Assembly: GCA_947174505.1 (NCBI GenBank)
Contig: CAMWJF010000001.1
Location: 124,001-188,000, forward strand
Length of the DNA stretch: 64,000 nt
Source of the DNA: an uncultured Lachnospiraceae bacterium
GTDB lineage: Bacteria > Bacillota > Clostridia > Lachnospirales > Lachnospiraceae
Direction of reading: 5' to 3'
Shown here piece after piece: positions 1-64,000 of this stretch; position 1 is the stretch's first letter; each line of letters begins with the position of its first letter. The position numbers and the translations under genes are program-made. A model generated the notes under the pieces. That model saw only the letters and a program-made list of their open reading frames with translations. It did not search any database and was not told the origin of the DNA.

Positions 1-2
1 AT

Positions 3-425
3 GGAGAGCTGCGCTCTCATATAGAAGAAACGGCGGCAGAGCTTGGAATCGGAGGGCGGGTTTTCCTTCCGGGCGTGGTGCAGGACGTGGCGGCACGAAT
101 TGAGCAGGCATCCCTGTTTCTGCTGACTTCCTATTCGGAAGGCGTTTCCAATGCCCTCATCGAGGCGCTGGCGCTGGGACTGCCCGTGATTGCGACGGAT
201 GTGCCAAGCGGCGGCACGGAGGAGCTGATGAAGGACGGCGTGAACGGTCTGGTGATTCCGGCGGGAGATCAGGGAGCGTTGGTCCGTGCCATGGACAGGA
301 TTTTGGGAGATGCGGATTATGCGGACAGGCTTGGCAGGGAGGCGGCGCGGATTCAGGAAAGACTTGCGCCGGAGCGTGTCAATCCGTTATGGAAAAACTA
401 TTTTGAACAGATTATTCATAAATAA
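3..425 (+). CDS. GT4 glycosyltransferase, C-terminal part (5' end outside window)
   Basis: Open reading frame that enters from the left edge and stops at 423-425. It carries the C-terminal half of a GT-B, family 4 retaining glycosyltransferase: a linker ending in RVFLPG, then the nucleotide-sugar binding E-x7-E stretch (SEGVSNALIEALALGLPVIA), and a closing helix. GT4 enzymes of this type add a hexose or deoxyhexose from an NDP-sugar to a lipid-linked glycan on the cytoplasmic face. A downstream internal GTG at 75 is not the true start because the frame and the homologous sequence continue upstream to base 3. The 27-bp gap to the next gene suggests one transcript. Sugar specificity cannot be read. 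Confidence 0.85.
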   Translation, partial: GELRSHIEETAAELGIGGRVFLPGVVQDVAARIEQASLFLLTSYSEGVSNALIEALALGLPVIATDVPSGGTEELMKDGVNGLVIPAGDQGALVRAMDRILGDADYADRLGREAARIQERLAPERVNPLWKNYFEQIIHK

Positions 426-451
426 CAGATGATATATAAAGGAGAGCGTTT

Positions 452-1606
452 GTGAATAAGAAAAAGCAAACAGGAGAAGAGAGGTCGCGGATTTCGGCGA
501 AAAAGGAAAATGACGGGAAGGAACCCGGAAAGGGGCGGCGCGAAGCGCTGCAGGCAGTCGTTTTTGTGCTGCTGTTTCTGGTTATTCTTTGGCCGGTATC
601 CTATATGGTGAGGACAAACGGCGATGTGAAGGATCGTTTTGCCGGCTTTTATGCGGAAAAGAAGGATTCGCTGGACGTTGTGATCATTGGCTCCAGCCCG
701 GTATTTCCTTATTATGCGGCGCCAAAGCTGTGGGGGGAGACGGGAATCGCGATGTATCCGCTGTCTACCAATGTACAGCGGCCAGCGGCCATGCGTTATC
801 TGGCGGAGGAGGCGAAGAAAACCCAGTCGCCTGCGCTCTATATTTTTGAGATGCGCATGTTTACGATGGAAGAGGCGGGACTGATGGAAAATATGGCCTA
901 TACCCGGGGCGTGACGGACAATCTGCGCTATTCTCCCCAGCGGATCAGGACGATACAGGGGCTGGTGCCTGAGGATGACGAGGAAGGCCGTTTAAGCTAT
1001 TATATAGACATTATGAAGTATCACACGAACTGGAAAATGCTGGCTCTTCCCTCCGAGTGGGCGAATATGTTCTATTGTCACAGGCATCCGTTAAAGGGAT
1101 ATACCTTCCGGGATGAGGTGGGACCGCAGCCCATGCCGGACTGTGGCGGCGCGGAGGGGGTTCTGGCGATGCCAAAGGAACAGGAGGCGTACCTGCGGGA
1201 TCTCATCGCCTATTTGAAGGAGAACGGACAGGAAGCGTTGTTTATCGTCTCTCCCTACGGGGAATCGCTGAAGGAGCAGCAGATGTTCAACTACATGGCG
1301 GGGATCGTGGAAGAAAGCGGCTATGCCTTCCTGAATATGAACGATTATTATGAAGAAATCGGCATTATCTTCGAGGAGGATTTCGCGGATTACGGCAGTC
1401 ATACCAACGCGGCGGGCGCGGAAAAGTGCACGGACTTCCTGAAAGAGTATCTGACGGCCCGCTACGCTTTCCCGGATCATCGAGGAGACACTTCCTACGG
1501 TTCCTGGGACGAGGCCTATGAGCTGTGGCAGATGAGGCAGGAAGAGGCGGTTGAAACGATCAGGGAGCGGATTGCAAATGAGGATTACGCGCAGTACGAA
1601 GAGTAG
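452..1606 (+). CDS. Membrane-anchored SGNH/DltD-like hydrolase-fold protein
   Basis: GTG start preceded by GGAGAG at 441-446; 384 residues. A very basic cytoplasmic tail of about 35 residues is followed by one hydrophobic segment (about 36-52), leaving the rest outside the membrane. Right after the anchor comes VVIIGSSP, the position of the Ser block in SGNH/DltD/AlgX-like proteins, and near the C-terminus FADYGSHTNAAGA resembles the Asp-x-x-His block. Such proteins often transfer or remove O-acetyl groups on surface glycans. The canonical GDS is GSS here, so activity is unproven. I infer a role in decorating the exported polymer. Confidence 0.6.
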   Translation: MNKKKQTGEERSRISAKKENDGKEPGKGRREALQAVVFVLLFLVILWPVSYMVRTNGDVKDRFAGFYAEKKDSLDVVIIGSSPVFPYYAAPKLWGETGIAMYPLSTNVQRPAAMRYLAEEAKKTQSPALYIFEMRMFTMEEAGLMENMAYTRGVTDNLRYSPQRIRTIQGLVPEDDEEGRLSYYIDIMKYHTNWKMLALPSEWANMFYCHRHPLKGYTFRDEVGPQPMPDCGGAEGVLAMPKEQEAYLRDLIAYLKENGQEALFIVSPYGESLKEQQMFNYMAGIVEESGYAFLNMNDYYEEIGIIFEEDFADYGSHTNAAGAEKCTDFLKEYLTARYAFPDHRGDTSYGSWDEAYELWQMRQEEAVETIRERIANEDYAQYEE

Positions 1607-1688
1607 TCCTGATCTCACAGCAAGGGCTGATTCGCAAAGAGCAACTATGCTCCGTATGTTGGAGGTTTAGAAAGGAATATGGCAGGTT

Positions 1689-3653
1689 ATGTGTGGAATT
1701 GCGGGTTTTTGCAACTTCAAGGGAGACTGGCAGAAGAATATCGGGCGGATGTGCGATAAAATGTACCATCGGGGGCCGGATGCCTCGGGGGTATGGTCTT
1801 CGGAGGATCACAGGGTGGTACTGGGGCACAGGCGGCTTGCAATTGTGGATCTGTCGCCTGCAGGCGCGCAGCCCATGGTGTCCCATGACGGCAGATATGT
1901 GATTGCCTATAACGGGGAGATCTACAATCATACTTCCATTCGGAAAAAGCTGGTGGCGGAGGGAAAAGCGGCGGCTTTCCGGGGCACCTCCGACACGGAA
2001 ACACTTCTGGAGGCGATTGCGGCGTACGGACTTAGGGATACACTGAAAATGGCCAAGGGAATGTTTGCGATTGCGTTGTTTGACAGGGAAGAACGCGCGT
2101 TATTTCTTGCGCGGGACAGAGTTGGAGAAAAGCCGTTATTTTATGGAATATTAAAGAATGATTTAAATAACGCGGGAAATGAAAGGAGCTTTGTGTTTGC
2201 TTCGGACCTCGGTTCGATTGCCGCACTGGATGGATTTACCAATTCGGTCAATGCCGATATTATGGGCGATTACATGCGTTATGGTTATATTCCGGCCCCC
2301 TATACCGTGTATCGTGGGATCTGGAAGCTGGAGCCGGGTAAAATATTAAAGATTAAAGCACCATTTGATAAACCGGAGATTGAGAGCTATTGGTCGATGA
2401 CGGAAACGGCTGTTATTGGACAAAAAAATCGCTTTCGCGGAAGTGAGACGGAAGCGGCCGAAGAGCTGGAGCGTCTCCTGCGGGAATCCATTGCGGGACA
2501 GATGGTGGCGGATGTGCCGGTGGGTGCCTTTTTGTCCGCCGGGATCGACAGCAGCACGGTGGTGTCGTTGATGCAGGAACAGAGTGCCCGGAAGGTCAGA
2601 ACCTTTACCGTGGGCATGTGGGAGGAACAGTACAACGAGGCGCCGGTGGCAAAGGAGATTGCCGCCCACCTTGGGACGGAGCACACGGAAGTCTATATCA
2701 CGGAGGAGGATGCGAAGCGTGTGATCCCCATGCTGTCAGGGATGTTCGGGGAACCGTTCGCGGACTCGTCCCAGATTCCCACTTATCTGGTAAGCAAAAT
2801 TACGAGGGAGCATGTGACGGTATCTCTGAGCGGGGATGGCGGAGACGAGCTTTTCTGTGGATATAACACCTATTATTCTATCGACCGCATCTGGAATAAG
2901 GAGAGAAAAGTACCGGGCGTCCTGCGACGTCCCGCAAGCGCTGTGCTGGGGCTTGCCGCCGCGTCGGGGAAGGCTTCGCTGGCTACCCGCGCAAGGCTTC
3001 TGGGCGCGAAGTCCATAGAGGACATGTATCTGCGCTCGGAGATCGGGGAGGGACTTAAGCTGATCACGTCCGGGATGGCCGACAGCGCCCCTGATTTCGG
3101 GTGCTGGGACGCCATACAGACCCGCAGGGCGGGACAGACATGGATGGATACCTATCCATCCGGGCTGCTGGAGGAAGGGCAGCATAACCTGATGCTGATG
3201 GATCTGCTGATGTACCATCCGGACGATATCCTAAATAAGGTGGACAGGACGGCGATGGCGGTGTCGCTGGAAACGCGAGTGCCGATGCTGGATAAGGACG
3301 TGGTAGAATTTGCGTGGACGCTGCCCCTCTCTTACCGGCAGAGCGGCGGGGTCAGCAAAAAGATTCTGAGGGACATTCTTTACCGTTATGTGCCCCAGGA
3401 ACTGATGGAGCGTCCCAAAAAAGGGTTTTCCATTCCGCTGCATCTCTGGCTGAAGCAGAAGGAGCTGAGAGAGTGGGCGGAGAGTCTGCTGTCGCCCTCT
3501 CTTTTGGCCGAGCAGGGACTGTTTGACGCCGCTGCCGTAAAGAAATTATGGGATGATTATATTATGAAAAATGTCTGGAGGCCGCAAATTTGGTACATTC
3601 TGGTGTTCCAGGAGTGGTGGACAGAAAGAAAAGTTGAATCACGATTTGACTAG
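1689..3653 (+). CDS. asnB: Asparagine synthetase (glutamine-hydrolysing) homologue
   Basis: 654 residues starting MCGIAGF, so the catalytic Cys2 of a class II glutamine amidotransferase is exposed after Met removal. The N-terminal glutaminase domain (about 1-210) contains YHRGPD, GHRRLAI and YNGEIYN. The synthetase domain has the ATP-pyrophosphatase loop LSAGIDSST near residue 282 and SLSGDGGDELFCGY further on, as in AsnB. In glycan loci such proteins often amidate a uronic acid or an amino-acid substituent rather than make free asparagine; which applies here cannot be told from sequence. Full length. Preceded by an 82-bp gap with a weak ribosome site. Confidence 0.9.
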   Translation: MCGIAGFCNFKGDWQKNIGRMCDKMYHRGPDASGVWSSEDHRVVLGHRRLAIVDLSPAGAQPMVSHDGRYVIAYNGEIYNHTSIRKKLVAEGKAAAFRGTSDTETLLEAIAAYGLRDTLKMAKGMFAIALFDREERALFLARDRVGEKPLFYGILKNDLNNAGNERSFVFASDLGSIAALDGFTNSVNADIMGDYMRYGYIPAPYTVYRGIWKLEPGKILKIKAPFDKPEIESYWSMTETAVIGQKNRFRGSETEAAEELERLLRESIAGQMVADVPVGAFLSAGIDSSTVVSLMQEQSARKVRTFTVGMWEEQYNEAPVAKEIAAHLGTEHTEVYITEEDAKRVIPMLSGMFGEPFADSSQIPTYLVSKITREHVTVSLSGDGGDELFCGYNTYYSIDRIWNKERKVPGVLRRPASAVLGLAAASGKASLATRARLLGAKSIEDMYLRSEIGEGLKLITSGMADSAPDFGCWDAIQTRRAGQTWMDTYPSGLLEEGQHNLMLMDLLMYHPDDILNKVDRTAMAVSLETRVPMLDKDVVEFAWTLPLSYRQSGGVSKKILRDILYRYVPQELMERPKKGFSIPLHLWLKQKELREWAESLLSPSLLAEQGLFDAAAVKKLWDDYIMKNVWRPQIWYILVFQEWWTERKVESRFD

Positions 3654-3939
3654 TTGGTGTTATTTAATGTGTAGGAAACGAATGTTATTGCAAAAAATCT
3701 GTTTTTTGGAGATACATTTAATAACAGGAGTCCAGTGTTATTTATTTCATAAGATAACAAAGTAGATTGAATGAAATAAAGAATATCGCAAGATATTAAT
3801 ATAAAATGAGAGGCGTAGTGGTGGATGCGTCGACTGATGACAACATTGCATATGGAGATTTAGATAAGAGAAACATAAGGTTAATTAAGGTGGATCATAC
3901 TGGGGATAAGAACAAGGAGAGAAAGGCAGGGGAAAAGTC
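3654..3939 (+). other. 286-bp AT-rich intergenic stretch, possible promoter region
   Basis: This gap between the asnB homologue and the next GT2 gene is much richer in A/T than its neighbours and is the longest gap in the first 10 kb. A weak -35-like TTGAAT at 3767-3772 is followed by A/T-rich GATATT at 3792-3797, but the 19-base spacing is poor. I see no convincing terminator. A 64-codon open frame at 3806-4000 has no ribosome site and overlaps the GT2 gene, so it is not called. Confidence 0.3.
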
Positions 3940-5019
3940 GTGGAAATTTTTGAGCAGTACCGGCCGCCCGAATTGCGTAAAGAAGAGCAGACGGAATTGA
4001 TTTCCGTAATTGTTGCCGCCTATAATATAGAAGCTTATATTGAAAGAGGTGTCCGCTCCGTCTGTGAGCAGACCTACCGCAATCTGGAGATTATTGTGGT
4101 GGACGACGGCTCAATGGACGCTACCGGGCGGATTCTGGATGAACTGGCCGAAGGCGACGCGCGCGTGCAGGTGATCCATGAGGAGAACGGCGGCCTTGCC
4201 CATGCGCGGAATACGGGGATCGCGAGGGCGAGAGGAAACTATATCGGCTTTGTGGACGGAGACGACTGGATTGACCCGGATATGTACGAGAAGCTGTTTT
4301 CCGCATTGAAAGATCAGCAGGCCGATCTGTCAGTCTGCCGTTACCGCCAGATTTCCCGCACGCGAACGTTTGACGGATCGGTGGACAGAGCGGTTCTCTT
4401 TGAGGGGCAGGAGGCTCTTACGGTTTATGTGGAGGAGCGGGAAGAGTATGCGATTCAGAACGCGGCGTGGAACAAACTGTACCGAAAGGAGCTGTTGATT
4501 GGAAATCCGTTTCCCGAGGGCCGCTGGTACGAAGATATTGTGTTTGCGGCGGAGGCGCTGGCGCGGGCCAGACGTTGCATTTACCTTGACATTGCCATGT
4601 ATAACTATATAATAGACAGAGAGGACAGCATTATGAACTGCCGGATCAATTCGCGCACTTTTACGGATCAGATTCCGGCCTACTATGAAAAGACCAGACT
4701 GTTGAAAAAGCTTGGCAGAGAGGATCTGGCTCTGACGCACGACTACTTTTTCTATAAAAGGCTTCTTCTTTTTTACGGCGGCCTTTCCCGGGTGGAGGAC
4801 GGCGGGGAATATATGCTGAGGCTGCAGGAGATTCTGTTGAGGGACAGAAAGCGGGCGGAAGAAGCTTTCCGATCGTCTATAGCGGATTCGAGAGATCGAA
4901 AGAAGTTGAAACTCTTTTACCGTTCGCCCGGTGCATACTGCAAGAAACTTTGGTGGGACGAACAGGTAGTGATTCCCTGTAAGGTGAAAGTGAAGCGTCT
5001 TCTTGGGATATATAAATAA
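3940..5019 (+). CDS. GT2 family glycosyltransferase
   Basis: 359 residues from a GTG start with AGGCAGGGG upstream. GT-A fold: ISVIVAAYN opens the Rossmann half, VVDDGSMDATG lies near residue 53 and the metal-binding DGDDWIDPD near residue 105. This inverting family transfers sugars such as Glc, Gal, GlcNAc or Rha from NDP donors in the cytoplasm. The last 100 residues are helical and basic, common in capsule GT2 enzymes that sit on the membrane. The gene is followed by a fucosyltransferase 23 bp downstream. Donor and acceptor are unknown. Confidence 0.88.
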   Translation: MEIFEQYRPPELRKEEQTELISVIVAAYNIEAYIERGVRSVCEQTYRNLEIIVVDDGSMDATGRILDELAEGDARVQVIHEENGGLAHARNTGIARARGNYIGFVDGDDWIDPDMYEKLFSALKDQQADLSVCRYRQISRTRTFDGSVDRAVLFEGQEALTVYVEEREEYAIQNAAWNKLYRKELLIGNPFPEGRWYEDIVFAAEALARARRCIYLDIAMYNYIIDREDSIMNCRINSRTFTDQIPAYYEKTRLLKKLGREDLALTHDYFFYKRLLLFYGGLSRVEDGGEYMLRLQEILLRDRKRAEEAFRSSIADSRDRKKLKLFYRSPGAYCKKLWWDEQVVIPCKVKVKRLLGIYK

Positions 5020-5042
5020 CAAGTGCTTTTAAAAGGATAAAG

Positions 5043-6089
5043 ATGGTAATTATACAACTTGCGGGCGGCTTGGGCAACCAGATGTTCCAGTACGCCCTAT
5101 ATTTGCAACTGAAAAGCCTTGGCAGGGAAGTCAAAATCGATGACGTGTCCGGCTTTGCGGAGGACACCCAGAGAATACCGGCTCTCGCTCCTTTCGGGAT
5201 CACATACGAACGGCCCACCGGGGAGGAACTGAAAAAGATGCTTGACTCCTCTATGCTGCCGTGGCATCGGGTGAGACGGAAACTTTTCGGCAGACATAAA
5301 AAGTCATACTTTGAAGAAGGTAAGCTTTTTATTCCGGAAGTGCTGACATGGGACGACATTTATCTGGAAGGCTACTGGCAGACGGAAAAGTATTTTCAGC
5401 CAGTGGAGGAGCAGGTGCGGGAGGCCTACGATACGGACAGGCTGGCGGAGTACCTGAGGCAGGCTGGCGTGTTAAGTGTCGGTGAGAGCGGAAATGCGGA
5501 GAGACAAAGGGGCGGCCGAAGCAGAAACGGCAGGGAGAGAAAATCCGTCCGGCAGTATTTGAAGGAAATAGATAACGAGTGTTCTGTAAGTGTACATGTC
5601 CGCAGAGGAGACTACCTCACGCCCGAAAACCAGAAGCTGTACGGCGGGATCTGTACGGACGCCTATTATATAGAAGGAATCCGTCAGATGCGGGAGAGAT
5701 ATCCGGGGTGCCGGTTCTTTCTTTTTACCAATGACAGGGTATGGGCAGAACGGCAGTTGGGATCGGACAGGGCAGAGACAAAGCGGCAGACGGCAGACGG
5801 GCAGGATGGAAGCGTGGAGACGGCGGACTGTGCACAGCCCATGTTTTCTACAGCGGATATCACATGGATTGATTTGCCGGGGGCGGGAGATCATGACTAT
5901 GCGGAATTTCTTCTGATGAGCCGCTGTAAACATCATATTCTTGCAAACAGCAGCTTTAGCTGGTGGGCGTCCTATTTGAATAAGAATCCCGATAAAACGG
6001 TTCTGGCGCCGCAGCGCTGGCTGAACGGAGCGGAGAACAGAGACTTCTACCGTGCGGATATGGAGAAAATTGTGATTCCGCAGGAGTAA
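5043..6089 (+). CDS. GT11 alpha-1,2-fucosyltransferase-like enzyme
   Basis: 348 residues. The family 11 hallmarks are present: GGLGNQMFQYA at residues 7-17, the GDP-fucose binding HVRRGDY near residue 185, FTNDRVWAE, and HHILANSSFSWW near residue 300. These enzymes transfer L-fucose, usually alpha-1,2 to galactose. Two low-complexity polar insertions (about 142-175 and 235-265, rich in Gly, Arg, Glu, Gln and Asp) make it longer than the usual ~290-residue family member; they probably form surface loops. It is one of three GT11-like genes in the window. Confidence 0.85.
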   Translation: MVIIQLAGGLGNQMFQYALYLQLKSLGREVKIDDVSGFAEDTQRIPALAPFGITYERPTGEELKKMLDSSMLPWHRVRRKLFGRHKKSYFEEGKLFIPEVLTWDDIYLEGYWQTEKYFQPVEEQVREAYDTDRLAEYLRQAGVLSVGESGNAERQRGGRSRNGRERKSVRQYLKEIDNECSVSVHVRRGDYLTPENQKLYGGICTDAYYIEGIRQMRERYPGCRFFLFTNDRVWAERQLGSDRAETKRQTADGQDGSVETADCAQPMFSTADITWIDLPGAGDHDYAEFLLMSRCKHHILANSSFSWWASYLNKNPDKTVLAPQRWLNGAENRDFYRADMEKIVIPQE

Positions 6090-6120
6090 ACATATCATTT
6101 GGAAGGAACCACTATATATT

Positions 6121-7905
6121 ATGAAGAAACAGAGTCAGGCGCAGGTGGGCCTGCTGCATAAAATCGCATATCTTTTTGACAGAAAGCAGTTCTGGCAGCT
6201 TGGGGGGCTGGCTTTTCTGATCCTGATCGGCGGTATTCTGGAGACGCTTGGCGTCTCTATGATGCTTCCCGTGGCGGAGGCGGTCATGGCGCCGGATAAA
6301 ATTATGGAGAACGAGCTGCTAAGCGGAATCGTCGCCTTTTTCGGGATTGATTCATCAAGAACGCTGATTATCTGTATGCTGGGGGCGTTGATTGGTATTT
6401 TTGTATTTAAAAATGTGTATCTGCTGTTCCTGACATATGTACAGAATACTTTTGTGACAAGAAACCGCAATCGGATGATCAGCCGGGTTATGCGGGAGTT
6501 TTTAGGCCGTCCTTATGAAGACTATCTGGGCGCTGATATTCCCACGGTTTTCCGGCTGACAGACAGCGATATTCCCAATGCGTTCCAGCTGATACTGGTG
6601 CTGATCCAGATGACTACGGAGGTCGTGGTGGCGGTATCGATCTGTATCGTGTTGATGTGGATGAGTCCGCTGATAGCGATTGGATGCGGTGTGCTGTTTC
6701 TTGGTATGACCCTGGTGATTACCAGAGTCTTAAAGCCCCGCCTGAATGCCATCGGACGCAAGAATCAGGCGATCCAGTCGCGGATTGCCAAGTGGAGAAT
6801 CCAGTCCATCTACGGATTGAAGGATGTGAAGGTGCTGCACCGGGAAGAATTTTTCGTGCGCAATTACTATGAGAGCGGCGCCGTCGGCGCTAATGTGGCG
6901 AGAAACTATGCGGTGATGAACAATACGCCCCGGCTTCTGATCGAGACGGTTTTTATTGCGGCAATGATGTCCTTTATCCTTGTTTATGTGCTGGAGGACG
7001 GAGATATCACTGTGCTGATGCCCCAGCTTATGGCATTTGCAGCCGCGGCGGTGCGGGTGATGCCTGCCACGAACCGCATCAATACGTATCTGTCCGAGAT
7101 TGCATACGCGCAGCCCTGTCTGGATTATCTGTATGAGAATCTGACGGAGAATATGAAGCGGGATCTGAACGGCAGTGTGACGGGGTTCACGGGAGAGCAG
7201 AGGGAAGAAAAGGCGCCGCTTGTGCTGAAGGATAGGATTGTGCTGGATCATATCAGCTATACTTACCCGAACACGGACAAGCCTATTTTTACAGACGCGC
7301 ACATGGAAGTCAAAAAGGGGCAGTCGGTTGGTATTATGGGACCGTCGGGTGCGGGTAAATCCACCATTGTGGATATTCTGCTGGGACTTTTGCATGTGCA
7401 GTCGGGAACAATCACCTGTGACGGCAGGGATATTTTTGAAAACTATCCTTCGTGGCTTTCCAAGATCGGCTATATTCCCCAGTCCATCTACCTGATTGAT
7501 GAGTCCATCCGGGACAATATCGCTTTCGGTATCGACGCGGACAAGATTGACGATAATCGGATCTGGGAAGTGCTGGAGGAAGCACAGCTTAAGAGCTTTG
7601 TGGAGGAGCTGCCGGAAGGACTGGAAACGACAATAGGTGACAGAGGTGTCAGAATTTCCGGCGGACAAAGACAGCGGCTGGGGATTGCCAGAGCGCTCTA
7701 CCATAATCCTGAGATTCTGGTCTTTGACGAAGCCACCTCCGCGCTGGACGGGGATACGGAGTCGGCGGTGATGGAGGCCGTCAACAGCTTCCATGGCAAA
7801 AAGACGATGGTGATTATCGCCCATCGGCTGAATACCATTGCCAAGTGCGACGTGATATATAAGGTAGAGAATGAGAAAATTACGCAGACAAGTCTGGCAC
7901 AGTGA
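6121..7905 (+). CDS. ABC transporter (TMD-NBD fusion), glycolipid flippase type (PglK/MsbA-like)
   Basis: 594 residues: an N-terminal exporter transmembrane domain (about 20-330, beginning LGGLAFLILIGGILETLGV) fused to a nucleotide-binding domain. Walker A is GPSGAGKST near 406, the ABC signature SGGQRQRLG near 513, Walker B ILVFDEATSALD near 533 and the H-loop IIAHRL near 565. This half-size exporter layout matches PglK/MsbA-type proteins that dimerise and flip lipid-linked oligosaccharides. It sits between two fucosyltransferase genes. Two further transporters of the same design occur at 35591 and 63189. Confidence 0.9.
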   Translation: MKKQSQAQVGLLHKIAYLFDRKQFWQLGGLAFLILIGGILETLGVSMMLPVAEAVMAPDKIMENELLSGIVAFFGIDSSRTLIICMLGALIGIFVFKNVYLLFLTYVQNTFVTRNRNRMISRVMREFLGRPYEDYLGADIPTVFRLTDSDIPNAFQLILVLIQMTTEVVVAVSICIVLMWMSPLIAIGCGVLFLGMTLVITRVLKPRLNAIGRKNQAIQSRIAKWRIQSIYGLKDVKVLHREEFFVRNYYESGAVGANVARNYAVMNNTPRLLIETVFIAAMMSFILVYVLEDGDITVLMPQLMAFAAAAVRVMPATNRINTYLSEIAYAQPCLDYLYENLTENMKRDLNGSVTGFTGEQREEKAPLVLKDRIVLDHISYTYPNTDKPIFTDAHMEVKKGQSVGIMGPSGAGKSTIVDILLGLLHVQSGTITCDGRDIFENYPSWLSKIGYIPQSIYLIDESIRDNIAFGIDADKIDDNRIWEVLEEAQLKSFVEELPEGLETTIGDRGVRISGGQRQRLGIARALYHNPEILVFDEATSALDGDTESAVMEAVNSFHGKKTMVIIAHRLNTIAKCDVIYKVENEKITQTSLAQ

Positions 7906-7997
7906 CGTGCCGGAGCGTCAGCATGGTACGTGATGGCAGGAGTAGATGGAAGCTTTCGCCAAAGCTGCCGCAGGAACGTTTCAAAACGGAGGAACCA

Positions 7998-9032
7998 ATG
8001 TTAGGAATCGAGACACAGGAAGGCTTCGGGCTGGGGAATCAGCTGTTTTTCTATGTGACAGCCAGATGTATCGCGCAGGATCTGGGATATCAGTTCAGCG
8101 TGCTTGACCCGGAGCACTTTGCCAACAATATGCACAGCGACTGCGGGCTGTACTTTATGGATCTGGACATGGGCGTCCCTTCGAAAAAGGAGGACTACCA
8201 GAAGGTCTATCATGAGAAGGAAACCCGCCTTTTTGCGGGAAATTCCCCCCATGACCTGACCCACGGCGTGTACGTCACGGATGCGGACAGACGGCTTTTT
8301 GAGGTGGAGGACGGCACGCTCCTTTACGGAAATCTGCAGGCGGAAGAATATTTTATCTCCCATAAGGCACAGATCCGGGAGTGGCTTAAGGTAAAGCCTG
8401 CGTACGACTGTAAAGAGTACAGCCGGGACAATCTCTGTATCCTGCATCTTCGCTGCAGCGACTATATGGGTTCGCCGGAGCTTTATCTGCGCAAACGCTA
8501 CTGGCTACAGGGAATGCGACAGATGCGGAAGATCAATCCGAACATGGAGTTTATGATTATCACGAATGATGTGCGGGAGGCAAACAAGTTTCTGCCCGGC
8601 ATTCCGGCTTACAACTTTGACCTGGCCAAGGATTATTCTATTTTAAAAAACGCACGTTATTTATTGCTGGCGAACTCTTCTTTTGCGTATTTTCCCGCGT
8701 TTACCAGCGATACCGTGCAGTATATTCTGGCACCGAAATATTGGGCGAGACATAATGTGTCTGACGGTTATTGGGCGTCGGAGCAGAATATTTACGAAGG
8801 ATGGCATTATATGGACCGGAGAGGCCGGGTGTATACGGACGAGGAGTGCCGGGAGGAGCTGGCGGCTTACAAGAGGCGGTCCAAGAAGTATGAGGATGTA
8901 AACAAAAGGCCGACGGGCATGAGGCTGCAGCTTATGAGACTCCGCGCGTGGTATATTTATAAGAAGGCGTATCTGTGCAAGATCGGAAGAGGCGTGGAGA
9001 GAAGGCTGAAAAAGCTGGTGCGCCCGGCGTGA
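7998..9032 (+). CDS. GT11-like glycosyltransferase (divergent fucosyltransferase)
   Basis: 344 residues. I place the start at ATG 7998 because GGAGGA lies 5-10 bases upstream and MLGIETQEGFGLGNQLFFYV then aligns with the GT11 N-terminus; the frame is open further up to GTG 7902, overlapping the ABC gene, but that part has no family features. LHLRCSDYM near 148 replaces the usual HVRRGDY, and LANSSFAYFPA near 225 replaces NSSFSWW. The basic C-terminal tail may contact the membrane. It is clearly related to GT11 but divergent, so donor sugar and linkage are uncertain. Confidence 0.75.
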   Translation: MLGIETQEGFGLGNQLFFYVTARCIAQDLGYQFSVLDPEHFANNMHSDCGLYFMDLDMGVPSKKEDYQKVYHEKETRLFAGNSPHDLTHGVYVTDADRRLFEVEDGTLLYGNLQAEEYFISHKAQIREWLKVKPAYDCKEYSRDNLCILHLRCSDYMGSPELYLRKRYWLQGMRQMRKINPNMEFMIITNDVREANKFLPGIPAYNFDLAKDYSILKNARYLLLANSSFAYFPAFTSDTVQYILAPKYWARHNVSDGYWASEQNIYEGWHYMDRRGRVYTDEECREELAAYKRRSKKYEDVNKRPTGMRLQLMRLRAWYIYKKAYLCKIGRGVERRLKKLVRPA

Positions 9033-9079
9033 AGCGGCATTGGAGCAGAACGCGAGACCAGAGGAAAAGGCGGATTTGG

Positions 9080-10600
9080 ATGAAGGTTTGGGAAAAGGCG
9101 GAGAATTGTTTGAGCGGCAGACGGGCGGTATTGCTGGCGGCGGGGTTTTTGCTCCTGTCGCTGCTTCCGCTGCTCTGGCTGGGAAAATATAATGTGATGT
9201 GCATCGACGACTACGATTACGGCAGGCGGGTGCACGACGTCTGGCAGGCGACGGGGTCTTTTGCGGCCTCCGTGCAGGAGGCCTGGCGGCAGAACATGGA
9301 CTTCTATCAGGACTGGCAGGGCACTTATATATCCTGTTTTCTGATGGGCATGTGCCCCATGAATTTCCGTTATGACATTGCGTGGGTGGTTCCGATCCTG
9401 ATGATCGGTATGTTTGCCTCCTCATCCTTTGTGCTGGGGCGGCATATTCTGGTCAGATGGCTTGGCTGCGAAAAGGAAAGTGCGTCCCTTGCCATGGCGC
9501 TTTTGCTGTTTGTATTTTATCAGGTGATAGAAGCCCCTTTTGAGGGAATTTACTGGTACAACGGCTCTACCCACTATGTGCTGATACAGTCTGTCTGGTT
9601 CTTTCTGCTGACCCTTGCATCGGGCAGCCTCTGGGCGGAGAAAAGGGGCCGGGCGTATGCATGCTGCGGGGCGGCGGCTGTTCTGGCGGTGATTGTGGGC
9701 GGCGGCAATCTGGTGACGGGGCTGCAGGCGGAAGTGCTCATGGCTTTTCTCGTCTGCTATGCATTCTTTCAAAAGAAGGATAAAATAGCGTATGTTATTA
9801 TTCCGTTTTTGACGGGGAGCGCCGGATTTCTGGTGAATGTTCTTGCGCCCGGTAACGGCAAGCGGGGAAGCATCGATATGGATGAGGGGTATTCCGCCCT
9901 GAAAGCGATTGCCCTGTCTTTTTATAACACGGCGGTGTTTGCGATCCGCTGGACGCCGGTGTTTGTCGTGCTTTTGTGGCTGGCGCTTCTGCCTCTTCTG
10001 TGGAAGCGGATGAAAGCGTCCGGGAAAGATTTTTCCCATCCCGTGCTGGTGACGGCGGGGGCGTACTGTGTGATCTCGGCTATGTTTACGCCCACCCTTT
10101 TTGCGGTGGGTATGGTGGGGCTTTCCCGGGTGGATAATATCATACAGATGACCTATTATCTGGCGGTTTTGCTGGTGACGGCGTACTGGCTGGGATATTT
10201 TTCCCACAGAAAACGGCGGGAGGACGGCGCTGCGGAGGCTCTGGGCCTGTTTTTGGAGCGGGCGGGGAGCCGTATGAGCATGGTGTGCCTGCTGCTGCTT
10301 CTCGGCGTGTGGGTGCTTACGGCGGATAAAAATACGTATACGGGCATTTCCGCCCTGCGCTCCGTGGCAAAGGGGGAAGCGCAGACCTTTTATCAGGAGG
10401 CAATGGCGCGTCATGCGCTTTACACGGATGAGAATGTCACCGAGGTAGTGGTCGCTCCCTACAGCGCGAGACCGGCCCTCTTTGACTTCACCGATCTGAG
10501 CGAGGATGAGGGAAACTGGATGAATCTGGCGGTCGCGCGGTATTACCATAAGGACAGCGTACGCAGCGTGAGAAGTACTTCTAAAGATGTCTCGCCATAG
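9080..10600 (+). CDS. Polytopic membrane protein, GT-C-like (DUF6056-type)
   Basis: About 506 residues from ATG 9080 (AGGAAAAGG upstream); an open frame back to 8975 overlaps the previous gene and lacks a ribosome site. After one N-terminal membrane segment the first outer loop has IDDYDYGRRVHDVW, an acidic pair where GT-C enzymes keep their catalytic Asp, then about ten more membrane segments. I infer a polyprenyl-phosphate-sugar-dependent transferase or similar membrane glycan enzyme. Oddity: the last ten codons (RSTSKDVSP and stop) lie inside the hairpin repeat at 10566-10632, so the repeat has supplied a new C-terminus. Confidence 0.65.
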   Translation: MKVWEKAENCLSGRRAVLLAAGFLLLSLLPLLWLGKYNVMCIDDYDYGRRVHDVWQATGSFAASVQEAWRQNMDFYQDWQGTYISCFLMGMCPMNFRYDIAWVVPILMIGMFASSSFVLGRHILVRWLGCEKESASLAMALLLFVFYQVIEAPFEGIYWYNGSTHYVLIQSVWFFLLTLASGSLWAEKRGRAYACCGAAAVLAVIVGGGNLVTGLQAEVLMAFLVCYAFFQKKDKIAYVIIPFLTGSAGFLVNVLAPGNGKRGSIDMDEGYSALKAIALSFYNTAVFAIRWTPVFVVLLWLALLPLLWKRMKASGKDFSHPVLVTAGAYCVISAMFTPTLFAVGMVGLSRVDNIIQMTYYLAVLLVTAYWLGYFSHRKRREDGAAEALGLFLERAGSRMSMVCLLLLLGVWVLTADKNTYTGISALRSVAKGEAQTFYQEAMARHALYTDENVTEVVVAPYSARPALFDFTDLSEDEGNWMNLAVARYYHKDSVRSVRSTSKDVSP

Positions 10601-10632
10601 GACGAGACATCAAGAAGTACTATATCTCACGC
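10566..10632. repeat. 67-bp nested palindrome, copy 1 of a dispersed hairpin repeat
   Basis: Three stacked inverted segments: GCGTGAG (10566-10572) with CTCACGC (10626-10632), AGTACTTCT (10574-10582) with AGAAGTACT (10613-10621), and GATGTCTCG (10586-10594) with CGAGACATC (10603-10611), loop of about eight bases. A second copy lies at 30143-30209. It has no T-run, so it is not a normal intrinsic terminator. It overlaps the 3' end of the membrane-protein gene. Confidence 0.85.
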
Positions 10633-10634
10633 GA

Positions 10635-10660
10635 GAGAATGCCTGAAGAGCGGCATTCTC
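10635..10660. repeat. Perfect 9-bp stem hairpin (GAGAATGCC / GGCATTCTC)
   Basis: GAGAATGCC at 10635-10643 pairs perfectly with GGCATTCTC at 10652-10660 across an eight-base loop, immediately after the 67-bp palindrome. The following bases include AGCGACG. The same parts (GAGAATGC, GCATTCTC, AGCGACG) recur in the hairpin inside the polymerase gene at 12570-12641, and a degenerate AGAATG/CATTCT palindrome lies at 10719-10732. Confidence 0.7.
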
Positions 10661-10757
10661 CGCAGCGACGAAGAAGCAGGAAAGGAAATCTATGAATAAG
10701 CCACAGAGTGAAAAGGAAAGAATGGGCATTCTCTGAGCTGGCTGAGAGGAATACACT

Positions 10758-11525
10758 ATGAATCAAACTGTGGAAGGAAAATTGAATCTCGCGAACGTGA
10801 CGCTGGCGGCTATGACCAGCGTGAATGTATATGAGACGATCCGCGCCATGGAATACAGTATGCGGGGGATTGCCTTTGGCGATGTGGTGCTTATCACCCA
10901 TAGAAAGCCGTTTTCCCTGCCGAAAAATATTCGGTATTCCCATACTTCAAAACTGGATGATATCGACAAGTTTAACTATAAAATGGTGTACGAGCTGGGA
11001 GAGCACATCCATACAGAGTATGCGCTCATCGTCCATGCGGACGGTTTTGTGGTGCATCCGGAGAGCTGGCAGGATGCGTTTCTGGATTATGATTATATCG
11101 GCTCCCCCTGGCCGCTGCCGCAAAACGATTACTCTTACCGGGATGCGAAAGGGGAAATTGTCCGGGTGGGAAACAGTGTATCGATCCGCAGCAGGAGGCT
11201 TATGGATTTTCCCGCGCAGGCAGGGCTTAAGTGGGAAAAGATCGAGAAGGAAGACGAATATAACGAGGATGTTTTTCTCTGCTGTAAATACCGCAATGTG
11301 ATCGAGGAAGCGGGAATGCGGTTTGCCCCCATCGAGGTGGCGAAGTATTTCGGCCACGAGCATATGATTCCCGAGATTATGGATGTGGAGAAGCCTTTTC
11401 TGTTTCATAAGTGGCGGGGCAGAAACGCACAGTACCCACAGTTCAAAAATCCGTGGAAGAGCAGATGGCAGAAGTGCAAGGATCTGGTCAGAACTATTAC
11501 ATTCCGAAGGCGGATGAAAGGATAA
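10758..11525 (+). CDS. DUF5672-like putative glycosyltransferase
   Basis: 255 residues. The N-terminal NVTLAAMTSVNVYETIRAME block, HTEYALIVHADGFVVHPESW, the YIGSPWP motif and a late GHEHMIPE segment are those I associate with DUF5672, a family of putative GT-A glycosyltransferases found in O-antigen and capsule loci. The VHADGF segment may be the metal/nucleotide site. GAGAGG at 10742-10747 precedes the ATG. It follows a 157-bp gap filled with palindromes, so it may begin a new transcript segment or have its expression tuned by them. Confidence 0.7.
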   Translation: MNQTVEGKLNLANVTLAAMTSVNVYETIRAMEYSMRGIAFGDVVLITHRKPFSLPKNIRYSHTSKLDDIDKFNYKMVYELGEHIHTEYALIVHADGFVVHPESWQDAFLDYDYIGSPWPLPQNDYSYRDAKGEIVRVGNSVSIRSRRLMDFPAQAGLKWEKIEKEDEYNEDVFLCCKYRNVIEEAGMRFAPIEVAKYFGHEHMIPEIMDVEKPFLFHKWRGRNAQYPQFKNPWKSRWQKCKDLVRTITFRRRMKG

Positions 11526-11533
11526 AATAACGC

Positions 11534-12475
11534 ATGGTATATGACTGTATTCCTTTTTTCAATGAACTGGATATTTTGAAGCTGCGTATGCAGATTATGG
11601 CGCCATACGTGGACTTTTTTGTGATCGAGGAGGCTTCCGTCACGTTTTCGGGGGAGCCGAAACGGATGATTTTTGCGGAAAACAGGAGGCTTTTTGCGGA
11701 ATTTGAGGAGAAGATACGGTATGTGGCGGTGGAGAATTCCCCTATGGAGGGGGTGACCACCCACGAGCGGGACAAGTTTCAGAAAAACCAGTTGATCCGG
11801 GGACTTTCCGGCTGTAAGCCGGAGGATATTATTATTTTCAGCGATGTGGACGAGATTCCGAATCCGGAGACGCTGGTACGGCTGATCGAAGCGTTTGAAC
11901 CCGGAAAGATTTACCATCTGGCACAGCGCATGTTTTACTGTTTTTTAAATATGGAAGAAGTGTCAGGAAATCTTTTGTCCATTACGGGGGAGTTTCCGGG
12001 TGTGGCGAAAAGGCAGTGGCTTGGCACGAAGATATGCAGTTATTCGGAGCTGCCAAAGGAAGGGATCGTGTATCTGCGCGAGGTATCTCCCGGAGATCCC
12101 CGCAGTGTGCGCGTTTCGGACGGCGGCTGGCACTTTGGTTATATGGGCGGCGACGGCGAGCGGGACGTGGCGAAGCGCATTGGCGTAAAGGTACAGGCGG
12201 CGGCGCACTCAGAATATAATAGCAGACGTTATTTAAATGAGGCGGTGGACAGACTGCTCTGCGGCGAGGATATTTTCGACCGGGATGCAAAGTTTGTCCG
12301 GGTGGAGATTGACGAGAGCTTTCCCGCGTATCTGCGGGAGCACGGAGAGGAGTATGATTTCCTGATTGCCCCGGAAATCAGCCCGGCGGGGATCTTATGG
12401 AAGAGGACAAAGCTTGCGGGAAAACAGTGGCTGCGCAGGGCGCACGGGGCGGCGGCAAAAATCCTGCGGCGGTAA
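11534..12475 (+). CDS. GT17-like glycosyltransferase
   Basis: 313 residues. MVYDCIPFFNELDILKLRM at the start, FVIEEASVTFSGEPK, and the acidic IIFSDVDEIPNP motif near residue 103 match family GT17 (beta-1,4-N-acetylglucosaminyltransferase type), which has scattered bacterial members in polysaccharide clusters. The later YMGGDGE and AAHSEYN segments fit the same family. It likely adds a sugar, perhaps GlcNAc, to the growing repeat unit on the cytoplasmic side. Nine bases separate it from the DUF5672-like gene, so the two are probably co-translated. Confidence 0.8.
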   Translation: MVYDCIPFFNELDILKLRMQIMAPYVDFFVIEEASVTFSGEPKRMIFAENRRLFAEFEEKIRYVAVENSPMEGVTTHERDKFQKNQLIRGLSGCKPEDIIIFSDVDEIPNPETLVRLIEAFEPGKIYHLAQRMFYCFLNMEEVSGNLLSITGEFPGVAKRQWLGTKICSYSELPKEGIVYLREVSPGDPRSVRVSDGGWHFGYMGGDGERDVAKRIGVKVQAAAHSEYNSRRYLNEAVDRLLCGEDIFDRDAKFVRVEIDESFPAYLREHGEEYDFLIAPEISPAGILWKRTKLAGKQWLRRAHGAAAKILRR

Positions 12476-12493
12476 GAATGGTGGGAAGGAACT

Positions 12494-13804
12494 ATGATAA
12501 ACGATCTCTACAGACGGCTGCGGGAGGAAAGCCCGGTTCCCCGGCTCGCTCATAAATTGATTCAAAAAAAGCGACAGCGTCAACCATTCGGGGAGAATGC
12601 GGAGCATTCTCTGAATCGTCGCTGCCGAGCGACGATTTTTTATATCGGACTGACCATAGAGCTGTTGATGGTGATTGTCGATAAGAGTAATTATATCAAT
12701 CCCATTGAGGGATATCTGTTCCGGCTGACATTTCTTCTGTTCGCGTGTAAGTTGCTGCTTACGCGCTATGAGCGGCGGGAGTGGGCGCTTATTCTTGTGA
12801 TGGAGGCGGTGGGCTTTATATCCTACCGGGTGACGGGAGCCAACGATATCATCCGTATCGTGACCTTTGTGGCGGCCTGCAAAGGTATTCCCATGAAAGA
12901 AGCCCTGAAATATACGTTTTATGTGACGCTGGCGGGGTGTCTTGCCATTGTGGCCCTGGCTGTGACGGGAATTTATGGGGATATCAGCCTGACGCAGGCC
13001 TTCGGACATGAGGCGGCGGAAACTACCCGTTACATTGGGGTGGAGGCGGCGCCGGAAACCCGTTACACCCTTGGCATGGGACATCCGAACGCCCTTTCCT
13101 GCATGTTTTTTATGCTGACGGCGCTTGGTGTCTACGTCTGGTTTGACCGGATGAGATGGTACAGCTACTTGTTTCTGATGCTGTTAAACGTGGGCGTCTA
13201 TCTGCTGACCCGCTCTAAGACCAGTATGTTGATTACGGCGGCTTTTATTTTGGGCGCCTGTCTGCTGACCTTTGTGAAGTGCCTGCGAAGGAAGACGATT
13301 CTCTATGTCTGCGGCCTGCTTGTATTTGTTCTGTGTATCGCTTTTTCTGTGGACGCGGCAGTCTGCGCCCAGCGGGTGCGGGATGCACAGTGGAACGAGT
13401 TCTTCTACTGGAATCCCGGAGATAATGAGCATATCGTACTGTTGGGGAAGATTGACCGCCAGATCAGCGGCAGGATCATATCCCTGACGGATTCTGACAA
13501 CAATGACGGCATGATTCATACGTGGTCGGCTTTTTCCTGCGAAAATAACATGAATTATTATTTTGATATGGGGTGGGTTAAGGTATTTTACCGCTATGGC
13601 GTGATTCCGGGGATCTTGTATGTGGCGGCGAACCTGCTTCTTCTGTGGAGGCTCTGGCGCAGGCGGGACGACTGCGGGCTTGCGCTCTTTGTGATGTTCG
13701 CGGTGTACACGGTGGTGGAGGCCCATCTGGTTTCCGTCTATATCGGCAGGAACTATCTGCTTATGATGATGGGATGCGAGGCGTTGTTGTCAGAACAAAG
13801 CTAA
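12494..13804 (+). CDS. O-antigen/capsule polymerase-like membrane protein (Wzy-type)
   Basis: 436 residues with about eleven hydrophobic segments after a basic 48-residue N-terminal stretch. LGMGHPNALSCMFFML and, before the last segments, a long polar outer loop with DNNDGMIHTWSAF and YYFDMGWVKVFYRYG are typical of Firmicutes Wzy polymerases, which join undecaprenyl-linked repeat units outside the membrane. GGAAGGA precedes the ATG. Oddity: codons for roughly residues 25-49 are an alternative hairpin/terminator structure (12570-12641) related to palindromes at 10635-10660, suggesting an in-frame insertion ahead of the first membrane segment. A second Wzy-like gene is at 24618. Confidence 0.75.
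   Translation: MINDLYRRLREESPVPRLAHKLIQKKRQRQPFGENAEHSLNRRCRATIFYIGLTIELLMVIVDKSNYINPIEGYLFRLTFLLFACKLLLTRYERREWALILVMEAVGFISYRVTGANDIIRIVTFVAACKGIPMKEALKYTFYVTLAGCLAIVALAVTGIYGDISLTQAFGHEAAETTRYIGVEAAPETRYTLGMGHPNALSCMFFMLTALGVYVWFDRMRWYSYLFLMLLNVGVYLLTRSKTSMLITAAFILGACLLTFVKCLRRKTILYVCGLLVFVLCIAFSVDAAVCAQRVRDAQWNEFFYWNPGDNEHIVLLGKIDRQISGRIISLTDSDNNDGMIHTWSAFSCENNMNYYFDMGWVKVFYRYGVIPGILYVAANLLLLWRLWRRRDDCGLALFVMFAVYTVVEAHLVSVYIGRNYLLMMMGCEALLSEQS
12570..12623 (+). promoter_or_regulatory. Antiterminator-like nested hairpin inside polymerase ORF
   Basis: AGCGAC (12570-12575) pairs with GTCGCT (12618-12623), ATTC (12586-12589) with GAAT (12613-12616), and GAGAATGC (12593-12600) with GCATTCTC (12604-12611), loop GGA. 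Its outer 3' strand is the same GTCGCT that forms the 5' strand of the terminator-like hairpin at 12617-12641, so only one can form at a time. Function is inferred. Confidence 0.5.
12617..12641 (+). terminator. Intrinsic-terminator-like hairpin inside polymerase ORF
   Basis: CGTCGCT, loop GCCG, AGCGACG, then A and six T residues: a compact GC-rich stem with a T-run, the textbook shape of a Rho-independent terminator. It lies about 125 bases into the Wzy-like coding frame, which stays open through it. Ribosomes translating the frame would normally suppress it, and the competing upstream hairpin could also block it. Confidence 0.5.
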
Positions 13805-14076
13805 GACTTTACACTTTTTAGGCAATCTGTTATGATTAAATTGGTTAATTGGCATAGCTTATAGGAAGGAAAGCAGGTGATTGTTTGTGGGAATGACGGA
13901 TAAGCAATTTCAGGGTTTTATCCGGCTTGCCCTGGAGTTAATCAACAAGGCTTTGAGTAAATCACCGGATAATGAAGACTTGCAGAAACTGGAGGACATC
14001 TTTCAAAGCATGCTGGAGGATGGCAATTAAAACAATTAAATAGTAACAAGCCTAACCAAATAAAAAGTGTAAAGTC
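13805..14076. mobile_element. 272-bp unit bounded by perfect 16-bp inverted repeats (MITE-like)
   Basis: GACTTTACACTTTTTA at 13805-13820 begins immediately after the polymerase stop codon and is repeated in perfect inverted orientation at 14061-14076. The unit contains one small gene and no transposase. A third, 15/16 copy in direct orientation with the first lies just outside at 14092-14107. No clear target-site duplication is visible. It could be a non-autonomous mobile element, or the repeats could be binding sites for a regulator. Confidence 0.55.
13887..14030 (+). CDS. Small 47-residue acidic helical protein
   Basis: GTG start at 13887 with GCAGGTG upstream (alternative ATG at 13893); stop TAA at 14028-14030. 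The product is short, charged and predicted helical: one segment around FIRLALELINKALS and a second around LQKLEDIFQSMLED, suggesting a helical hairpin or oligomer. I recognise a general likeness to small MTDKQF-type proteins seen in Clostridia but know no function. It is the only gene inside the inverted-repeat-bounded unit, so it may be cargo of that element or a regulator acting on the repeats. Confidence 0.6.
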   Translation: MGMTDKQFQGFIRLALELINKALSKSPDNEDLQKLEDIFQSMLEDGN

Positions 14077-14107
14077 CGTGTATTGAAAAAAGACTTTACA
14101 TTTTTTA
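14061..14107 (+). terminator. AT-rich hairpin with T-run upstream of the initiating transferase gene
   Basis: TAAAAAGTGTAAAGTC (14061-14076) can pair with GACTTTACATTTTTTA (14092-14107) over 16 positions with one G-U, loop 15 bases. The 3' arm ends in a T-run, so the structure could terminate transcripts of the small gene. The stem is A/T-rich and therefore weak. It overlaps a near-perfect promoter. Confidence 0.4.
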
Positions 14108-14111
14108 TAAT
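14083..14111 (+). promoter_or_regulatory. Near-consensus sigma-A promoter overlapping the ribosome site
   Basis: TTGAAA at 14083-14088, a 17-base spacer, and TATAAT at 14106-14111. A transcript would be expected to begin around 14118, only five bases before the ATG at 14123 and downstream of GAGGTG (14112-14117). It would therefore make a leaderless message for the initiating transferase, or the match is partly coincidental. Confidence 0.5.
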
Positions 14112-14122
14112 GAGGTGATTTT

Positions 14123-15535
14123 ATGAATCGTAGAATGAAACTGATAGAGAGCTATCTGCTGCTTCTCACGGACCTGTGCAGCATAGCTTCAGCATATATC
14201 ATCGCTATCCTGATACGGTACCGGAAGTTTTCCAGAGTCATGGAGCCGGAGCTTCACTTTGTGGTATGTATCGGTTTTTTGCTGTTCTGTACGATATACA
14301 GTTTTCTGTTTGACTGGAACAGGGAGTTTATAAAAAGAGGCGTTCTTGTCGAATTTATAGCGGTTACCAAATTTAATGTCTTTATGGAGCTGTCCGTAAT
14401 GGCCTTCCTGTTTATGATGCAGAAGGGCGCGGACGTCTCCCGTCTGGTGATGGGATATTTTGCCATTCTGAATATTTTCATCGTATGGCTGGTGAGGCTC
14501 GCCATGAAAAAGGTGCTGCGGGTCTGGTTCACGGCCAAGTCCAACATTGTCAAGATTATGATTGTCACAAAGGATGCGGCGATGGGAAAAACCCTGTCCA
14601 AGCTGAAAGAGGCTATGGATATCAACTACGAGATCGTGGCTCTGGCCTGTGTGGACAGGGACAGGAAGGGTGAGACAGTAGAGGGCATTCCGGTGAATGC
14701 GAACCGGGAAAATGTGCTTTCCATGGCAAGGCAGATGCCGCTTGACGAGGTGTTTATCAGCCTGCCGGATGAAGATATGGCCTATGTAAAGCATATTATT
14801 TATGATCTGGAGTCCATGGGCGTGGCCTGCCATTACAATATTGATATCATAGAAAGGCCTAGCAAGGAAGTACGGGTGGGAAGCTTCGCCGGGTTTACGG
14901 TGGTGACTTATTCCATCAACCATTTCGACTACAGGCGCATGGTGGTGAAACGGCTGATTGACATTGTGGGCGGTCTGGTGGGATGCTTGATCACGATTGT
15001 TGCCACGCCCTTTGTGGCGGCCGCCATTAAGCTGGACTCGCCGGGGCCGGTTCTCTTTGCGCAGACCAGAATCGGGAAAAACGGCCGCCGCTTTAAGATT
15101 TATAAGTTCCGCTCCATGTATACGGACGCGGAGGCGAGAAAGAAAGAGCTGGAAGCGCAGAATGAGATGCAGGGTCTTATGTTTAAGATGGAGAATGATC
15201 CACGCATTACGAAGGTGGGGAAATTTATCAGAAAGACAAGCATTGACGAGCTGCCGCAGTTTTTTAATATCGTGAAGGGAGATATGAGTCTGGTGGGTAC
15301 CAGACCGCCCACGGAGGGTGAGTTCGAACAGTACAATTCCCACTACAGGCGAAGGATCAGTATGACGCCGGGACTCACGGGGCTCTGGCAGATCAGCGGA
15401 AGAAGCGAAATCGTGGATTTTGACGAGGTTGTGAAGCTGGATCTGGAATATATCGACAACTGGACGCTGGGACTGGATATCAAAATTCTGCTGCAGACGG
15501 TGTGGGTGGTGTTGACCGGGAGAGGGTCAAAATAG
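14123..15535 (+). CDS. Polyprenyl-phosphate sugar-1-phosphate transferase (initiating enzyme, WcaJ/CpsE type)
   Basis: 470 residues. Four N-terminal membrane segments and a central nucleotide-fold domain precede the catalytic bacterial sugar transferase domain from about residue 275: VKRLIDIVGG with its membrane helix, SPGPVLFAQTRIG, YKFRSMYTDAE, SIDELPQFFNI, SLVGTRPPTEGE and TPGLTGLWQISGR. It loads a hexose-1-phosphate on undecaprenyl phosphate, the first committed step of repeat-unit assembly. It sits at the start of region B behind its own promoter-like sequence, a sensible place for an initiating enzyme. Whether Glc, Gal or another sugar is used is not visible. Confidence 0.93.
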   Translation: MNRRMKLIESYLLLLTDLCSIASAYIIAILIRYRKFSRVMEPELHFVVCIGFLLFCTIYSFLFDWNREFIKRGVLVEFIAVTKFNVFMELSVMAFLFMMQKGADVSRLVMGYFAILNIFIVWLVRLAMKKVLRVWFTAKSNIVKIMIVTKDAAMGKTLSKLKEAMDINYEIVALACVDRDRKGETVEGIPVNANRENVLSMARQMPLDEVFISLPDEDMAYVKHIIYDLESMGVACHYNIDIIERPSKEVRVGSFAGFTVVTYSINHFDYRRMVVKRLIDIVGGLVGCLITIVATPFVAAAIKLDSPGPVLFAQTRIGKNGRRFKIYKFRSMYTDAEARKKELEAQNEMQGLMFKMENDPRITKVGKFIRKTSIDELPQFFNIVKGDMSLVGTRPPTEGEFEQYNSHYRRRISMTPGLTGLWQISGRSEIVDFDEVVKLDLEYIDNWTLGLDIKILLQTVWVVLTGRGSK

Positions 15536-15634
15536 GTGCGTTTTCAGACAGGTCTGATATGGGAGAAATTGGGAGAAAGGGGCCGCTGCCCGGGTGGATG
15601 TGATTTTGGACAGAAGGATGCAGGAGGACAAAAT

Positions 15635-16699
15635 GTGCATGTATGTATGATCGTGCCAAATGAAATGGTAAAAGGCGGAATTGCCTCTGTGGTGAACGGT
15701 TATCGGGAAAGTGATCTGGAGAAACGGTACCGTATCACCTATATTGAATCCTATCAGAATGGCAGCAAGTGGGACAAGCTGGGAAAGGCACTTAAGGGAT
15801 ATGCGGCTTTTCGCAGGCTGCTCAGAAAAGACCGCCCCGATCTGGTGCATATCCACTCTTCCTTCGGGCCGAGCTTTTACCGGAAAATGCCTTTTATCCT
15901 GTGGAGTGCGTCCAGAAGGATTCCCGTGGTCAACCATATACACGGGGCAGAATTTGACGCCTTTTACGAGAATGCTTCCGGGGCAAAGAAAAAACGGGTG
16001 CAGAAGGTTTACGGCAAATGTACGCGGCTGGTGGTTTTGTCAAAGGAGTGGGCGGCGCGGCTGCAGCAGATCGTGCCCCGGGAAAGGATTGATATTCTGG
16101 AGAATTACTGCCGCATACCGAAAGCCCCCTTTGACACAGGGCGAAATAATAAGCAAGTGCTGTTTTTGGGGGAATTGGGAGAGAGGAAAGGGTGCTTTGA
16201 CATTCCGGCGGTATGGGAGCAGGTGAAAAAGAAATGTCCGGACGCGACGCTTGTGATGGCGGGGGACGGGGAGAAAGAGCGTGTAAAGGAGGCATTTTTT
16301 CGGAAAGGGCTTGCGGACACTGTTTCTTTTCCCGGCTGGGTGCGGGGGGAGGAAAAGGAGCGGTTTCTCAGGGAGAGCGGCATCTTCCTGTTTCCCAGCT
16401 ACCATGAGGGAATGCCTATGGCGGTGCTGGAGGCCATGGCTTACGGTCTGGGTATTATCACCACCACAGTGGGCGGTATCCCGCAGTTAATTCAGGACGG
16501 GGAAAGCGGCGTTCTGACGGCTCCGGGGGATATAAAGGCGATGGCGGAGGCTCTGGAGCGGTTTCTGACGGACGAGGCGTATCTGGCGGCCTGCGGGAAA
16601 GCGGCCAGAGAGAAGGCGCAGGCGCAGTACAGTCTGGGGCGGCATCTGGAAAAGCTGGGAAAGATTTACGAGCGGGCCTATATCGAAGGCGGATCATGA
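15635..16699 (+). CDS. GT4 glycosyltransferase
   Basis: 354 residues from GTG 15635, chosen because GGAGG lies at 15623-15627 and the protein then starts HVCMIVPNEMVKGGIASVV, the normal GT4 N-terminus; the frame is open back to 15536 without family features. The donor-binding E-x7-E motif is SYHEGMPMAVLEAMAYG near residue 255, followed by GGIPQLIQDGESG. A retaining GT-B enzyme working on the lipid-linked repeat unit. It directly follows the initiating transferase, so it may add the second sugar. Confidence 0.88.
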   Translation: MHVCMIVPNEMVKGGIASVVNGYRESDLEKRYRITYIESYQNGSKWDKLGKALKGYAAFRRLLRKDRPDLVHIHSSFGPSFYRKMPFILWSASRRIPVVNHIHGAEFDAFYENASGAKKKRVQKVYGKCTRLVVLSKEWAARLQQIVPRERIDILENYCRIPKAPFDTGRNNKQVLFLGELGERKGCFDIPAVWEQVKKKCPDATLVMAGDGEKERVKEAFFRKGLADTVSFPGWVRGEEKERFLRESGIFLFPSYHEGMPMAVLEAMAYGLGIITTTVGGIPQLIQDGESGVLTAPGDIKAMAEALERFLTDEAYLAACGKAAREKAQAQYSLGRHLEKLGKIYERAYIEGGS

Positions 16700-16715
16700 C
16701 AGAGGAGTACATTGT

Positions 16716-17279
16716 ATGGGAATTGTATGGCGCGTGTTAAAAAGCGCGGTGAGAAGTATATATTGGAAATGCCGTTTCGGCGCAGGCATAAAGGTTCCGC
16801 CTGTGGAGGGATTTGATCATTTGCGGCTGGAGCTGGCACGCGGAGGAAAGGTGACTTTTGGTGAGAGAAACCAGAACAGGGGCCATCTTTATATGCAGTG
16901 CGGGCCGCAGGGACAGCTTACGGTCGGGAGCCACATATATTTTAATACGGGCTGTAATGTGGCCTGCATGGGAAGAACGCAGATCGGAGATTACTGCAAG
17001 ATCGGCAATAACACAATTATCGTGGATCATGACCACAATTATAAGGAGGACAGCGGCGAGTATCTGACGGGAGAAATCCGCATCGGGAACCGGGTCTGGA
17101 TTGGGGCAAACTCTACTATCCTGAAAGGCGCGCGGATCGGTGACGACTGCGTGATTGCGGCCGGAAGTGTGGTGCAGGGGGAAGTGCCCGCAGGCAGCCT
17201 CTTTTACCAGAAAAGGGAATCCTGCGTAAAAAAGGACTATGTTTACTGTGGCAGGGAAGAGGAGCGGCAGGAGAGTTGA
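16716..17279 (+). CDS. Left-handed beta-helix acetyltransferase
   Basis: 187 residues with hexapeptide repeats: VGSHIYFNTGCNVACMG, IGDYCKIGNNTIIVDHDHNY, IGNRVWIGANSTILKGARIGDDCVIAAGSVV. The HDHNY segment includes the catalytic His pattern of the maltose/galactoside O-acetyltransferase branch. It probably uses acetyl-CoA to O- or N-acetylate a sugar of the repeat unit. The stop overlaps the region of the next gene's start (TTG 17276/ATG 17282), so translation is likely coupled to the GT2 that follows. Confidence 0.85.
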   Translation: MGIVWRVLKSAVRSIYWKCRFGAGIKVPPVEGFDHLRLELARGGKVTFGERNQNRGHLYMQCGPQGQLTVGSHIYFNTGCNVACMGRTQIGDYCKIGNNTIIVDHDHNYKEDSGEYLTGEIRIGNRVWIGANSTILKGARIGDDCVIAAGSVVQGEVPAGSLFYQKRESCVKKDYVYCGREEERQES

Positions 17280-17281
17280 CG

Positions 17282-18304
17282 ATGGAGGAAAAGATCAGTG
17301 TGATTGTCCCGGTTCACAACGGGGCGTCTTATCTGGAGGAATGCATTAGAAGCATTCTGGCGCAGGACTATGAAGCGCTGGAAGTGCTTATTATAAATGA
17401 CGGCTCTACGGACACGACGGCAGATATTTGTGAGCGGCTGTGCGGACAGCATGACTGTCTGCGGGTGATTACGCTGCCGGATCTGGGTGTTTCGGTGGCG
17501 CGGAACCGTGGGCTGGAGCAGGCCCGGGGCGCTTATATCATGTTTGTGGACGCCGACGACAGGCTGCGGCCCGGGGTGCTTAAGAGCCTGCACGGGCTGC
17601 TGCGCCAGACGGACAGCGATATGGCGGGCTGCAGCTTTGCCACCTGGGGCACGCCCAGGGAGTGGCAGCGGCTTCGGGCCGGGAAAGAGATGCCCGAAGA
17701 GCTGACGGGGGAAAATGCGGCGAAAACATATCATGGCGATGCTTATTTAAAAGAGAACATTCTGCGGGGAAATACCCGCTGCTGGAGTAAGCTCTACAGA
17801 CGGGAGCTGATCGGGCAGGTGCGGTTTCGGGAGGGACTGACGATCGGTGAAGATATGCTGTTTCTTGTGGAGCTTCTGCCTCGTATGAGACGGGCTGTGG
17901 AGACGGCATATCCCGGCTACGGGTATTACCAGAATCCCGGCGGTGCGATGCGCAGGCCTTTTACGCCGGAATATATGGATCAGATTTACTGCTGGGAGAT
18001 GGCCCGCGAGCTGATTGTGAGGCGGGATTCGTCCCTGTCAGCGCAGACGGATGCCCAGATTATGGTGGCGGTCATGCTGACAGTGGGGAAGATTGCCATG
18101 CTTTCCGGGAAAGCGCGCAGGAAGGCCAGAGAGTATCTGCGGGTTTGTCACAGGAAATTGAAGGAACTCATTAAGGAGAAGGAAAGTTTTTGCTATCTGC
18201 CCGCAGGCTACGGGGTCAAGGTGAGGCTGTTTGCCTGTCTGCCCGGGCTTTATGTGTGGCTGTACCACTACGGCAGGGGTAATGTGAAGGGGACTCGCGG
18301 CTGA
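17282..18304 (+). CDS. GT2 family glycosyltransferase
   Basis: 340 residues from ATG 17282, two codons after a TTG that overlaps the previous stop; GGAGAG is 8 bases upstream. KISVIVPVHN, NDGSTDTTADI near residue 38, GVSVARNRGLEQARG and FVDADDRLRPG near residue 89 define a GT-A family 2 enzyme. A second cysteine-rich, helical half with FREGLTIGEDMLF is common in capsular GT2 proteins. It acts on the cytoplasmic side; sugar unknown. A paralogue follows at 18419. Confidence 0.88.
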   Translation: MEEKISVIVPVHNGASYLEECIRSILAQDYEALEVLIINDGSTDTTADICERLCGQHDCLRVITLPDLGVSVARNRGLEQARGAYIMFVDADDRLRPGVLKSLHGLLRQTDSDMAGCSFATWGTPREWQRLRAGKEMPEELTGENAAKTYHGDAYLKENILRGNTRCWSKLYRRELIGQVRFREGLTIGEDMLFLVELLPRMRRAVETAYPGYGYYQNPGGAMRRPFTPEYMDQIYCWEMARELIVRRDSSLSAQTDAQIMVAVMLTVGKIAMLSGKARRKAREYLRVCHRKLKELIKEKESFCYLPAGYGVKVRLFACLPGLYVWLYHYGRGNVKGTRG

Positions 18305-18312
18305 CGGGATTG

Positions 18313-18326
18313 CACGAAGCTTCGTG
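18313..18326. repeat. 14-bp perfect palindrome
   Basis: CACGAAGCTTCGTG lies just after the stop of the GT2 gene in a 114-bp gap. It has no loop, so as DNA it looks more like a dimeric-protein site or a small cruciform than a terminator. Confidence 0.4.
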
Positions 18327-18418
18327 AACCATTTGTACAGATGGCGTAGATAAGCCCGGTGATACAGTTTTACCAGATGTATCCGATAAGATGAGAGACA
18401 GAGAAAGCGGGAAAGAAG

Positions 18419-19441
18419 ATGAAGAGGACAAATCCGTTAATCAGTATAATAGTGCCTGTATACAATAAGGAAGCGTATCTGCGGGAATGCGTGGACAGTA
18501 TTCTGGAGCAGACCTACTGGCGGATTGAGGTGATTCTGGTGGACGACGAGTCCACGGACAAAAGCGGCGCAGTCTGCGATGAGTTTGGACGGGCAGACAA
18601 AAGGGTGCGGGTCATCCACCAGAAAAACGGCGGACCCACAGCGGCCTGTGTGGCGGGCATGGAGGCGGCCACCGGCGGGTATTATATGTTTGTGGACAGC
18701 GACGACTATCTGGAGCCGGAGACACTTGCACAGATGGCGGAGCGTCTGGCGGGTGTGCAGGGGGAGATTGTCTGCTGCGATCATGTGGTGGAGAAACAGC
18801 ATGGAACAGAGTGGGTAAAGAGCGGTGCAGCATCCGGAATCTATGAGGGGGACAGGCTGCGCGAGCAGATCAAGGCGAAGCTGATCGGGGAGGAAAAGAA
18901 GGTAATTCCCCTGTCGCGATGCATGAAGCTGTGCGAAAAATCCCTTTTTGCGGGCAATGAAGTTTACTATGATTACAGGCTGCGCTTCGGGGATGACACG
19001 AACCTGATGTATCCCGCTTTGCTTGAAAGCAGCAGGGTGGTGATCATGAAGGACGCGTTTTTCTACCATTACCGCTATGTGGAGGGGTCATTGGTGCATG
19101 GCTACGACGAGGGGCTCTTTATGGGCGTGGAACGGCTGATGGAGGCTGTGAAGCGGACGGCGGAGGAAAAAAAAGCGCCAGACGCCGCGGGGGCGCTGGC
19201 CCGCGAATACTGTTACATGCTTCTGTATGTGATGAAGAATGAGCTGCGCGGCCCCGGAAAAGATTACCGAAAGCGGATCCAGATGATTTTCGGGGACGAA
19301 CAGATCAAAGAAATGCTGCAGAATACGCCGATTGCGGTGACAGAGCGGTCCAACCAGCTTCTGTATATGGGTATGCTGTATCCGGGGGGCATGCTGCTGC
19401 GGGTGCTGCGACTGATCCTGCGCATTTATGATCGGAAGTAA
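18419..19441 (+). CDS. GT2 family glycosyltransferase
   Basis: 340 residues. ISIIVPVYNKEAYLRECVDS, LVDDESTDKSGAV near residue 41, HQKNGGPTAAC, and FVDSDDYLEPE near residue 92 show a family 2 GT-A enzyme. RLRFGDDTNLMYP in the second half is the conserved acidic motif seen in the paralogue at 17282. GGAAAGAAG precedes the ATG. The pair may add two consecutive sugars. An unusual feature is DDES in place of the common DDGS in the first acidic motif. Confidence 0.87.
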   Translation: MKRTNPLISIIVPVYNKEAYLRECVDSILEQTYWRIEVILVDDESTDKSGAVCDEFGRADKRVRVIHQKNGGPTAACVAGMEAATGGYYMFVDSDDYLEPETLAQMAERLAGVQGEIVCCDHVVEKQHGTEWVKSGAASGIYEGDRLREQIKAKLIGEEKKVIPLSRCMKLCEKSLFAGNEVYYDYRLRFGDDTNLMYPALLESSRVVIMKDAFFYHYRYVEGSLVHGYDEGLFMGVERLMEAVKRTAEEKKAPDAAGALAREYCYMLLYVMKNELRGPGKDYRKRIQMIFGDEQIKEMLQNTPIAVTERSNQLLYMGMLYPGGMLLRVLRLILRIYDRK

Positions 19442-19510
19442 TGAAAGCAATGACAGGGAAAGTGGACATACAACAATCCATAAAAAGGGTATTGGCGGGA
19501 GAAGTGGAAC

Positions 19511-20422
19511 GTGATTATAATCAGGGTCATGGGCGGACTGGGCAATCAACTGCAGCAGTACGCGCTGTTTAGAAAATTCCAGAGTCTGGGAGTAGAGGCA
19601 AAGCTGGATCTTTCCTGGTTTTCGCAAAAAACACAGGAGACGGCGGCGGCGCCCAGAAAGTTTGTGCTCTCTGATTTTGAGGGACTGCCGTTAAAGACAG
19701 CTTCCGGGGAGGAAGTGCGGGCGCTTCTCGGGAGAGCCTATGAGGAAGAGGCGGGATTCGCGGAAAAGGTCAAAAAGCGGCTTATGCCGGAAAAAGCGCC
19801 CCTGTTCGAGGAATCGGAGATGTACCATCCGCAGATCTTTTCGTGGCATAACCGTTATCTGGCCGGGTATTGGGCCTGCGAGGCTTATTATGCGGATATT
19901 TTGGAAAGGCTCCGGGAGGAGATCCGCTTTCCTGAAAGCGATGACGCCAGAAACCGGGAGGCCATGGAGGAGATGGCGGTGCAGCCTTCGGTCAGTATCC
20001 ATGTCCGCAGAGGGGATTATCTGGACGCTGCCAATGCGGCTATGTTCGGCGGGATCTGTACGGAAAAGTATTATGACAGTTGTGTCAGTTATATAAAAGA
20101 GAAATGCCCGGAAGCGGTTTTTTATGTCTTTTCGGACGATGCAGAATACGTGCGGGCGCATTTTGCGGGCAGAGAATTTCGTATTGTGGACTGGAACAGG
20201 GGAGAGAACAGTTTTTATGATATGCAGTTGATGGGCCACTGCAGACATAATATCTGTGCCAACAGCACTTTCAGCTTCTGGGGGGCGCGTCTGAATGGGG
20301 CGCGGGATAAGATCATGCTGCGCCCCTCCGTCCACAAAAACACCCAGACATGCGTCCCGGAACAAATGAAAAAACTGTGGGCCGGATGGACGCTCGTCAC
20401 CCCGGACGGAGCAGTTATTTGA
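19511..20422 (+). CDS. GT11 alpha-1,2-fucosyltransferase-like enzyme
   Basis: 303 residues from a GTG start. MIIIRVMGGLGNQLQQYALF (residues 1-20), SIHVRRGDYLD near residue 162, FYVFSDDAEYV, and HNICANSTFSFWGA near residue 250 are the GT11 signature blocks. The length matches the family without the polar insertions of the paralogue at 5043. A YGGICT/FGGICTEKYY segment is shared with that gene. It likely fucosylates the region B repeat unit using GDP-fucose; no GDP-fucose synthesis gene is in the window. Confidence 0.87.
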   Translation: MIIIRVMGGLGNQLQQYALFRKFQSLGVEAKLDLSWFSQKTQETAAAPRKFVLSDFEGLPLKTASGEEVRALLGRAYEEEAGFAEKVKKRLMPEKAPLFEESEMYHPQIFSWHNRYLAGYWACEAYYADILERLREEIRFPESDDARNREAMEEMAVQPSVSIHVRRGDYLDAANAAMFGGICTEKYYDSCVSYIKEKCPEAVFYVFSDDAEYVRAHFAGREFRIVDWNRGENSFYDMQLMGHCRHNICANSTFSFWGARLNGARDKIMLRPSVHKNTQTCVPEQMKKLWAGWTLVTPDGAVI

Positions 20423-20480
20423 TATGAGACAAAAATAATGATATACTTGTCGCAAAGAAAAAGCTTTGAAAGGTAGCGGT

Positions 20481-21686
20481 ATGGAATACGGTAACGACAG
20501 AATTGTGATGTATTTGCATGGCGGCAGCGGCAATCACGGCTGTGAGGCGATTGTCAACAGCACCTGCCATATGATAGAAGAAATCCCCAAGCTGCTGGTG
20601 ACCAACAGCGAGCAGGAAGACAGGCATTATTCGGTGGAACCTCTCTGCGATATTCTGCAGGAGCGCAAGATCGCGGAGCATTTTTTTGCCCATGTGTGGT
20701 ATTATGTCTGGCGGAAGGTATTTCACGATCCTGAATCCTTTATGCGCTATCGGTTCCGGGAGGTGATGGGCAAAAATCTGGCGCCCCTTTATCTCTCCAT
20801 CGGCGGGGATATGTACTGCTATGAGCTGTCAAAGAAGGAAGCAGTTACCGCCAACAGCGCGTTTAACAGGGCGGGCGCAAAGACGGTTCTCTGGGGCTGT
20901 TCCCTGGAGCCGGAGCTTTTGCAGGAGACAGCGGTGGTGGAGGATATGAAGCGGTACGCGCTGATTACCCCGAGAGAATCCATTACCACGCAGGCACTTG
21001 CGGAGGCCGGGGTGACAGGGAATGTGAAGCAGTTTCCCGACCCAGCATTTGCACTGGAGCCGGTGAAAACGAAGCTCCCTTTCGGTTTCTGCGAGGGAAA
21101 CACCATTGGTATTAATATCAGTCCGATGATTCTCAAATACGAGGAAAAAAGCGGCATTACCATTATGAATTATCGGAAACTGATCGACCATATTCTGGAG
21201 ACTACGGACTGCCATATCGCGCTGATTCCCCATGTCATGTGGAAAAACAATGATGACAGACTGACGATAAATGAGCTTTACGGCGTTTATCAGGGAAATG
21301 ACCGTGTCGTGAAGTTTGGCGATATGTCCTGCCAGAAGATCAAATATGTGATTTCAAAATGCAGGGCCTTTATCGGGGCGAGAACACATGCGACCATCGC
21401 GGCCTATTCTTCCATGGTTCCCACGCTGGTGGTGGGCTATTCCGTAAAGGCCAGAGGCATCGCGAAGGACCTCTTCGGCGATTCGGAGCACTATGTGCTG
21501 CCCGTGCAGACACTTTCCAACCCGGAGGAGCTGATCGGCGCTTTTGAGTGGATGATGGAAAGAGAAGGCGAAATTCGGGGACGGTTACAGGAGATTATGC
21601 CGGATTACTGTAAAAAGGCGGTCGAGGCAGGGGAGGAGATCCGCCGGCTGTGGAGTGATTTGCATGAAGGTGGGAAAGTGCTGTAA
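20481..21686 (+). CDS. Polysaccharide pyruvyl transferase family protein
   Basis: 401 residues from ATG 20481, with AAAGG 5-10 bases upstream; a TTG at 20466 is a weaker start. YLHGGSGNHGCEAIVNSTC at the N-terminus and FIGARTHATIAAYSSMVPTL near residue 293 are the two strongest blocks of the pyruvyl transferase (CsaB-like) family, GT-B-like enzymes that move a pyruvyl group from phosphoenolpyruvate to a sugar to form a ketal. Some family members may instead be glycosyltransferases. It is followed by Wzx, consistent with late modification of the repeat unit before flipping. Confidence 0.83.
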   Translation: MEYGNDRIVMYLHGGSGNHGCEAIVNSTCHMIEEIPKLLVTNSEQEDRHYSVEPLCDILQERKIAEHFFAHVWYYVWRKVFHDPESFMRYRFREVMGKNLAPLYLSIGGDMYCYELSKKEAVTANSAFNRAGAKTVLWGCSLEPELLQETAVVEDMKRYALITPRESITTQALAEAGVTGNVKQFPDPAFALEPVKTKLPFGFCEGNTIGINISPMILKYEEKSGITIMNYRKLIDHILETTDCHIALIPHVMWKNNDDRLTINELYGVYQGNDRVVKFGDMSCQKIKYVISKCRAFIGARTHATIAAYSSMVPTLVVGYSVKARGIAKDLFGDSEHYVLPVQTLSNPEELIGAFEWMMEREGEIRGRLQEIMPDYCKKAVEAGEEIRRLWSDLHEGGKVL

Positions 21687-21784
21687 AATGGGAAAAGGTG
21701 CGGATTACGCGACAGTCTGATCATGCAGTGAAACGGCGTGAAACCGAAGGGGCGGCTGGTTATGTGGCCGGAAGTGAATGAATT

Positions 21785-23323
21785 ATGGGCAGAATACAGA
21801 AAGCCGGAAAAAACATCATATTCGGGTATATCAGCAATCTGGTGATCCTGCTGGTGAATTTTATCCAGCGGACGGTCTTTATCTATATGCTGGGCAGGAC
21901 GCTCTCGGGAGTAAACGGTGTTTATACGGATGTATTAAGCGTCCTTTCGCTGACGGAGCTGGGGATCGGCACGGCCTTAAACTACAGTCTCTACAAGCCG
22001 GTGGCGGAGAGCAATATCGAAAAGATCAAGTCCTACATGCGCTTTTACAAGAAGGCGTATTTGACCATTGCGGGCGTGATTGCGGTTCTGGGAATTGCCA
22101 TTTCCCCGTTTTTAAGGTATATTCTGAAAAATCCGGGTAACCTGACTGTGGGGGAGCTGACGCTTTACTATTATCTGTTCTTGTTTAACACGGTGATCAG
22201 CTATTTTGTTACCTATAAATACAGTCTGGTGAATGCGGAGCAGAAAAATTATATCCAGACCAATATTACCACCCTGACGAAGATTGCGACAGCCGCGGTG
22301 CAGATTGCGGTTCTGCTGCTTTTCAGGAATTTTTTGTTTTATCTGCTGGCGCAGTCCGTTGTGGAGCTTTTGCAGAAAATTTTTGTGACGGTTTATCTGG
22401 ACAGGCTTTATCCTTATCTGCGGGACAAGGACGTAAAGAAGCTCACGGCAGAGGAAACGCAGGTGGTCGCCACCAAGACGAAGGCGCTGATCTGTCATAA
22501 GATCGGGGACGTGGCCAGACTGCAGACGGACAAGATCATTATTTCGTCCTTTGTCAGTGTGGACACGGCTGCTATTGTGGACAACTATGTCTACATCATT
22601 ACTTATGTGGGAAACTTTGTAAATATTATATTCGATTCCGTGATTTCCGGCTTCGGCAATGTGGTGGCCACGGAATCAAGGGAGAGGCAGTATCTGCTCT
22701 TTAAGGTGTACCGTTTTTTCGCCTGTTGGCTCTTCGGCTTCGGCGCAGTGGGCTTCTATCATCTGCTCACGCCTTTTATCGGCGGGGTGTGGCTGCACGA
22801 CAGTAGTTGGACGCTGCCGCAGGTGACGGTGACCCTTCTGGTGATGGATTTTTATCTGAAGGGCGGCCGCACGGTGCTCCTTAACTTTAAAATCGCATCG
22901 GGGCTTTTCGAGCAGGACAGATTTCTGCCGTTAATACAGGGGGCCGTCAATCTGGTGGTATCGATTGTGCTGGTGATAAAAATCGGTGTGACGGGCGTCT
23001 ATGTGGGGACGCTTGTGTCAGGTATTATGGCTAACCTGATCCGTCCCGGGATTATCTACCGGGTCTGCTTTGAAAAAAAAGCGGGAGCTTATTTTAAGGA
23101 TTCCCTGAAATATATCGGGGTGATTCTGGCGGTGGGGGCGGTGATTACGCCGATCCGCCGCGTGGTTATGGGGCAGGTGACAATCCTTACTTTTGCCCTG
23201 ATGGTGGTTTTGATTACACTGCTTTATAATCTGATATTTCTGGCGGTATTCCACAGGACGGAGGAATTTTCTTACCTGTGGAAGGTGGTGTCAGCGAGGA
23301 TTCCGGCACTGAGGAAAGAGTGA
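21785..23323 (+). CDS. Oligosaccharide flippase (Wzx-type)
   Basis: 512 residues with about 12-14 hydrophobic segments and few long loops. NIIFGYISNLVILLVNFIQR at the start and GIGTALNYSLYKPVAESN are typical of Firmicutes Wzx proteins of the MOP exporter superfamily, which move lipid-linked repeat units across the membrane. It stands between the pyruvyl transferase and a second Wzy-like polymerase, giving region B a complete Wzx/Wzy pair. The C-terminus ends in a short basic tail. Confidence 0.88.
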   Translation: MGRIQKAGKNIIFGYISNLVILLVNFIQRTVFIYMLGRTLSGVNGVYTDVLSVLSLTELGIGTALNYSLYKPVAESNIEKIKSYMRFYKKAYLTIAGVIAVLGIAISPFLRYILKNPGNLTVGELTLYYYLFLFNTVISYFVTYKYSLVNAEQKNYIQTNITTLTKIATAAVQIAVLLLFRNFLFYLLAQSVVELLQKIFVTVYLDRLYPYLRDKDVKKLTAEETQVVATKTKALICHKIGDVARLQTDKIIISSFVSVDTAAIVDNYVYIITYVGNFVNIIFDSVISGFGNVVATESRERQYLLFKVYRFFACWLFGFGAVGFYHLLTPFIGGVWLHDSSWTLPQVTVTLLVMDFYLKGGRTVLLNFKIASGLFEQDRFLPLIQGAVNLVVSIVLVIKIGVTGVYVGTLVSGIMANLIRPGIIYRVCFEKKAGAYFKDSLKYIGVILAVGAVITPIRRVVMGQVTILTFALMVVLITLLYNLIFLAVFHRTEEFSYLWKVVSARIPALRKE

Positions 23324-23337
23324 GAGATCATTAGAGA

Positions 23338-23352
23338 TTCCGCGAAGCGGAA
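23338..23352. repeat. Small perfect hairpin TTCCGC-GAA-GCGGAA
   Basis: Six-base stem with a GAA loop in the 44-bp gap between Wzx and the hydrolase-like gene. A short A-run follows, not a T-run, so a terminator on the + strand is unlikely. It sits 16 bases before the ATG at 23368 and could influence that ribosome site. Confidence 0.4.
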
Positions 23353-23367
23353 AACCGGGAGGTTCGT

Positions 23368-24606
23368 ATGAATAAGATTCCTCTGATCGAGAATGCTTGT
23401 AAAGAGCTTATGGAGTACGGCGTCCGAAGCAGGCAGGAAAAGTGTAAAGATCTGGCGAAGCGCCTGCTTCTGCATCGAAAGACGCCGGGGGAAGACCCTA
23501 TTTTCTGGCCCAACGGGCTGCTGGCGGCGGGACTGTGGCACTGCAGGGAGGAATTTGTAAAATCTGTGGCTGCTGTGGATAATCAGGGAAGGGCGGAGAA
23601 TCCCGACATTGCTGATGGCGCGGAGAAGAAGAGCTTGGGGGAAGGCATGGATTTTCAGGATGCCAGAAGCATGACTGCCATGATTGACCAGTCTCTTGCG
23701 GCATATTACGGGAGATGGCAGCAAAAGGGGATGCCCATTGCGGTCCTGGATGATCTGCTTTCCGGGGAAACCATGTTAAACATGTATCGGAGAACGCGGG
23801 AAAAAAGAGAGGATTTCGGAGAGGGGATATCCGAAGAAACGCTTAAAAATGCGGTGGACAGGCTGGCCTCTTATGGTGCGGATCATCCCACAGATACTGT
23901 GGGGAGCTTCATCTACCGGCCTGCAAACGGGGAGAAAACGGTTTTTGTGGACGGTGTCGGACTGTCCTGTCCTTTCCTTTATCGTTACGGTGAAATTTTT
24001 GCCAGGCAGGAATTTAAGGAACTGGCAGTCTTGCAGATTGTGAATTTTTTATCATATGGTATGGACGGCAAGTCGGGACTCCCCTATCATGGTTATGACA
24101 TGACGGACGGCTTAAAATATGGCATCATCGGCTGGGGAAGGGCTGCCGGGTGGCTGCTTCGGGGTATGATGGGCTGTATGGTTTCGGCGTATGGCAGAGA
24201 GCGGCTGGCCGCGCCCTGCGTTGCGCTTGTGGATGCCCTGCTGGCTTATCAGAGGCAGGACGGCTTTTTTTCCTGGCAGCTTGAGGCGGTGGAAGGGCCT
24301 GCGGACACTTCTGCCACAGGGATGATCTGCGCCGGTTTGAAGCAGGGGATGGCGATGGGGGTTTTTGCGGGTGAAAAATATGAGAATGCCCTGACGGCGG
24401 GACAGCTTTCGCTGGAGCGGTCGGTCAGGGACGGCCGGGTGTACTACTGCTCGGGGGAGTGCGAGGGCTTTTCCCAGTATCCGCAGCGTTACGGCGCATA
24501 TCCGTGGTCGCTGGGTCCGGCGCTGGAGGTGCTGCAGTCAGGCCGGGCAGAGGATGAAAAAGACGCTGACGGGGCGGACAGACGGGGTCTCCGGCAGCAG
24601 ATTTGA
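23368..24606 (+). CDS. GH88/GH105-like (alpha/alpha)6-barrel glycoside hydrolase
   Basis: 412 residues, no signal peptide, so it is probably cytoplasmic. VFVDGVGLSCPFLYRYG near residue 195, GYDMTDGLKYGIIGWGRAAGW near residue 250 and the spacing of Trp and Asp residues match unsaturated-uronyl hydrolases (YteR/Ugl types), whose catalytic Asp would be the one in FVDGVG. ADTSATGMICAG near the C-terminus also fits. A hydrolase inside a biosynthetic operon is unusual; it may trim or recycle intermediates, or may have lost catalysis and bind glycan. GGGAGG precedes the ATG. Confidence 0.7.
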   Translation: MNKIPLIENACKELMEYGVRSRQEKCKDLAKRLLLHRKTPGEDPIFWPNGLLAAGLWHCREEFVKSVAAVDNQGRAENPDIADGAEKKSLGEGMDFQDARSMTAMIDQSLAAYYGRWQQKGMPIAVLDDLLSGETMLNMYRRTREKREDFGEGISEETLKNAVDRLASYGADHPTDTVGSFIYRPANGEKTVFVDGVGLSCPFLYRYGEIFARQEFKELAVLQIVNFLSYGMDGKSGLPYHGYDMTDGLKYGIIGWGRAAGWLLRGMMGCMVSAYGRERLAAPCVALVDALLAYQRQDGFFSWQLEAVEGPADTSATGMICAGLKQGMAMGVFAGEKYENALTAGQLSLERSVRDGRVYYCSGECEGFSQYPQRYGAYPWSLGPALEVLQSGRAEDEKDADGADRRGLRQQI

Positions 24607-24617
24607 GGAAGGAAGAG

Positions 24618-26258
24618 ATGGAACGGATTAAACAATACGAAAAAACGATAACCATACAGGAAGCGTGTTACTATGGCTTTTTTATCCTACTGTCCCTGAC
24701 GAAAGGGCTGGGGTTTTACGAGGGGCAGAAGCTCTTTTATCTGCTTGTCCTGCCTGCGCTTGTTCTGGGTTTTTTGAAGATTCTGTTTACACCCTATACC
24801 ATAAGGCAGATGGTTGCGGTGTTTCTGCTCCTTTTTCTGACAGCGGCCGTATTCTGGCATTCGCACCAGATTGCTATCTTTTTTATTGTATTTACGGTAT
24901 TAGGCATGAAGGGAATGTCGTTAAAAAAGGTGCTTCATCTTGCCGTCTGGGTATGGACTGTCTGTGCGGTTTTGCTCTCTGTTTTTTCTTTTTTCCGTCT
25001 GGAACACACGGTTTACCGGGTGCACGCAAAGATGGGGCTGGGGCATATTTTCCGATGGAGCTTGGGATTTACGCATCCTAATCTCCTGCATATCACTTAT
25101 ATGTTTCTGTGCGCACTGGCTATCCTTACGATGGAAGAGCGTTATGGATTCAAGGCATACCTCATTTTGATGTTCGGCAATCTTCTGGTGTTTTTCTATT
25201 CTGTCAGTTATACAGGGTTTGGCATTGTAGTAGTGCTTTTGACGGGGGGATTTTATGTGAGGCTGCGGCCCCGGTTTTGTTTTGTGGAGAAGCTCCTGGC
25301 AAACCTGGTGCTGCCGACCTGTCTGCTCCTGTCCTTTGTTCTGCCGTTTTTCCTGTATGATTATTTTTCGCTGATATACTTGTTTGGTATGCCGTTGATC
25401 GGTATTTGGACGCATAAATTGAATAATCTGTTGAACACCAGAATCTGGCTGGCGGAGCAGTTCCTGAAATCGGGGTACACAAGTCTTTTTGGGACGGATG
25501 TGTCCCAGATTGTCAAGTCCTCCATGAATATGGACTGCTCCTATATCTGGTGTTATATCAATTATGGTCTGGTCTTTACAGTGGTGATCATGCTCGGATA
25601 TTTCGCGCTGCTTTTCTATGATACACATAGGCAACGGACAAGGGATCTGGTGGTACTTGTCTGCTTTCTGGCCGCAGGGTGGACGGAGCAGCTTCTGTTT
25701 AACAGCTCTTTCAAGAATGTCACGTTGCTCTTTCTGGGAGAACTACTGTTTCTACAGAAAGAGGGAGCGCCGGAGTATGGAATGTTATTTCTGATTCCGG
25801 AACGGTGTCGGGAGGTTGCGGTTCCTCTGGCAAAGCTCCCGGACAGAGCTTTGGCGGCCGCACGCGCAGTGTGCAGGCTGCATAAAAGAAAAGTGTATGT
25901 CTGTGTGGTGGCTGGGGCTCTTCTGGGTCTTCTTCTCTATGTTATGTTGTACAGGGAGCCTGTGGGTTATGTGGTGCAGCGCTTCTACACGGATGCGCAG
26001 GAGGAAACGTCCGTCTATTTAAAGAGCGGGGCGGATCCGGCTTACGAGGGATATCGGATTCTGAATTATAAAGACGCGCAGACACCCATGCAGATTGTGG
26101 GCGGAAAGGCCGTGAAGCTGGAGACGGCGCGCTATTGTGTGGGGAGCATGCTGATTGGCGGTATGCTCGGGGCTGCGGCCTTCATCCTGTTGCTTATGGT
26201 AAGATGGCGGAAAAAAGCGGCTGCGGCGGTGACTGAAATTTCGGGATATGATAAGTGA
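24618..26258 (+). CDS. Second Wzy-like polytopic membrane protein with C-terminal loop domain
   Basis: 546 residues from ATG 24618 (GAGGAAGG upstream). About ten membrane segments; FTHPNLLHITYMFLCALAI and the later SGYTSLFGTDVSQI and YIWCYINYGLVFTVVIMLG segments parallel polymerases of the Wzy type. Unlike the gene at 12494, it has an added C-terminal unit: a membrane segment near 435, an outer loop of about 65 residues, then a final membrane segment and a basic tail. Two membrane segments around an outer loop is the plan of chain-length regulators, but I see no Wzz sequence motif, so this is only a structural analogy. Confidence 0.65.
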   Translation: MERIKQYEKTITIQEACYYGFFILLSLTKGLGFYEGQKLFYLLVLPALVLGFLKILFTPYTIRQMVAVFLLLFLTAAVFWHSHQIAIFFIVFTVLGMKGMSLKKVLHLAVWVWTVCAVLLSVFSFFRLEHTVYRVHAKMGLGHIFRWSLGFTHPNLLHITYMFLCALAILTMEERYGFKAYLILMFGNLLVFFYSVSYTGFGIVVVLLTGGFYVRLRPRFCFVEKLLANLVLPTCLLLSFVLPFFLYDYFSLIYLFGMPLIGIWTHKLNNLLNTRIWLAEQFLKSGYTSLFGTDVSQIVKSSMNMDCSYIWCYINYGLVFTVVIMLGYFALLFYDTHRQRTRDLVVLVCFLAAGWTEQLLFNSSFKNVTLLFLGELLFLQKEGAPEYGMLFLIPERCREVAVPLAKLPDRALAAARAVCRLHKRKVYVCVVAGALLGLLLYVMLYREPVGYVVQRFYTDAQEETSVYLKSGADPAYEGYRILNYKDAQTPMQIVGGKAVKLETARYCVGSMLIGGMLGAAAFILLLMVRWRKKAAAAVTEISGYDK

Positions 26259-26337
26259 GTGCGGGAACGGACGGAAAATGTCCGCAGTGTGGTAAATAGG
26301 ATGCAGGCGGCAGAAGCAAATCGAAATGGGGAGCTGT

Positions 26338-28260
26338 ATGAAAGAGAAATTAACCTACTGCAAAATTCTGGGAACAAACATCAATGTCACGAACATGGAG
26401 GACACCATCGCCTATATTACGGACAATCTGGAGTCGTTAAAGGGCGATTACATCTGTGTCTCCAACGTGCACACCACGGTGATGGCATACCGGGATAAAG
26501 CCTACCGCAACGTGCAGAACAGCGGGGCGATGGCGCTTCCCGATGGACAGCCCCTGTCCATAGTCAGCAGGAAAAGAGGATTTTCGCAGGCGAGGAGAGT
26601 GCCGGGGCCGGATTTGATGCCGGCCATCCTTGATCTGTCGCAGAAGACGGGGTACCGTCATTATTTTTACGGCAGCACGGACGCGACACTGGAGGCGCTT
26701 CGGGCGGCGCTGCTGCGGCGCTACCCGAAGCTGCAGATTGCGGGCATGTATTCACCGCCGTTTCGGGAGTTGACGAGAGAAGAGGATGAGGAAATTGTCA
26801 GGCGGATTAACGACAGCGGCGCCGATTTTGTCTGGGTGGCGCTTGGCGCGCCAAAGCAGGAATGGTGGATGTATGAGCACCGCCACAGGATAAAAGCGTT
26901 GATGCTGGGCGTAGGTGCGGCTTTTGATTTTACGGCGGGCACGACCAAACGTGCGCCCATGTGGATGCAGAGACTGTGTCTGGAATGGGTGTTTCGGATT
27001 TTGCGCGAGCCCAAACGTATGCTGCCCAGATATTTGAATACGAATTTTGCGTTTCTCTATTATGTCTGCCGCGAGGGAAAGACGGTAAAACGGGCGGCAA
27101 AGAGCGGGATGCGCATCGCCATGATCGGCCACAAGCGGATTCCCTCCAGAGAGGGGGGCGTGGAAGTGGTGGTGGACGAACTCTCCGTGCGGATGACGGC
27201 TATGGGCCACCGCGTGGACGCTTACAACCGTTTCGGCCATCATGTCTCTGGCAAAAAATACGATCAGGAGTACGGCTGGAAGGGGCGGAAGTTTTACAAA
27301 GGCGTCCGGGTTTACATCGTGCCTACTTTTCGCAGAAGCAGCCTGAATGCGATCGTGTATACTTTTTTTGCAACGATCATGGCGCTTTTTCACCAGTATG
27401 ATGTGATCCACTACCATGCGGAAGGCCCCTGCGCCATGCTCTGGCTGCCGCATTTTCTGAAAAGGAAGGTTGTGGTGACCATTCACGGACTTGACTGGCA
27501 GAGAGCAAAATGGGGCAATTTCGCCTCCTTTGTGATAAAGTTCGGGGAGAAGATGGCGGCCAGATACGCCGACGACATTATTGTGCTTTCCGACAATGTA
27601 AAGGAGTATTTTTGGAAGACATATAACAGAAAGGTTACTTATATTCCAAACGGAATTAACAGACCGGCGCCGCAGGGACAGACGGTGATCGGTGAAAAGT
27701 ATGGTCTGCAGAAGGACGGCTATTTCCTGTTTCTGGCGCGCATTGTGCCGGAGAAGGGACTGCATTATCTGATCGAGGCGTTTTCCGGGCTGGAAACGGA
27801 TAAAAAACTGGTGATTGCCGGGGGCAGTTCCCAGGCTTATGGCTATATGGAACAGATTCACCGGATGGCGGCGGAGGATGATAGAATCCTGATGACAGAT
27901 TTTGTGCAGGGACAGGTTTTGGAGGAGCTGTACGCTAATGCGTACGTTTTTGTGCTGCCAAGCGACGTGGAAGGCATGGCGCTTACGCTGTTAGAGGCCA
28001 TGAGCTATGGCGCCTGCTGTCTGGTCAGTGACATCCGTGAGAATACGGAAGTGGTGGAGGATAAGGCCCGGACTTTCAAAAAGGGGAATGTGAAAGACTT
28101 GAGAAGACAGCTTACGTGGCTGCTGGAGCATCCCGATGAGGTGCGTCGCATGGGTGAGGAGAGCGTGGATTATATCTGTGCAAAATATGACTGGGACGAT
28201 GTGACAGAGCGGACGTTAGCCGTGTATGAGAAGGCAGCGAGAAAAAAGGAGAACGTTTGA
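26338..28260 (+). CDS. Bifunctional WecG/TagA/CpsF (GT26) - GT4 fusion glycosyltransferase
   Basis: 640 residues from ATG 26338 (GGGGAG upstream). Residues 1 to about 245 are a complete GT26 domain: VSNVHTTVMAYRD, ALPDGQPLSIVSR, PDLMPAIL, GAPKQEWWMYEHRH near 171 and GVGAAFDFTAGTTKRAP. Residues about 258-640 are a complete GT4 enzyme: EGGVEVVVDELS near 271, HYHAEGP, PNGINRP, LARIVPEKGLHYLIEAF and EGMALTLLEAMSYG near 544. The junction EGKTVKRAAKSGMRIAMIG has no stop or frameshift. GT26 proteins usually add ManNAc or ManNAcA to a lipid-linked GlcNAc; the GT4 half would add the next sugar. Confidence 0.9.
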   Translation: MKEKLTYCKILGTNINVTNMEDTIAYITDNLESLKGDYICVSNVHTTVMAYRDKAYRNVQNSGAMALPDGQPLSIVSRKRGFSQARRVPGPDLMPAILDLSQKTGYRHYFYGSTDATLEALRAALLRRYPKLQIAGMYSPPFRELTREEDEEIVRRINDSGADFVWVALGAPKQEWWMYEHRHRIKALMLGVGAAFDFTAGTTKRAPMWMQRLCLEWVFRILREPKRMLPRYLNTNFAFLYYVCREGKTVKRAAKSGMRIAMIGHKRIPSREGGVEVVVDELSVRMTAMGHRVDAYNRFGHHVSGKKYDQEYGWKGRKFYKGVRVYIVPTFRRSSLNAIVYTFFATIMALFHQYDVIHYHAEGPCAMLWLPHFLKRKVVVTIHGLDWQRAKWGNFASFVIKFGEKMAARYADDIIVLSDNVKEYFWKTYNRKVTYIPNGINRPAPQGQTVIGEKYGLQKDGYFLFLARIVPEKGLHYLIEAFSGLETDKKLVIAGGSSQAYGYMEQIHRMAAEDDRILMTDFVQGQVLEELYANAYVFVLPSDVEGMALTLLEAMSYGACCLVSDIRENTEVVEDKARTFKKGNVKDLRRQLTWLLEHPDEVRRMGEESVDYICAKYDWDDVTERTLAVYEKAARKKENV

Positions 28261-30140
28261 TGCGCAAGAGAACATGTATGGGCATTTTGCTGGCAGCGGC
28301 GGCTGTGGCGGCGGTATGCTGCCTGTACGTTAAGAATAGGAATAGCGTTATGCTCCTTGTGGAGAACGGGCAGCCCTGTATCAGTGTCCGCACGGCGCAA
28401 AGTGAAAACAGGGTGTTTCTGTGGCAGGATGAGGAGGCGGAAGAGGAGACAGACGGATATTTTTTCCTGCCATCCTGCGTCAGCCATCATAAAATCCGTC
28501 TGGGCGATACGGGCGGGAGCAGCGTGCAGATAGATGGACAGCTCTATGAGGAGGGCGACAGCTTCAGCTGGGAAGAGGGCCACGCTTACGGGCTGCAGAT
28601 TACGGATGCTTCTTACGCAGACCATACTTACGAGGTATGGTTTATGAAATCCGCGAACATTCCAGCCATGTTTATCGACACGGCAAGCGGTAGTCTGGAT
28701 TATCTGCATGAGAATAAGGAAAACGAAGAGACTGGACGGATCTGCGTATTGCAGGCGGACGGTGTCACAGAATATCAGGACGAGCTGCCGCGGATATCGG
28801 GCAGGGGCAACTCTACCTGGGAGTTTGAGAAAAAGCCTTATGCCCTCAAGCTGAAGGCGGACCAGCCTCTCTGCGGCCTGCGCGCGAGCGACCGTTGGCG
28901 GCTTTTGGCGCTCTGGAATGAGGGCAGCAGGATGGGCGATAAGATAGCCATGGATCTGGCGCAGGAGCTGGGACTTTCCTACAGCACGCAGGGAACCTGG
29001 GTGGATCTGTATTTGAATGGAGAGTACCGGGGCAGTTATCTTTTGACAGAATCTGTGACAGTGGGCTCAGGCCGTGTTGATATATACGATATGGAAAATA
29101 ATAATAAACAAAAAAATGTTTCCATAGAAGCGGGGACGGCCAGTAGATATGTGGAGGAAGACAATAAGGGATATCTTCTGGAGGATGGAGCTGAGACAGA
29201 CGGCGGTTATCTGATTGAGAAAGACCATCCGAAGCACTGGGAAGCAGAGGAGAGCGGGTTCCGTCTTTCCAGAGGGGATCTCTTTACCATCAATTCGCCG
29301 CGTCATGCGTCGAAGGAGCAGGTGGCTTATATACAAAATTATGTGGAGGAAATCGACGCTCTCGTGCAAGATGCGGATCCTGCGGTCTGGGAGAAGCTGG
29401 ATCTGACAAGCTTTGTCAAAAGATTTCTGGTGGACGAGATCGCGCTGGAGATGGACACGGGTTCCACCAGCATGTACTTTTATAAGGACAGAGGGGATGA
29501 CAAGCTTTATTCCGGCCCTGCATGGGATTATGATAATGCGTTTGGCGAGGATAGCGGCAGCGACGGCTTTTTTGTGAATTACGGGGAGACCATTGTGAAC
29601 AATAACGAGCGGCTGGCAATCTCCCTTAACTGGTATCAGAAGCTCTATGAGACGCCTGAGATGTATCAGTGCGCTGTGGAGGAATATGCGGGGGTTCTGC
29701 CCTTTTTCGAAAAACTTTTGGGCACGGGCATTGACAGATATGCGGATCAGATCAGGGCCTCCGTGGCGATGGACGACGCCAGATGGGAAAGTGTCCGGGC
29801 TGCCGGTAACGACATGCCGCGTTATAAAAGTTTTGAGGCAAATGTAAATTATACGAAATTCTTTCTTGCGAACCGCCTGAATTGTCTGTGCGCGAGATGG
29901 GGTGTGCCGCACGAAGCTTTTACCGCTCCTGCAAGCGGGGCAATGCATCAGGTTACCTTTTCGGTTTACGAGGGTGTGGTGGAGAAGGTGGAAGCGCCGG
30001 ACGGGGAGCCGCTTTCCTACACACCGGACTATGACGGCGGCGTGTATCAGGGCTGGACGTACAGGCGGGGCGGCGAGCCTTACAGCAGTTATATTCCCGT
30101 TTATGAGGATATGGAGCTGTACAACGCAAAGTGGGAGTAG
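28260..30140 (+). CDS. CotH-type spore-coat/secreted kinase-like protein with C-terminal repeat domain
   Basis: 626 residues; ATG overlaps the previous stop (TGATG), indicating coupled translation. An N-terminal membrane segment/signal anchor (about 7-22) exports the rest. The CotH core is clear: GRGNSTWEFEKKPYALKLK near 180, WRLLALWNEGSRMGDKIAM, LYLNGEYRGSYLLTE, and SGPAWDYDNAFG near 418 containing the metal-binding Asp residues. Known CotH proteins are secreted atypical kinases that phosphorylate Ser residues of coat proteins. The last 60 residues (VTFSVYEGVVEKV ... MELYNAKWE) resemble an InlB B-repeat. I infer phosphorylation or anchoring of a glycan or surface protein. Confidence 0.85.
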   Translation: MRKRTCMGILLAAAAVAAVCCLYVKNRNSVMLLVENGQPCISVRTAQSENRVFLWQDEEAEEETDGYFFLPSCVSHHKIRLGDTGGSSVQIDGQLYEEGDSFSWEEGHAYGLQITDASYADHTYEVWFMKSANIPAMFIDTASGSLDYLHENKENEETGRICVLQADGVTEYQDELPRISGRGNSTWEFEKKPYALKLKADQPLCGLRASDRWRLLALWNEGSRMGDKIAMDLAQELGLSYSTQGTWVDLYLNGEYRGSYLLTESVTVGSGRVDIYDMENNNKQKNVSIEAGTASRYVEEDNKGYLLEDGAETDGGYLIEKDHPKHWEAEESGFRLSRGDLFTINSPRHASKEQVAYIQNYVEEIDALVQDADPAVWEKLDLTSFVKRFLVDEIALEMDTGSTSMYFYKDRGDDKLYSGPAWDYDNAFGEDSGSDGFFVNYGETIVNNNERLAISLNWYQKLYETPEMYQCAVEEYAGVLPFFEKLLGTGIDRYADQIRASVAMDDARWESVRAAGNDMPRYKSFEANVNYTKFFLANRLNCLCARWGVPHEAFTAPASGAMHQVTFSVYEGVVEKVEAPDGEPLSYTPDYDGGVYQGWTYRRGGEPYSSYIPVYEDMELYNAKWE

Positions 30141-30142
30141 CC

Positions 30143-30209
30143 GTGTAAAAAGTACTTCTAAAGACGTCCCGCCATTGGGCTGGACGCCAAGAAGTACTAT
30201 GTTTCGCAC
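30143..30209. repeat. 67-bp nested palindrome, copy 2 of the dispersed hairpin repeat
   Basis: Starts three bases after the cotH-like stop. AGTACTTCT (30151-30159) pairs with AGAAGTACT (30190-30198); GACGTCC (30163-30169) pairs with GGACGCC (30182-30188) with one mismatch; an outer GTG..AAA / TTT..CAC stem is imperfect. Compared with the copy at 10566, two T-A pairs have become C-G pairs, which keeps the stem. Confidence 0.85.
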
Positions 30210-30234
30210 AAGGATTGGCGGTCAAGGAGATGTT

Positions 30235-31533
30235 ATGAAAATTCTGATTGTAAATAAATTTTTATATCCCAACGGTGGGTCGGAGACTTATATTTTTCAG
30301 TTGGGGGAAGAATTACAGAAGAGGGGACACGAAGTACAGTATTTCGGTATGGAACACGAAGGACGTATTGTGGGAAACCGGATAGACTGTTATACATCTG
30401 ATATGGATTTCCATACGGGAAAACTGCAAAAGCTTCTCTATCCTTTTAAAATTATCTATTCCTTTGAGGCGAAGCACAGAATGGGCAGGGTGCTGCGGGA
30501 TATGAATCCCGACGTGGTGCACCTGAATAACATCAACTTCCAGCTTACGCCCTCGGTGATTTATGCGGTGCGGGCGTATGAAAAAAAATGCGGCCGCAAA
30601 GTAAGGCTTGTGTATACGGCCCATGATTACCAGTGGGTGTGCCCCAACCATATGATGCGCATACCATCCTCGGGGAAAATCTGTTTTGCCTGCAAGGGCG
30701 GATATTTCGGTGCGTGCAGCAAGAATCGGTGCATTCACAATTCGCGGGTGAAAAGCCTGTTAGGGACGGTCGAGGCAAAATTTTATATGCGGCGTAGGAC
30801 CTACGGCATGGTTGATGTCATCATCTGTCCCAGTGCATTTATGAAAAAACAGCTTGATACCAATCCCCTTTTGGCGGAGAAAACCGTGATGATGCGCAAT
30901 TTCGTCGAACGGGCGGCAGGAGAAGAGCCGGGCGGTGCGGATATGACTGCAGAGCGGGCGGCAGATATGGATAAGGCTGGCAGCGTAGGTGCGGAGAAAC
31001 AGAGGGGGATAAAGCCAGGGACAGGCAGAAAGCTGGGGGACTATGTACTCTACTTTGGACGCTTTTCTGAGGAAAAGGGGATTGGAACGCTGCTTGCGGC
31101 CTGCGAAGCCCTGCCGGACATTCCGTTTGTTTTTGCCGGGTCAGGGCCCTTGGAAGAACAGGTGTCAAAAGTGAAAAATGTGGAGAATAAAGGTTTTGTG
31201 ACAGGGGAAGCTCTGCACAGGCTGATTGCCGGGGCGCGGTTTTCGGTTTACCCCTCCGAGTGGTATGAGAACGGTCCGTTTTCCGTGATGGAGTCGCAGA
31301 TGTACGGTACGCCGGTGCTGGTTTCAGATCTGGGCGGTGCTCCGGAGCTGGTGCAGCCCGGACGGACGGGAGAACTTTTCCGGGGCGGAGATGTGCAGGA
31401 GCTGACGGCGCATATCAGGGAGCTGTGGGAACAGCCTGAATTGTGCAGGGAGTACCGGGAAAACTGTAAAGATATAAAATTCGATACAATTGGGGAATAT
31501 TGTGATAAAATAGTGAGGAATGTATATCAGTAA
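30235..31533 (+). CDS. GT4 glycosyltransferase
   Basis: 432 residues from ATG 30235, with AAGGAG at 30224-30229; an open frame back to 29902 only reads through the cotH 3' end and the hairpin repeat. MKILIVNKFLYPNGGSETYI is a classic GT4 start. The second half has YVLYFGRFSEEKGIGTLLAA, FAGSGPLEEQV and WYENGPFSVMESQMYGTPVL with the E-x7-E donor site. A low-complexity insert of about 35 residues (around 223-258) separates the two lobes. Donor unknown. Confidence 0.88.
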   Translation: MKILIVNKFLYPNGGSETYIFQLGEELQKRGHEVQYFGMEHEGRIVGNRIDCYTSDMDFHTGKLQKLLYPFKIIYSFEAKHRMGRVLRDMNPDVVHLNNINFQLTPSVIYAVRAYEKKCGRKVRLVYTAHDYQWVCPNHMMRIPSSGKICFACKGGYFGACSKNRCIHNSRVKSLLGTVEAKFYMRRRTYGMVDVIICPSAFMKKQLDTNPLLAEKTVMMRNFVERAAGEEPGGADMTAERAADMDKAGSVGAEKQRGIKPGTGRKLGDYVLYFGRFSEEKGIGTLLAACEALPDIPFVFAGSGPLEEQVSKVKNVENKGFVTGEALHRLIAGARFSVYPSEWYENGPFSVMESQMYGTPVLVSDLGGAPELVQPGRTGELFRGGDVQELTAHIRELWEQPELCREYRENCKDIKFDTIGEYCDKIVRNVYQ

Positions 31534-32746
31534 AGGAGATGTGAGGGCTGTCGTTCGGGCTTTTCGAGACATCCATGTCACGAAATTGCCGGTTTATGGG
31601 CAGAATATTAAGAAAATCCAATTTGCCTCCGCGAAGGCAGCGCGGCATATTTGTGCCGACTGCATGTCGGGAATCTTTACAGATAAACTTAGAGTTTCGG
31701 CCAGTAAGGAGGGAATGATACACAAAGGAGCAGCGATTATGGCAAGACGAACTTTGTACGGCACAGTAATTGTCACATACAGGTGTAACGCGAGATGTAA
31801 TATGTGCGACTGCTTTAAGGATCCTACCAGACCTGATGAGGAGATTACGCTGGAGGATATCAGAAAACTGCCGGAGATGGCTTTTACAAACATCACGGGC
31901 GGGGAGCCTTTTATCAGACAGGATATCCCGGACATTGTGCGGGAGCTTTACAAGAAATCTGACAGGATTGTCATATCTACCAACGGCTATTTTACAGATC
32001 GTATCATTGCGCTGTGCCGGGAGTTTCCGAAGGTGGGAATCCGCATCAGCATTGAAGGACTGCAGGAGACGAATGATAAAATCCGCGGGATTCCAGACGG
32101 CTTTAACAGAGGGTATAAGACACTCAAGACGCTGGTGGAGATGGGGCATCCCGACGTGGGCTTCGGTATGACGGTGCAGGACATGAACTGTGAAGATCTG
32201 GTGCCGCTTTATAATATCGCCAACGATATGGGGATGGAGTTTGCCACGGCGACTTTGCACAATTCCTTTTATTTCCGCAAGACGGATAATAAGATAGACG
32301 ACAAGTACAAAGTGGCGCAGAATTTCGAGAAGCTGATTAATGAGCTGTTAAAGAGCAGATCGCCCAAAAAGTGGTTCCGCGCCTACTTTAACCATGGGCT
32401 GATCAATTATATTTACGGCAATAAGAGGCTTTTGCCCTGCGACATGTCGAAAAACGCCTTTTTCATCGATCCCTTCTGCGACGTGATTCCCTGTAACGGG
32501 ATGGAGAAAAAGGCGGTTATGGGAAATCTCCGGGAACAGAGCTGGGAGGAGCTTTGGAACTCCGAACAGGCACAGAAGGTGCGGGAGTGCACAAGAAAGT
32601 GCGGCAGAAACTGCTGGATGATCGGTTCCGCGTCCCCGGCGATGCATAAGTACATCTGGGTGCCCGGGTGGTGGGTGGTTAAGCATAAATTCCTAAAGGG
32701 CGGCAGATACAGCCTGAAAGAAAATAAATATATCGGACAGAAGTAA
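31520..32746 (+). CDS. Radical SAM enzyme with C-terminal cysteine-rich (SPASM-like) region
   Basis: 408 residues if started at ATG 31520, overlapping the GT4 gene by 14 bases; ATG 31739 has the better ribosome site (AAAGGAG) and would give 335 residues. The iron-sulfur cluster motif is CNARCNMC (Cys 89, 93, 96), followed by NITGGEPFIRQD and VISTNGY. C-terminal cysteines in LPCDMSK, PFCDVIPCNGMEKK and CTRKCGRNCW suggest an auxiliary cluster. Radical SAM enzymes in glycan loci can dehydrate, epimerise or otherwise modify sugars or carry out peptide chemistry; the substrate here is unknown. Confidence 0.85.
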   Translation: MYISKGDVRAVVRAFRDIHVTKLPVYGQNIKKIQFASAKAARHICADCMSGIFTDKLRVSASKEGMIHKGAAIMARRTLYGTVIVTYRCNARCNMCDCFKDPTRPDEEITLEDIRKLPEMAFTNITGGEPFIRQDIPDIVRELYKKSDRIVISTNGYFTDRIIALCREFPKVGIRISIEGLQETNDKIRGIPDGFNRGYKTLKTLVEMGHPDVGFGMTVQDMNCEDLVPLYNIANDMGMEFATATLHNSFYFRKTDNKIDDKYKVAQNFEKLINELLKSRSPKKWFRAYFNHGLINYIYGNKRLLPCDMSKNAFFIDPFCDVIPCNGMEKKAVMGNLREQSWEELWNSEQAQKVRECTRKCGRNCWMIGSASPAMHKYIWVPGWWVVKHKFLKGGRYSLKENKYIGQK

Positions 32747-32761
32747 TTTTTGGAGGATTGC

Positions 32762-33910
32762 ATGAAATTCCTGTATGTGGCCCCGCGTTACCACACGAAT
32801 CAGATGGATATTATGAAGGGACTGACAGAGCATGGGCATGAGGTGCGCTTTATCAGCCATTATGCGGCTGTTATCGAAGATTACTCCTGTGTGACGCCCA
32901 TTGTGCTGGGGTACTCACGGCTGTACAGACTCATAGATTTTCTTTATGTGAAGGTAATTCACAGAAAAGATCCGACAGCTATCGTGTTTAAAATACAGCA
33001 TGGATTTCCGCCCCTGAGGAAGCTCAGAAAGCTGATCTGCGGCTTTGCGCCGGATCTGGTTATTCTGCGGGAGCGCTCGGTGTATTCCATGGCGGCATAC
33101 CATATTTGTAAGAAGAAAGGATATCCATGTATTCTTTATAACCAGAACCCACTCTGGTCGGAGCCTGCAAAGACGGATCTGCGGCACCGTCTGGTGGACC
33201 GTATGACGCCGCCGCTTCGCATGACGCCTGTGATGGGTGAAAAAAAGCAGGGGATGACCGTGAAGGAGAACGATTATTTTGTGCCCTTTGTAGTCAACCC
33301 GCAGAGAGAGCCCCAAAAGCGGACATATTTTAGGGGTGGCAGGATACATATCCTGTGCATAGGCAAGTATGAAATCAGGAAACATCATCTGGAGCTTTTG
33401 AGGGCAGCAGAACAGCTCCGGGATAAATACGAGCTTCACGTAACGCTGGTGGGAGAAGCCACGAATCATTTTCAGAAGGCATACTGTGAACAGGTAAAAG
33501 ATTATGTGCGGGAACACCGTATGGAAAATCTGGTTACGGTGAAAACAAACGTGCCAAAACGCGATATGGAGCGGGAGTATCTGGCGGCGGATCTGTATGT
33601 GATTCCGAGTACGCTGGAGATGGCGTCGGTATCGCAGCTTGAAGCCATGAGCTATTCCCTGCCGGTGATCTGCAGCGATACCAACGGCACGGCCTGCTAT
33701 GTGGAGGACGGCGTGACGGGCTATCTGTTCCGGGACTGCGACGAGGCGGATCTGCTTTCCAAACTGGACGCCATGCTGTCAGACCGGGAGTGGATGTTGT
33801 CCATGGGAGCGGCGGGTTACCGCGCGGTGGTGGAAAAATATAATTTTGAAAACTATTTTGACACGGTAATGGGTATGCGGGAGAAGCTCGTACAGGAAAA
33901 TCCGCGTTGA
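32762..33910 (+). CDS. GT4 glycosyltransferase
   Basis: 382 residues from ATG 32762 with GGAGG at 32752-32756. MKFLYVAPRYHTNQMDIMKG opens a GT-B fold; RIHILCIGKYEIRKHHLELL starts the C-terminal lobe, and STLEMASVSQLEAMSYSLPVI near residue 280 holds the donor site, although the first Glu of E-x7-E is placed in LEMASVSQLEA, a variant. CYVEDGVTGYLFRD follows. The N-terminal half has several aromatic and basic patches likely to touch the membrane. Sugar unknown. Confidence 0.8.
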   Translation: MKFLYVAPRYHTNQMDIMKGLTEHGHEVRFISHYAAVIEDYSCVTPIVLGYSRLYRLIDFLYVKVIHRKDPTAIVFKIQHGFPPLRKLRKLICGFAPDLVILRERSVYSMAAYHICKKKGYPCILYNQNPLWSEPAKTDLRHRLVDRMTPPLRMTPVMGEKKQGMTVKENDYFVPFVVNPQREPQKRTYFRGGRIHILCIGKYEIRKHHLELLRAAEQLRDKYELHVTLVGEATNHFQKAYCEQVKDYVREHRMENLVTVKTNVPKRDMEREYLAADLYVIPSTLEMASVSQLEAMSYSLPVICSDTNGTACYVEDGVTGYLFRDCDEADLLSKLDAMLSDREWMLSMGAAGYRAVVEKYNFENYFDTVMGMREKLVQENPR

Positions 33911-33953
33911 GTGAAACAGGAAGAATCGGGACAGATGATTGCGTCTGGGATAA

Positions 33954-34835
33954 GTGAATAAAATGAGACAAAAAGCAAAGGACATTTTGGCAGCGATTGT
34001 CTATTTCCTCTATGAAAAGGGCGTCCTGCACAATCGAATAAGTGTACACAACATCGATGAGACGATCGACGAACTGCTGCGCACGGAAAAGAGCATGGTG
34101 CGCTTCGGGGATGGGGAGATCGTGATGATAAAGGGCGGCGACCTGATGCTGCAGAAGGCCAGCCCGGAGATTACACAGGGGCTTCGAAAGATTCTGGCCT
34201 ATCCCGACGAACAACTGATGGTGACGATCCCTGACATTTTTGGGACGCTGTCGGACCACCACAGCGCAAGCAGACAGTTTTGGAAGGATCATCTGCTTTT
34301 TTGCAGAAAAACTTACGAAAGATACTGTAATTCTGGCCGGAGTTATTACAGTACTTTCGTTTCGCGCAGCTACTACTATGCCAAGGACAGGGGCGGCTGC
34401 GGCGCACAATTTGCTAAAATAAGAAAAATATGGGAAAATAGAGACATTGTTGTGGTGGAAGGGGAGCGGACGCACAACGGCGTCGGCAACGATCTGCTTG
34501 ATACGGCGCGCAGCGTAGAGCGCATTATCTGCCCGCCCAGCGACGCTTACGGGGCGGTTCCGGCCATTTTGGACGCCTGTACGGCCTACGGTAAGGACAG
34601 GCTGTTTTTATTGTCAGTGGGAGTAGCCGCGAAGTTTCTGGCGGTAGAGCTGTTTGAGCAGGGATACCGTGTGCTGGATATCGGGAATCTTGACATGGAG
34701 TATGAATGGTTTGTGAGGCGTGCGCCCGGGAAAATGAAATTGGAGAAACATGAGTTTGTCAGCGAGGAGGCGAACCGGGCGGCTGGGTATACGGCGTATC
34801 TGGAGCAGATTAAGGTTAGGGTGTATAATATGTGA
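33954..34835 (+). CDS. GT-D fold glycosyltransferase (DUF1792 / SP_1767-like)
   Basis: 293 residues from GTG 33954; ATG 33963 is an equal alternative. The family marks are MVRFGDGEIVMIKG near residue 50, VVVEGERTHNGVGNDLLD, FLLSVGVAAKFLA and DIGNLDMEYEWFVR near residue 243. DUF1792 was described as the GT-D fold, glucosyltransferases that extend glycans on streptococcal serine-rich adhesins; relatives are common in capsule loci. RFGDGE contributes the acidic metal site. It may act here on the repeat unit or on a glycoprotein. Confidence 0.85.
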   Translation: MNKMRQKAKDILAAIVYFLYEKGVLHNRISVHNIDETIDELLRTEKSMVRFGDGEIVMIKGGDLMLQKASPEITQGLRKILAYPDEQLMVTIPDIFGTLSDHHSASRQFWKDHLLFCRKTYERYCNSGRSYYSTFVSRSYYYAKDRGGCGAQFAKIRKIWENRDIVVVEGERTHNGVGNDLLDTARSVERIICPPSDAYGAVPAILDACTAYGKDRLFLLSVGVAAKFLAVELFEQGYRVLDIGNLDMEYEWFVRRAPGKMKLEKHEFVSEEANRAAGYTAYLEQIKVRVYNM

Positions 34836-34936
34836 AGTGCCGATGCATTTTAAGGGGCTCCTTGAGAAATTAGCATCCACTCGGGCTGTGTATTGGCAGA
34901 CCGCACACAACAAAATTAAGAGGTTAATATAGGAGC

Positions 34937-35524
34937 ATGATAGACAGCAGGGAAACTTATCAGTATTATATAAAACAGGATCAGCTCGCGTTGGGGCGGC
35001 AGCAGGATGGGCGGCCCCGGTTCTTTGGGGATGAGATCTGGAAGTTTGAGATTCTGCTTCGGAAGGTAGAGTATGATTTGAACTGCCGCCATGGGGCGGT
35101 GGGAAAACTGATCGGGAAATGGCATAAAATGCGGTTTCACCGCCTGAGCGTGCGGCTTGGGTTTACGATTCCGCCGAACGTGTTCGGGCCGGGGCTTTCC
35201 ATACCGCATTACGGGACGATTGTGGTGCATGGCAATGTGCGTGCGGGAAAAAACTGCCGTCTGCAGGAGGGCGTGACCATCGGCGCAACGAACGGGAGCC
35301 ATGAGGCGGCCGTGATCGGGGATAACTGTTATTTTGGAAGCGGCGCGAAGGTGATCGGCGCCGTCCGCATAGCGGACGATGTGGCTGTGGGGGCGAATGC
35401 CGTCGTGACAAAGGATATTATGGAATCAGGTACTACATGGGTCGGGATTCCGGCGAAAAGGATAAACAATCAGGGCTCCCGCAGTAATCTTTGCAGCGCG
35501 CTGTTTGAGAAAGAGGCGGATTGA
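34937..35524 (+). CDS. Serine acetyltransferase-like hexapeptide acyltransferase
   Basis: 195 residues. An N-terminal helical part of about 75 residues is followed by hexapeptide repeats: GPGLSIPHYGTIVVHGNVRAG, RLQEGVTIGATN, VIGDNCYFGSGAKVIGAVRIADDVAVGANAVV, ending WVGIPAKRI. This matches the CysE-like branch widely used in polysaccharide loci to O-acetylate sugars rather than serine; GTIVVHGN holds the His of the active site. The 101-bp gap before it contains no clear promoter. Acts in the cytoplasm with acetyl-CoA. Confidence 0.85.
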   Translation: MIDSRETYQYYIKQDQLALGRQQDGRPRFFGDEIWKFEILLRKVEYDLNCRHGAVGKLIGKWHKMRFHRLSVRLGFTIPPNVFGPGLSIPHYGTIVVHGNVRAGKNCRLQEGVTIGATNGSHEAAVIGDNCYFGSGAKVIGAVRIADDVAVGANAVVTKDIMESGTTWVGIPAKRINNQGSRSNLCSALFEKEAD

Positions 35525-35590
35525 GGAGACTCTGCGGAAGTACAAAGGTGCAAAGGCGGCGGGAAGCCGGGATTAAGGAGCAGCGGGACT

Positions 35591-37369
35591 ATGGGCGAAA
35601 GAAGTAATCGGGCTAAGGCGGGAATGCTCACCATGCTTGGATATATTTTTGATAAAAGGGACAAGCGCAAGCTGGCGCTTCTTACGGGCGCAATCGTGAT
35701 CGGGAGCTTTTTAGAACTCTTTGCGGTTATGATTTTCATGCCCTTTATTGATGTCTTGCAGAATCCGGGAACGATTCAGACAAAATGGTACCTGAAAATG
35801 ATTTACGATCTGCCAGGACTGCAAAGCGCCGAAAGGTTTATGATTATACTTGCAGTCTGTATCATCATGGTGTATGTTGCTAAAAACGTCTATCTGATTT
35901 TTGAGAAAGATTATATCTTTCGTTTTTCTTATAATACACAGATGAAACTGTCCACCAGACTTCTGGCCGCATACATGAAGGAGCCGTACACCTTTCACCT
36001 GAATCATAATATTGCGGTTTTGCAGAGAAGCGTTTATGAGGACACGTCGCGCTTTATGCAGGTTATTCTCTATGCGCTGGAACTGGGGGCGGAGCTTATG
36101 GTAGCCGCGGTGCTGGTGATGTATCTGCTGGTTATCAGTAAGACAATAACGATTATTGTGCTGGGGCTGCTGGCTGTTTTTGTGGGTGGCTTTCTTCTGA
36201 TCAGCAGAAAGTACAGCCGACGGTTCGGGTTTGAAAATCAGGGTTATGAGGGTAAGATTTTTCAGTGGATGAACCAGTCGCTGGGTGGCATCAAGGAGAT
36301 AAAGATTTTAGAGCGCGAGTCTTATTTTACGGACGAGTTTGGCAAGTACTGGAAAAAATATGCAAGAGGGCTGCGCATTGCCAGAACGATCTCGATTCTT
36401 CCGAAGTATACGGTGGAGGCTGTCTCCATGACGGGTCTGTTAATTGCCGTTATCGTGAAACTGATCTTCGGTCAGGCGGATATGAGCTACTTTATTACGC
36501 AGCTTGCGGCTTTTGCGGTGGCGGCCATGCGTCTCATGCCGAGCGTGGGGCGGATCAACGAGCATGCTTCCAATATGCTTTACGCGTTTCCTTCCGTGGA
36601 GCTGGTTTACCACGATCTGACGGCAGTTGAGGACTTGGCCGGAAGTGACGCGCAGGCGTATCAGGCGGACTGGAAGCTGCAAAAGGGAATCTGCGTGCAG
36701 GATGTGTCTTATCATTATCCGGACACGGAGGAATGGGTGCTGGAAGATGTAAACTTTACGATAAAAAAGGGAACAACCGTAGCATTCGTCGGTTCAACCG
36801 GGTCTGGGAAAACGACCATGGTGGATATTATACTGGGACTTTTGACCCCGATCAGGGGCGCGGTGATGGCGGATGAGATCAATATCCACGAGCAGGCGAA
36901 AACTTTTCATGCGCAGGTGGGATATATTCCCCAGACTATTTATCTCTCTGATGATACGATTCGCAACAATATCGCTTTTGGCGTGCAGGAGGGGCGGATC
37001 GATGAGGGAGCGGTGAGAGCGGCGGTGGAAAAGGCGCAGCTTAAGGAGTTTATTGAGAGCCTGCCTTACGGATTGGATACGATTGTAGGTGACAGAGGTG
37101 TCAGATTGTCCGGCGGACAGAGACAGCGCATCGGTATTGCAAGGGCGCTTTACCACGATCCCGAAATTCTGGTGCTCGATGAAGCGACTTCCGCACTTGA
37201 TAATGAGACGGAGGCGGCGGTCATGGAGGCGATTGAGCATCTGCAGGGAATGAAAACGATGATCATTATTGCCCACAGGCTTACTACGATCCGCAATGTG
37301 GATGTGATTTACGAAGTGGCGGAGGGCAAAGTGACGCAGAGGAGCAAGGCCGAGGTATTCGGAGAATAA
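35591..37369 (+). CDS. ABC transporter (TMD-NBD fusion), glycolipid flippase type, second copy
   Basis: 592 residues with the same plan as the protein at 6121: membrane domain to about 330, then Walker A GSTGSGKTT near 401, signature SGGQRQRIG near 507, Walker B ILVLDEATSALD and H-loop IIAHRLTTIR. The two share long stretches such as VGDRGVR and YIPQ, so they are paralogues. It opens region C and probably flips a lipid-linked oligosaccharide made there. A good ribosome site (AAGGAG) lies at 35575-35580. Confidence 0.9.
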   Translation: MGERSNRAKAGMLTMLGYIFDKRDKRKLALLTGAIVIGSFLELFAVMIFMPFIDVLQNPGTIQTKWYLKMIYDLPGLQSAERFMIILAVCIIMVYVAKNVYLIFEKDYIFRFSYNTQMKLSTRLLAAYMKEPYTFHLNHNIAVLQRSVYEDTSRFMQVILYALELGAELMVAAVLVMYLLVISKTITIIVLGLLAVFVGGFLLISRKYSRRFGFENQGYEGKIFQWMNQSLGGIKEIKILERESYFTDEFGKYWKKYARGLRIARTISILPKYTVEAVSMTGLLIAVIVKLIFGQADMSYFITQLAAFAVAAMRLMPSVGRINEHASNMLYAFPSVELVYHDLTAVEDLAGSDAQAYQADWKLQKGICVQDVSYHYPDTEEWVLEDVNFTIKKGTTVAFVGSTGSGKTTMVDIILGLLTPIRGAVMADEINIHEQAKTFHAQVGYIPQTIYLSDDTIRNNIAFGVQEGRIDEGAVRAAVEKAQLKEFIESLPYGLDTIVGDRGVRLSGGQRQRIGIARALYHDPEILVLDEATSALDNETEAAVMEAIEHLQGMKTMIIIAHRLTTIRNVDVIYEVAEGKVTQRSKAEVFGE

Positions 37370-37382
37370 GGCGGGGAAGGGC

Positions 37383-39005
37383 ATGGCGGATAGAAAAGGG
37401 AAGCTTCAACTGAATATGAAGCAGAAAAACAGGCTGTTTTACGGCTCTTTGATTTTGCTTGCTCTTTTTATTTTTCTGTTTGTCGGTTCGGGAGAGCCGG
37501 TTTTGTTTGACGACAGTGGTGCTTATATAAAAATTGACCAGATTGAGGGAGTTATGCCTGTGTATCCGATTTTCCTGCTTCTGAACCAGTTTCTGTTCGG
37601 CTTGGAGGGATATCTGGGCATGGTTGTTATTGAACAGGCTGCTTTGGCGGCGATGTGTGTGATTTTTTTTGTTAAGACGCTCAGGGATGAGTTTCATTTA
37701 CACTACTGGGAAACGTATCTGGTTTTTTTCTTATCCGTGCTGCCTTTTACGACAGAGATGCCACAGTCTATGGCTACACAGCAGATTTTGACGGAAGGGT
37801 TGTCATACGCATTATTTTATCTGTTTGTGGTTGCGTTGCTTAAAGCGGTGTGGACGAAAAAATATGTGTGGTTTGGGTGCAGCTTAGTAATGACGTTTGT
37901 ACTGGCGGCGCTGCGCTCTCAGCTCCAGATTCTGTTTGCGGTTTGCGGCGTTATTTTTTTATATATGGTTTGCAGCCGAAAACAGGATGGCCGGAAGGTG
38001 TATGTGTGGATTCGGGCGGTGATCGGAATAGTCGGAGGGTTATGCATATGTCTGGCCGGTATTTTTGTGATATCCAAGTTGACGGCCGGATATAAGAATT
38101 TGATTAAAACAAATGAAAAATTTTCTGTGTTTGTAATGAAAGTGCAGTCCCCGGAAGACTATGAAACGTATCTTTTGAGCCACATGGATAACGGAAAAAC
38201 TGTTACGGACGAGACTTCTGGTAAAAAGGAGGAGGAAGACATTGAGCTTGCTCTGAAAAGGAGATTGAACAGGTTTACTACGAGCCAGTATGTCAGCCTG
38301 ATCTTTTCGCGCGGTATGTATGAGGCAGACAGCGAAGATGTGTATTTGTTTGAAGATGAGGTTGTAAGGGGTCTGTATGTCGCCCTGTATGAGGCGGCGG
38401 ATGCAGAGAAACAGCGTTATGCTTATGCGCAAAGCGGCCTGTGGATGTGGAAGGATATTGTGGGCGGAGTAGGACAGGTGGGGAAAACATGCCTCAGGAT
38501 ACCGTCGCTGTACTATGCGGAAAATTATCCGGAGATTGTGCTGTCCGACCAGTACAGCGAAACCCGTAATGCGCACCTGACTTTAATAGGCCTTACACTG
38601 CTGAAGGCGCATTTTGGCAGGTTTTTGTACCATACGTTTATAATGCTCCCGCAGGCGTTTATCTGCACTGTTTTTTTTCAGGTCAAACCGATTTACCTGC
38701 TATGTCATCTGGTGACGCTGTTTCTATATTTATCGGCGTTAGCCTTAATGGTATGGGGATTTATCGACAGGGATGCAGATCAAAAATGTGCGGAATTTAT
38801 GGCGCTTATTTTAGGAAGCAATGTGGTGATGGTAGTTGTGATCTCGCTGGTTTTCTTTGGACAGCAGCGGTATCTGGTATATAATTTTGGCGCGTTCTAT
38901 ATCGCCTACTATTTGCTGCTCAGGGAGTTGTGGAACGGTCATATCCGTGATAAAGCGGTAAAATGGTTTGAACCGGTAAGGAGAGATGAACGGCTGAATG
39001 GATAA
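37383..39005 (+). CDS. Polytopic membrane protein, GT-C-like
   Basis: 540 residues with about ten membrane segments. After the first segment the outer loop reads EPVLFDDSGAYIKID: an acidic pair at about residues 44-45, the usual place of the catalytic Asp in GT-C glycosyltransferases. A large central loop (about 235-355, highly charged) probably forms an extracytoplasmic domain. It sits between the ABC flippase and a polyprenol-phosphate sugar synthase (39075) with its DUF2304 partner, which fits use of a polyprenyl-phosphate sugar on the outer face. No family name is certain. Confidence 0.65.
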   Translation: MADRKGKLQLNMKQKNRLFYGSLILLALFIFLFVGSGEPVLFDDSGAYIKIDQIEGVMPVYPIFLLLNQFLFGLEGYLGMVVIEQAALAAMCVIFFVKTLRDEFHLHYWETYLVFFLSVLPFTTEMPQSMATQQILTEGLSYALFYLFVVALLKAVWTKKYVWFGCSLVMTFVLAALRSQLQILFAVCGVIFLYMVCSRKQDGRKVYVWIRAVIGIVGGLCICLAGIFVISKLTAGYKNLIKTNEKFSVFVMKVQSPEDYETYLLSHMDNGKTVTDETSGKKEEEDIELALKRRLNRFTTSQYVSLIFSRGMYEADSEDVYLFEDEVVRGLYVALYEAADAEKQRYAYAQSGLWMWKDIVGGVGQVGKTCLRIPSLYYAENYPEIVLSDQYSETRNAHLTLIGLTLLKAHFGRFLYHTFIMLPQAFICTVFFQVKPIYLLCHLVTLFLYLSALALMVWGFIDRDADQKCAEFMALILGSNVVMVVVISLVFFGQQRYLVYNFGAFYIAYYLLLRELWNGHIRDKAVKWFEPVRRDERLNG

Positions 39006-39074
39006 ATAAAGTGGCTGCTGTATGAGTGAAAAGCGGTGGTGAATAATATATAAGAGCGTATAAGGAAAGAGAAT

Positions 39075-39806
39075 ATGAAACAAGAACAACGAGTGTTGGT
39101 TATCATACCGGCATACAATGAAGCGGAAAACATTGTGAATGTGGTAAAGCATATGATGGAGACAGCGCCACAGTACGATTATCTGGTAATCAATGACGGT
39201 TCTACCGACGATACGTGTGACCTGTGCCGGAGAGAGAACTTTCACTATCTGGACCTTACGATTAATATGGGGATCGGCGGTGCAGTGCAGGCGGGATATG
39301 TCTATGCCAGAAAATATGATTATGATATTGCGGTGCAGGTGGATGGGGACGGACAGCATGACATTGCATATCTGGACAGGCTGCTGGAGCCGATTGTAAG
39401 CGGGGATGCCGATGTGGTGATCGGTTCCCGTTTTCTGGAAAAGGAAGGGTTTCAGTCTACGCTAAGCCGCAGAATGGGGATCAATATCTTAAGCGGACTG
39501 ATCTGGCTGGTTTCAGGCAGGCACATTATGGACGTGACCAGCGGCTATCGCGCTGTAAACAAAATGTTTATCAAAATATACAGCGAGGACTATCCTATGG
39601 ACTATCCGGAGCCGGAGGCTATCGTGGCGGCAATCATGCACCTTGGAAGAGTGAGGGAGGTGCCGGTGCGGATGCGCGCCAGGGAAGGAGGGACAAGCTC
39701 TATCACGTTCAGAAAATCAATATATTATATGATAAAAGTCACACTGGCAATCCTGATCTGCCGTATGGGTTATGGGATACGCAGAGGAAAAAGGGTCGAC
39801 GTTTAA
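39075..39806 (+). CDS. GT2 polyprenyl-phosphate sugar synthase-like (DPM1 type)
   Basis: 243 residues. VLVIIPAYNEAENI, INDGSTDDTCDL near residue 41, NMGIGGAVQAGYVYAR, VQVDGDGQHD near residue 91 and DVTSGYRAVNK are the blocks of dolichyl-phosphate mannosyltransferase-like GT2 enzymes, which load a sugar on polyprenyl phosphate. It lacks C-terminal membrane segments. The DUF2304 gene directly downstream is a frequent partner of this subgroup and could supply the membrane anchor. The product may feed the GT-C-like protein at 37383. Confidence 0.88.
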   Translation: MKQEQRVLVIIPAYNEAENIVNVVKHMMETAPQYDYLVINDGSTDDTCDLCRRENFHYLDLTINMGIGGAVQAGYVYARKYDYDIAVQVDGDGQHDIAYLDRLLEPIVSGDADVVIGSRFLEKEGFQSTLSRRMGINILSGLIWLVSGRHIMDVTSGYRAVNKMFIKIYSEDYPMDYPEPEAIVAAIMHLGRVREVPVRMRAREGGTSSITFRKSIYYMIKVTLAILICRMGYGIRRGKRVDV

Positions 39807-39832
39807 AAGGTTCACGGGAAGGGGTAAGGTAT

Positions 39833-40195
39833 ATGATACCTGCTACACTCAGGGTAACGCTGATCGTTGCGATGATCTGTTATTTTGTTATCATTTTATA
39901 TTTTTTAAAACAAAAAGCGCTTAACTTAAAGTACACGCTGCTGTGGCTGGTGGCGGGGCTGGTTATGGGCATTCTGATTATTGTGCCGGAGCTTTTAGTG
40001 ATAATTATCCGTATATTCGGCATTCAGGATAATATGAATGGCCTGTTTATCTTTGCCATCGGATTTATTATTATGATTCTGCTTTCTCTGACGTCGATAG
40101 CTTCAAGGCAGAACCGAAAGATCAGGACACTGACGCAGGAGTTGGCGATTTTGGATAAGCGGGTGAGGGAATTGGAACACGAAATGGGGAAATAG
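39833..40195 (+). CDS. DUF2304 small membrane protein
   Basis: 120 residues: three membrane segments (about 8-26, 33-55, 68-88) and a C-terminal coiled coil (RKIRTLTQELAILDKRVREL). This layout is that of DUF2304, found next to DPM-type GT2 genes in many bacteria. It likely tethers or activates the GT2 at 39075. GGGGTAAGG precedes the ATG, and the stop is two bases from the next gene. Confidence 0.8.
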   Translation: MIPATLRVTLIVAMICYFVIILYFLKQKALNLKYTLLWLVAGLVMGILIIVPELLVIIIRIFGIQDNMNGLFIFAIGFIIMILLSLTSIASRQNRKIRTLTQELAILDKRVRELEHEMGK

Positions 40196-40197
40196 CG

Positions 40198-41313
40198 ATG
40201 TTGAATATAGCGGTTGATTTGCTATGGCTCCGCCCTAAAAAGGTGGGCGGAACAGAATTTTATATCAGGAATTTGTTAGATGGCTTCTTACAGATGGAGG
40301 AATCTTTTCGCCTTTTTTTGCTGGTATCGAAGGACAATAAGGAGACGTTTCGCCATTATACACAGGATAAAAGGATTGCGCTTTTGGAGACGGAGGTGAT
40401 TTCAGCCAATATCCCCAGGCGGATTTTGTGGAACTTTTTCTGCCAGAACCGTTTCCTCAGAAAAAGGGGAATCCGCAAATGTTTTGTGCCGGTATACTGC
40501 CGTCCACTGTTTAATGGCGGCGTTACCTACGTTAATGTGATTCACGATCTGCAGGCGGCGCATCATCCCGAATATCATCCGATCCATGAAATCGTTTATT
40601 CCAGACTTTGCTGGTGGCTTGATGCGCATTTATCCAAGCATCTTGTGGCGATATCCGATTGGGTCAGAGATGATATTCGGGAAAAATATCATGTGAAGAG
40701 TGAGAAGATTACAACAATCTATGATCCGATTACGGTGACAAAAGAGGAGACTGCCAGTTTTGACTGCCTTGCAAAAAAATATCATGTGGAAGAGAAGGCG
40801 TTTTATTATACGGTGGCGCAGATGATCCCGCATAAGAATCTGGATACGCTGATTGCCGTTATGGAGCGGATTAAGAGTACGGGGACAGAATTGCCGTGCA
40901 GACTGTTGATTTCCGGAGTGAACGGCGAAAACAGAGAGAAACTGGAAAGACAGATCCGGGAAAGAGGGTTGGAGCAGGAGGTAACGCTTACGGGGTTCGT
41001 GGAGAATGCCGAAAGAAACGCGCTGTACCGTTATTGTCGGGCGTTTCTTTTTCCAAGTGTGTTTGAGGGATTTGGCATGCCGACGATCGAGGCGATGCTT
41101 TTTGGCACAATAGTGATTGCCACGGACAGGACCTGCATACCAGAGGTGACGCAGGGCAAGGCGAACTATGTGAAGGATCCTTATGATGTGGAAGAATGGA
41201 TCAGGGTGATGAAGAATCCGGCTGACAGGATAGCGGAGATGGATTTCAGCCAGTATGACCAGATGAGACTGAGCAGGAAATACTTTGAACTGCTGAGAGA
41301 GCAGCTGGCGTAA
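40198..41313 (+). CDS. GT4 glycosyltransferase
   Basis: 371 residues starting MLNIAVDLLWLRPKKVGGTE, a subgroup start often seen in mannosyl/rhamnosyltransferases. The acceptor lobe has VIHDLQAAHHPEYHP; the donor lobe has YTVAQMIPHKNLDTLIAV and FPSVFEGFGMPTIEAMLFG near residue 289 with the E-x7-E motif. The ATG is two bases after the DUF2304 stop, so translation is likely coupled. A small TATGCC/GGCATA hairpin lies after its stop at 41324-41340. Confidence 0.9.
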   Translation: MLNIAVDLLWLRPKKVGGTEFYIRNLLDGFLQMEESFRLFLLVSKDNKETFRHYTQDKRIALLETEVISANIPRRILWNFFCQNRFLRKRGIRKCFVPVYCRPLFNGGVTYVNVIHDLQAAHHPEYHPIHEIVYSRLCWWLDAHLSKHLVAISDWVRDDIREKYHVKSEKITTIYDPITVTKEETASFDCLAKKYHVEEKAFYYTVAQMIPHKNLDTLIAVMERIKSTGTELPCRLLISGVNGENREKLERQIRERGLEQEVTLTGFVENAERNALYRYCRAFLFPSVFEGFGMPTIEAMLFGTIVIATDRTCIPEVTQGKANYVKDPYDVEEWIRVMKNPADRIAEMDFSQYDQMRLSRKYFELLREQLA

Positions 41314-41384
41314 ATGTGGATTTTATGCCGGAAAGGCATAGGCGGAATGAATAAGACAGCAAGAGGGGCAAGGACAGTGCGGCG

Positions 41385-42296
41385 ATGAAATTGGCAGTTG
41401 TATTGGTAAATTATAACGGGAAAAAATATAATATGGCGTGCATAGACTCCATACTGTCAAACGGCAGCATGGAGGAAATGAAAATCATCGTAGTAGACAA
41501 TGCGTCGCAGGATGAGTCCATGCGTCTGCTGGAAGAACGGTATGCGGGGGAAGAGAGACTGGAACTGATTGGGCTGGATGATAATTATGGCTTTTCCTAT
41601 GCAAATAACGTGGGGATAAACAGGGCGCAGAAAGAAAATGTGGATTATGTGTTGCTTTTAAACAACGATACCGAGATCATGCCAGATATGCTGCGTCAAT
41701 TGTGGGAGTGTGCGAAAAGGCATCCGGACAGTATGATTGTGCCGAAGATTTATTATAGTGGTGACAGAAAGCGAATCTGGTCGGCTGGAGGAAGTGTTTC
41801 GCCTGTGATTAAAAAAGTGAAGCATATCGGTCTGGACGAGATGGATGAGGGACAGTATGACCAAGAGAGGGAGATTGGCTTTGCCACAGGCTGCTGCCTG
41901 TGGATTCCGATGAATGTGATTGAGAGGGCAGGGACGCTGGACGAGCGATTCTTTCTCTATTATGAGGATACGGAATACAGTTTTCGTCTGCATAAGCATG
42001 GTATCCCTATTTATTATTGTCCGAAAGCGGTGATGTACCATAAAGTCGGAGCCAGCACCAGGGGGGCGGACAGCCCACTCTGCGCTTACTATATTGCCAG
42101 AAACTGGCTTTTGTGCAACCGGCTGCATCTTGGATGGCGGTATCCGATGTTTTTGGCTTACTATGTAGTGAATCGGACGGTGTGTTGTCTGCTATGGCTG
42201 GCACGTGGGAAAAGGGCGCTTGTCTGGGCGACTTTGCGGGGAATCGGGGATTACTGTAAAGGTAATTTTGGCAGATCTACGTGTTGCGGGCGGTAA
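41385..42296 (+). CDS. GT2 rhamnosyltransferase-like enzyme
   Basis: 303 residues. LAVVLVNYNGKKYN, VVDNASQDESM, NYGFSYANNVGI, LLLNNDTEIMPDML near residue 93 and DERFFLYYEDTEYSFRLH identify the WbbL/rhamnosyl branch of GT2. Such enzymes commonly use dTDP-rhamnose, but no dTDP-rhamnose synthesis genes are in this window. The C-terminal third contains a hydrophobic stretch (YPMFLAYYVVNRTVCCLLW) likely to associate with the membrane. Confidence 0.88.
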   Translation: MKLAVVLVNYNGKKYNMACIDSILSNGSMEEMKIIVVDNASQDESMRLLEERYAGEERLELIGLDDNYGFSYANNVGINRAQKENVDYVLLLNNDTEIMPDMLRQLWECAKRHPDSMIVPKIYYSGDRKRIWSAGGSVSPVIKKVKHIGLDEMDEGQYDQEREIGFATGCCLWIPMNVIERAGTLDERFFLYYEDTEYSFRLHKHGIPIYYCPKAVMYHKVGASTRGADSPLCAYYIARNWLLCNRLHLGWRYPMFLAYYVVNRTVCCLLWLARGKRALVWATLRGIGDYCKGNFGRSTCCGR

Positions 42297-42332
42297 AGGT
42301 GTCGTTTGCATTGATTAGGGGAGTGTGGTATT

Positions 42333-43439
42333 ATGAAAAAAGCTTATTATCTCCATTTTCAGGGACGTCAGTCCATCGGTGTCAGTAAAAAGATTGACAT
42401 GCAGATAGAAGAATTTCGGAAGTTTTATGACATGGAGGAAATAGAGATCAAGGCGATGAAACGGTCTTTGGTGCAGAGGGTGCTTGGATTATTTCCCACG
42501 GCTTCTATTGCGTGGGATTATGAGGGGGCGCTGGCAATGATGGATCATCCCGCCTTTGTCTATGTCAGACGTGCGGTCGCTGATCGGGCGTATGTCGGTT
42601 TCTGGAAAAGAATGAAGGAAAAGTATCCGGATTGCAAAATCATCATTGAAATATTTACTTATCCCTATGACTGGGCTGATTTTGCTAAATGGAATGCATG
42701 GCCGTTTTATATCAAAGAACGGCTCTATCGCCTGCGGCTTAAGCAGTATGTGGATCGGTTTGTCACCTATACGGATGACAAAGAAATCTTTGGTGTTCCA
42801 ACGATTTGCACATATAATGGTGTAAATGTGGAGAGCGTCCCTATAGTTTCCGGTAAATTTGCAGAGGGACAGATACACCTGATCGGAGTGGCCTTTATGC
42901 AGAGGCAGCATGGCTACGAACGTATCATAGAGGGACTGCGCCAATATTACGACACGGGCAGTGAATCTGGATACAGGGTGTGTCTGCATCTTGTGGGAGA
43001 AGGACCAGAGAGGCCACGGTATCAGCGGCTGGTTCATAAATATGGGCTGGAGGCGTATGTGCATTTTTATCCAACGATACAGGGAGCGGAACTTGATCGG
43101 CTGTATGACCAATGTGATATGGCACTTATGGCGTTTGGGATGTATAAGGTGCATTTTTATGGCAGAATGGCGGCACTTAAGTCAAGGGAGTGTCTCGCAA
43201 AGGGGATGCCTTTGCTATCGGGGTGTGCCATAGATGTGCTGCCGGAAGATTATCCCTATGCACGGATGTTTCCCAATGATGACAGTGTGGTGAAGACGAA
43301 GGATATTGTAGATTTTTATCGGGAAATCAAACGCATGGAATCGGATAAAGGACGATTAGCAGAGACAATCAGGCAGTTTGCCAGAGAGCATGTCAGCATG
43401 GAAACAGTGATGAAGCCTATTATAGAATATATCAGTTAG
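42333..43439 (+). CDS. GT4-like (GT-B) glycosyltransferase, divergent
   Basis: 368 residues starting MKKAYYLHFQGRQSIGVSKK. The C-terminal lobe carries LIGVAFMQRQHGYERIIEGL, LHLVGEGPERPRYQRLV and LALM-like DMALMAFGMYKVHFYGRMAALKSREC..., giving a GT-B fold; the donor site with R-MAALKSRE is a variant of E-x7-E in which the first Glu is not evident. Members with this layout are common in Firmicutes capsule loci. Substrates unknown. Good ribosome site GGGGAG upstream. Confidence 0.72.
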   Translation: MKKAYYLHFQGRQSIGVSKKIDMQIEEFRKFYDMEEIEIKAMKRSLVQRVLGLFPTASIAWDYEGALAMMDHPAFVYVRRAVADRAYVGFWKRMKEKYPDCKIIIEIFTYPYDWADFAKWNAWPFYIKERLYRLRLKQYVDRFVTYTDDKEIFGVPTICTYNGVNVESVPIVSGKFAEGQIHLIGVAFMQRQHGYERIIEGLRQYYDTGSESGYRVCLHLVGEGPERPRYQRLVHKYGLEAYVHFYPTIQGAELDRLYDQCDMALMAFGMYKVHFYGRMAALKSRECLAKGMPLLSGCAIDVLPEDYPYARMFPNDDSVVKTKDIVDFYREIKRMESDKGRLAETIRQFAREHVSMETVMKPIIEYIS

Positions 43440-43462
43440 GAAGTATTAGGAGGTGAAGGGAA

Positions 43463-44533
43463 ATGATTACTCATATTGTGGGAAATAGACCTCAGTTTGT
43501 CAAGTTAGCGCCCCTCTACCATGAATTGGAGAAGGGGAGCTTCGAGCAGAATATAATTCACAGCGGGCAGCATTATGACGGGAATATGTCCGGTGTTTTT
43601 TTTGAGGAATTGGGTATACCGGCACCTTATTTGAATCTGAAAGCAGGGGGCGGAAGTCATGCGCAGGTGACGGCGAAGGCGATGATCGGGCTGGAGGAGG
43701 AGTTGTCACGGAACGCCCCCAATCTGGTTATTCTCTACGGAGATACCAATACGACGCTGGCTGGTGCGCTGGTGGCGGCAAAGCTCGGTATTCCGATAGC
43801 TCATGTGGAGGCTGGACCCAGAATACACTTAAAGTCAAATCCGGAGGAATGCAATCGGATTGCCACAGATCATCTTTCGGATATTCTGTTTTGCCCGGAT
43901 CGCGTATCCATGCAGAATCTGCAGCGGGAAGGGCTTGGAGACCGTGCCTACTTAGCGGGCGATATTATGTATGATACCTATCTGTCCATCGCCGGGAGGC
44001 TTACGGGAGAGAACCCGCAGGAAGAGGTTATCGTGATGACATGGCACAGGCAGGAGAATACGTCTGACAGGGCGCGCATGGAAAGCATTCTGCGTCTGGT
44101 GGAACGTCTGGAGGATCATGTGGTCTTTCCGGTACATCCGCGAACAAGGAAGTGCCTGGAACAATACGGTCTGATGGAGCGGGCGGCAGGGATTCCCGGC
44201 CTGGAGATGATAGAGCCTCTGGGATATGTAGAGATGGTAAAACTTATGCAGAGAGCCAGATTAATTCTGACGGATTCTGGCGGTGTTTCCAAGGAGTCAT
44301 CATTTGCGGGAGCAAAATGTCTTTTTATGTTGGATGCGGATGTGTGGGAGGATCTGGTGCGGGAGAAGTGGATCCGCAGGGTGAATCCGCAGGATGAGAA
44401 CAGCGTGGAGGAGGCACTGCGCTTTGCTGCGCAGGCCAAACGTGTGGCGAACGAGGGCAGACCACAGTACTATGGAGACGGGCATGCGGCGGCAAAGATG
44501 GTACAGGCGCTGCGTGAACGGCGGTTTATTTAA
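43463..44533 (+). CDS. UDP-GlcNAc 2-epimerase family (non-hydrolysing, WecB/WbpI type)
   Basis: 356 residues with strong AGGAGGTG upstream. ITHIVGNRPQFVKLAPL, HSGQHYD, YGDTNTTLAGALVAAKL, AHVEAGPR, PEECNRIATDHLSD and LTDSGGVSKESSFAG match the non-hydrolysing epimerases that interconvert UDP-GlcNAc/UDP-ManNAc or act on diacetamido-uronic acids (WbpI). AGPRIHLKSN replaces the usual AGLRS segment. The next gene is a WbpE-type aminotransferase, favouring a WbpI-like role in making a 2,3-diacetamido-mannuronic acid precursor, but WbpA, WbpB and WbpD partners are not here. Confidence 0.85.
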   Translation: MITHIVGNRPQFVKLAPLYHELEKGSFEQNIIHSGQHYDGNMSGVFFEELGIPAPYLNLKAGGGSHAQVTAKAMIGLEEELSRNAPNLVILYGDTNTTLAGALVAAKLGIPIAHVEAGPRIHLKSNPEECNRIATDHLSDILFCPDRVSMQNLQREGLGDRAYLAGDIMYDTYLSIAGRLTGENPQEEVIVMTWHRQENTSDRARMESILRLVERLEDHVVFPVHPRTRKCLEQYGLMERAAGIPGLEMIEPLGYVEMVKLMQRARLILTDSGGVSKESSFAGAKCLFMLDADVWEDLVREKWIRRVNPQDENSVEEALRFAAQAKRVANEGRPQYYGDGHAAAKMVQALRERRFI

Positions 44534-44635
44534 ATTGAGCTTCTTCAGACGGCGCCTATATGGATTACAGATAAATGCCGACAAAGATCAGATGCGTTCT
44601 CGATGACGGGTGTTTTGAAACGAAGGGACAACAAG

Positions 44636-45751
44636 ATGGAATTCAAGGATTTAAAGACGCAGTATATAAGACACAGGGAAGCGATAGACGGTGCAGTCAG
44701 GCGAAATATGGAAGCTGGCCAATTTATCGGCGGGGAACCGGTTAGCCGCCTGGAGAAGAGGCTGGCGGATTATGTAGGCGTGAAACATTGTATTTCCTGT
44801 GCTAATGGTACGGACGCTCTGCTGCTTGCATTGATGGCGTGGGGCGTGGGAGAGGGAGATGCTGTTTTTGTTCCGGACTTCACTTTTTTTTCTACTGCGG
44901 AGGTGGTGCCTTGGGTTAACGCTGTTCCGGTCTTTGTAGATATCGATGCAGATACTTTCAACATGTCGCCTCAGGATTTAGAGGCGGCGATTAAAAAAGT
45001 GAAAAAGGAGGGCAGGCTGACACCGCGGGCAGTTATTGCCGTAGATCTTTTCGGACAACCTGCCGAATATGAGAAAATCCGTCAGGTTGCCGCACAGCAT
45101 GACCTACTCTTACTGGAGGACGGCGCGCAGGGGTTTGGCGGCAAAATAGGCGAGAAAAGGGCGTGCAGCTTTGGAGATATTTCCACCACATCCTTTTTTC
45201 CGGTGAAACCGTTGGGCTGCTACGGGGACGGTGGTGCGGTCTTTACGGATAACGATGAGTGGGCGGCGTTAATCCGCTCTTATAAAGTACACGGAAAAGG
45301 TTCCGGCAAGTATGACAATGTCAGGATCGGTATGAACTCCAGACTGGACACGATACAGGCAGCGGTACTTCTTGAGAAGCTCTGTTTTTTTGATGAGGAG
45401 CTTGAGGAGATGAACCGAATGGCGTCACTCTACACAGAGCGTCTGCAGGGAAGTGTAAAGACACCGATTATCCGGCAGGGTTATTACTCAAGCTGGGCAC
45501 AGTATACGGTGCAGCTTGCGGATGAGTGGCAGCGGGAGGAGACCATGAGAAAATTGAAAGCAGCCGAAATTCCAAGCGTCATTTACTATGAAAAGCCGAT
45601 GCATATGCAGACTGTGTTCGCGGATATATCGAGGGAGAGTACTCGATGCCCGATTACGGAGCGAATTTGCGCCACATGCCTGTCACTGCCGATGCATCCG
45701 TATTTGCGAGAGGAAGAGGTACAGACAATCTGCAGCGTGCTGCTGTCCTGA
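44636..45751 (+). CDS. DegT/DnrJ/EryC1 sugar aminotransferase (WbpE-like)
   Basis: 371 residues from ATG 44636 with GAAGGGA upstream; the frame is open back to 44603. MEFKDLKTQYIRHREAID, HCISCANGTDALLLALMAWG, EDGAQGFGG and TSFFPVKPLGCYGDGGAVF with the PLP-binding Lys near residue 190 closely follow WbpE, which aminates C3 of UDP-2-acetamido-3-keto-glucuronic acid using glutamate. Together with the upstream epimerase it suggests a diaminouronic acid. RIGMNSRLDTIQAAVLLEK is the usual C-terminal block. Confidence 0.9.
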   Translation: MEFKDLKTQYIRHREAIDGAVRRNMEAGQFIGGEPVSRLEKRLADYVGVKHCISCANGTDALLLALMAWGVGEGDAVFVPDFTFFSTAEVVPWVNAVPVFVDIDADTFNMSPQDLEAAIKKVKKEGRLTPRAVIAVDLFGQPAEYEKIRQVAAQHDLLLLEDGAQGFGGKIGEKRACSFGDISTTSFFPVKPLGCYGDGGAVFTDNDEWAALIRSYKVHGKGSGKYDNVRIGMNSRLDTIQAAVLLEKLCFFDEELEEMNRMASLYTERLQGSVKTPIIRQGYYSSWAQYTVQLADEWQREETMRKLKAAEIPSVIYYEKPMHMQTVFADISRESTRCPITERICATCLSLPMHPYLREEEVQTICSVLLS

Positions 45752-45796
45752 CCGTCGAAAGAGGCTTTTAAGGAAATCAGGAAGAAGGTAGAGGTT

Positions 45797-47461
45797 ATGC
45801 ATGGATTTTTAGTGGCAGGGAATATGAATATAGAATGCCTGGGGCAGTATGCAGACATGGGTCAGTGCAGGCAGTATAACCGTCTCCTTAATAAGTTTCC
45901 AAAAGATCAGGTGTTCTTAGATGAAGGGGGGCAAATCAGTTTTTTAGACGGATATGTCCATAATAAGGAGCACTTTTGCATAGACGGCGACAAGGAATGG
46001 CAGCATGCTTTTGCACAGGCCATGAAGGAGGACGCGGTCAAATGTCTGCGGACACTCAGGGGCGGATTTTGCGGTTATGTATATGACAGGCAGGAGTTTG
46101 CACTGACGGCGTTCACGGACCAGGTTTCTGTAAAAGCGCTGTATTACTATGTCAATGGCAGTCAGTGGATGGTGTCGAACCATATTCCGTACATGACTGC
46201 TGTTTTGAAGGCGAATGGGGTACCGTATCACTTTAATGAGACAGCTGCCAAATATATGCTGACATATGGATATATGCTGGATGGAAGTACCTTTGTAGAG
46301 GAGATTCACCGACTGTTGCCAGGGCAGCTGGTGCACATCGGAAACGGACGGGCGGAGGTTGAGAGATACTATCTGATTCCGAATAAGGAGGTTCAGATGT
46401 CTGAACAGGAAGCTGTCGGAAGGATTGACAGCGCGTTCAGGGAGGCAGTCAGACGGGAATTTGACAAGGATAGAGAGTACGGATACAGGCATTTAGTGGA
46501 TTTGAGTGGTGGTCTGGACAGTAGGATGGTTTCCTGGGTCGCGCACGATATGGGATATACAGACCAGTTAAATGTCACGTATTGCCGGGCAGATTATCTT
46601 GATTATAAAATATCCAGCCAGATAGCGGTTCATTTGGGACACGAGTATTTTTTTAAGGCATTGGATGACGCGAACTGGCTGTATGATATTGACGAAATTG
46701 TTTCCCAAAATAACGGGGCGGCGCTTTATACCGGAATCACGGGAGGCAGCAGGCTGCTTGGGACACTCAACACAGACAGGTTTGGGCTTGAGCATACCGG
46801 CATGATCGGGGATATTACACTGTCGACCTTTTATCATGACAGGGAGCTGAATTTCGGGAAACCACGTCTGGGTCTGAACCAGTATTCGAATAGATTTTCC
46901 TATGCCATTGACAGTCAGATTATGGAGGAGTATCCTTGTCAGGAGATGTTTGCCATTTATACAAGGGGAATGATGGGAGCCATGTCCTCTTATATAATCA
47001 GGCAGCATTATGTAGAAACGTCATCCCCGTTTACGGATGTAGATTTCCTGGAGGTTAATTATTCTATTCCTTTTGAATATAGGGACAAGCATTATATTTA
47101 TCTAAAGTGGATGGCGCAAAAATATCCGCAGTCAACTTCTTTTGGCTGGGAGAAGTGGGGAGGCATTAAGCCGCGGAAAGACCACATCCTTTTTAGAAAA
47201 GTGAAGACGACGCAAAGACTTCTGTGGCAGGCAGCCCGAAAAGCTTTTAGGCTGCCGGACAGCGATAGCATGAATCCTTTGGATTTTTGGTATCAGGAGA
47301 GGCCGGGAATACAGGAGCATTACAGAAAATACTACGACAGTAACAGGGGCAGGATCGGCGGGGAACTGGGAAAGGATATTTCCCTGATGTTTGAGGAAGG
47401 AAATGTGACTGAAAAAAGTATGGCGCTTACGGTACTCGGGGCAGTAAAGTTATATTTCTAA
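45797..47461 (+). CDS. Asparagine-synthetase-like protein lacking the glutaminase cysteine
   Basis: 554 residues starting MHGFLVAG: there is no Cys at position 2 and the N-terminal half keeps only traces of the glutaminase fold (TLRGGFCGYVYD, ALTAFTDQVSVKALYYY). The synthetase half is intact, with the ATP-pyrophosphatase loop HLVDLSGGLDSRMVSW near residue 236. Such proteins adenylate a carboxylate and may use free ammonia or another amine. In a glycan locus I infer amide formation on a uronic acid, perhaps the product of the epimerase/aminotransferase pair just upstream. Distinct from the canonical AsnB homologue at 1689. Confidence 0.8.
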   Translation: MHGFLVAGNMNIECLGQYADMGQCRQYNRLLNKFPKDQVFLDEGGQISFLDGYVHNKEHFCIDGDKEWQHAFAQAMKEDAVKCLRTLRGGFCGYVYDRQEFALTAFTDQVSVKALYYYVNGSQWMVSNHIPYMTAVLKANGVPYHFNETAAKYMLTYGYMLDGSTFVEEIHRLLPGQLVHIGNGRAEVERYYLIPNKEVQMSEQEAVGRIDSAFREAVRREFDKDREYGYRHLVDLSGGLDSRMVSWVAHDMGYTDQLNVTYCRADYLDYKISSQIAVHLGHEYFFKALDDANWLYDIDEIVSQNNGAALYTGITGGSRLLGTLNTDRFGLEHTGMIGDITLSTFYHDRELNFGKPRLGLNQYSNRFSYAIDSQIMEEYPCQEMFAIYTRGMMGAMSSYIIRQHYVETSSPFTDVDFLEVNYSIPFEYRDKHYIYLKWMAQKYPQSTSFGWEKWGGIKPRKDHILFRKVKTTQRLLWQAARKAFRLPDSDSMNPLDFWYQERPGIQEHYRKYYDSNRGRIGGELGKDISLMFEEGNVTEKSMALTVLGAVKLYF

Positions 47462-47472
47462 GGAGAAGGGAT

Positions 47473-48777
47473 TTGAAAAAGAAGCTGATCATACTGTTGG
47501 ATACGTATCCGTTTGGAGCGGGGGAGTATTCCTTTATTCGCACCGAATTGGAAAAGCTGGTGGAGTGTTTCGAGGTATGCATTTTGTCAGTGGCTTCTTC
47601 CACAGAGCAAAAAATGATGACAGATGAACGAATTTCGGTCTGCCACTGTATGAGAACTTTCGGAATCCGGGAGAAGTTGGAAGCGGTTTTTGGGTTTTGC
47701 TTTTCCCAATGCGGGCGCAAAGAAATAAAGATGATTATAAAGGCCAGGAAAAATATTTTTGGCCGTTTTTATGATTCTCTTGCCTACTTCAGTATGGCAG
47801 ATCAAGTGCGAAAGTATGCGAAGCAAAATCATATTGCAGATGGCGGTGCACTGATCTATTCTTACTGGTCTAATCCCAACTGTCTTGCATTCCTTATGGA
47901 TAGAAAATCTGATCCGAACAGGAAAGTGATTTCCAGAATACACGGATATGATTTGTATAATGAAAGAAATCCCCATAACAGGCAGCCTTTCCGAGAATAT
48001 ATGGATGAAATGATAGATAACCTTTTTTTTGTAGCGGATGCGGGACTGGAATATTATCTGGCACATTGGGGAGATAAGGAGGAGGCTGGAAAGAAATATA
48101 TTGTAGCGCCGATTGGAACGGTTGATAATGGTTATATTCGGAGGAAACTACCCTGTGCGCAGCGAACAGTGTTTCATATTGTAAGCTGTTCCCATGTGAT
48201 TCCGTTAAAACGGGTGCCGCTTATTATCGAAGGACTGTCCGGAATTACGGACATCGAAATCCGATGGACGCATTTCGGAACAGGCAGCCATTATAAGGAA
48301 ACCGTGAAATATGCGGACAGACTTCTGGCGGATAAAAAAAATATACTATATGAGATGACCGGGTTTGTGCCGGTTGAGGAGATTATGCGGTTTTATGCGG
48401 AGAACTGTGTGGACTGTTTTTTGACAACATCGTCTACGGAAGGAAGCCCGGTTTCTGTGCAGGAGGCGATGTCGTTCGGTATTCCGATTATTGCCACGGC
48501 GGTAGGGGAGATCCCGAATATGATAGATGGCAACGGCATCCTGCTGTCAGAAAATCCGCGGGCGGAGGATGTCAGTGATGCGATAAACCGGCTGTATCAT
48601 ATGTCGGCTGAGAAGAGAGAAAAAATGTGTATGAGATCAAGGGCATTGTGGGAGCAAAAATATAATGCGGAAAAGAATGCGGAGAAGTTTGTTGGGATTC
48701 TGCAGGAAATTTCAGGAGGCGACGTCATCGCCCGGCAAAAATATTCTGAAAAAGTGGTAAACGGAGAATACTTGTAG
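47473..48777 (+). CDS. GT4 glycosyltransferase
   Basis: 434 residues from a TTG start preceded by AGGAGAAGGG. KKKLIILLDTYPFGAGEYSF begins the acceptor lobe; ISRIHGYDLYNERNPHNRQP is a block typical of colanic-acid/teichuronic GT4 enzymes. The donor lobe has HIVSCSHVIPLKRVPLIIEG and TTSSTEGSPVSVQEAMSFGIPI with E-x7-E, then GEIPNMIDGNGILL. It is the last gene before the drop in GC content and a probable promoter at 48793. Confidence 0.88.
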   Translation: MKKKLIILLDTYPFGAGEYSFIRTELEKLVECFEVCILSVASSTEQKMMTDERISVCHCMRTFGIREKLEAVFGFCFSQCGRKEIKMIIKARKNIFGRFYDSLAYFSMADQVRKYAKQNHIADGGALIYSYWSNPNCLAFLMDRKSDPNRKVISRIHGYDLYNERNPHNRQPFREYMDEMIDNLFFVADAGLEYYLAHWGDKEEAGKKYIVAPIGTVDNGYIRRKLPCAQRTVFHIVSCSHVIPLKRVPLIIEGLSGITDIEIRWTHFGTGSHYKETVKYADRLLADKKNILYEMTGFVPVEEIMRFYAENCVDCFLTTSSTEGSPVSVQEAMSFGIPIIATAVGEIPNMIDGNGILLSENPRAEDVSDAINRLYHMSAEKREKMCMRSRALWEQKYNAEKNAEKFVGILQEISGGDVIARQKYSEKVVNGEYL

Positions 48778-48792
48778 AACGGATATGGAACG

Positions 48793-48821
48793 TTGACTCT
48801 AAGGACATTTTAGATTATTAT
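48793..48821 (+). promoter_or_regulatory. Sigma-A-type promoter upstream of the G-tract gene
   Basis: TTGACT at 48793-48798, 17-base spacer, TATTAT at 48816-48821. A transcript would start near 48828 and give a leader of about 50 bases ahead of AGGAGG (48865-48870) and ATG 48881. This is one of the best promoter matches in the window and marks the start of region D. Confidence 0.6.
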
Positions 48822-48880
48822 TTATGTGTGCTGGCGGATTTATCAACAAGCTTTCACTTACCACAGGAGGTATGGTGTAG

Positions 48881-49441
48881 ATGCTGAAAATTCAAAATTT
48901 TCCAAAAAATATTGACACTCAGGTGTTACAATCATTTGTAATTGATGACAATCTGTTTCCCAGAATACAGGAATTTGTGCAAAAAAACCAAGTGGGAGAA
49001 GGCGCCTGCTTTTCAGTTTTAGACAAAACGGGAAAGCAGTTATTTTTAGTTACTTATTTGGAAGATTTGATCAAGGGGGCTAAACGAAAAAATCTTTCGG
49101 ATTATTTTGAAAGATTTAGCAATATTGATGATTTAGATTTCACATTACTGGATCGGTTTCAGAGTTTCCTTTTTCTGGAGGTGGATGATTATTCAGTTGC
49201 CGTTGCAAAATTGTTGCTGAAATATCGTCCGAATAGAAAGATTATTTTCGGGGATGTGAGAGCAAAGTATTTTTTTGAAGGAAGTAAAGTGAAATATTTA
49301 AGCAGCTTATATGGAGCAGGAAGGCATATGGAGCTGACGGAGAAGTGGATGAGGGGGGGGGGTGGAGAGAATATCCCTTTTGGATCGCATACGCGGTTTG
49401 ATTGGGTGGAAAGTATTGGGAATGCTGAGAAAGTGTGGTAG
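48881..49441 (+). CDS. N-terminal part of a G-tract-split glycosyltransferase gene (current frame ends early)
   Basis: 186 residues as sequenced. The first 157 look like a genuine domain (FLFLEVDDYSVAVAKLLLKY, KIIFGDVRAKYFFEG) that I cannot name. At codon 158 the frame enters a run of ten G residues (49353-49362); the tail afterwards (ENIPFGSHTRF ... KVW) looks like out-of-frame sequence. Removal of one G would join residue 160 directly to the open frame that begins at 49362, giving a single protein of about 519 residues ending at 50441. A/T-rich codon use unlike the preceding genes. Either a phase-variable OFF state or a sequencing error. Confidence 0.7.
   Translation: MLKIQNFPKNIDTQVLQSFVIDDNLFPRIQEFVQKNQVGEGACFSVLDKTGKQLFLVTYLEDLIKGAKRKNLSDYFERFSNIDDLDFTLLDRFQSFLFLEVDDYSVAVAKLLLKYRPNRKIIFGDVRAKYFFEGSKVKYLSSLYGAGRHMELTEKWMRGGGGENIPFGSHTRFDWVESIGNAEKVW
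49353..49362 (+). repeat. Homopolymeric G10 tract (candidate contingency tract)
   Basis: Ten consecutive G residues in an AT-rich coding region, the only G or C run of this length I saw in the window; other long runs are A or T of eight or fewer. It lies exactly where the frame of the 48881 gene would need to shift by one to continue into the 49362 gene. Confidence 0.85.
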
Positions 49442-50441
49442 CTGCTGTATAGTTAAGGCAGACAGGAGAAACCATCCGGGCGAGGAGGGGATGGTGTATA
49501 ATAGCCAGAATGTTGTATATAGTCTGATGTGGAAAAAAATGAAAAGATGTTTTGGCGGAAAAAATCCGAATAAAGAAATTCTGGTTATAGATTACCCCTG
49601 CGATAAAGAGGGACTGGGATCGATTGCAAAGTGTACCTTTACGCATATTATGTGGATGACAGGGCATGGATATATTCCGGTAATAAATCTGCATAATTAT
49701 CCGAATCAGTATCTGAATGATCCAGGTGAAAACATGTGGGAATATTTTTTTGATCCAGTTTCATCGGTGACGGTGGATGAAGCCTATGAAAGCAAACATG
49801 TCATCATTGCGACAGAAAGTGATATTTCCTGGCATGATGTCGAGATTAACCCGTACCAACGCGAATATATGAACCAATTGGCAGGTAATGCAGATTTTAG
49901 GAAGATTGTGAAATTCAATTCGGTAACGAGACAATATATTGATGCAAAGATGCCAAAAGAAATTCGGGAAGGGAAACGAGTTCTGGGCGTTGTTATGCGA
50001 GGGACAGATTTTCGGAAGGAAGTGGCAGTAAGGTATCATAAAGAGTGGCGGAAAGATGTTGTAGATCCGAACATTTTTTTGAAAGTTTGCAGTTACTATA
50101 AAGACGAATTAAAATGTGAATATATTTTTTTGGCGACAGAGGATGCAGAATATTTTGAAATGGCACAGAAGTTTTTTGGGGAGAAACTGTTATCTGTTGA
50201 ACAGAAAAGGACGGCTTATAATTTTGCGAATATGGAAAACATAAATTTAAATGAAGCTATGGGGCAGAAGGATGGAAGGACGGCGGGGAGAGATTATTTA
50301 GCTGTCATTCAAGGTCTGGTAGAGTGCAGTTCGTTAATTTATAACGTAAAGTGCGGCGCGGTTTGGCTGGCAGAGCTTTGGAAGCCGGATCAATATGAGT
50401 TGGTTCGATGTATTGATAAAAACTGGGAAAAGGAAATCTGA
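49362..50441 (+). CDS. Fucosyltransferase-like glycosyltransferase domain (3' part of split gene)
   Basis: Open frame of 359 residues from GTG 49362 at the end of the G tract; the frame upstream is closed by TGA at 49350-49352. An internal ATG at 49491 with AGGAGG just upstream could give 316 residues. EILVIDYPCDKEGLGS, VLGVVMRGTDFRKE near residue 207 and YIFLATEDAEYFEMAQKFF resemble the GT23/NodZ/O-fucosyltransferase superfamily, where the HxRxxD-like block (here VMRGTD) binds GDP-fucose. Most likely the catalytic part of the gene that starts at 48881. Confidence 0.7.
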   Translation: MERISLLDRIRGLIGWKVLGMLRKCGSCCIVKADRRNHPGEEGMVYNSQNVVYSLMWKKMKRCFGGKNPNKEILVIDYPCDKEGLGSIAKCTFTHIMWMTGHGYIPVINLHNYPNQYLNDPGENMWEYFFDPVSSVTVDEAYESKHVIIATESDISWHDVEINPYQREYMNQLAGNADFRKIVKFNSVTRQYIDAKMPKEIREGKRVLGVVMRGTDFRKEVAVRYHKEWRKDVVDPNIFLKVCSYYKDELKCEYIFLATEDAEYFEMAQKFFGEKLLSVEQKRTAYNFANMENINLNEAMGQKDGRTAGRDYLAVIQGLVECSSLIYNVKCGAVWLAELWKPDQYELVRCIDKNWEKEI

Positions 50442-50448
50442 TTATTGT

Positions 50449-50973
50449 ATGTTCGAACAAATCAAATATTTAGTTCTGGATGTTGACGGAACCATGACAG
50501 ACGCTGGCATATATTATGACAGTATGGGAAATGAAATTAAAAAGTTCTGCACGAGGGATGGTGTTGGGCTTGTGGCGGCAAGAAGGGCTGGAATAAAACT
50601 GATCGTGCTGACAGGACGTGAATGCCCGGCGACAACACGCCGGATGCAGGAAATGAAAATTGATTTTCTGTTTCAAAAGGTGGAAAATAAAAAAGACTTT
50701 TTGACAGAATTTATGGCAGGGAGAGACATTGCGAAAGATAACATGGGCTATATTGGTGATGACATTAATGATTATCCGGCCATGTCTCTGGCAGCTTTTG
50801 TTGGTTGTCCGAAGGATTCCTGCGAACAGGTCAAACAGGCAGCTTCTTATGTTAGTGATGTATGCGGCGGTGCAGGGGCGGTGCGTGATGTCATAGAATA
50901 TCTGTTGAAGCAGCGTGGAGAATGGGAAAGTGTAATCAGGGCCATGTATGGCGAATACGGGACAGGAGTGTAA
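50449..50973 (+). CDS. KdsC/YrbI-type HAD phosphatase
   Basis: 174 residues from ATG 50449; the frame is open back to 50395 inside the previous gene. LVLDVDGTMTDAGIYYDSMG holds the HAD nucleophile Asp, VRD-like TRDGVGLVAARRAGIKLIVLTGRE, KKDF and GYIGDDINDYPAM follow. This is the small cap-less tetramer family that removes phosphate from Kdo-8-P, and in other loci from nonulosonic-acid-9-phosphates or similar. It is followed 4 bases later by a CMP-sugar synthetase, so it probably dephosphorylates a sugar acid just before activation. Confidence 0.88.
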   Translation: MFEQIKYLVLDVDGTMTDAGIYYDSMGNEIKKFCTRDGVGLVAARRAGIKLIVLTGRECPATTRRMQEMKIDFLFQKVENKKDFLTEFMAGRDIAKDNMGYIGDDINDYPAMSLAAFVGCPKDSCEQVKQAASYVSDVCGGAGAVRDVIEYLLKQRGEWESVIRAMYGEYGTGV

Positions 50974-50977
50974 TTGT

Positions 50978-51643
50978 ATGAAAGTTGCCTTGTTTATTCC
51001 TATTAAATTAAATAATCAGAGGCTGCCGGGGAAAAATATTATGGATTTAGCTGGCAGACCCGTATGCGATTATTTATTTCAGACAGTAAGCCAGCTGAAA
51101 GAAATTGATGAGAGATATGTATATTGCAGTGATGAGGAAATAATTCCGTTTATACCGAGCGGAATCGAATTTCTCAAAAGAGATGAGAAGCTGGATGGTT
51201 ATGCGGTTAAAGGATTGGATATTATAGAAGCTTTTGTAAATGATATTGATGCGGATATTTATATTATTACGCATGTTACGCAGCCGTTTACTAAAGGAAA
51301 ATCAATTATGGAAGCCTTGGACAAGGTAAAAAGCGGAGCTTATGATTCTGCATTCAGCGCAGTAGAATTGCAGGATTATATGTGGTATCATGGGAAGCCT
51401 TTTAACTATGATATGAAGGATATTGTGAGGACTCAGGATTTGGAACCGATCTATATGGAGACAGGGGCTTTTTTCATATTTACTAAAAGAGTGTTTAAAG
51501 AGCTTCATCAAAGAATCGGGAACAACCCTTATATCTGTGTAATTGACCAGTTTGAAGCGATAGATATAGACACAAAAGAAGACTTTGCCCTTGCGGAAGC
51601 TGTAGCGGAATATATTAAAAAGAAAGGTAATCAGCATGATTAA
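50978..51643 (+). CDS. CMP-sugar-acid cytidylyltransferase (NeuA/KdsB-like), copy 1
   Basis: 221 residues from ATG 50978 (CAGGAG upstream). FIPIKLNNQRLPGKNIMDLAGRP replaces the NeuA consensus IPARGGSKGIPxKN, so it is a divergent member of the CMP-sialate/CMP-Kdo synthetase family; THVTQPFTKGKSI and the late FEAIDIDTKEDFALAE block are conserved. It would activate a sugar acid with CTP. Overlaps the next gene by 8 bases. The closely linked aldolase and phosphatase suggest that all three act on the same compound. Confidence 0.85.
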   Translation: MKVALFIPIKLNNQRLPGKNIMDLAGRPVCDYLFQTVSQLKEIDERYVYCSDEEIIPFIPSGIEFLKRDEKLDGYAVKGLDIIEAFVNDIDADIYIITHVTQPFTKGKSIMEALDKVKSGAYDSAFSAVELQDYMWYHGKPFNYDMKDIVRTQDLEPIYMETGAFFIFTKRVFKELHQRIGNNPYICVIDQFEAIDIDTKEDFALAEAVAEYIKKKGNQHD

Positions 51644-53249
51644 GGTTTTGGACTGTACGCTTCGAGACGGTGGAAGAATAATAAATTGTGCATTTAAGGA
51701 TTCGTATATTAAGGAAGTCTCTTCGGGATTAGCTGAAGCTAAAATTGATATTGTAGAGATCGGGTTTTTAAGGGATTGCAGACAGACGGAATATTTGGGA
51801 AACAGTACCTTTTTTACAGATGTGGAGCAAATCGTCCCATTTGTCAGGAAAGACTGTAGCACGATGTATGTTGCATTTATTGATTTTGGAATGTATGACT
51901 TTTCATCACTAAAGGAGTATGATGGACGTTCAATAGAAGGAATCAGGGTTGGATTTACGAAAAAAGATTTTGTACAGTATAAAGCTGAACTCATTAAAAG
52001 TCTGGTATCGGTAAAAACAAAAGGATATAAATTATTTATACAGGGCGTAAATTCCCTTGCATATTCCGAAGAGGAAATGCTGGATGTCGTTGGAATGGTA
52101 AATGAAATTTCACCCTTCAGTTTTGGCATTGTAGATACATATGGCGCGATGTATGCAGATGACTTGAAAGCCGTTTTTGATTTGCTGGACAAGAACTTGT
52201 CAAAGGATATTTTCCTGGATTTTCATTCCCATAATAATTATCAGCTCTCATTTTCTCTCTCGCAGGAAATGATAAGGCTTGCTAAGGATAAGCGCCATGT
52301 AATAATAGATTGTACATTAAATGGAATGGGAAAGCTGGCGGGAAATTTAAATACAGAGCTTTTAGTTGATTATCTGGTGCGGAAGTGTAACATGGATTAT
52401 GAATTTAATAAAATATGTGATCTGATAGATGATTACATTTATCCCTACAAGGAGAACTGTCAATGGGGGTATTCCATTCCTTCACTGTTTTCGGGTATTT
52501 ACCAGAGTCATCCCAACAATGTAATTTATCTGCTTTCAAAATTCAGATTACAGTCAAAAGATATTAAGAATCTTCTTGCCAGTATAGAACCGGAAGAACG
52601 TACGAGATATAATTATGATAATATTGAAAAAATATATGTAGAGTATTGTGCAACCAATATAGATGACAGGGAAGTTTTGTCGTACTTAAAAGAAAAACTG
52701 TCCGGAAAAGAGATTCTGATTATTGTACCGGGTAGAAGTCTTCAGAATTTTGAGGATAAAATAAAGCAGTATTCCATTAAGGAGGATATCTTTACTATCA
52801 GTGTTAACTATATCTATGAAAAGGCGGATATGCTCTTTTTTGGGAATAAAAAACGCTATTTAAGATGTGGTGACAGAAACGGCATCGAAACGATTATAAC
52901 GTCAAATATTGAACGTGATGATGAGAATGATAAGATTGTGAATTACTATGATTTAATCAATAGGAAGTATAAATATTTTGATAACTCCGCTATGATGCTG
53001 CTGTGTTTGCTTCGCCGGATAGGCTTTAAGAAAATATATTTAGCGGGTTTTGACGGTTTTAGTACTGACATTGAAAATAATTATATCGATGACAGCTTTC
53101 AAAATGTCAGACATGTAGAAGAATTTGATTCCCTTAATAATGATATTATATGTATGTTGAAGGATTATGTTTCGTCGATTCAGGATAGAAGCGCCATAGA
53201 ATTTATAACGCCAAGTGTTTATCAGCAAATGCTGAAAGAAACTCCGTAG
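51636..53249 (+). CDS. DRE-TIM (HMGL-like) aldolase with extra C-terminal domain
   Basis: 537 residues. The N-terminal ~300 residues are a DRE-TIM metallolyase barrel: VLDCTLRDGGRI (residues 4-15) supplies the metal-binding Asp and Arg, FGIVDTYGAMY and LDFHSHNNYQLSFS near 195 the His metal ligands, and CTLNGMGKLAGNL the Gly-rich loop. Relatives are 4-hydroxy-2-oxovalerate aldolase and homocitrate/citramalate synthases. The C-terminal ~190 residues (ILIIVPGRSLQNFEDKI ... IYLAGFDGFS) form a separate Rossmann-like domain resembling motifs of DUF115/sialyltransferase-like proteins. I infer carbon-carbon bond formation or cleavage on a sugar acid. Confidence 0.8.
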   Translation: MIKVLDCTLRDGGRIINCAFKDSYIKEVSSGLAEAKIDIVEIGFLRDCRQTEYLGNSTFFTDVEQIVPFVRKDCSTMYVAFIDFGMYDFSSLKEYDGRSIEGIRVGFTKKDFVQYKAELIKSLVSVKTKGYKLFIQGVNSLAYSEEEMLDVVGMVNEISPFSFGIVDTYGAMYADDLKAVFDLLDKNLSKDIFLDFHSHNNYQLSFSLSQEMIRLAKDKRHVIIDCTLNGMGKLAGNLNTELLVDYLVRKCNMDYEFNKICDLIDDYIYPYKENCQWGYSIPSLFSGIYQSHPNNVIYLLSKFRLQSKDIKNLLASIEPEERTRYNYDNIEKIYVEYCATNIDDREVLSYLKEKLSGKEILIIVPGRSLQNFEDKIKQYSIKEDIFTISVNYIYEKADMLFFGNKKRYLRCGDRNGIETIITSNIERDDENDKIVNYYDLINRKYKYFDNSAMMLLCLLRRIGFKKIYLAGFDGFSTDIENNYIDDSFQNVRHVEEFDSLNNDIICMLKDYVSSIQDRSAIEFITPSVYQQMLKETP

Positions 53250-53284
53250 TATGAGAAAAGCTTAAACAGGAAGGTGACAGACCG

Positions 53285-54526
53285 TTGAAATATGATTATA
53301 TACTTAAGGAGTGGACGAGCAAAGAAAATTTAAAAAAGATTTATGGGATTGGGAACGTGCCTAAAGGAGCAGCGGGTGTTTGGAATCGCGTGAAGAGGAT
53401 GCGGGAAGAACTGTTTTCGGTAGCCGATCTCTCAAAAATATTTGTGGATCGCAAAGCGGAAAGCGTTGTTGTTCACGGATGGAAGCTGGGATATTTGTGC
53501 AGAATGTTAGCAGGACAATATCATGTTTTTTCGGTATCAGTCGACGGCTTTGCATTAAAGGAATATTGTTTTGACCGCAGGCTTTCCATGCTATGTCATT
53601 TAAGGGCATATACGGAAGATGCGGTACTTGCCGTTCTCAATGACGATGATAGTCGCCTAGAGAGAATAAAGGAAAAATTCAAGAAATATCTCAAAAAGGC
53701 AAGACCTAAATTGTTATTGACGACATCTTTCAGACCTGCCCATATTTTTGATATCATTCTCTATGAAGCGGCAAGGGAGTGCAGCGTTCCGGTTGTTTTT
53801 TTGGAACACGGTTTTTTGGCAAATCCGCTTATTTATGAGTATGGATGGAGAAAGCATACGATACTGGCACCGAAATGGTTTGATTTTTACTGGTTTTGGA
53901 ATGAAAACAATCGGAAGATTTATACGGAAATACAGCAGACAGAGGCAGAACGGTCGTTTGTGTTAGGCTATCCCTTAAAGCCGTTTGAGCAATATTCGGG
54001 AAAAAGAAATATGTCTGTTCTGTTTGTGGGGGATGGATTTGTATTTGAAGATGAAATAGATTATGGTAAATATTACAATATGATAAATGATATTTATATG
54101 ATTTGCAGCCGAGTTGGCATTCCATTTAAATTTAAGGCGCACTCTCCGGGCAAGGAGGCTGAATATATAAAAGAATATTTACTGCCTGAAATAGAGCAGA
54201 CATATGATTTTTACGGCGAACTCCGAAAAAATTATATCATAATGGGTGTGCGGACATCTGCGCTTATAGAAGCGGGGGCAATTGGAAACTACGTTATACA
54301 GGTAGCTTACGATCCTGAATATATAAAGCATTTTGTTTGGGAGCATACCTGGCTGGTAGATGATTATGATTCGGAACTCGAGCCTTTAATACTTGCAATC
54401 ATGAAGGGAGAGATTCAACCTAAAAAGTTATCACCAAATGAATTTTATCAGCCGGACGATTTGCTTGAACGGTTTAATGAAGGGTTGGAGCAAATAGAAC
54501 GCAATTACGTAGGAAAAGCAAATTAG
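53285..54526 (+). CDS. GT-B-like surface-carbohydrate protein, unassigned
   Basis: 413 residues from a TTG start with AGGAAGGTG upstream. FLEHGFLANPLIYEYGWRKH, FVLGYPLKPF, VLFVGDGFVF and KFKAHSPGKEAEYI give two Rossmann-like halves. The layout recalls CDP-glycerol/polysialyl-type transferases and bacterial sialyltransferases with a KAHSPG/RPHPG substrate motif, but no family is certain. A/T-rich like its neighbours. Its place between the aldolase and NeuB genes suggests transfer of a CMP-activated sugar. Confidence 0.6.
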   Translation: MKYDYILKEWTSKENLKKIYGIGNVPKGAAGVWNRVKRMREELFSVADLSKIFVDRKAESVVVHGWKLGYLCRMLAGQYHVFSVSVDGFALKEYCFDRRLSMLCHLRAYTEDAVLAVLNDDDSRLERIKEKFKKYLKKARPKLLLTTSFRPAHIFDIILYEAARECSVPVVFLEHGFLANPLIYEYGWRKHTILAPKWFDFYWFWNENNRKIYTEIQQTEAERSFVLGYPLKPFEQYSGKRNMSVLFVGDGFVFEDEIDYGKYYNMINDIYMICSRVGIPFKFKAHSPGKEAEYIKEYLLPEIEQTYDFYGELRKNYIIMGVRTSALIEAGAIGNYVIQVAYDPEYIKHFVWEHTWLVDDYDSELEPLILAIMKGEIQPKKLSPNEFYQPDDLLERFNEGLEQIERNYVGKAN

Positions 54527-54536
54527 GAGAATTCGG

Positions 54537-55913
54537 ATGCAAGAATATGATTTCCTGCTTATGTATGAGCATAAAGTAAGGGAGCTTGATAATCTGTGCC
54601 TGTTAAAATATGAGCTGGATAAAAGAGGCTATAGGACAAAAATCCTATATGAGAATGATTATGAACTGGTAAAATCAAATAGGGTTTTGTATAAAACGAA
54701 AGTACTGGTAGTTGGATACTGTTATACGAGCAGTTCCATTAAAGATTATGCCAGTTATAGGATCAGATTTGATAAGGTAATCAATCTTCAGTGGGAACAG
54801 ATGATCACAAACGAACAGGAAAAAGATAGCAATAGCTTCCGAAATCTGTCTGGTCTGGCAAAGGAAATCGTTCACATCTCATGGGGTGAAAGAAATCAGA
54901 AAAGGCTGATTGAGAAAGCGGGGGTCGCGCCGGATCATATTAAAGTGACAGGAAATATAACCATGGATCTGCTGCGGCCAGAGTTCAAAGGGTTTTATTT
55001 GTCTAGGGATGAAATCTGCAAACGATACAGGCTGCCTTCTGAGAAGAAAATATGTCTGTTTATTGCAGGATTTAAATATGTAGAGGCGTCGGAGGAAGCA
55101 AAACGGGCAACAATTGCACGTTTTGGCGAGGGACGAAGACGATATCTGGAGGTGGCCGAAAAAGAACAGCTCACAATACTGGAATGGTTCCGGCGATTTC
55201 TGGAGGAGCATAAAGACTGTGTAATCGTCTATCGTCCGCATCCGGGAGATGGTTCGCCGCGTGCTGAAAAAATGGCACATAATTATGAAAGTTTCAAAGT
55301 GATTTCAGAGCTTTCCGTTAAGCAGTGGATTGTGATCAGTGATCTGATCTATGCGTGGAACAGCACAGCGATTTTCGAAGCCTTTTTTGCAGGAAAAAAC
55401 CCGATGCACTTATGCCCTTATCCCATACCGGAAGACCAGAGCCATCCGCTTTTAATGAAAATGAATAAGATTACCGATTATGATACGTTTTTGAAGTCTG
55501 CGTCCGGCCGACGGGTTGATCTGGGGCTTACGAAGGAAATCGTGAATCCGTTTTATCTTGTGGATGAGGAAAAAGCCGCTTATGTCAAGGTAGTAGACGC
55601 TTTTGAAGAAGTGTACCGAAATGATGCATACACGTTCAGCCGAAGACAGCGCAGGGCTTACAGACATTTGTACTCCTTCTGGGAGAGAATGGTCATAGCG
55701 TTTATGAGAAGCGGTTTCCTGTATCGAATATATGGATGGCTGCTTCTCCATGTACCGCTTCGCTTTGTGCAGAATCGTAGACAATGGCTGCAAGAGTACC
55801 AGGAGAAAGAATATGAAAGATGGAAGAAGATGAATGCCATAGAAGCAGGGGATGGCGGGGAGACTGAGAAAATTATTCGTAAAATAGGGGTGTTATTGCA
55901 CGACGGAAGGTGA
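54537..55913 (+). CDS. GT-B-like surface-carbohydrate biosynthesis protein
   Basis: 458 residues. FLLMYEHKVRELDNLCLLKY, IVHISWGERNQKRLIEKAG, IKVTGNITMDLLRP and VIVYRPHPGDGSPRAEKM match a family often named surface carbohydrate biosynthesis protein; RPHPGD and the later DLIYAWNSTAIFEAFFAGK are its donor-site blocks, shared in general form with CDP-glycerol glycerophosphotransferases and polysialyltransferases. A helical, basic and aromatic C-terminus (about 375-440) may bind the membrane. Likely a transferase for the sugar acid made by the following neu-like genes. Confidence 0.7.
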   Translation: MQEYDFLLMYEHKVRELDNLCLLKYELDKRGYRTKILYENDYELVKSNRVLYKTKVLVVGYCYTSSSIKDYASYRIRFDKVINLQWEQMITNEQEKDSNSFRNLSGLAKEIVHISWGERNQKRLIEKAGVAPDHIKVTGNITMDLLRPEFKGFYLSRDEICKRYRLPSEKKICLFIAGFKYVEASEEAKRATIARFGEGRRRYLEVAEKEQLTILEWFRRFLEEHKDCVIVYRPHPGDGSPRAEKMAHNYESFKVISELSVKQWIVISDLIYAWNSTAIFEAFFAGKNPMHLCPYPIPEDQSHPLLMKMNKITDYDTFLKSASGRRVDLGLTKEIVNPFYLVDEEKAAYVKVVDAFEEVYRNDAYTFSRRQRRAYRHLYSFWERMVIAFMRSGFLYRIYGWLLLHVPLRFVQNRRQWLQEYQEKEYERWKKMNAIEAGDGGETEKIIRKIGVLLHDGR

Positions 55914-55920
55914 AAAGAGC

Positions 55921-56985
55921 ATGAAAATTACCAGATGGTTTGAAGAGGGTGCTGCATGTAATGCAGTGTATATTATTGCAGAAGTGTCTCAGAATCATGA
56001 CGGCAGTCTGGGACAGGCTCATGCGTTTATTGACGCGGTGGCCGGCACGGGAGTCGATGCGATCAAATTCCAGACGCATATTGCAGAGGCGGAGAGTACG
56101 CCAGACGAGCCGTTTCGGGTCAAGTTCAGCTATGAGGACAAGACCAGGTATGATTACTGGAAAAGGATGGAATTTACGTTTGAACAGTGGGAAGGACTGT
56201 ATCGTCATGCACGGGAGGCGGGGCTTGATTTTCTAAGTTCTGTTTTTTCTGTAGAAGCATTTGAAATGATGCAGTCTATCGGAATGCCAGCGTGGAAGCT
56301 TGGTTCAGGAGAGGTTTTTAACAACTGTCTGGTAGATAAAATGGTAAAAACCGGAAAACCGATTCTATTATCCACAGGATTAAGTTCTTATGAGGACATT
56401 GACCGGCAGGTGGAGATGATAAAAACAAATCCATATGCGGTGATGCAATGTACGACGGCATATCCGTGCCCGCCGGAGAAGATCGGTTTAAATCTCGTTT
56501 CGGAAATGAGAGATAGATATAAATGTCCTATTGGACTCTCAGACCATTCCGGGACGATATTTCCGTCACTGGCGGCTGTAGCAAACGGTGCACTGATGAT
56601 AGAAGTGCATGTGACCATGAGTCCCTATATGTTCGGTCCCGATGTGAAGGCATCTGTGACTATAGAACAGCTCCGGGAAATGACAGAGGGCATTAGGATG
56701 ATTACCGCGATGCGGAATGCACCGGTTGATAAGACAGCATTGAATGAAGAGCAGAAGGAGTTAAAGCATATTTTTGCAAAAGGTATTTACCTGAAGCGGG
56801 ATGTCGCAAAGGGAGAGAAGCTCGAGCTGCAGGCTCTCTCCTTCAAAAAACCATTGACTGCCATCTCCGGGGAACATTATGAGGAGGTGCTGGGAAAAAG
56901 GCTGTTAAAGGACCTGAAAATGGGCGAGGCGTTGCGCTGGTCCGATTTGGAGGGCGGCAGAATAGAAAGGGGATACACGGTTTAG
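55921..56985 (+). CDS. NeuB/LegI-type nonulosonic acid synthase
   Basis: 354 residues. IIAEVSQNHDGSLGQAHAFI, AIKFQTHIAEAE near residue 49, KLGSGEVFNNCLVDKM, STGLSSYEDID, CTTAYPCPPEKIGLN and GLSDHSGTIFPSLAAVANGA are NeuB barrel motifs; a C-terminal antifreeze-like SAF domain (about 278-354, IYLKRDVAKGEKLELQALS) completes the usual architecture. The enzyme condenses phosphoenolpyruvate with ManNAc or a diacetamido-hexose to form sialic or legionaminic acid. The nearby PtmE-like gene favours the legionaminic route. The next gene starts 2 bases later. Confidence 0.92.
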   Translation: MKITRWFEEGAACNAVYIIAEVSQNHDGSLGQAHAFIDAVAGTGVDAIKFQTHIAEAESTPDEPFRVKFSYEDKTRYDYWKRMEFTFEQWEGLYRHAREAGLDFLSSVFSVEAFEMMQSIGMPAWKLGSGEVFNNCLVDKMVKTGKPILLSTGLSSYEDIDRQVEMIKTNPYAVMQCTTAYPCPPEKIGLNLVSEMRDRYKCPIGLSDHSGTIFPSLAAVANGALMIEVHVTMSPYMFGPDVKASVTIEQLREMTEGIRMITAMRNAPVDKTALNEEQKELKHIFAKGIYLKRDVAKGEKLELQALSFKKPLTAISGEHYEEVLGKRLLKDLKMGEALRWSDLEGGRIERGYTV

Positions 56986-56986
56986 C

Positions 56987-58138
56987 ATGAAGAGAAAAGT
57001 ATGTGTGGTAGTAGCGAGCAGAGCCAATTACGGCAGGGTAAAATATGTATTAAAAGCGATACAGGCACATCCGGAGCTGGAACTGCAGCTTGTTGTAGGC
57101 GCATCCGTTTTACTGGACCGTTTCGGGAATGCGCTCCGTGTGATTGAAAAGGACGGCTTTACGCCCACCAGAAAAATTTATTATGTGATAGAAGGGGAGA
57201 ACCTGGAAACACAGGCCAAATCCACGGGGCTGGGTATTATAGAACTGTCCACGGTTTTTGAGGACATCCGGCCGGATGTGGTGGTGACTGTGGCTGACAG
57301 ATATGAGACGATGGCGACAGCGATTGCGGCGACGTATCTGAATATTCCGCTTGCCCATATTCAGGGAGGAGAAATCACCGGGAATATCGACGAGCTGGTG
57401 AGACATGCGATTACGAAGATGTCGCACTACCATTTTCCGTCAACGGAGCAGAGCAAAGAACGGCTGATTAAGATGGGGGAGGAGCCAGAGCGTATTGTGA
57501 ACAGCGGCTGTCCTTCCATAGATACCCTGTGCCATCAGGATCTTACGATCAATAATGAAAAGATGCAGGAATATAATGTCGGTGTGGGGTATCGGATTGA
57601 TTTCACGAAGCCCTATATTCTGATGATGCAGCATCCGGTGACGACAACGCCGGAGGAAGGGCGCGCACAGGTTGAAAAAACGCTTGCCGCATTAAAAGAC
57701 AGGAAGGAACAGAAAATAGTAATGTGGCCGAACATTGACGCCGGAAGCGACTTAGTGTCAAGAGGTATCCGTATTTTCCGTGAAAACAACAGTGGTTCTA
57801 ACTTTGCTTACTGTAAGAATTTCCCGCCGGAAATTTATAACTGTATTCTAAAAAATGCGGTGTGTGCAGTGGGAAACAGCAGTTCTTTTATCAGGGAGGC
57901 ATCATTCCTCGGAACGCCCTCGGTTATTGTCGGAGACAGACAGGAGGGAAGGGAGCACGGAAGCAACGTTGTGCTTGCGGATTACGACACGGAAGAGATA
58001 GCAGGATGTCTGGAGAGGCAGATTGCCCATGGGAGGTATGAATCGGAAACCATTTTCGGAAAAGGAAATGCAGGCGAGATTATTGCAGACTATCTGGCGA
58101 AGACGGAGTTGTCCATTCATAAGAGAATGACATACTAA
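56987..58138 (+). CDS. NeuC/LegG-type hydrolysing NDP-GlcNAc 2-epimerase
   Basis: 383 residues. KVCVVVASRANYGRVKYVL, VVTVADRYETMATAIAATYL, LAHIQGGEITGNIDELVRHAITKMSH, and SSFIREASFLGTPSVIVG identify the hydrolysing 2-epimerase branch that releases ManNAc, or the 2,4-diacetamido-mannose intermediate when it is LegG. Coupled to neuB by a two-base gap in the same order as neuB2-neuC2 of the Campylobacter legionaminic acid cluster. Sequence alone cannot fix UDP versus GDP substrate. Confidence 0.92.
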   Translation: MKRKVCVVVASRANYGRVKYVLKAIQAHPELELQLVVGASVLLDRFGNALRVIEKDGFTPTRKIYYVIEGENLETQAKSTGLGIIELSTVFEDIRPDVVVTVADRYETMATAIAATYLNIPLAHIQGGEITGNIDELVRHAITKMSHYHFPSTEQSKERLIKMGEEPERIVNSGCPSIDTLCHQDLTINNEKMQEYNVGVGYRIDFTKPYILMMQHPVTTTPEEGRAQVEKTLAALKDRKEQKIVMWPNIDAGSDLVSRGIRIFRENNSGSNFAYCKNFPPEIYNCILKNAVCAVGNSSSFIREASFLGTPSVIVGDRQEGREHGSNVVLADYDTEEIAGCLERQIAHGRYESETIFGKGNAGEIIADYLAKTELSIHKRMTY

Positions 58139-58177
58139 AAAGGCGGTATTGCTCGGGACAGGATTGGGGTGAGGCGT

Positions 58178-58888
58178 ATGAAAAAGAGGCTGGCAATTAT
58201 TCCCGCAAGGGGAGGCTCGAAAGGAATTCCGAAAAAGAATATATACAATGTGGCGGGACATCCGTTGATTTATTACACGATTCTGGCAGCCAAAGAGGCG
58301 AAAGAGGCTGGGGCAGTTGACCAGGTGATTGTATCGACGGATTCGGAGGAGATTGCCGCTATTGCGAAGGAATGTGGCGCAGAGGTTCCGTTTATCCGGC
58401 CTGCCGCGCTTTCCTCCGACCAGTCGAAAAGTGCGGATCTGATGATCCATGCGGTGGACTTCTATCGGGAGCGGGGCGAATATTACGACGATATCGTTTT
58501 ATTGCAGCCAACCTCGCCACTCAGAAAAGGGGAAGACATTATCGGCGCGGTTGCGCTGTATGACAGCAGACAGGGAACATCTCTGGTAAGCTGTTACAGG
58601 GAAGAGAGTGTCAGCGAGTACAATGCCTACCACAGGAAAGATGATATGGGGATTGCGCTGCATCCGGATCACAACAAAGGGAAAAGGAGACAGGATCTGC
58701 CGGAGCTGTATGTGAGAAACGGAGCTGTTTTTATTACGGATGTGGAGTATCTGCGAACATCCAGACTGGTAATCAGTGAAGAACCCGTCATATATGTAAT
58801 GCCTGTGGAGCGCTCTATAAATATTGATACCCGGTACGATATGGAGCTGACGGAGTGGCTGATGGAGAGGGAGTCGAATGGAAAATAA
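58178..58888 (+). CDS. CMP-nonulosonate cytidylyltransferase (NeuA-like), copy 2
   Basis: 236 residues from ATG 58178 (GGGTGAGG upstream; GTG 58169 is possible). LAIIPARGGSKGIPKKNIY is the full NeuA nucleotide-binding loop; VIVSTDSEEIAAIAKECGAE, FIRPAALSSDQS, LLQPTSPLRKGEDI and ERSINIDTRYDME complete the family blocks. It links CMP to a nonulosonic acid. RRQDLPELYVRNGAVFI is characteristic of the PtmB/LegF and NeuA branch. The stop overlaps the start of the next gene by 11 bases. Confidence 0.92.
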   Translation: MKKRLAIIPARGGSKGIPKKNIYNVAGHPLIYYTILAAKEAKEAGAVDQVIVSTDSEEIAAIAKECGAEVPFIRPAALSSDQSKSADLMIHAVDFYRERGEYYDDIVLLQPTSPLRKGEDIIGAVALYDSRQGTSLVSCYREESVSEYNAYHRKDDMGIALHPDHNKGKRRQDLPELYVRNGAVFITDVEYLRTSRLVISEEPVIYVMPVERSINIDTRYDMELTEWLMERESNGK

Positions 58889-60197
58889 AAAAACGGTTCT
58901 GATGATTGCCAACAGCGATACGGCAGCGAACGGTTTTTTGTCTTTAGCGGAACGGATGCATAACAGGGAGGAAATAAAATTTGTTATGGTATGCCATCCG
59001 CGGGTGCGCATAAAGGGCGCGGAAGAGAAAATTCAAAAAATGGGAATGAACCGTTTAACTTTGATTGATTTTGATGAAAAGGCGAGAGTAACAGACGGAA
59101 AACGGAACGATCGGAATTATCGGTATAAAAGAGACAGCCTTGTGATTTCGCTTGGAAAGGCTGCTGTTAATTCATGCAGAATAGTGAGCGGAAACATTCG
59201 GGGAAAACAATGCGCGAGAGACATTATAAAGAGGGAACGGCCGGGGATTATATTGCTTTATGCAGACAATAAATCCGAGTTGGAAAAGTTTTTTATCTAT
59301 TATGCTAAAAAGCTAAAGATCAGGACGGTCATAGCACCGATCTGTTTTGCGAGTATAGCAAGTATTTTGTCTAATCCCACAAATGGATTTCGATTAAAGA
59401 AAGAGGATGCCCTGCCTGTATCGGCAAAAATCGTGAGGCGTATCAGTCCCCGCTCAGAAAGGTGCAGCGGGGAGGAAAGGGTGTTTTTCAAGCAGCCTTT
59501 TGCTGAGATTATGGACCGTCTGATGGGGTTTTATGTTCCAAATCCCTGGGTGCAGGGAAGTCTGGCTGATATAGTATGTACGGCATATCCGGAGCAGTAT
59601 GATGAGATAAAAAGAGAGCTGGGCCGCGATACCGCAGAGGGCAGGCTGTTTTTGACAGAGTCCGTGGAAGACGGGATTATCATAGACGGGTACCTGAAGA
59701 GAAAACAGATCAAAGAAAATTTGTCTGGAAAGTATAGACTGCATGGGAAAAAGACAGTCGTTATCGCTTTTTCTGAGAGACTGCAGCAGTGGTCCAGGGA
59801 AAATGATTTGTACAATAAAGGCCTGATTGTACAGAGCGTATTGGAATATTATGATGAAGCGCTGGTGTCCCTGCATCCGAAATCAGATTTGGATGAGAAT
59901 TGTTTTCTGGAAAAATATGAGGGATGCCATATTGCGGAAGAACCCCTGCGTTCCATAATTGGGGCAGCGGATCTGGTGATTTATGCCGACAGATCATCGG
60001 TTGCCAGGTGGGTCGAATGGCTGCAGATTGACCGGGTGGTTTATTCCAGCTTTTCCATGCAGGATAAGTGGACTGAGGAGATGCTCCGGGAGTTTAAGGA
60101 AAAACTGGCGCTATCCGTGAAAACAGAAACGGAGAGCTCTCTTCCCGAATTGGAAAGAAGGGCGGACTTTGCAGATTTTATTTTAGATTTGCTGTAA
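58878..60197 (+). CDS. GT-B-like putative transferase, unassigned
   Basis: 439 residues. TVLMIANSDTAANGFLSLAE begins a Rossmann half; KKTVVIAFSERLQQWSREND starts the second half, and EALVSLHPKSDLDENCFLEK plus IIGAADLVIYADRSSVARW provide an HP-containing and a later Ser-Ser block as in polysialyltransferase-like proteins. Family not certain. It overlaps the CMP-sugar synthetase gene, so the two are translationally coupled, which supports a role as the transferase of that CMP-sugar. A basic central section (about 65-110) is unusual. Confidence 0.55.
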   Translation: MENKKTVLMIANSDTAANGFLSLAERMHNREEIKFVMVCHPRVRIKGAEEKIQKMGMNRLTLIDFDEKARVTDGKRNDRNYRYKRDSLVISLGKAAVNSCRIVSGNIRGKQCARDIIKRERPGIILLYADNKSELEKFFIYYAKKLKIRTVIAPICFASIASILSNPTNGFRLKKEDALPVSAKIVRRISPRSERCSGEERVFFKQPFAEIMDRLMGFYVPNPWVQGSLADIVCTAYPEQYDEIKRELGRDTAEGRLFLTESVEDGIIIDGYLKRKQIKENLSGKYRLHGKKTVVIAFSERLQQWSRENDLYNKGLIVQSVLEYYDEALVSLHPKSDLDENCFLEKYEGCHIAEEPLRSIIGAADLVIYADRSSVARWVEWLQIDRVVYSSFSMQDKWTEEMLREFKEKLALSVKTETESSLPELERRADFADFILDLL

Positions 60198-60294
60198 CCG
60201 GCAGGGCAGATTATTCTTGACAGAATGAATGGAAGATGGGATTATTAATGGAAGAGGAGAGGGTTTTACTGGATCAGCATAAGAGTGAAAAAGA

Positions 60295-61356
60295 ATGAAA
60301 AATCTTAAAATTTTTATGGTGGAAGAGGAAAATTCCATCAAAGAGGTCATGAAAAAAATTGCCGTCAATGCAAGGGGTCTTGTCTTTGTCTGCAAGGGTG
60401 GACGCCTGCTTGCGACAGTTACGGATGGAGATATCAGAAGATATATACTTGCAGGCGGGGATATTGAGGGGGAGGTGTCGCAGGCTGCAAACTATTCTCC
60501 TGTGTTTGTCTATCCGGAAGAACGGGAAAGGGCAAAGGATATTATGATTCGGCGCAGCATAACGGCTCTTCCGGTTGTAGATCATGACCACCGGATCACA
60601 GATATTCTTTTTCTGCGGTATCCTGATGCGGAGGATGCGGAGGAAGCGAAAGTCGGTGTAAACGTGCCGGTAATCATCATGGCAGGCGGAAAGGGACAGA
60701 GACTGAAACCGTTTACGGATATTTTGCCCAAACCGTTGATTCCTTTAGGGGAAAAAACGATTACGGAACGAATCATTATGAGATTTCAGAAGTACGGCTG
60801 TAATCGCTTTTATATGATTGTTAACTATAAAAAGAACTTTATTAAGGCATATTTCGCGGATAACGAAATGAATTATAACATTCAGTTTGTGGAGGAAGAA
60901 AAGTTTCTGGGAACCGCCGGTGGGCTGAAGCTGGTGCAGGGAGAGGTTTCCGGCGATTTTTTTGTTTCCAACTGTGATATTCTGATAGAAGCCGATTATC
61001 AGGCAATTCTGGAGGAACATGTCCGCAAGGAGTGTATTATTACATTGGTCTGTGCGCATAAAAAATATCAGATGCCTTACGGAACCGTTGAGGGGGACGC
61101 GGAGGGGTATGTCTGCAGGATGCAGGAGAAACCGATTTTGTCCTACAATATAAACACAGGGCTGTATGTAGTCAATGAAAGATTTTTGGAGAGGATACCA
61201 CAGGATACCTTTGTGGATATGACGGAGCTGGTAGGTGACTGTATCAGAAAGAAAGAAAAAGTGGGAATTTATCTGATCGAAGAAGAACAGTGGCTGGATA
61301 CCGGGCAGATGGAAGAACTGGAAAAAACGTATACGGCGTTAAAGCTGAACGGCTAG
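60295..61356 (+). CDS. CBS-domain sugar-1-phosphate nucleotidyltransferase (PtmE-like)
   Basis: 353 residues. Two CBS motifs occupy about residues 8-118 (LLATVTDGDIRRYILAGGDI; ITALPVVDHDHRITDI). From 123 a nucleotidyltransferase domain follows: VIIMAGGKGQRLKPFTDILPKPLIP, FVSNCDILIEADY, and NTGLYVVNERFLE. This architecture is that of PtmE, which makes GDP-glucosamine from GlcN-1-P and GTP for legionaminic acid in Campylobacter. Its presence near NeuB/NeuC homologues supports a GDP-linked legionaminic pathway. The CBS pair may bind nucleotides for control. Confidence 0.85.
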   Translation: MKNLKIFMVEEENSIKEVMKKIAVNARGLVFVCKGGRLLATVTDGDIRRYILAGGDIEGEVSQAANYSPVFVYPEERERAKDIMIRRSITALPVVDHDHRITDILFLRYPDAEDAEEAKVGVNVPVIIMAGGKGQRLKPFTDILPKPLIPLGEKTITERIIMRFQKYGCNRFYMIVNYKKNFIKAYFADNEMNYNIQFVEEEKFLGTAGGLKLVQGEVSGDFFVSNCDILIEADYQAILEEHVRKECIITLVCAHKKYQMPYGTVEGDAEGYVCRMQEKPILSYNINTGLYVVNERFLERIPQDTFVDMTELVGDCIRKKEKVGIYLIEEEQWLDTGQMEELEKTYTALKLNG

Positions 61357-61368
61357 ATGGGAGGAAGC

Positions 61369-62439
61369 ATGAAAGATATTGCATTATCACGTGATTTTTT
61401 GAATTCTTCAAAAATATTGTTCCATTATGGAAGGATGCTGGAGGATCTCAGTAAAGGAAAGGAAGATTTTAATCCGATTGCGATAGAAGTGCATCCGACT
61501 GCAGTCTGCAACCATAGCTGTATTCACTGCTCCTATAAGGAGCGTAACGAGCACCGGGCGAGTCTGTCTAAAGAGGTTATGGACAAGCTGGTTGATTCCA
61601 TTATTGCCATGAATATACGGGCGGTGTATTTTTCGGGTGGTGGAGAGCCGACTCTGTATCCGGGTATAGCGGATTATATTACGAAGCTCCATGACAATGG
61701 CGTTGAATGCTCCATAATTACGAATGCCACCGCTTTTGAGGAAGTGGGACTGATTCCGATTGCTGACAGGTTTAACTATATAGCTATTTCCGTACCCGGT
61801 ATTGACGACGAAACCTTCCGTGTGATTACGGGGACGGGCAATATGGAAAAAGCGTTGGCGGTGCCGGCGAAAATTAAGGGCTTTCATGGGGAGAACAGCC
61901 CTGTGATCGGTTCCAGGATTGTGTTGACGAATAAAAATTACAAGTGCGTCAAAGACTTCCTGCGGATTATAAAAGAGCGGGAATTTGATTATGCCTTATT
62001 TAAGATTGTCCGGGATTATGAGGACAACGGGCAGGGATTGACGAAAGAGGAAGAGGAGTATCTGAAAAAGGAAATTCAGGAGTGTGAAGGGTGTGACGAA
62101 AACTTTACAAACCTGAAGTCTATTTTCAATTACAGGAAGCTTCCCGAATTTGAGAATAAATGCTGGACGAATCAGTTCGGCATGATTGCGAATGTCAGCA
62201 CGGACGGAAAAGTGTATCCGAATATTGTAGAGATAGACAAGGAAGCGTTCTGTATAGGAAATTTGAATGAAATGACGTTGGAGGAGATGTGGAACTCGCC
62301 GCAGCACCAGAGAGTCAAAGAGCTTTCCAACGAGAAGTGGCGAAACGGTGAATGCAAAAACTGCCGCGCGATGGCTTATAATAACATTATCAACCATATC
62401 AACCAGGCGATGCCAAGGTATTTTGATCCTTTCATTTGA
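61369..62439 (+). CDS. Radical SAM/SPASM enzyme
   Basis: 356 residues from ATG 61369 (GGGAGGAAG upstream); ATG 61357 follows the previous stop at once but has no ribosome site. CNHSCIHCSY near residue 47 binds the iron-sulfur cluster, and FSGGGEPTLYPG is the SAM-binding GGE block. A C-terminal SPASM-like set (NKCWTNQFGMIANVSTDGKVYPNI, NCRAM) suggests an auxiliary cluster. It lies between the PtmE-like gene and a CMP-sugar synthetase, so its substrate may be the nucleotide sugar or sugar acid of this block. Exact chemistry unknown. Confidence 0.87.
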   Translation: MKDIALSRDFLNSSKILFHYGRMLEDLSKGKEDFNPIAIEVHPTAVCNHSCIHCSYKERNEHRASLSKEVMDKLVDSIIAMNIRAVYFSGGGEPTLYPGIADYITKLHDNGVECSIITNATAFEEVGLIPIADRFNYIAISVPGIDDETFRVITGTGNMEKALAVPAKIKGFHGENSPVIGSRIVLTNKNYKCVKDFLRIIKEREFDYALFKIVRDYEDNGQGLTKEEEEYLKKEIQECEGCDENFTNLKSIFNYRKLPEFENKCWTNQFGMIANVSTDGKVYPNIVEIDKEAFCIGNLNEMTLEEMWNSPQHQRVKELSNEKWRNGECKNCRAMAYNNIINHINQAMPRYFDPFI

Positions 62440-62478
62440 TCCTGGCTTACAGATAATATAGTTTTGGGGAAAAGACGG

Positions 62479-63156
62479 ATGGGAAATATTGCGGTTATAA
62501 CTGCCAGAAGCGGCTCTAAAGGGCTGCCTGACAAAAATATAAGAGAGCTCTGCGGTAAGCCGCTGCTGGCTTACTCCGTGGAGTGTGCTTTACAGAGCGG
62601 ATGCTTTGACAAGGTTTTTGTTTCTACGGATTCATCGGAGTATGCGGAAATTGCAGAGAGTTTTGGGGCGGATGCTTCTTTTCTCAGATCGGAAGAGACC
62701 GCAGGAGATACAGCCGGTTCCTGGGATGCAGTCAGGGAAGTAATATATAAATTTGAAGAGCAGGGTGAAATTTTTGACTGTGTTATGCTCTTGCAGCCAA
62801 CCTCTCCTCTGAGAAATGTATCCGATATCAGAAACAGTTTTGCGCTGATGGAAGAAAAGGGCGCAAACTCGGTGGTGTCCGTGTGTGAAATGGAACATTC
62901 TCCGTTGTGGAGCAATACGCTTGGAGAGGATCTGTGCATGGATCAGTTCAGACAGGGAAATTACTGTAAAGTGAGAAGGCAGGATCTTCCCAAATATTAC
63001 AGGCTTAACGGAGCGGTTTTTTTGGTCACGCGTAAGGAGCTGGAGCAGCCTGAGATGTTCGAACATAAAAGCTATGCATATATTATGCCAACAGAGAGAT
63101 CCATTGATATAGATACGGAATTTGATTTTAAGGTGGCGGAATGCTTTATGCAGTGA
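62479..63156 (+). CDS. CMP-nonulosonate cytidylyltransferase (NeuA/PtmB-like), copy 3
   Basis: 225 residues from ATG 62479 (GGGGA upstream; TTG 62464 is possible). IAVITARSGSKGLPDKNIRE is the CTP-binding loop, KVFVSTDSSEYAEIAESFGAD, MLLQPTSPLRNVSDI, KVRRQDLPKYYRLNGAVFL and ERSIDIDTEFDFK follow. The gene order NeuB, NeuC, PtmE-like, NeuA-like recalls neuB2-neuC2-ptmE-ptmF-ptmB, so this copy is the best candidate for the legionaminic-acid-specific synthetase. It is one of three CMP-sugar synthetases within 12.5 kb. Confidence 0.92.
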   Translation: MGNIAVITARSGSKGLPDKNIRELCGKPLLAYSVECALQSGCFDKVFVSTDSSEYAEIAESFGADASFLRSEETAGDTAGSWDAVREVIYKFEEQGEIFDCVMLLQPTSPLRNVSDIRNSFALMEEKGANSVVSVCEMEHSPLWSNTLGEDLCMDQFRQGNYCKVRRQDLPKYYRLNGAVFLVTRKELEQPEMFEHKSYAYIMPTERSIDIDTEFDFKVAECFMQ

Positions 63157-63188
63157 TACGGGCAATTCGGAAGCCTTTGGGAGAAACG

Positions 63189-64000
63189 ATGAGTGAACTG
63201 AAAAGTCTGAAACAACTATATAAAAAATTTCAAGTTATTTTAACAAAATCTCAGAAGGGGTGGGCTGTCATTCTGTTTATATTGACAGCATTTGGTGCTC
63301 TTTTTGAGGCGCTGGGTGTGTCGGCAGTGATGCCATTGATCGGCGTAATGATAGAGCCGGATACTATAAGGAAAAGTTGGGCGGGAGAGCGGGTACTTGC
63401 ATTCTTCCCGGAAATTACGAATGAACAGCTTATGCTGCTGACGGCGGCCGGTGTTATTGCGGTATACATTGCTAAAAATATGTATATGGCAGGATTGTGC
63501 TATGTGCGAATCAAATATTCATGTAAGGTTCAAAGAGAGTTGTCTGTTCGGATTATGCATTCCTATGTAAAGCGGGGATATCCGTTTTTTTTAAGCAATA
63601 CGGTGGGTGATATACTCAGAGGATGTGCTGGTAGTGTGGCCGGCGTATATATGATCCTAAGTCAGTTTTTTAGGATTTTAGCGGAAATATTGACAATTTT
63701 ATGCATTTGCGGGTATCTGATTATCGAAGACGCTGCTTTGGCAGGGACGATTATTGTATTGGCATTATTTTGTGTTAGCGTGACGGTGCTAATTTTTCGA
63801 AAGAAAGTAAAATATTATGGTGAGGAGCAGTTTAAGTATAATTCTATTGTGAGCCGGAACTCATTACAGCTTTTTTACGGAATTAAAGAAGTGCTGGTTA
63901 TGAAGCGTACCACGCATTTCCTGCATGAATATGAGGATGCATATATTCACAAACAGAAGGCGACGATCAGCCAGACGGTTGCGACGGAATCGCCTGCCTA
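63189..64000 (+). CDS. ABC transporter (glycolipid flippase type), third copy, 3' end outside window
   Basis: The first 270 residues are in the window: an exporter-type transmembrane domain with segments around VILFILTAFGALFEALGVS, AAGVIAVYIAKNMYMAG and the FRILAEILTILCICGYLI pair. The helix pattern and the phrase FEALGVSAVMPLI parallel the proteins at 6121 (LETLGVSMMLPV) and 35591 (LELFAVMIFMPFI). The nucleotide-binding domain should lie past base 64000. It probably flips the glycan assembled by region D. Confidence 0.85.
   Translation, partial: MSELKSLKQLYKKFQVILTKSQKGWAVILFILTAFGALFEALGVSAVMPLIGVMIEPDTIRKSWAGERVLAFFPEITNEQLMLLTAAGVIAVYIAKNMYMAGLCYVRIKYSCKVQRELSVRIMHSYVKRGYPFFLSNTVGDILRGCAGSVAGVYMILSQFFRILAEILTILCICGYLIIEDAALAGTIIVLALFCVSVTVLIFRKKVKYYGEEQFKYNSIVSRNSLQLFYGIKEVLVMKRTTHFLHEYEDAYIHKQKATISQTVATESPA

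Follow-up and report, generated by a model that had tools for sequence, protein, structure and literature searches.

In a 64,000-nucleotide stretch of DNA from an uncultured Lachnospiraceae bacterium (the window), a gene that appears to encode a glycosyltransferase is divided between two reading frames at a run of ten guanines. Is this gene decaying, wrongly assembled, or controlled by a tract whose length changes the reading frame? The initial annotation favored a candidate phase-variable switch. The features that bear on the question are:

48793..48821, + strand: sigma-A-type promoter match TTGACT-17-TATTAT upstream of the split gene; a similar stretch occurs in the relatives' loci L048 and L050
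48881..49441, + strand: first frame (186 aa), the enzyme's N-terminal domain, which exits the family frame at the tract
49353..49362, + strand: G10 homopolymer, presumed slippage tract, one of about 24 tracts of at least nine Gs in the genome
49362..50441, + strand: second frame (359 aa), the remainder of the enzyme, including the match to a NodZ/FUT8-like catalytic domain
49483..49496, + strand: AGGAGG followed by ATG (49491) and GTG (49494), a weak candidate for internal initiation
50395..50973, + strand: HAD hydrolase (PF08282), the next gene on the same strand
50948..51643, + strand: cytidylyltransferase (PF02348) of a presumed nonulosonate-type cluster
55921..56985, + strand: NeuB-type synthase (PF03102, SAF) of the same presumed cluster

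The G10 run (49353-49362) is bordered by A on one side and T on the other and is the sole G10 of the window. The ORFs at 48881-49441 and 49362-50441 are in different frames and their junction falls within the tract, so both coordinates and frames confirm that the G10 lies exactly at their meeting point, as first described. Tract length would set the reading frame of this gene; in the assembled state, the first frame reaches a stop about 25 codons past the tract. Both halves are open and conserved relative to homologs, with no further stop in either: the N-terminal piece shares 70% identity with L050 and the second piece 75% with genome G044. Describing the DNA as AT-rich suits the local block (40% GC) but is loose for the window, whose 4-kb blocks range from 39 to 55% GC. 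Among 100 dinucleotide shuffles of the window, 27 contained a G10 (mean 0.42), and therefore a lone tract in the window is unremarkable by that control.

The designation “glycosyltransferase” proved right by fold. In a structure model of an intact homolog, the C-terminal domain has a fold like that of NodZ/FUT8 fucosyltransferases, with the match beginning at about residue 226, and the model shows the GT-B fold of NodZ/FUT8-type (GT23) fucosyltransferases. We do not file the enzyme as a GT23 member, and say that by fold it resembles a NodZ/FUT8-type fucosyltransferase. Identification by sequence family gave no result: neither window piece had a Pfam match at 0.001, nor did any of eight alignment members at E 1, and NCBIfam and PDB sequence searches yielded chance-level rows only. 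For the N-terminal domain model (pLDDT 72), the best Foldseek E was 0.016, mostly to IMP dehydrogenase rows, with no usable identity.

Upstream of the split gene are a group 1 glycosyltransferase and an asparagine-synthase-like gene. Downstream are the HAD hydrolase, three cytidylyltransferases, an HMGL-like gene and NeuB, and further genes for a UDP-GlcNAc 2-epimerase, a nucleotidyltransferase and a radical SAM enzyme. From the roles of NeuB and the CMP-sugar pathway, we take this to be a nonulosonate-type surface-glycan cluster. The cytidylyltransferase genes are at 50948-51643, 58169-58888 and 62464-63156, with NeuB between the first two, and the window contains two UDP-GlcNAc 2-epimerase genes.

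The promoter placed at 48793 is present as a match (TTGACT, 17 nt, TATTAT), at a local frequency no higher than in shuffled sequence: five promoter-type matches occur in the 2 kb around it versus a shuffle mean of 4.9. Its spacer lacks a G tract, so it is unlike the porA/fetA-type layout considered below. The stretch 48780-48840 is similar to its counterparts in L048 and L050, and many of the differences fall at every third base, as though a short peptide (NVDSxDxLDYYLxV) were coded. It was also suggested that an ATG at 49491 could give a catalytic domain without the N-terminal domain. The AGGAGG ahead of it is real. The fold match begins past this ATG, at about residue 226 of the model; therefore, a separate catalytic domain could be made. 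However, the spacing is poor (2 nt to ATG 49491 and 5 nt to GTG 49494) and the AGGAGG is not conserved, as the aligned bases of L048 are GAGAGGAAGG and both L049 and L050 encode other residues at this position. Production of the catalytic domain from an internal start is thus only partly supported.

A search of relatives with the second piece returned nine loci: two distant ones (26% identity) and seven close ones, which share 50-75% identity and come from six genomes. The close relatives are MGBC000131.1, UBA7143, UBA3282, SRR15730520_bin.22, 1xD42-87 and one uncultured genome with two copies; their labels read Lachnospiraceae, except for strain 1xD42-87, which is labeled only as a bacterium. 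Relatives encode a fused gene of about 520 residues, matching the homolog of about 519 residues that the initial annotation had anticipated. Four copies (L049, L050, L053 and L054) have one open frame across the region, with ordinary codons at the position of the window's tract (for example, EEWMRGTGNAAFLDRIRAFIGWK in L050) and no run of at least seven Gs at the locus. Two separate genes are thus rejected, and the objection that relatives always carry two genes fails. In combination with the fucosyltransferase fold, the fused relatives support the view that this glycosyltransferase gene contains a candidate phase-variable switch.

The other three of the seven close copies (L048, L051 and L052) contain long G runs, all at positions other than that in the window; no second copy of the window's own tract turned up. 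In detail, L048 has a G12, in frame, about 35 codons ahead of the window's tract position, and a shortened N-terminal domain. In L051, a G11 follows about 20 codons after the MIKI start and is not in frame with the remainder; the frame opened by that start terminates at the tract (MIKIVNCPQYLSNMTNLKKRGGG-stop). The on/off state of L051 is not certain because another upstream ATG lies in the open frame. L052 has a G10 directly ahead of a GTG start, where L053 has G5. These two share 99.78% identity over 5,000 bp, with six mismatches and one 5-base indel, which is the G10 versus G5 difference. About 0.07 long runs were expected in seven genes, giving P(≥3) of ~6e-5, a value that assumes 25 tracts per 4 Mb and independent copies, although L052 and L053 are not independent. 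Across our genus sample of 77 genomes, 26 have a match to the gene at E 1e-10; a copy with >50% identity occurs in only six of the 77 (its own genome included), and the other matches are at ~24-32%.

The genome that contains the window (G000; 4,259,435 bases, 151 contigs, 94.1% complete) has about 24 tracts of at least nine Gs. Outside contig-end junk, the exact runs are two G8, five G9, 14 G10 and five G11-G12. Expected numbers were obtained by log-linear extrapolation of run lengths from 189 kb of this genome, where G4 to G7 occur 743, 141, 13 and 1 times, respectively, in stretches that had been chosen around tracts. The extrapolation gives 10.5 G8, 1.7 G9, 0.29 G10 and 0.05 G11 runs genome-wide, so that G8 is below and G9-G11 are above expectation. 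Homopolymers long enough to slip thus exceed chance in the genome, with a peak at G10 and few G7-G8, and do not exceed it in the window shuffle. Chance is rejected as an explanation at genome and genus scale, not for the window alone. A scarcity of G7-G8 with a peak at G10 is what kept slippage tracts would look like. This G9-G12 class, together with the G runs elsewhere in relatives' copies, adds further support to the proposed switch.

By our own classification, 12 of the 24 tracts are coding and 12 non-coding. Nine of the coding tracts are read through and three break the frame: that of the window gene and those at L014 and L003. The G10 at L014:3001-3010 (G000:C18:30328-30337) has 138 aa before it and 1,004 aa after it in another frame, and the later part has Laminin-G-like and Ig-like domains. 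The G9 at L003:3001-3009 (G000:C3:130729-130737) separates open stretches of 152 and 137 aa in different frames and is possibly a third split gene. The two stretches lie directly before a 376-aa ORF. A scan of ten genes at or after tracts found DUF285/BspA-type LRR in two, nothing in two, and one each of CBM27, Laminin-G/Ig-like, an acyltransferase, a PAPS-reductase domain, a CotH protein and a YfhO-type membrane protein. Judged by eye, the flanks vary from one tract to another, which speaks against a mobile element or repeat family as carrier of the tract.

Poly-G runs at contig ends (G000:C6:1-89, C13:76944-77022 and C29:1-54) are probably a sequencing artifact, which we presume reflects two-color sequencing chemistry, and our counts leave them out. 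The counts retain a G12 on C12, 47 bases from a contig end, which may itself be junk; of the two G8 runs, one is ~56 bases from such an end. In all, four of the 24 tracts are less than 100 bp away from the end of a contig versus 0.17 expected, an excess that can mean mixed lengths or sequencing trouble.

Several non-coding tracts (L004, L008, L010 and L020) end exactly at a -10-like box. A loose pattern for this arrangement (TTG...G9-TAnnnT) has 101 matches in 49 of the 77 genus genomes, versus seven for the reversed pattern. A strict pattern (TTGACA, gap 3-25, G8, TAnnnT) identified 63 sites, spread over 34 of the 77 genus genomes; the 394 other genomes of the family have 44 sites, in 34 of them. 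The reversed control had no match in either set. Exact G10 runs occur in 64 of 77 genus genomes and in 116 of 394 other family genomes. Based on the G10 and strict-site counts, the layout is scattered through the family and enriched in this genus. An exact G10 is absent from 13 of the 77 genus genomes and a strict site from 43. Runs of at least eight Gs number only five in G077 (the genome of L052) versus 39 in G009, and therefore the tract class is patchy or has been lost in some assemblies. In other genera of the family, G222, G349, G359 and G272 have 8-19 exact G10 runs per genome and most genomes have none, and a site in G338, also outside the genus, has a 28-nt spacer with ~21 Gs.

We took the spacer distribution from the strict pattern because the loose pattern limits the spacer to about 19 nt. 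All 63 genus spacers are 12-20 nt long, though the pattern permitted far longer ones: 12 (two sites), 13 (one), 14 (two), 16 (10), 17 (six), 18 (seven), 19 (33) and 20 (two). The main peak is at 19 and a lower one at 16, with fewer sites at 17-18. At these 63 sites, a homopolymer lies between predicted -35 and -10 elements, as in the porA/fetA-type layout. The mode of 19 is above the textbook spacer of 17 and above the usual spacing of the 12 tract-free exact TTGACA/TATAAT pairs found in 425,835 bases (16, two; 17, two; 18, six; 20, one; 23, one).

Homologous genes in different species keep the tract promoter and its flanks while tract and spacer vary. Spacers range from 16 to 19 among L060/L083/L088/L096/L100/L101, and the tracts of L064/L094/L112 are G9, G9 and G10. 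L065/L066/L068/L097 have G10, G11, G10 and G10 with the same TTGACAGAAGGCA and TAAAGT. Two sets, L067/L069/L095/L113 and L127/L133/L139/L143, have a single length throughout (all G9).

From the sites of the loose and strict patterns we read 105, leaving out L086 (G055:C37), G039:C84 and G066:C89. An ORF of at least 80 aa starts within 260 nt of 98 of these sites, and the remaining seven have none. Many of the ORFs look secreted: a crude signal-peptide feature was detected in 63 of the 98 versus 10 of 94 control ORFs, which came from the window and L048-L054 and were picked by another rule than the promoter set. Of ten downstream ORFs scanned with Pfam, six had no match, three had DUF285 or LRR and one encodes an ABC permease.

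We consider it very probable that the G10 is a contingency tract and part of a genus-wide poly-G system in gut commensals, acting on translation here and on transcription elsewhere. The tract would be part of the coding region for a glycosyltransferase with two domains and a NodZ/FUT8 fold, and this gene appears to stand at the head of a nonulosonate-type surface-glycan cluster. Replication slippage would alter tract length and so the reading frame, such that a single cell would make either the whole enzyme or a product that stops about 25 codons past the tract; the copy that was sequenced is in the broken state. The approximately two dozen G9-G12 tracts would include many in surface or glycan genes, or in the -35/-10 spacers of promoters for large secreted proteins, and these other genes would be switched via promoter spacing. 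The population would thereby become a mosaic of surface types. From the DNA we infer slippage in living cells, its rate and its reversibility, and an effect of spacer length on transcription and of the tracts on expression. The benefit may lie in evading phage or antibodies (immune escape) or in adaptation to mucus.

A one-off indel in a G run of a decaying pseudogene, with no reversion, would also leave the sequenced copy broken, and the limited spread of the gene (26 of 77 genomes at E 1e-10, six with >50% identity) suggests that it is dispensable in the genus. Yet both halves are open and conserved (75% to G044 and 70% to L050) with no other stop, the break coincides exactly with a member of the G9-G12 tract class, and three of seven relatives have tracts at other positions, and we regard such decay as improbable. 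It is still harder to credit that the tract is misassembled or missequenced, with a true length that differs and keeps the frame. Poly-G junk does occur at contig ends of this assembly, and in the excerpt available from a Bifidobacterium study, measured tract lengths could differ from annotated ones (PMC9187656). The G10, however, lies ~36 kb inside a contig of 209,684 bases, runs of exactly ten Gs are found in 64 of the 77 genus genomes, and a wrongly reported length would still leave the tract and its class standing.

Slippage at long homopolymers can also happen in RNA. If RNA polymerase or ribosomes slipped on the G run, every cell could make some full-length enzyme, with no heritable switch. 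This would leave unexplained both the G runs in promoter spacers and the length differences between near-identical DNAs, and we give it little chance. Returning to the contingency-tract reading, we think it likely that the genus uses poly-G slippage as its main phase-variation system, with many surface genes under independent, random control and a phasome about as large as those of mucosal pathogens. This system would typically combine the stereotyped promoter TTGACA-(7-10 nt)-G9-11-TAnnnT with in-frame tracts, and its targets would be large LRR/Ig-like/lectin-like secreted proteins, lipoproteins and glycan enzymes.

In the excerpts on which this comparison draws, homopolymer length changes alter frame or promoter spacing in Neisseria, Campylobacter and Bifidobacterium (PMC5320596, PMC6437147, PMC9187656). 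A G run inside a surface-glycan transferase gene, cgtB of Campylobacter jejuni, sets the frame (PMC6437147), and a title cited in PMC5320596 points to the same arrangement in the gonococcal lgt genes, likewise poly-G contingency genes of glycosyltransferases. As presented in those excerpts, both are like the window gene in having a frame-setting G run within such a gene. The window gene differs in its Gram-positive gut family, its NodZ/FUT8-like fold and the placement of the tract between the protein's two domains, and its variation in cells is a prediction from the sequence. For porA and fetA of Neisseria, the same excerpt places a homopolymer between -35 and -10, and it gives three transcriptionally phase-variable genes for one gonococcal strain (PMC5320596), whereas here we see a stereotyped class, with G8-G11 abutting the -10 box at 63 TTGACA sites in 77 genus genomes.

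A G tract splits a pilus surface gene in Bifidobacterium breve, and several tract lengths were measured in the population, according to the excerpt (PMC9187656). The likeness, on that account, is of a gut commensal with a surface gene split by a G tract, but the same account gives one or two pilus clusters per genome, whereas here there are about two dozen tracts and promoters are included. Bifidobacterium belongs to another phylum. Invertible promoters (invertons), such as those of the Akkermansia capsule, are described in part of another report as switching surface genes randomly in commensals (PMC13343947); these act by site-specific inversion, in contrast to homopolymer length here. That part also raises slip-strand mispairing at a mononucleotide repeat as a possibility for an Akkermansia capsule acyltransferase gene (PMC13343947), and therefore the idea is not foreign to gut commensals.

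Among the matches listed from open-licence literature (preprints excluded), we found no report of phase variation by homopolymers in Lachnospiraceae. Mucosal pathogens are already known to have poly-G contingency genes and spacer-tract promoters, and Bifidobacterium a G-tract pilus switch. New are the host group, the scale, the stereotyped promoter with a G run next to the -10 box, and a gene family for NodZ/FUT8-fold transferases whose tracts lie at differing positions in different relatives. The G run that repeatedly abuts the -10 box is a natural series for promoter output versus spacer length, and a commensal genus whose genomes have as many as two dozen tracts each is a testable system. 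If our reading is true, some annotated “split” genes may be live, and each reference genome from these bacteria would capture just one surface state, an arbitrary one.
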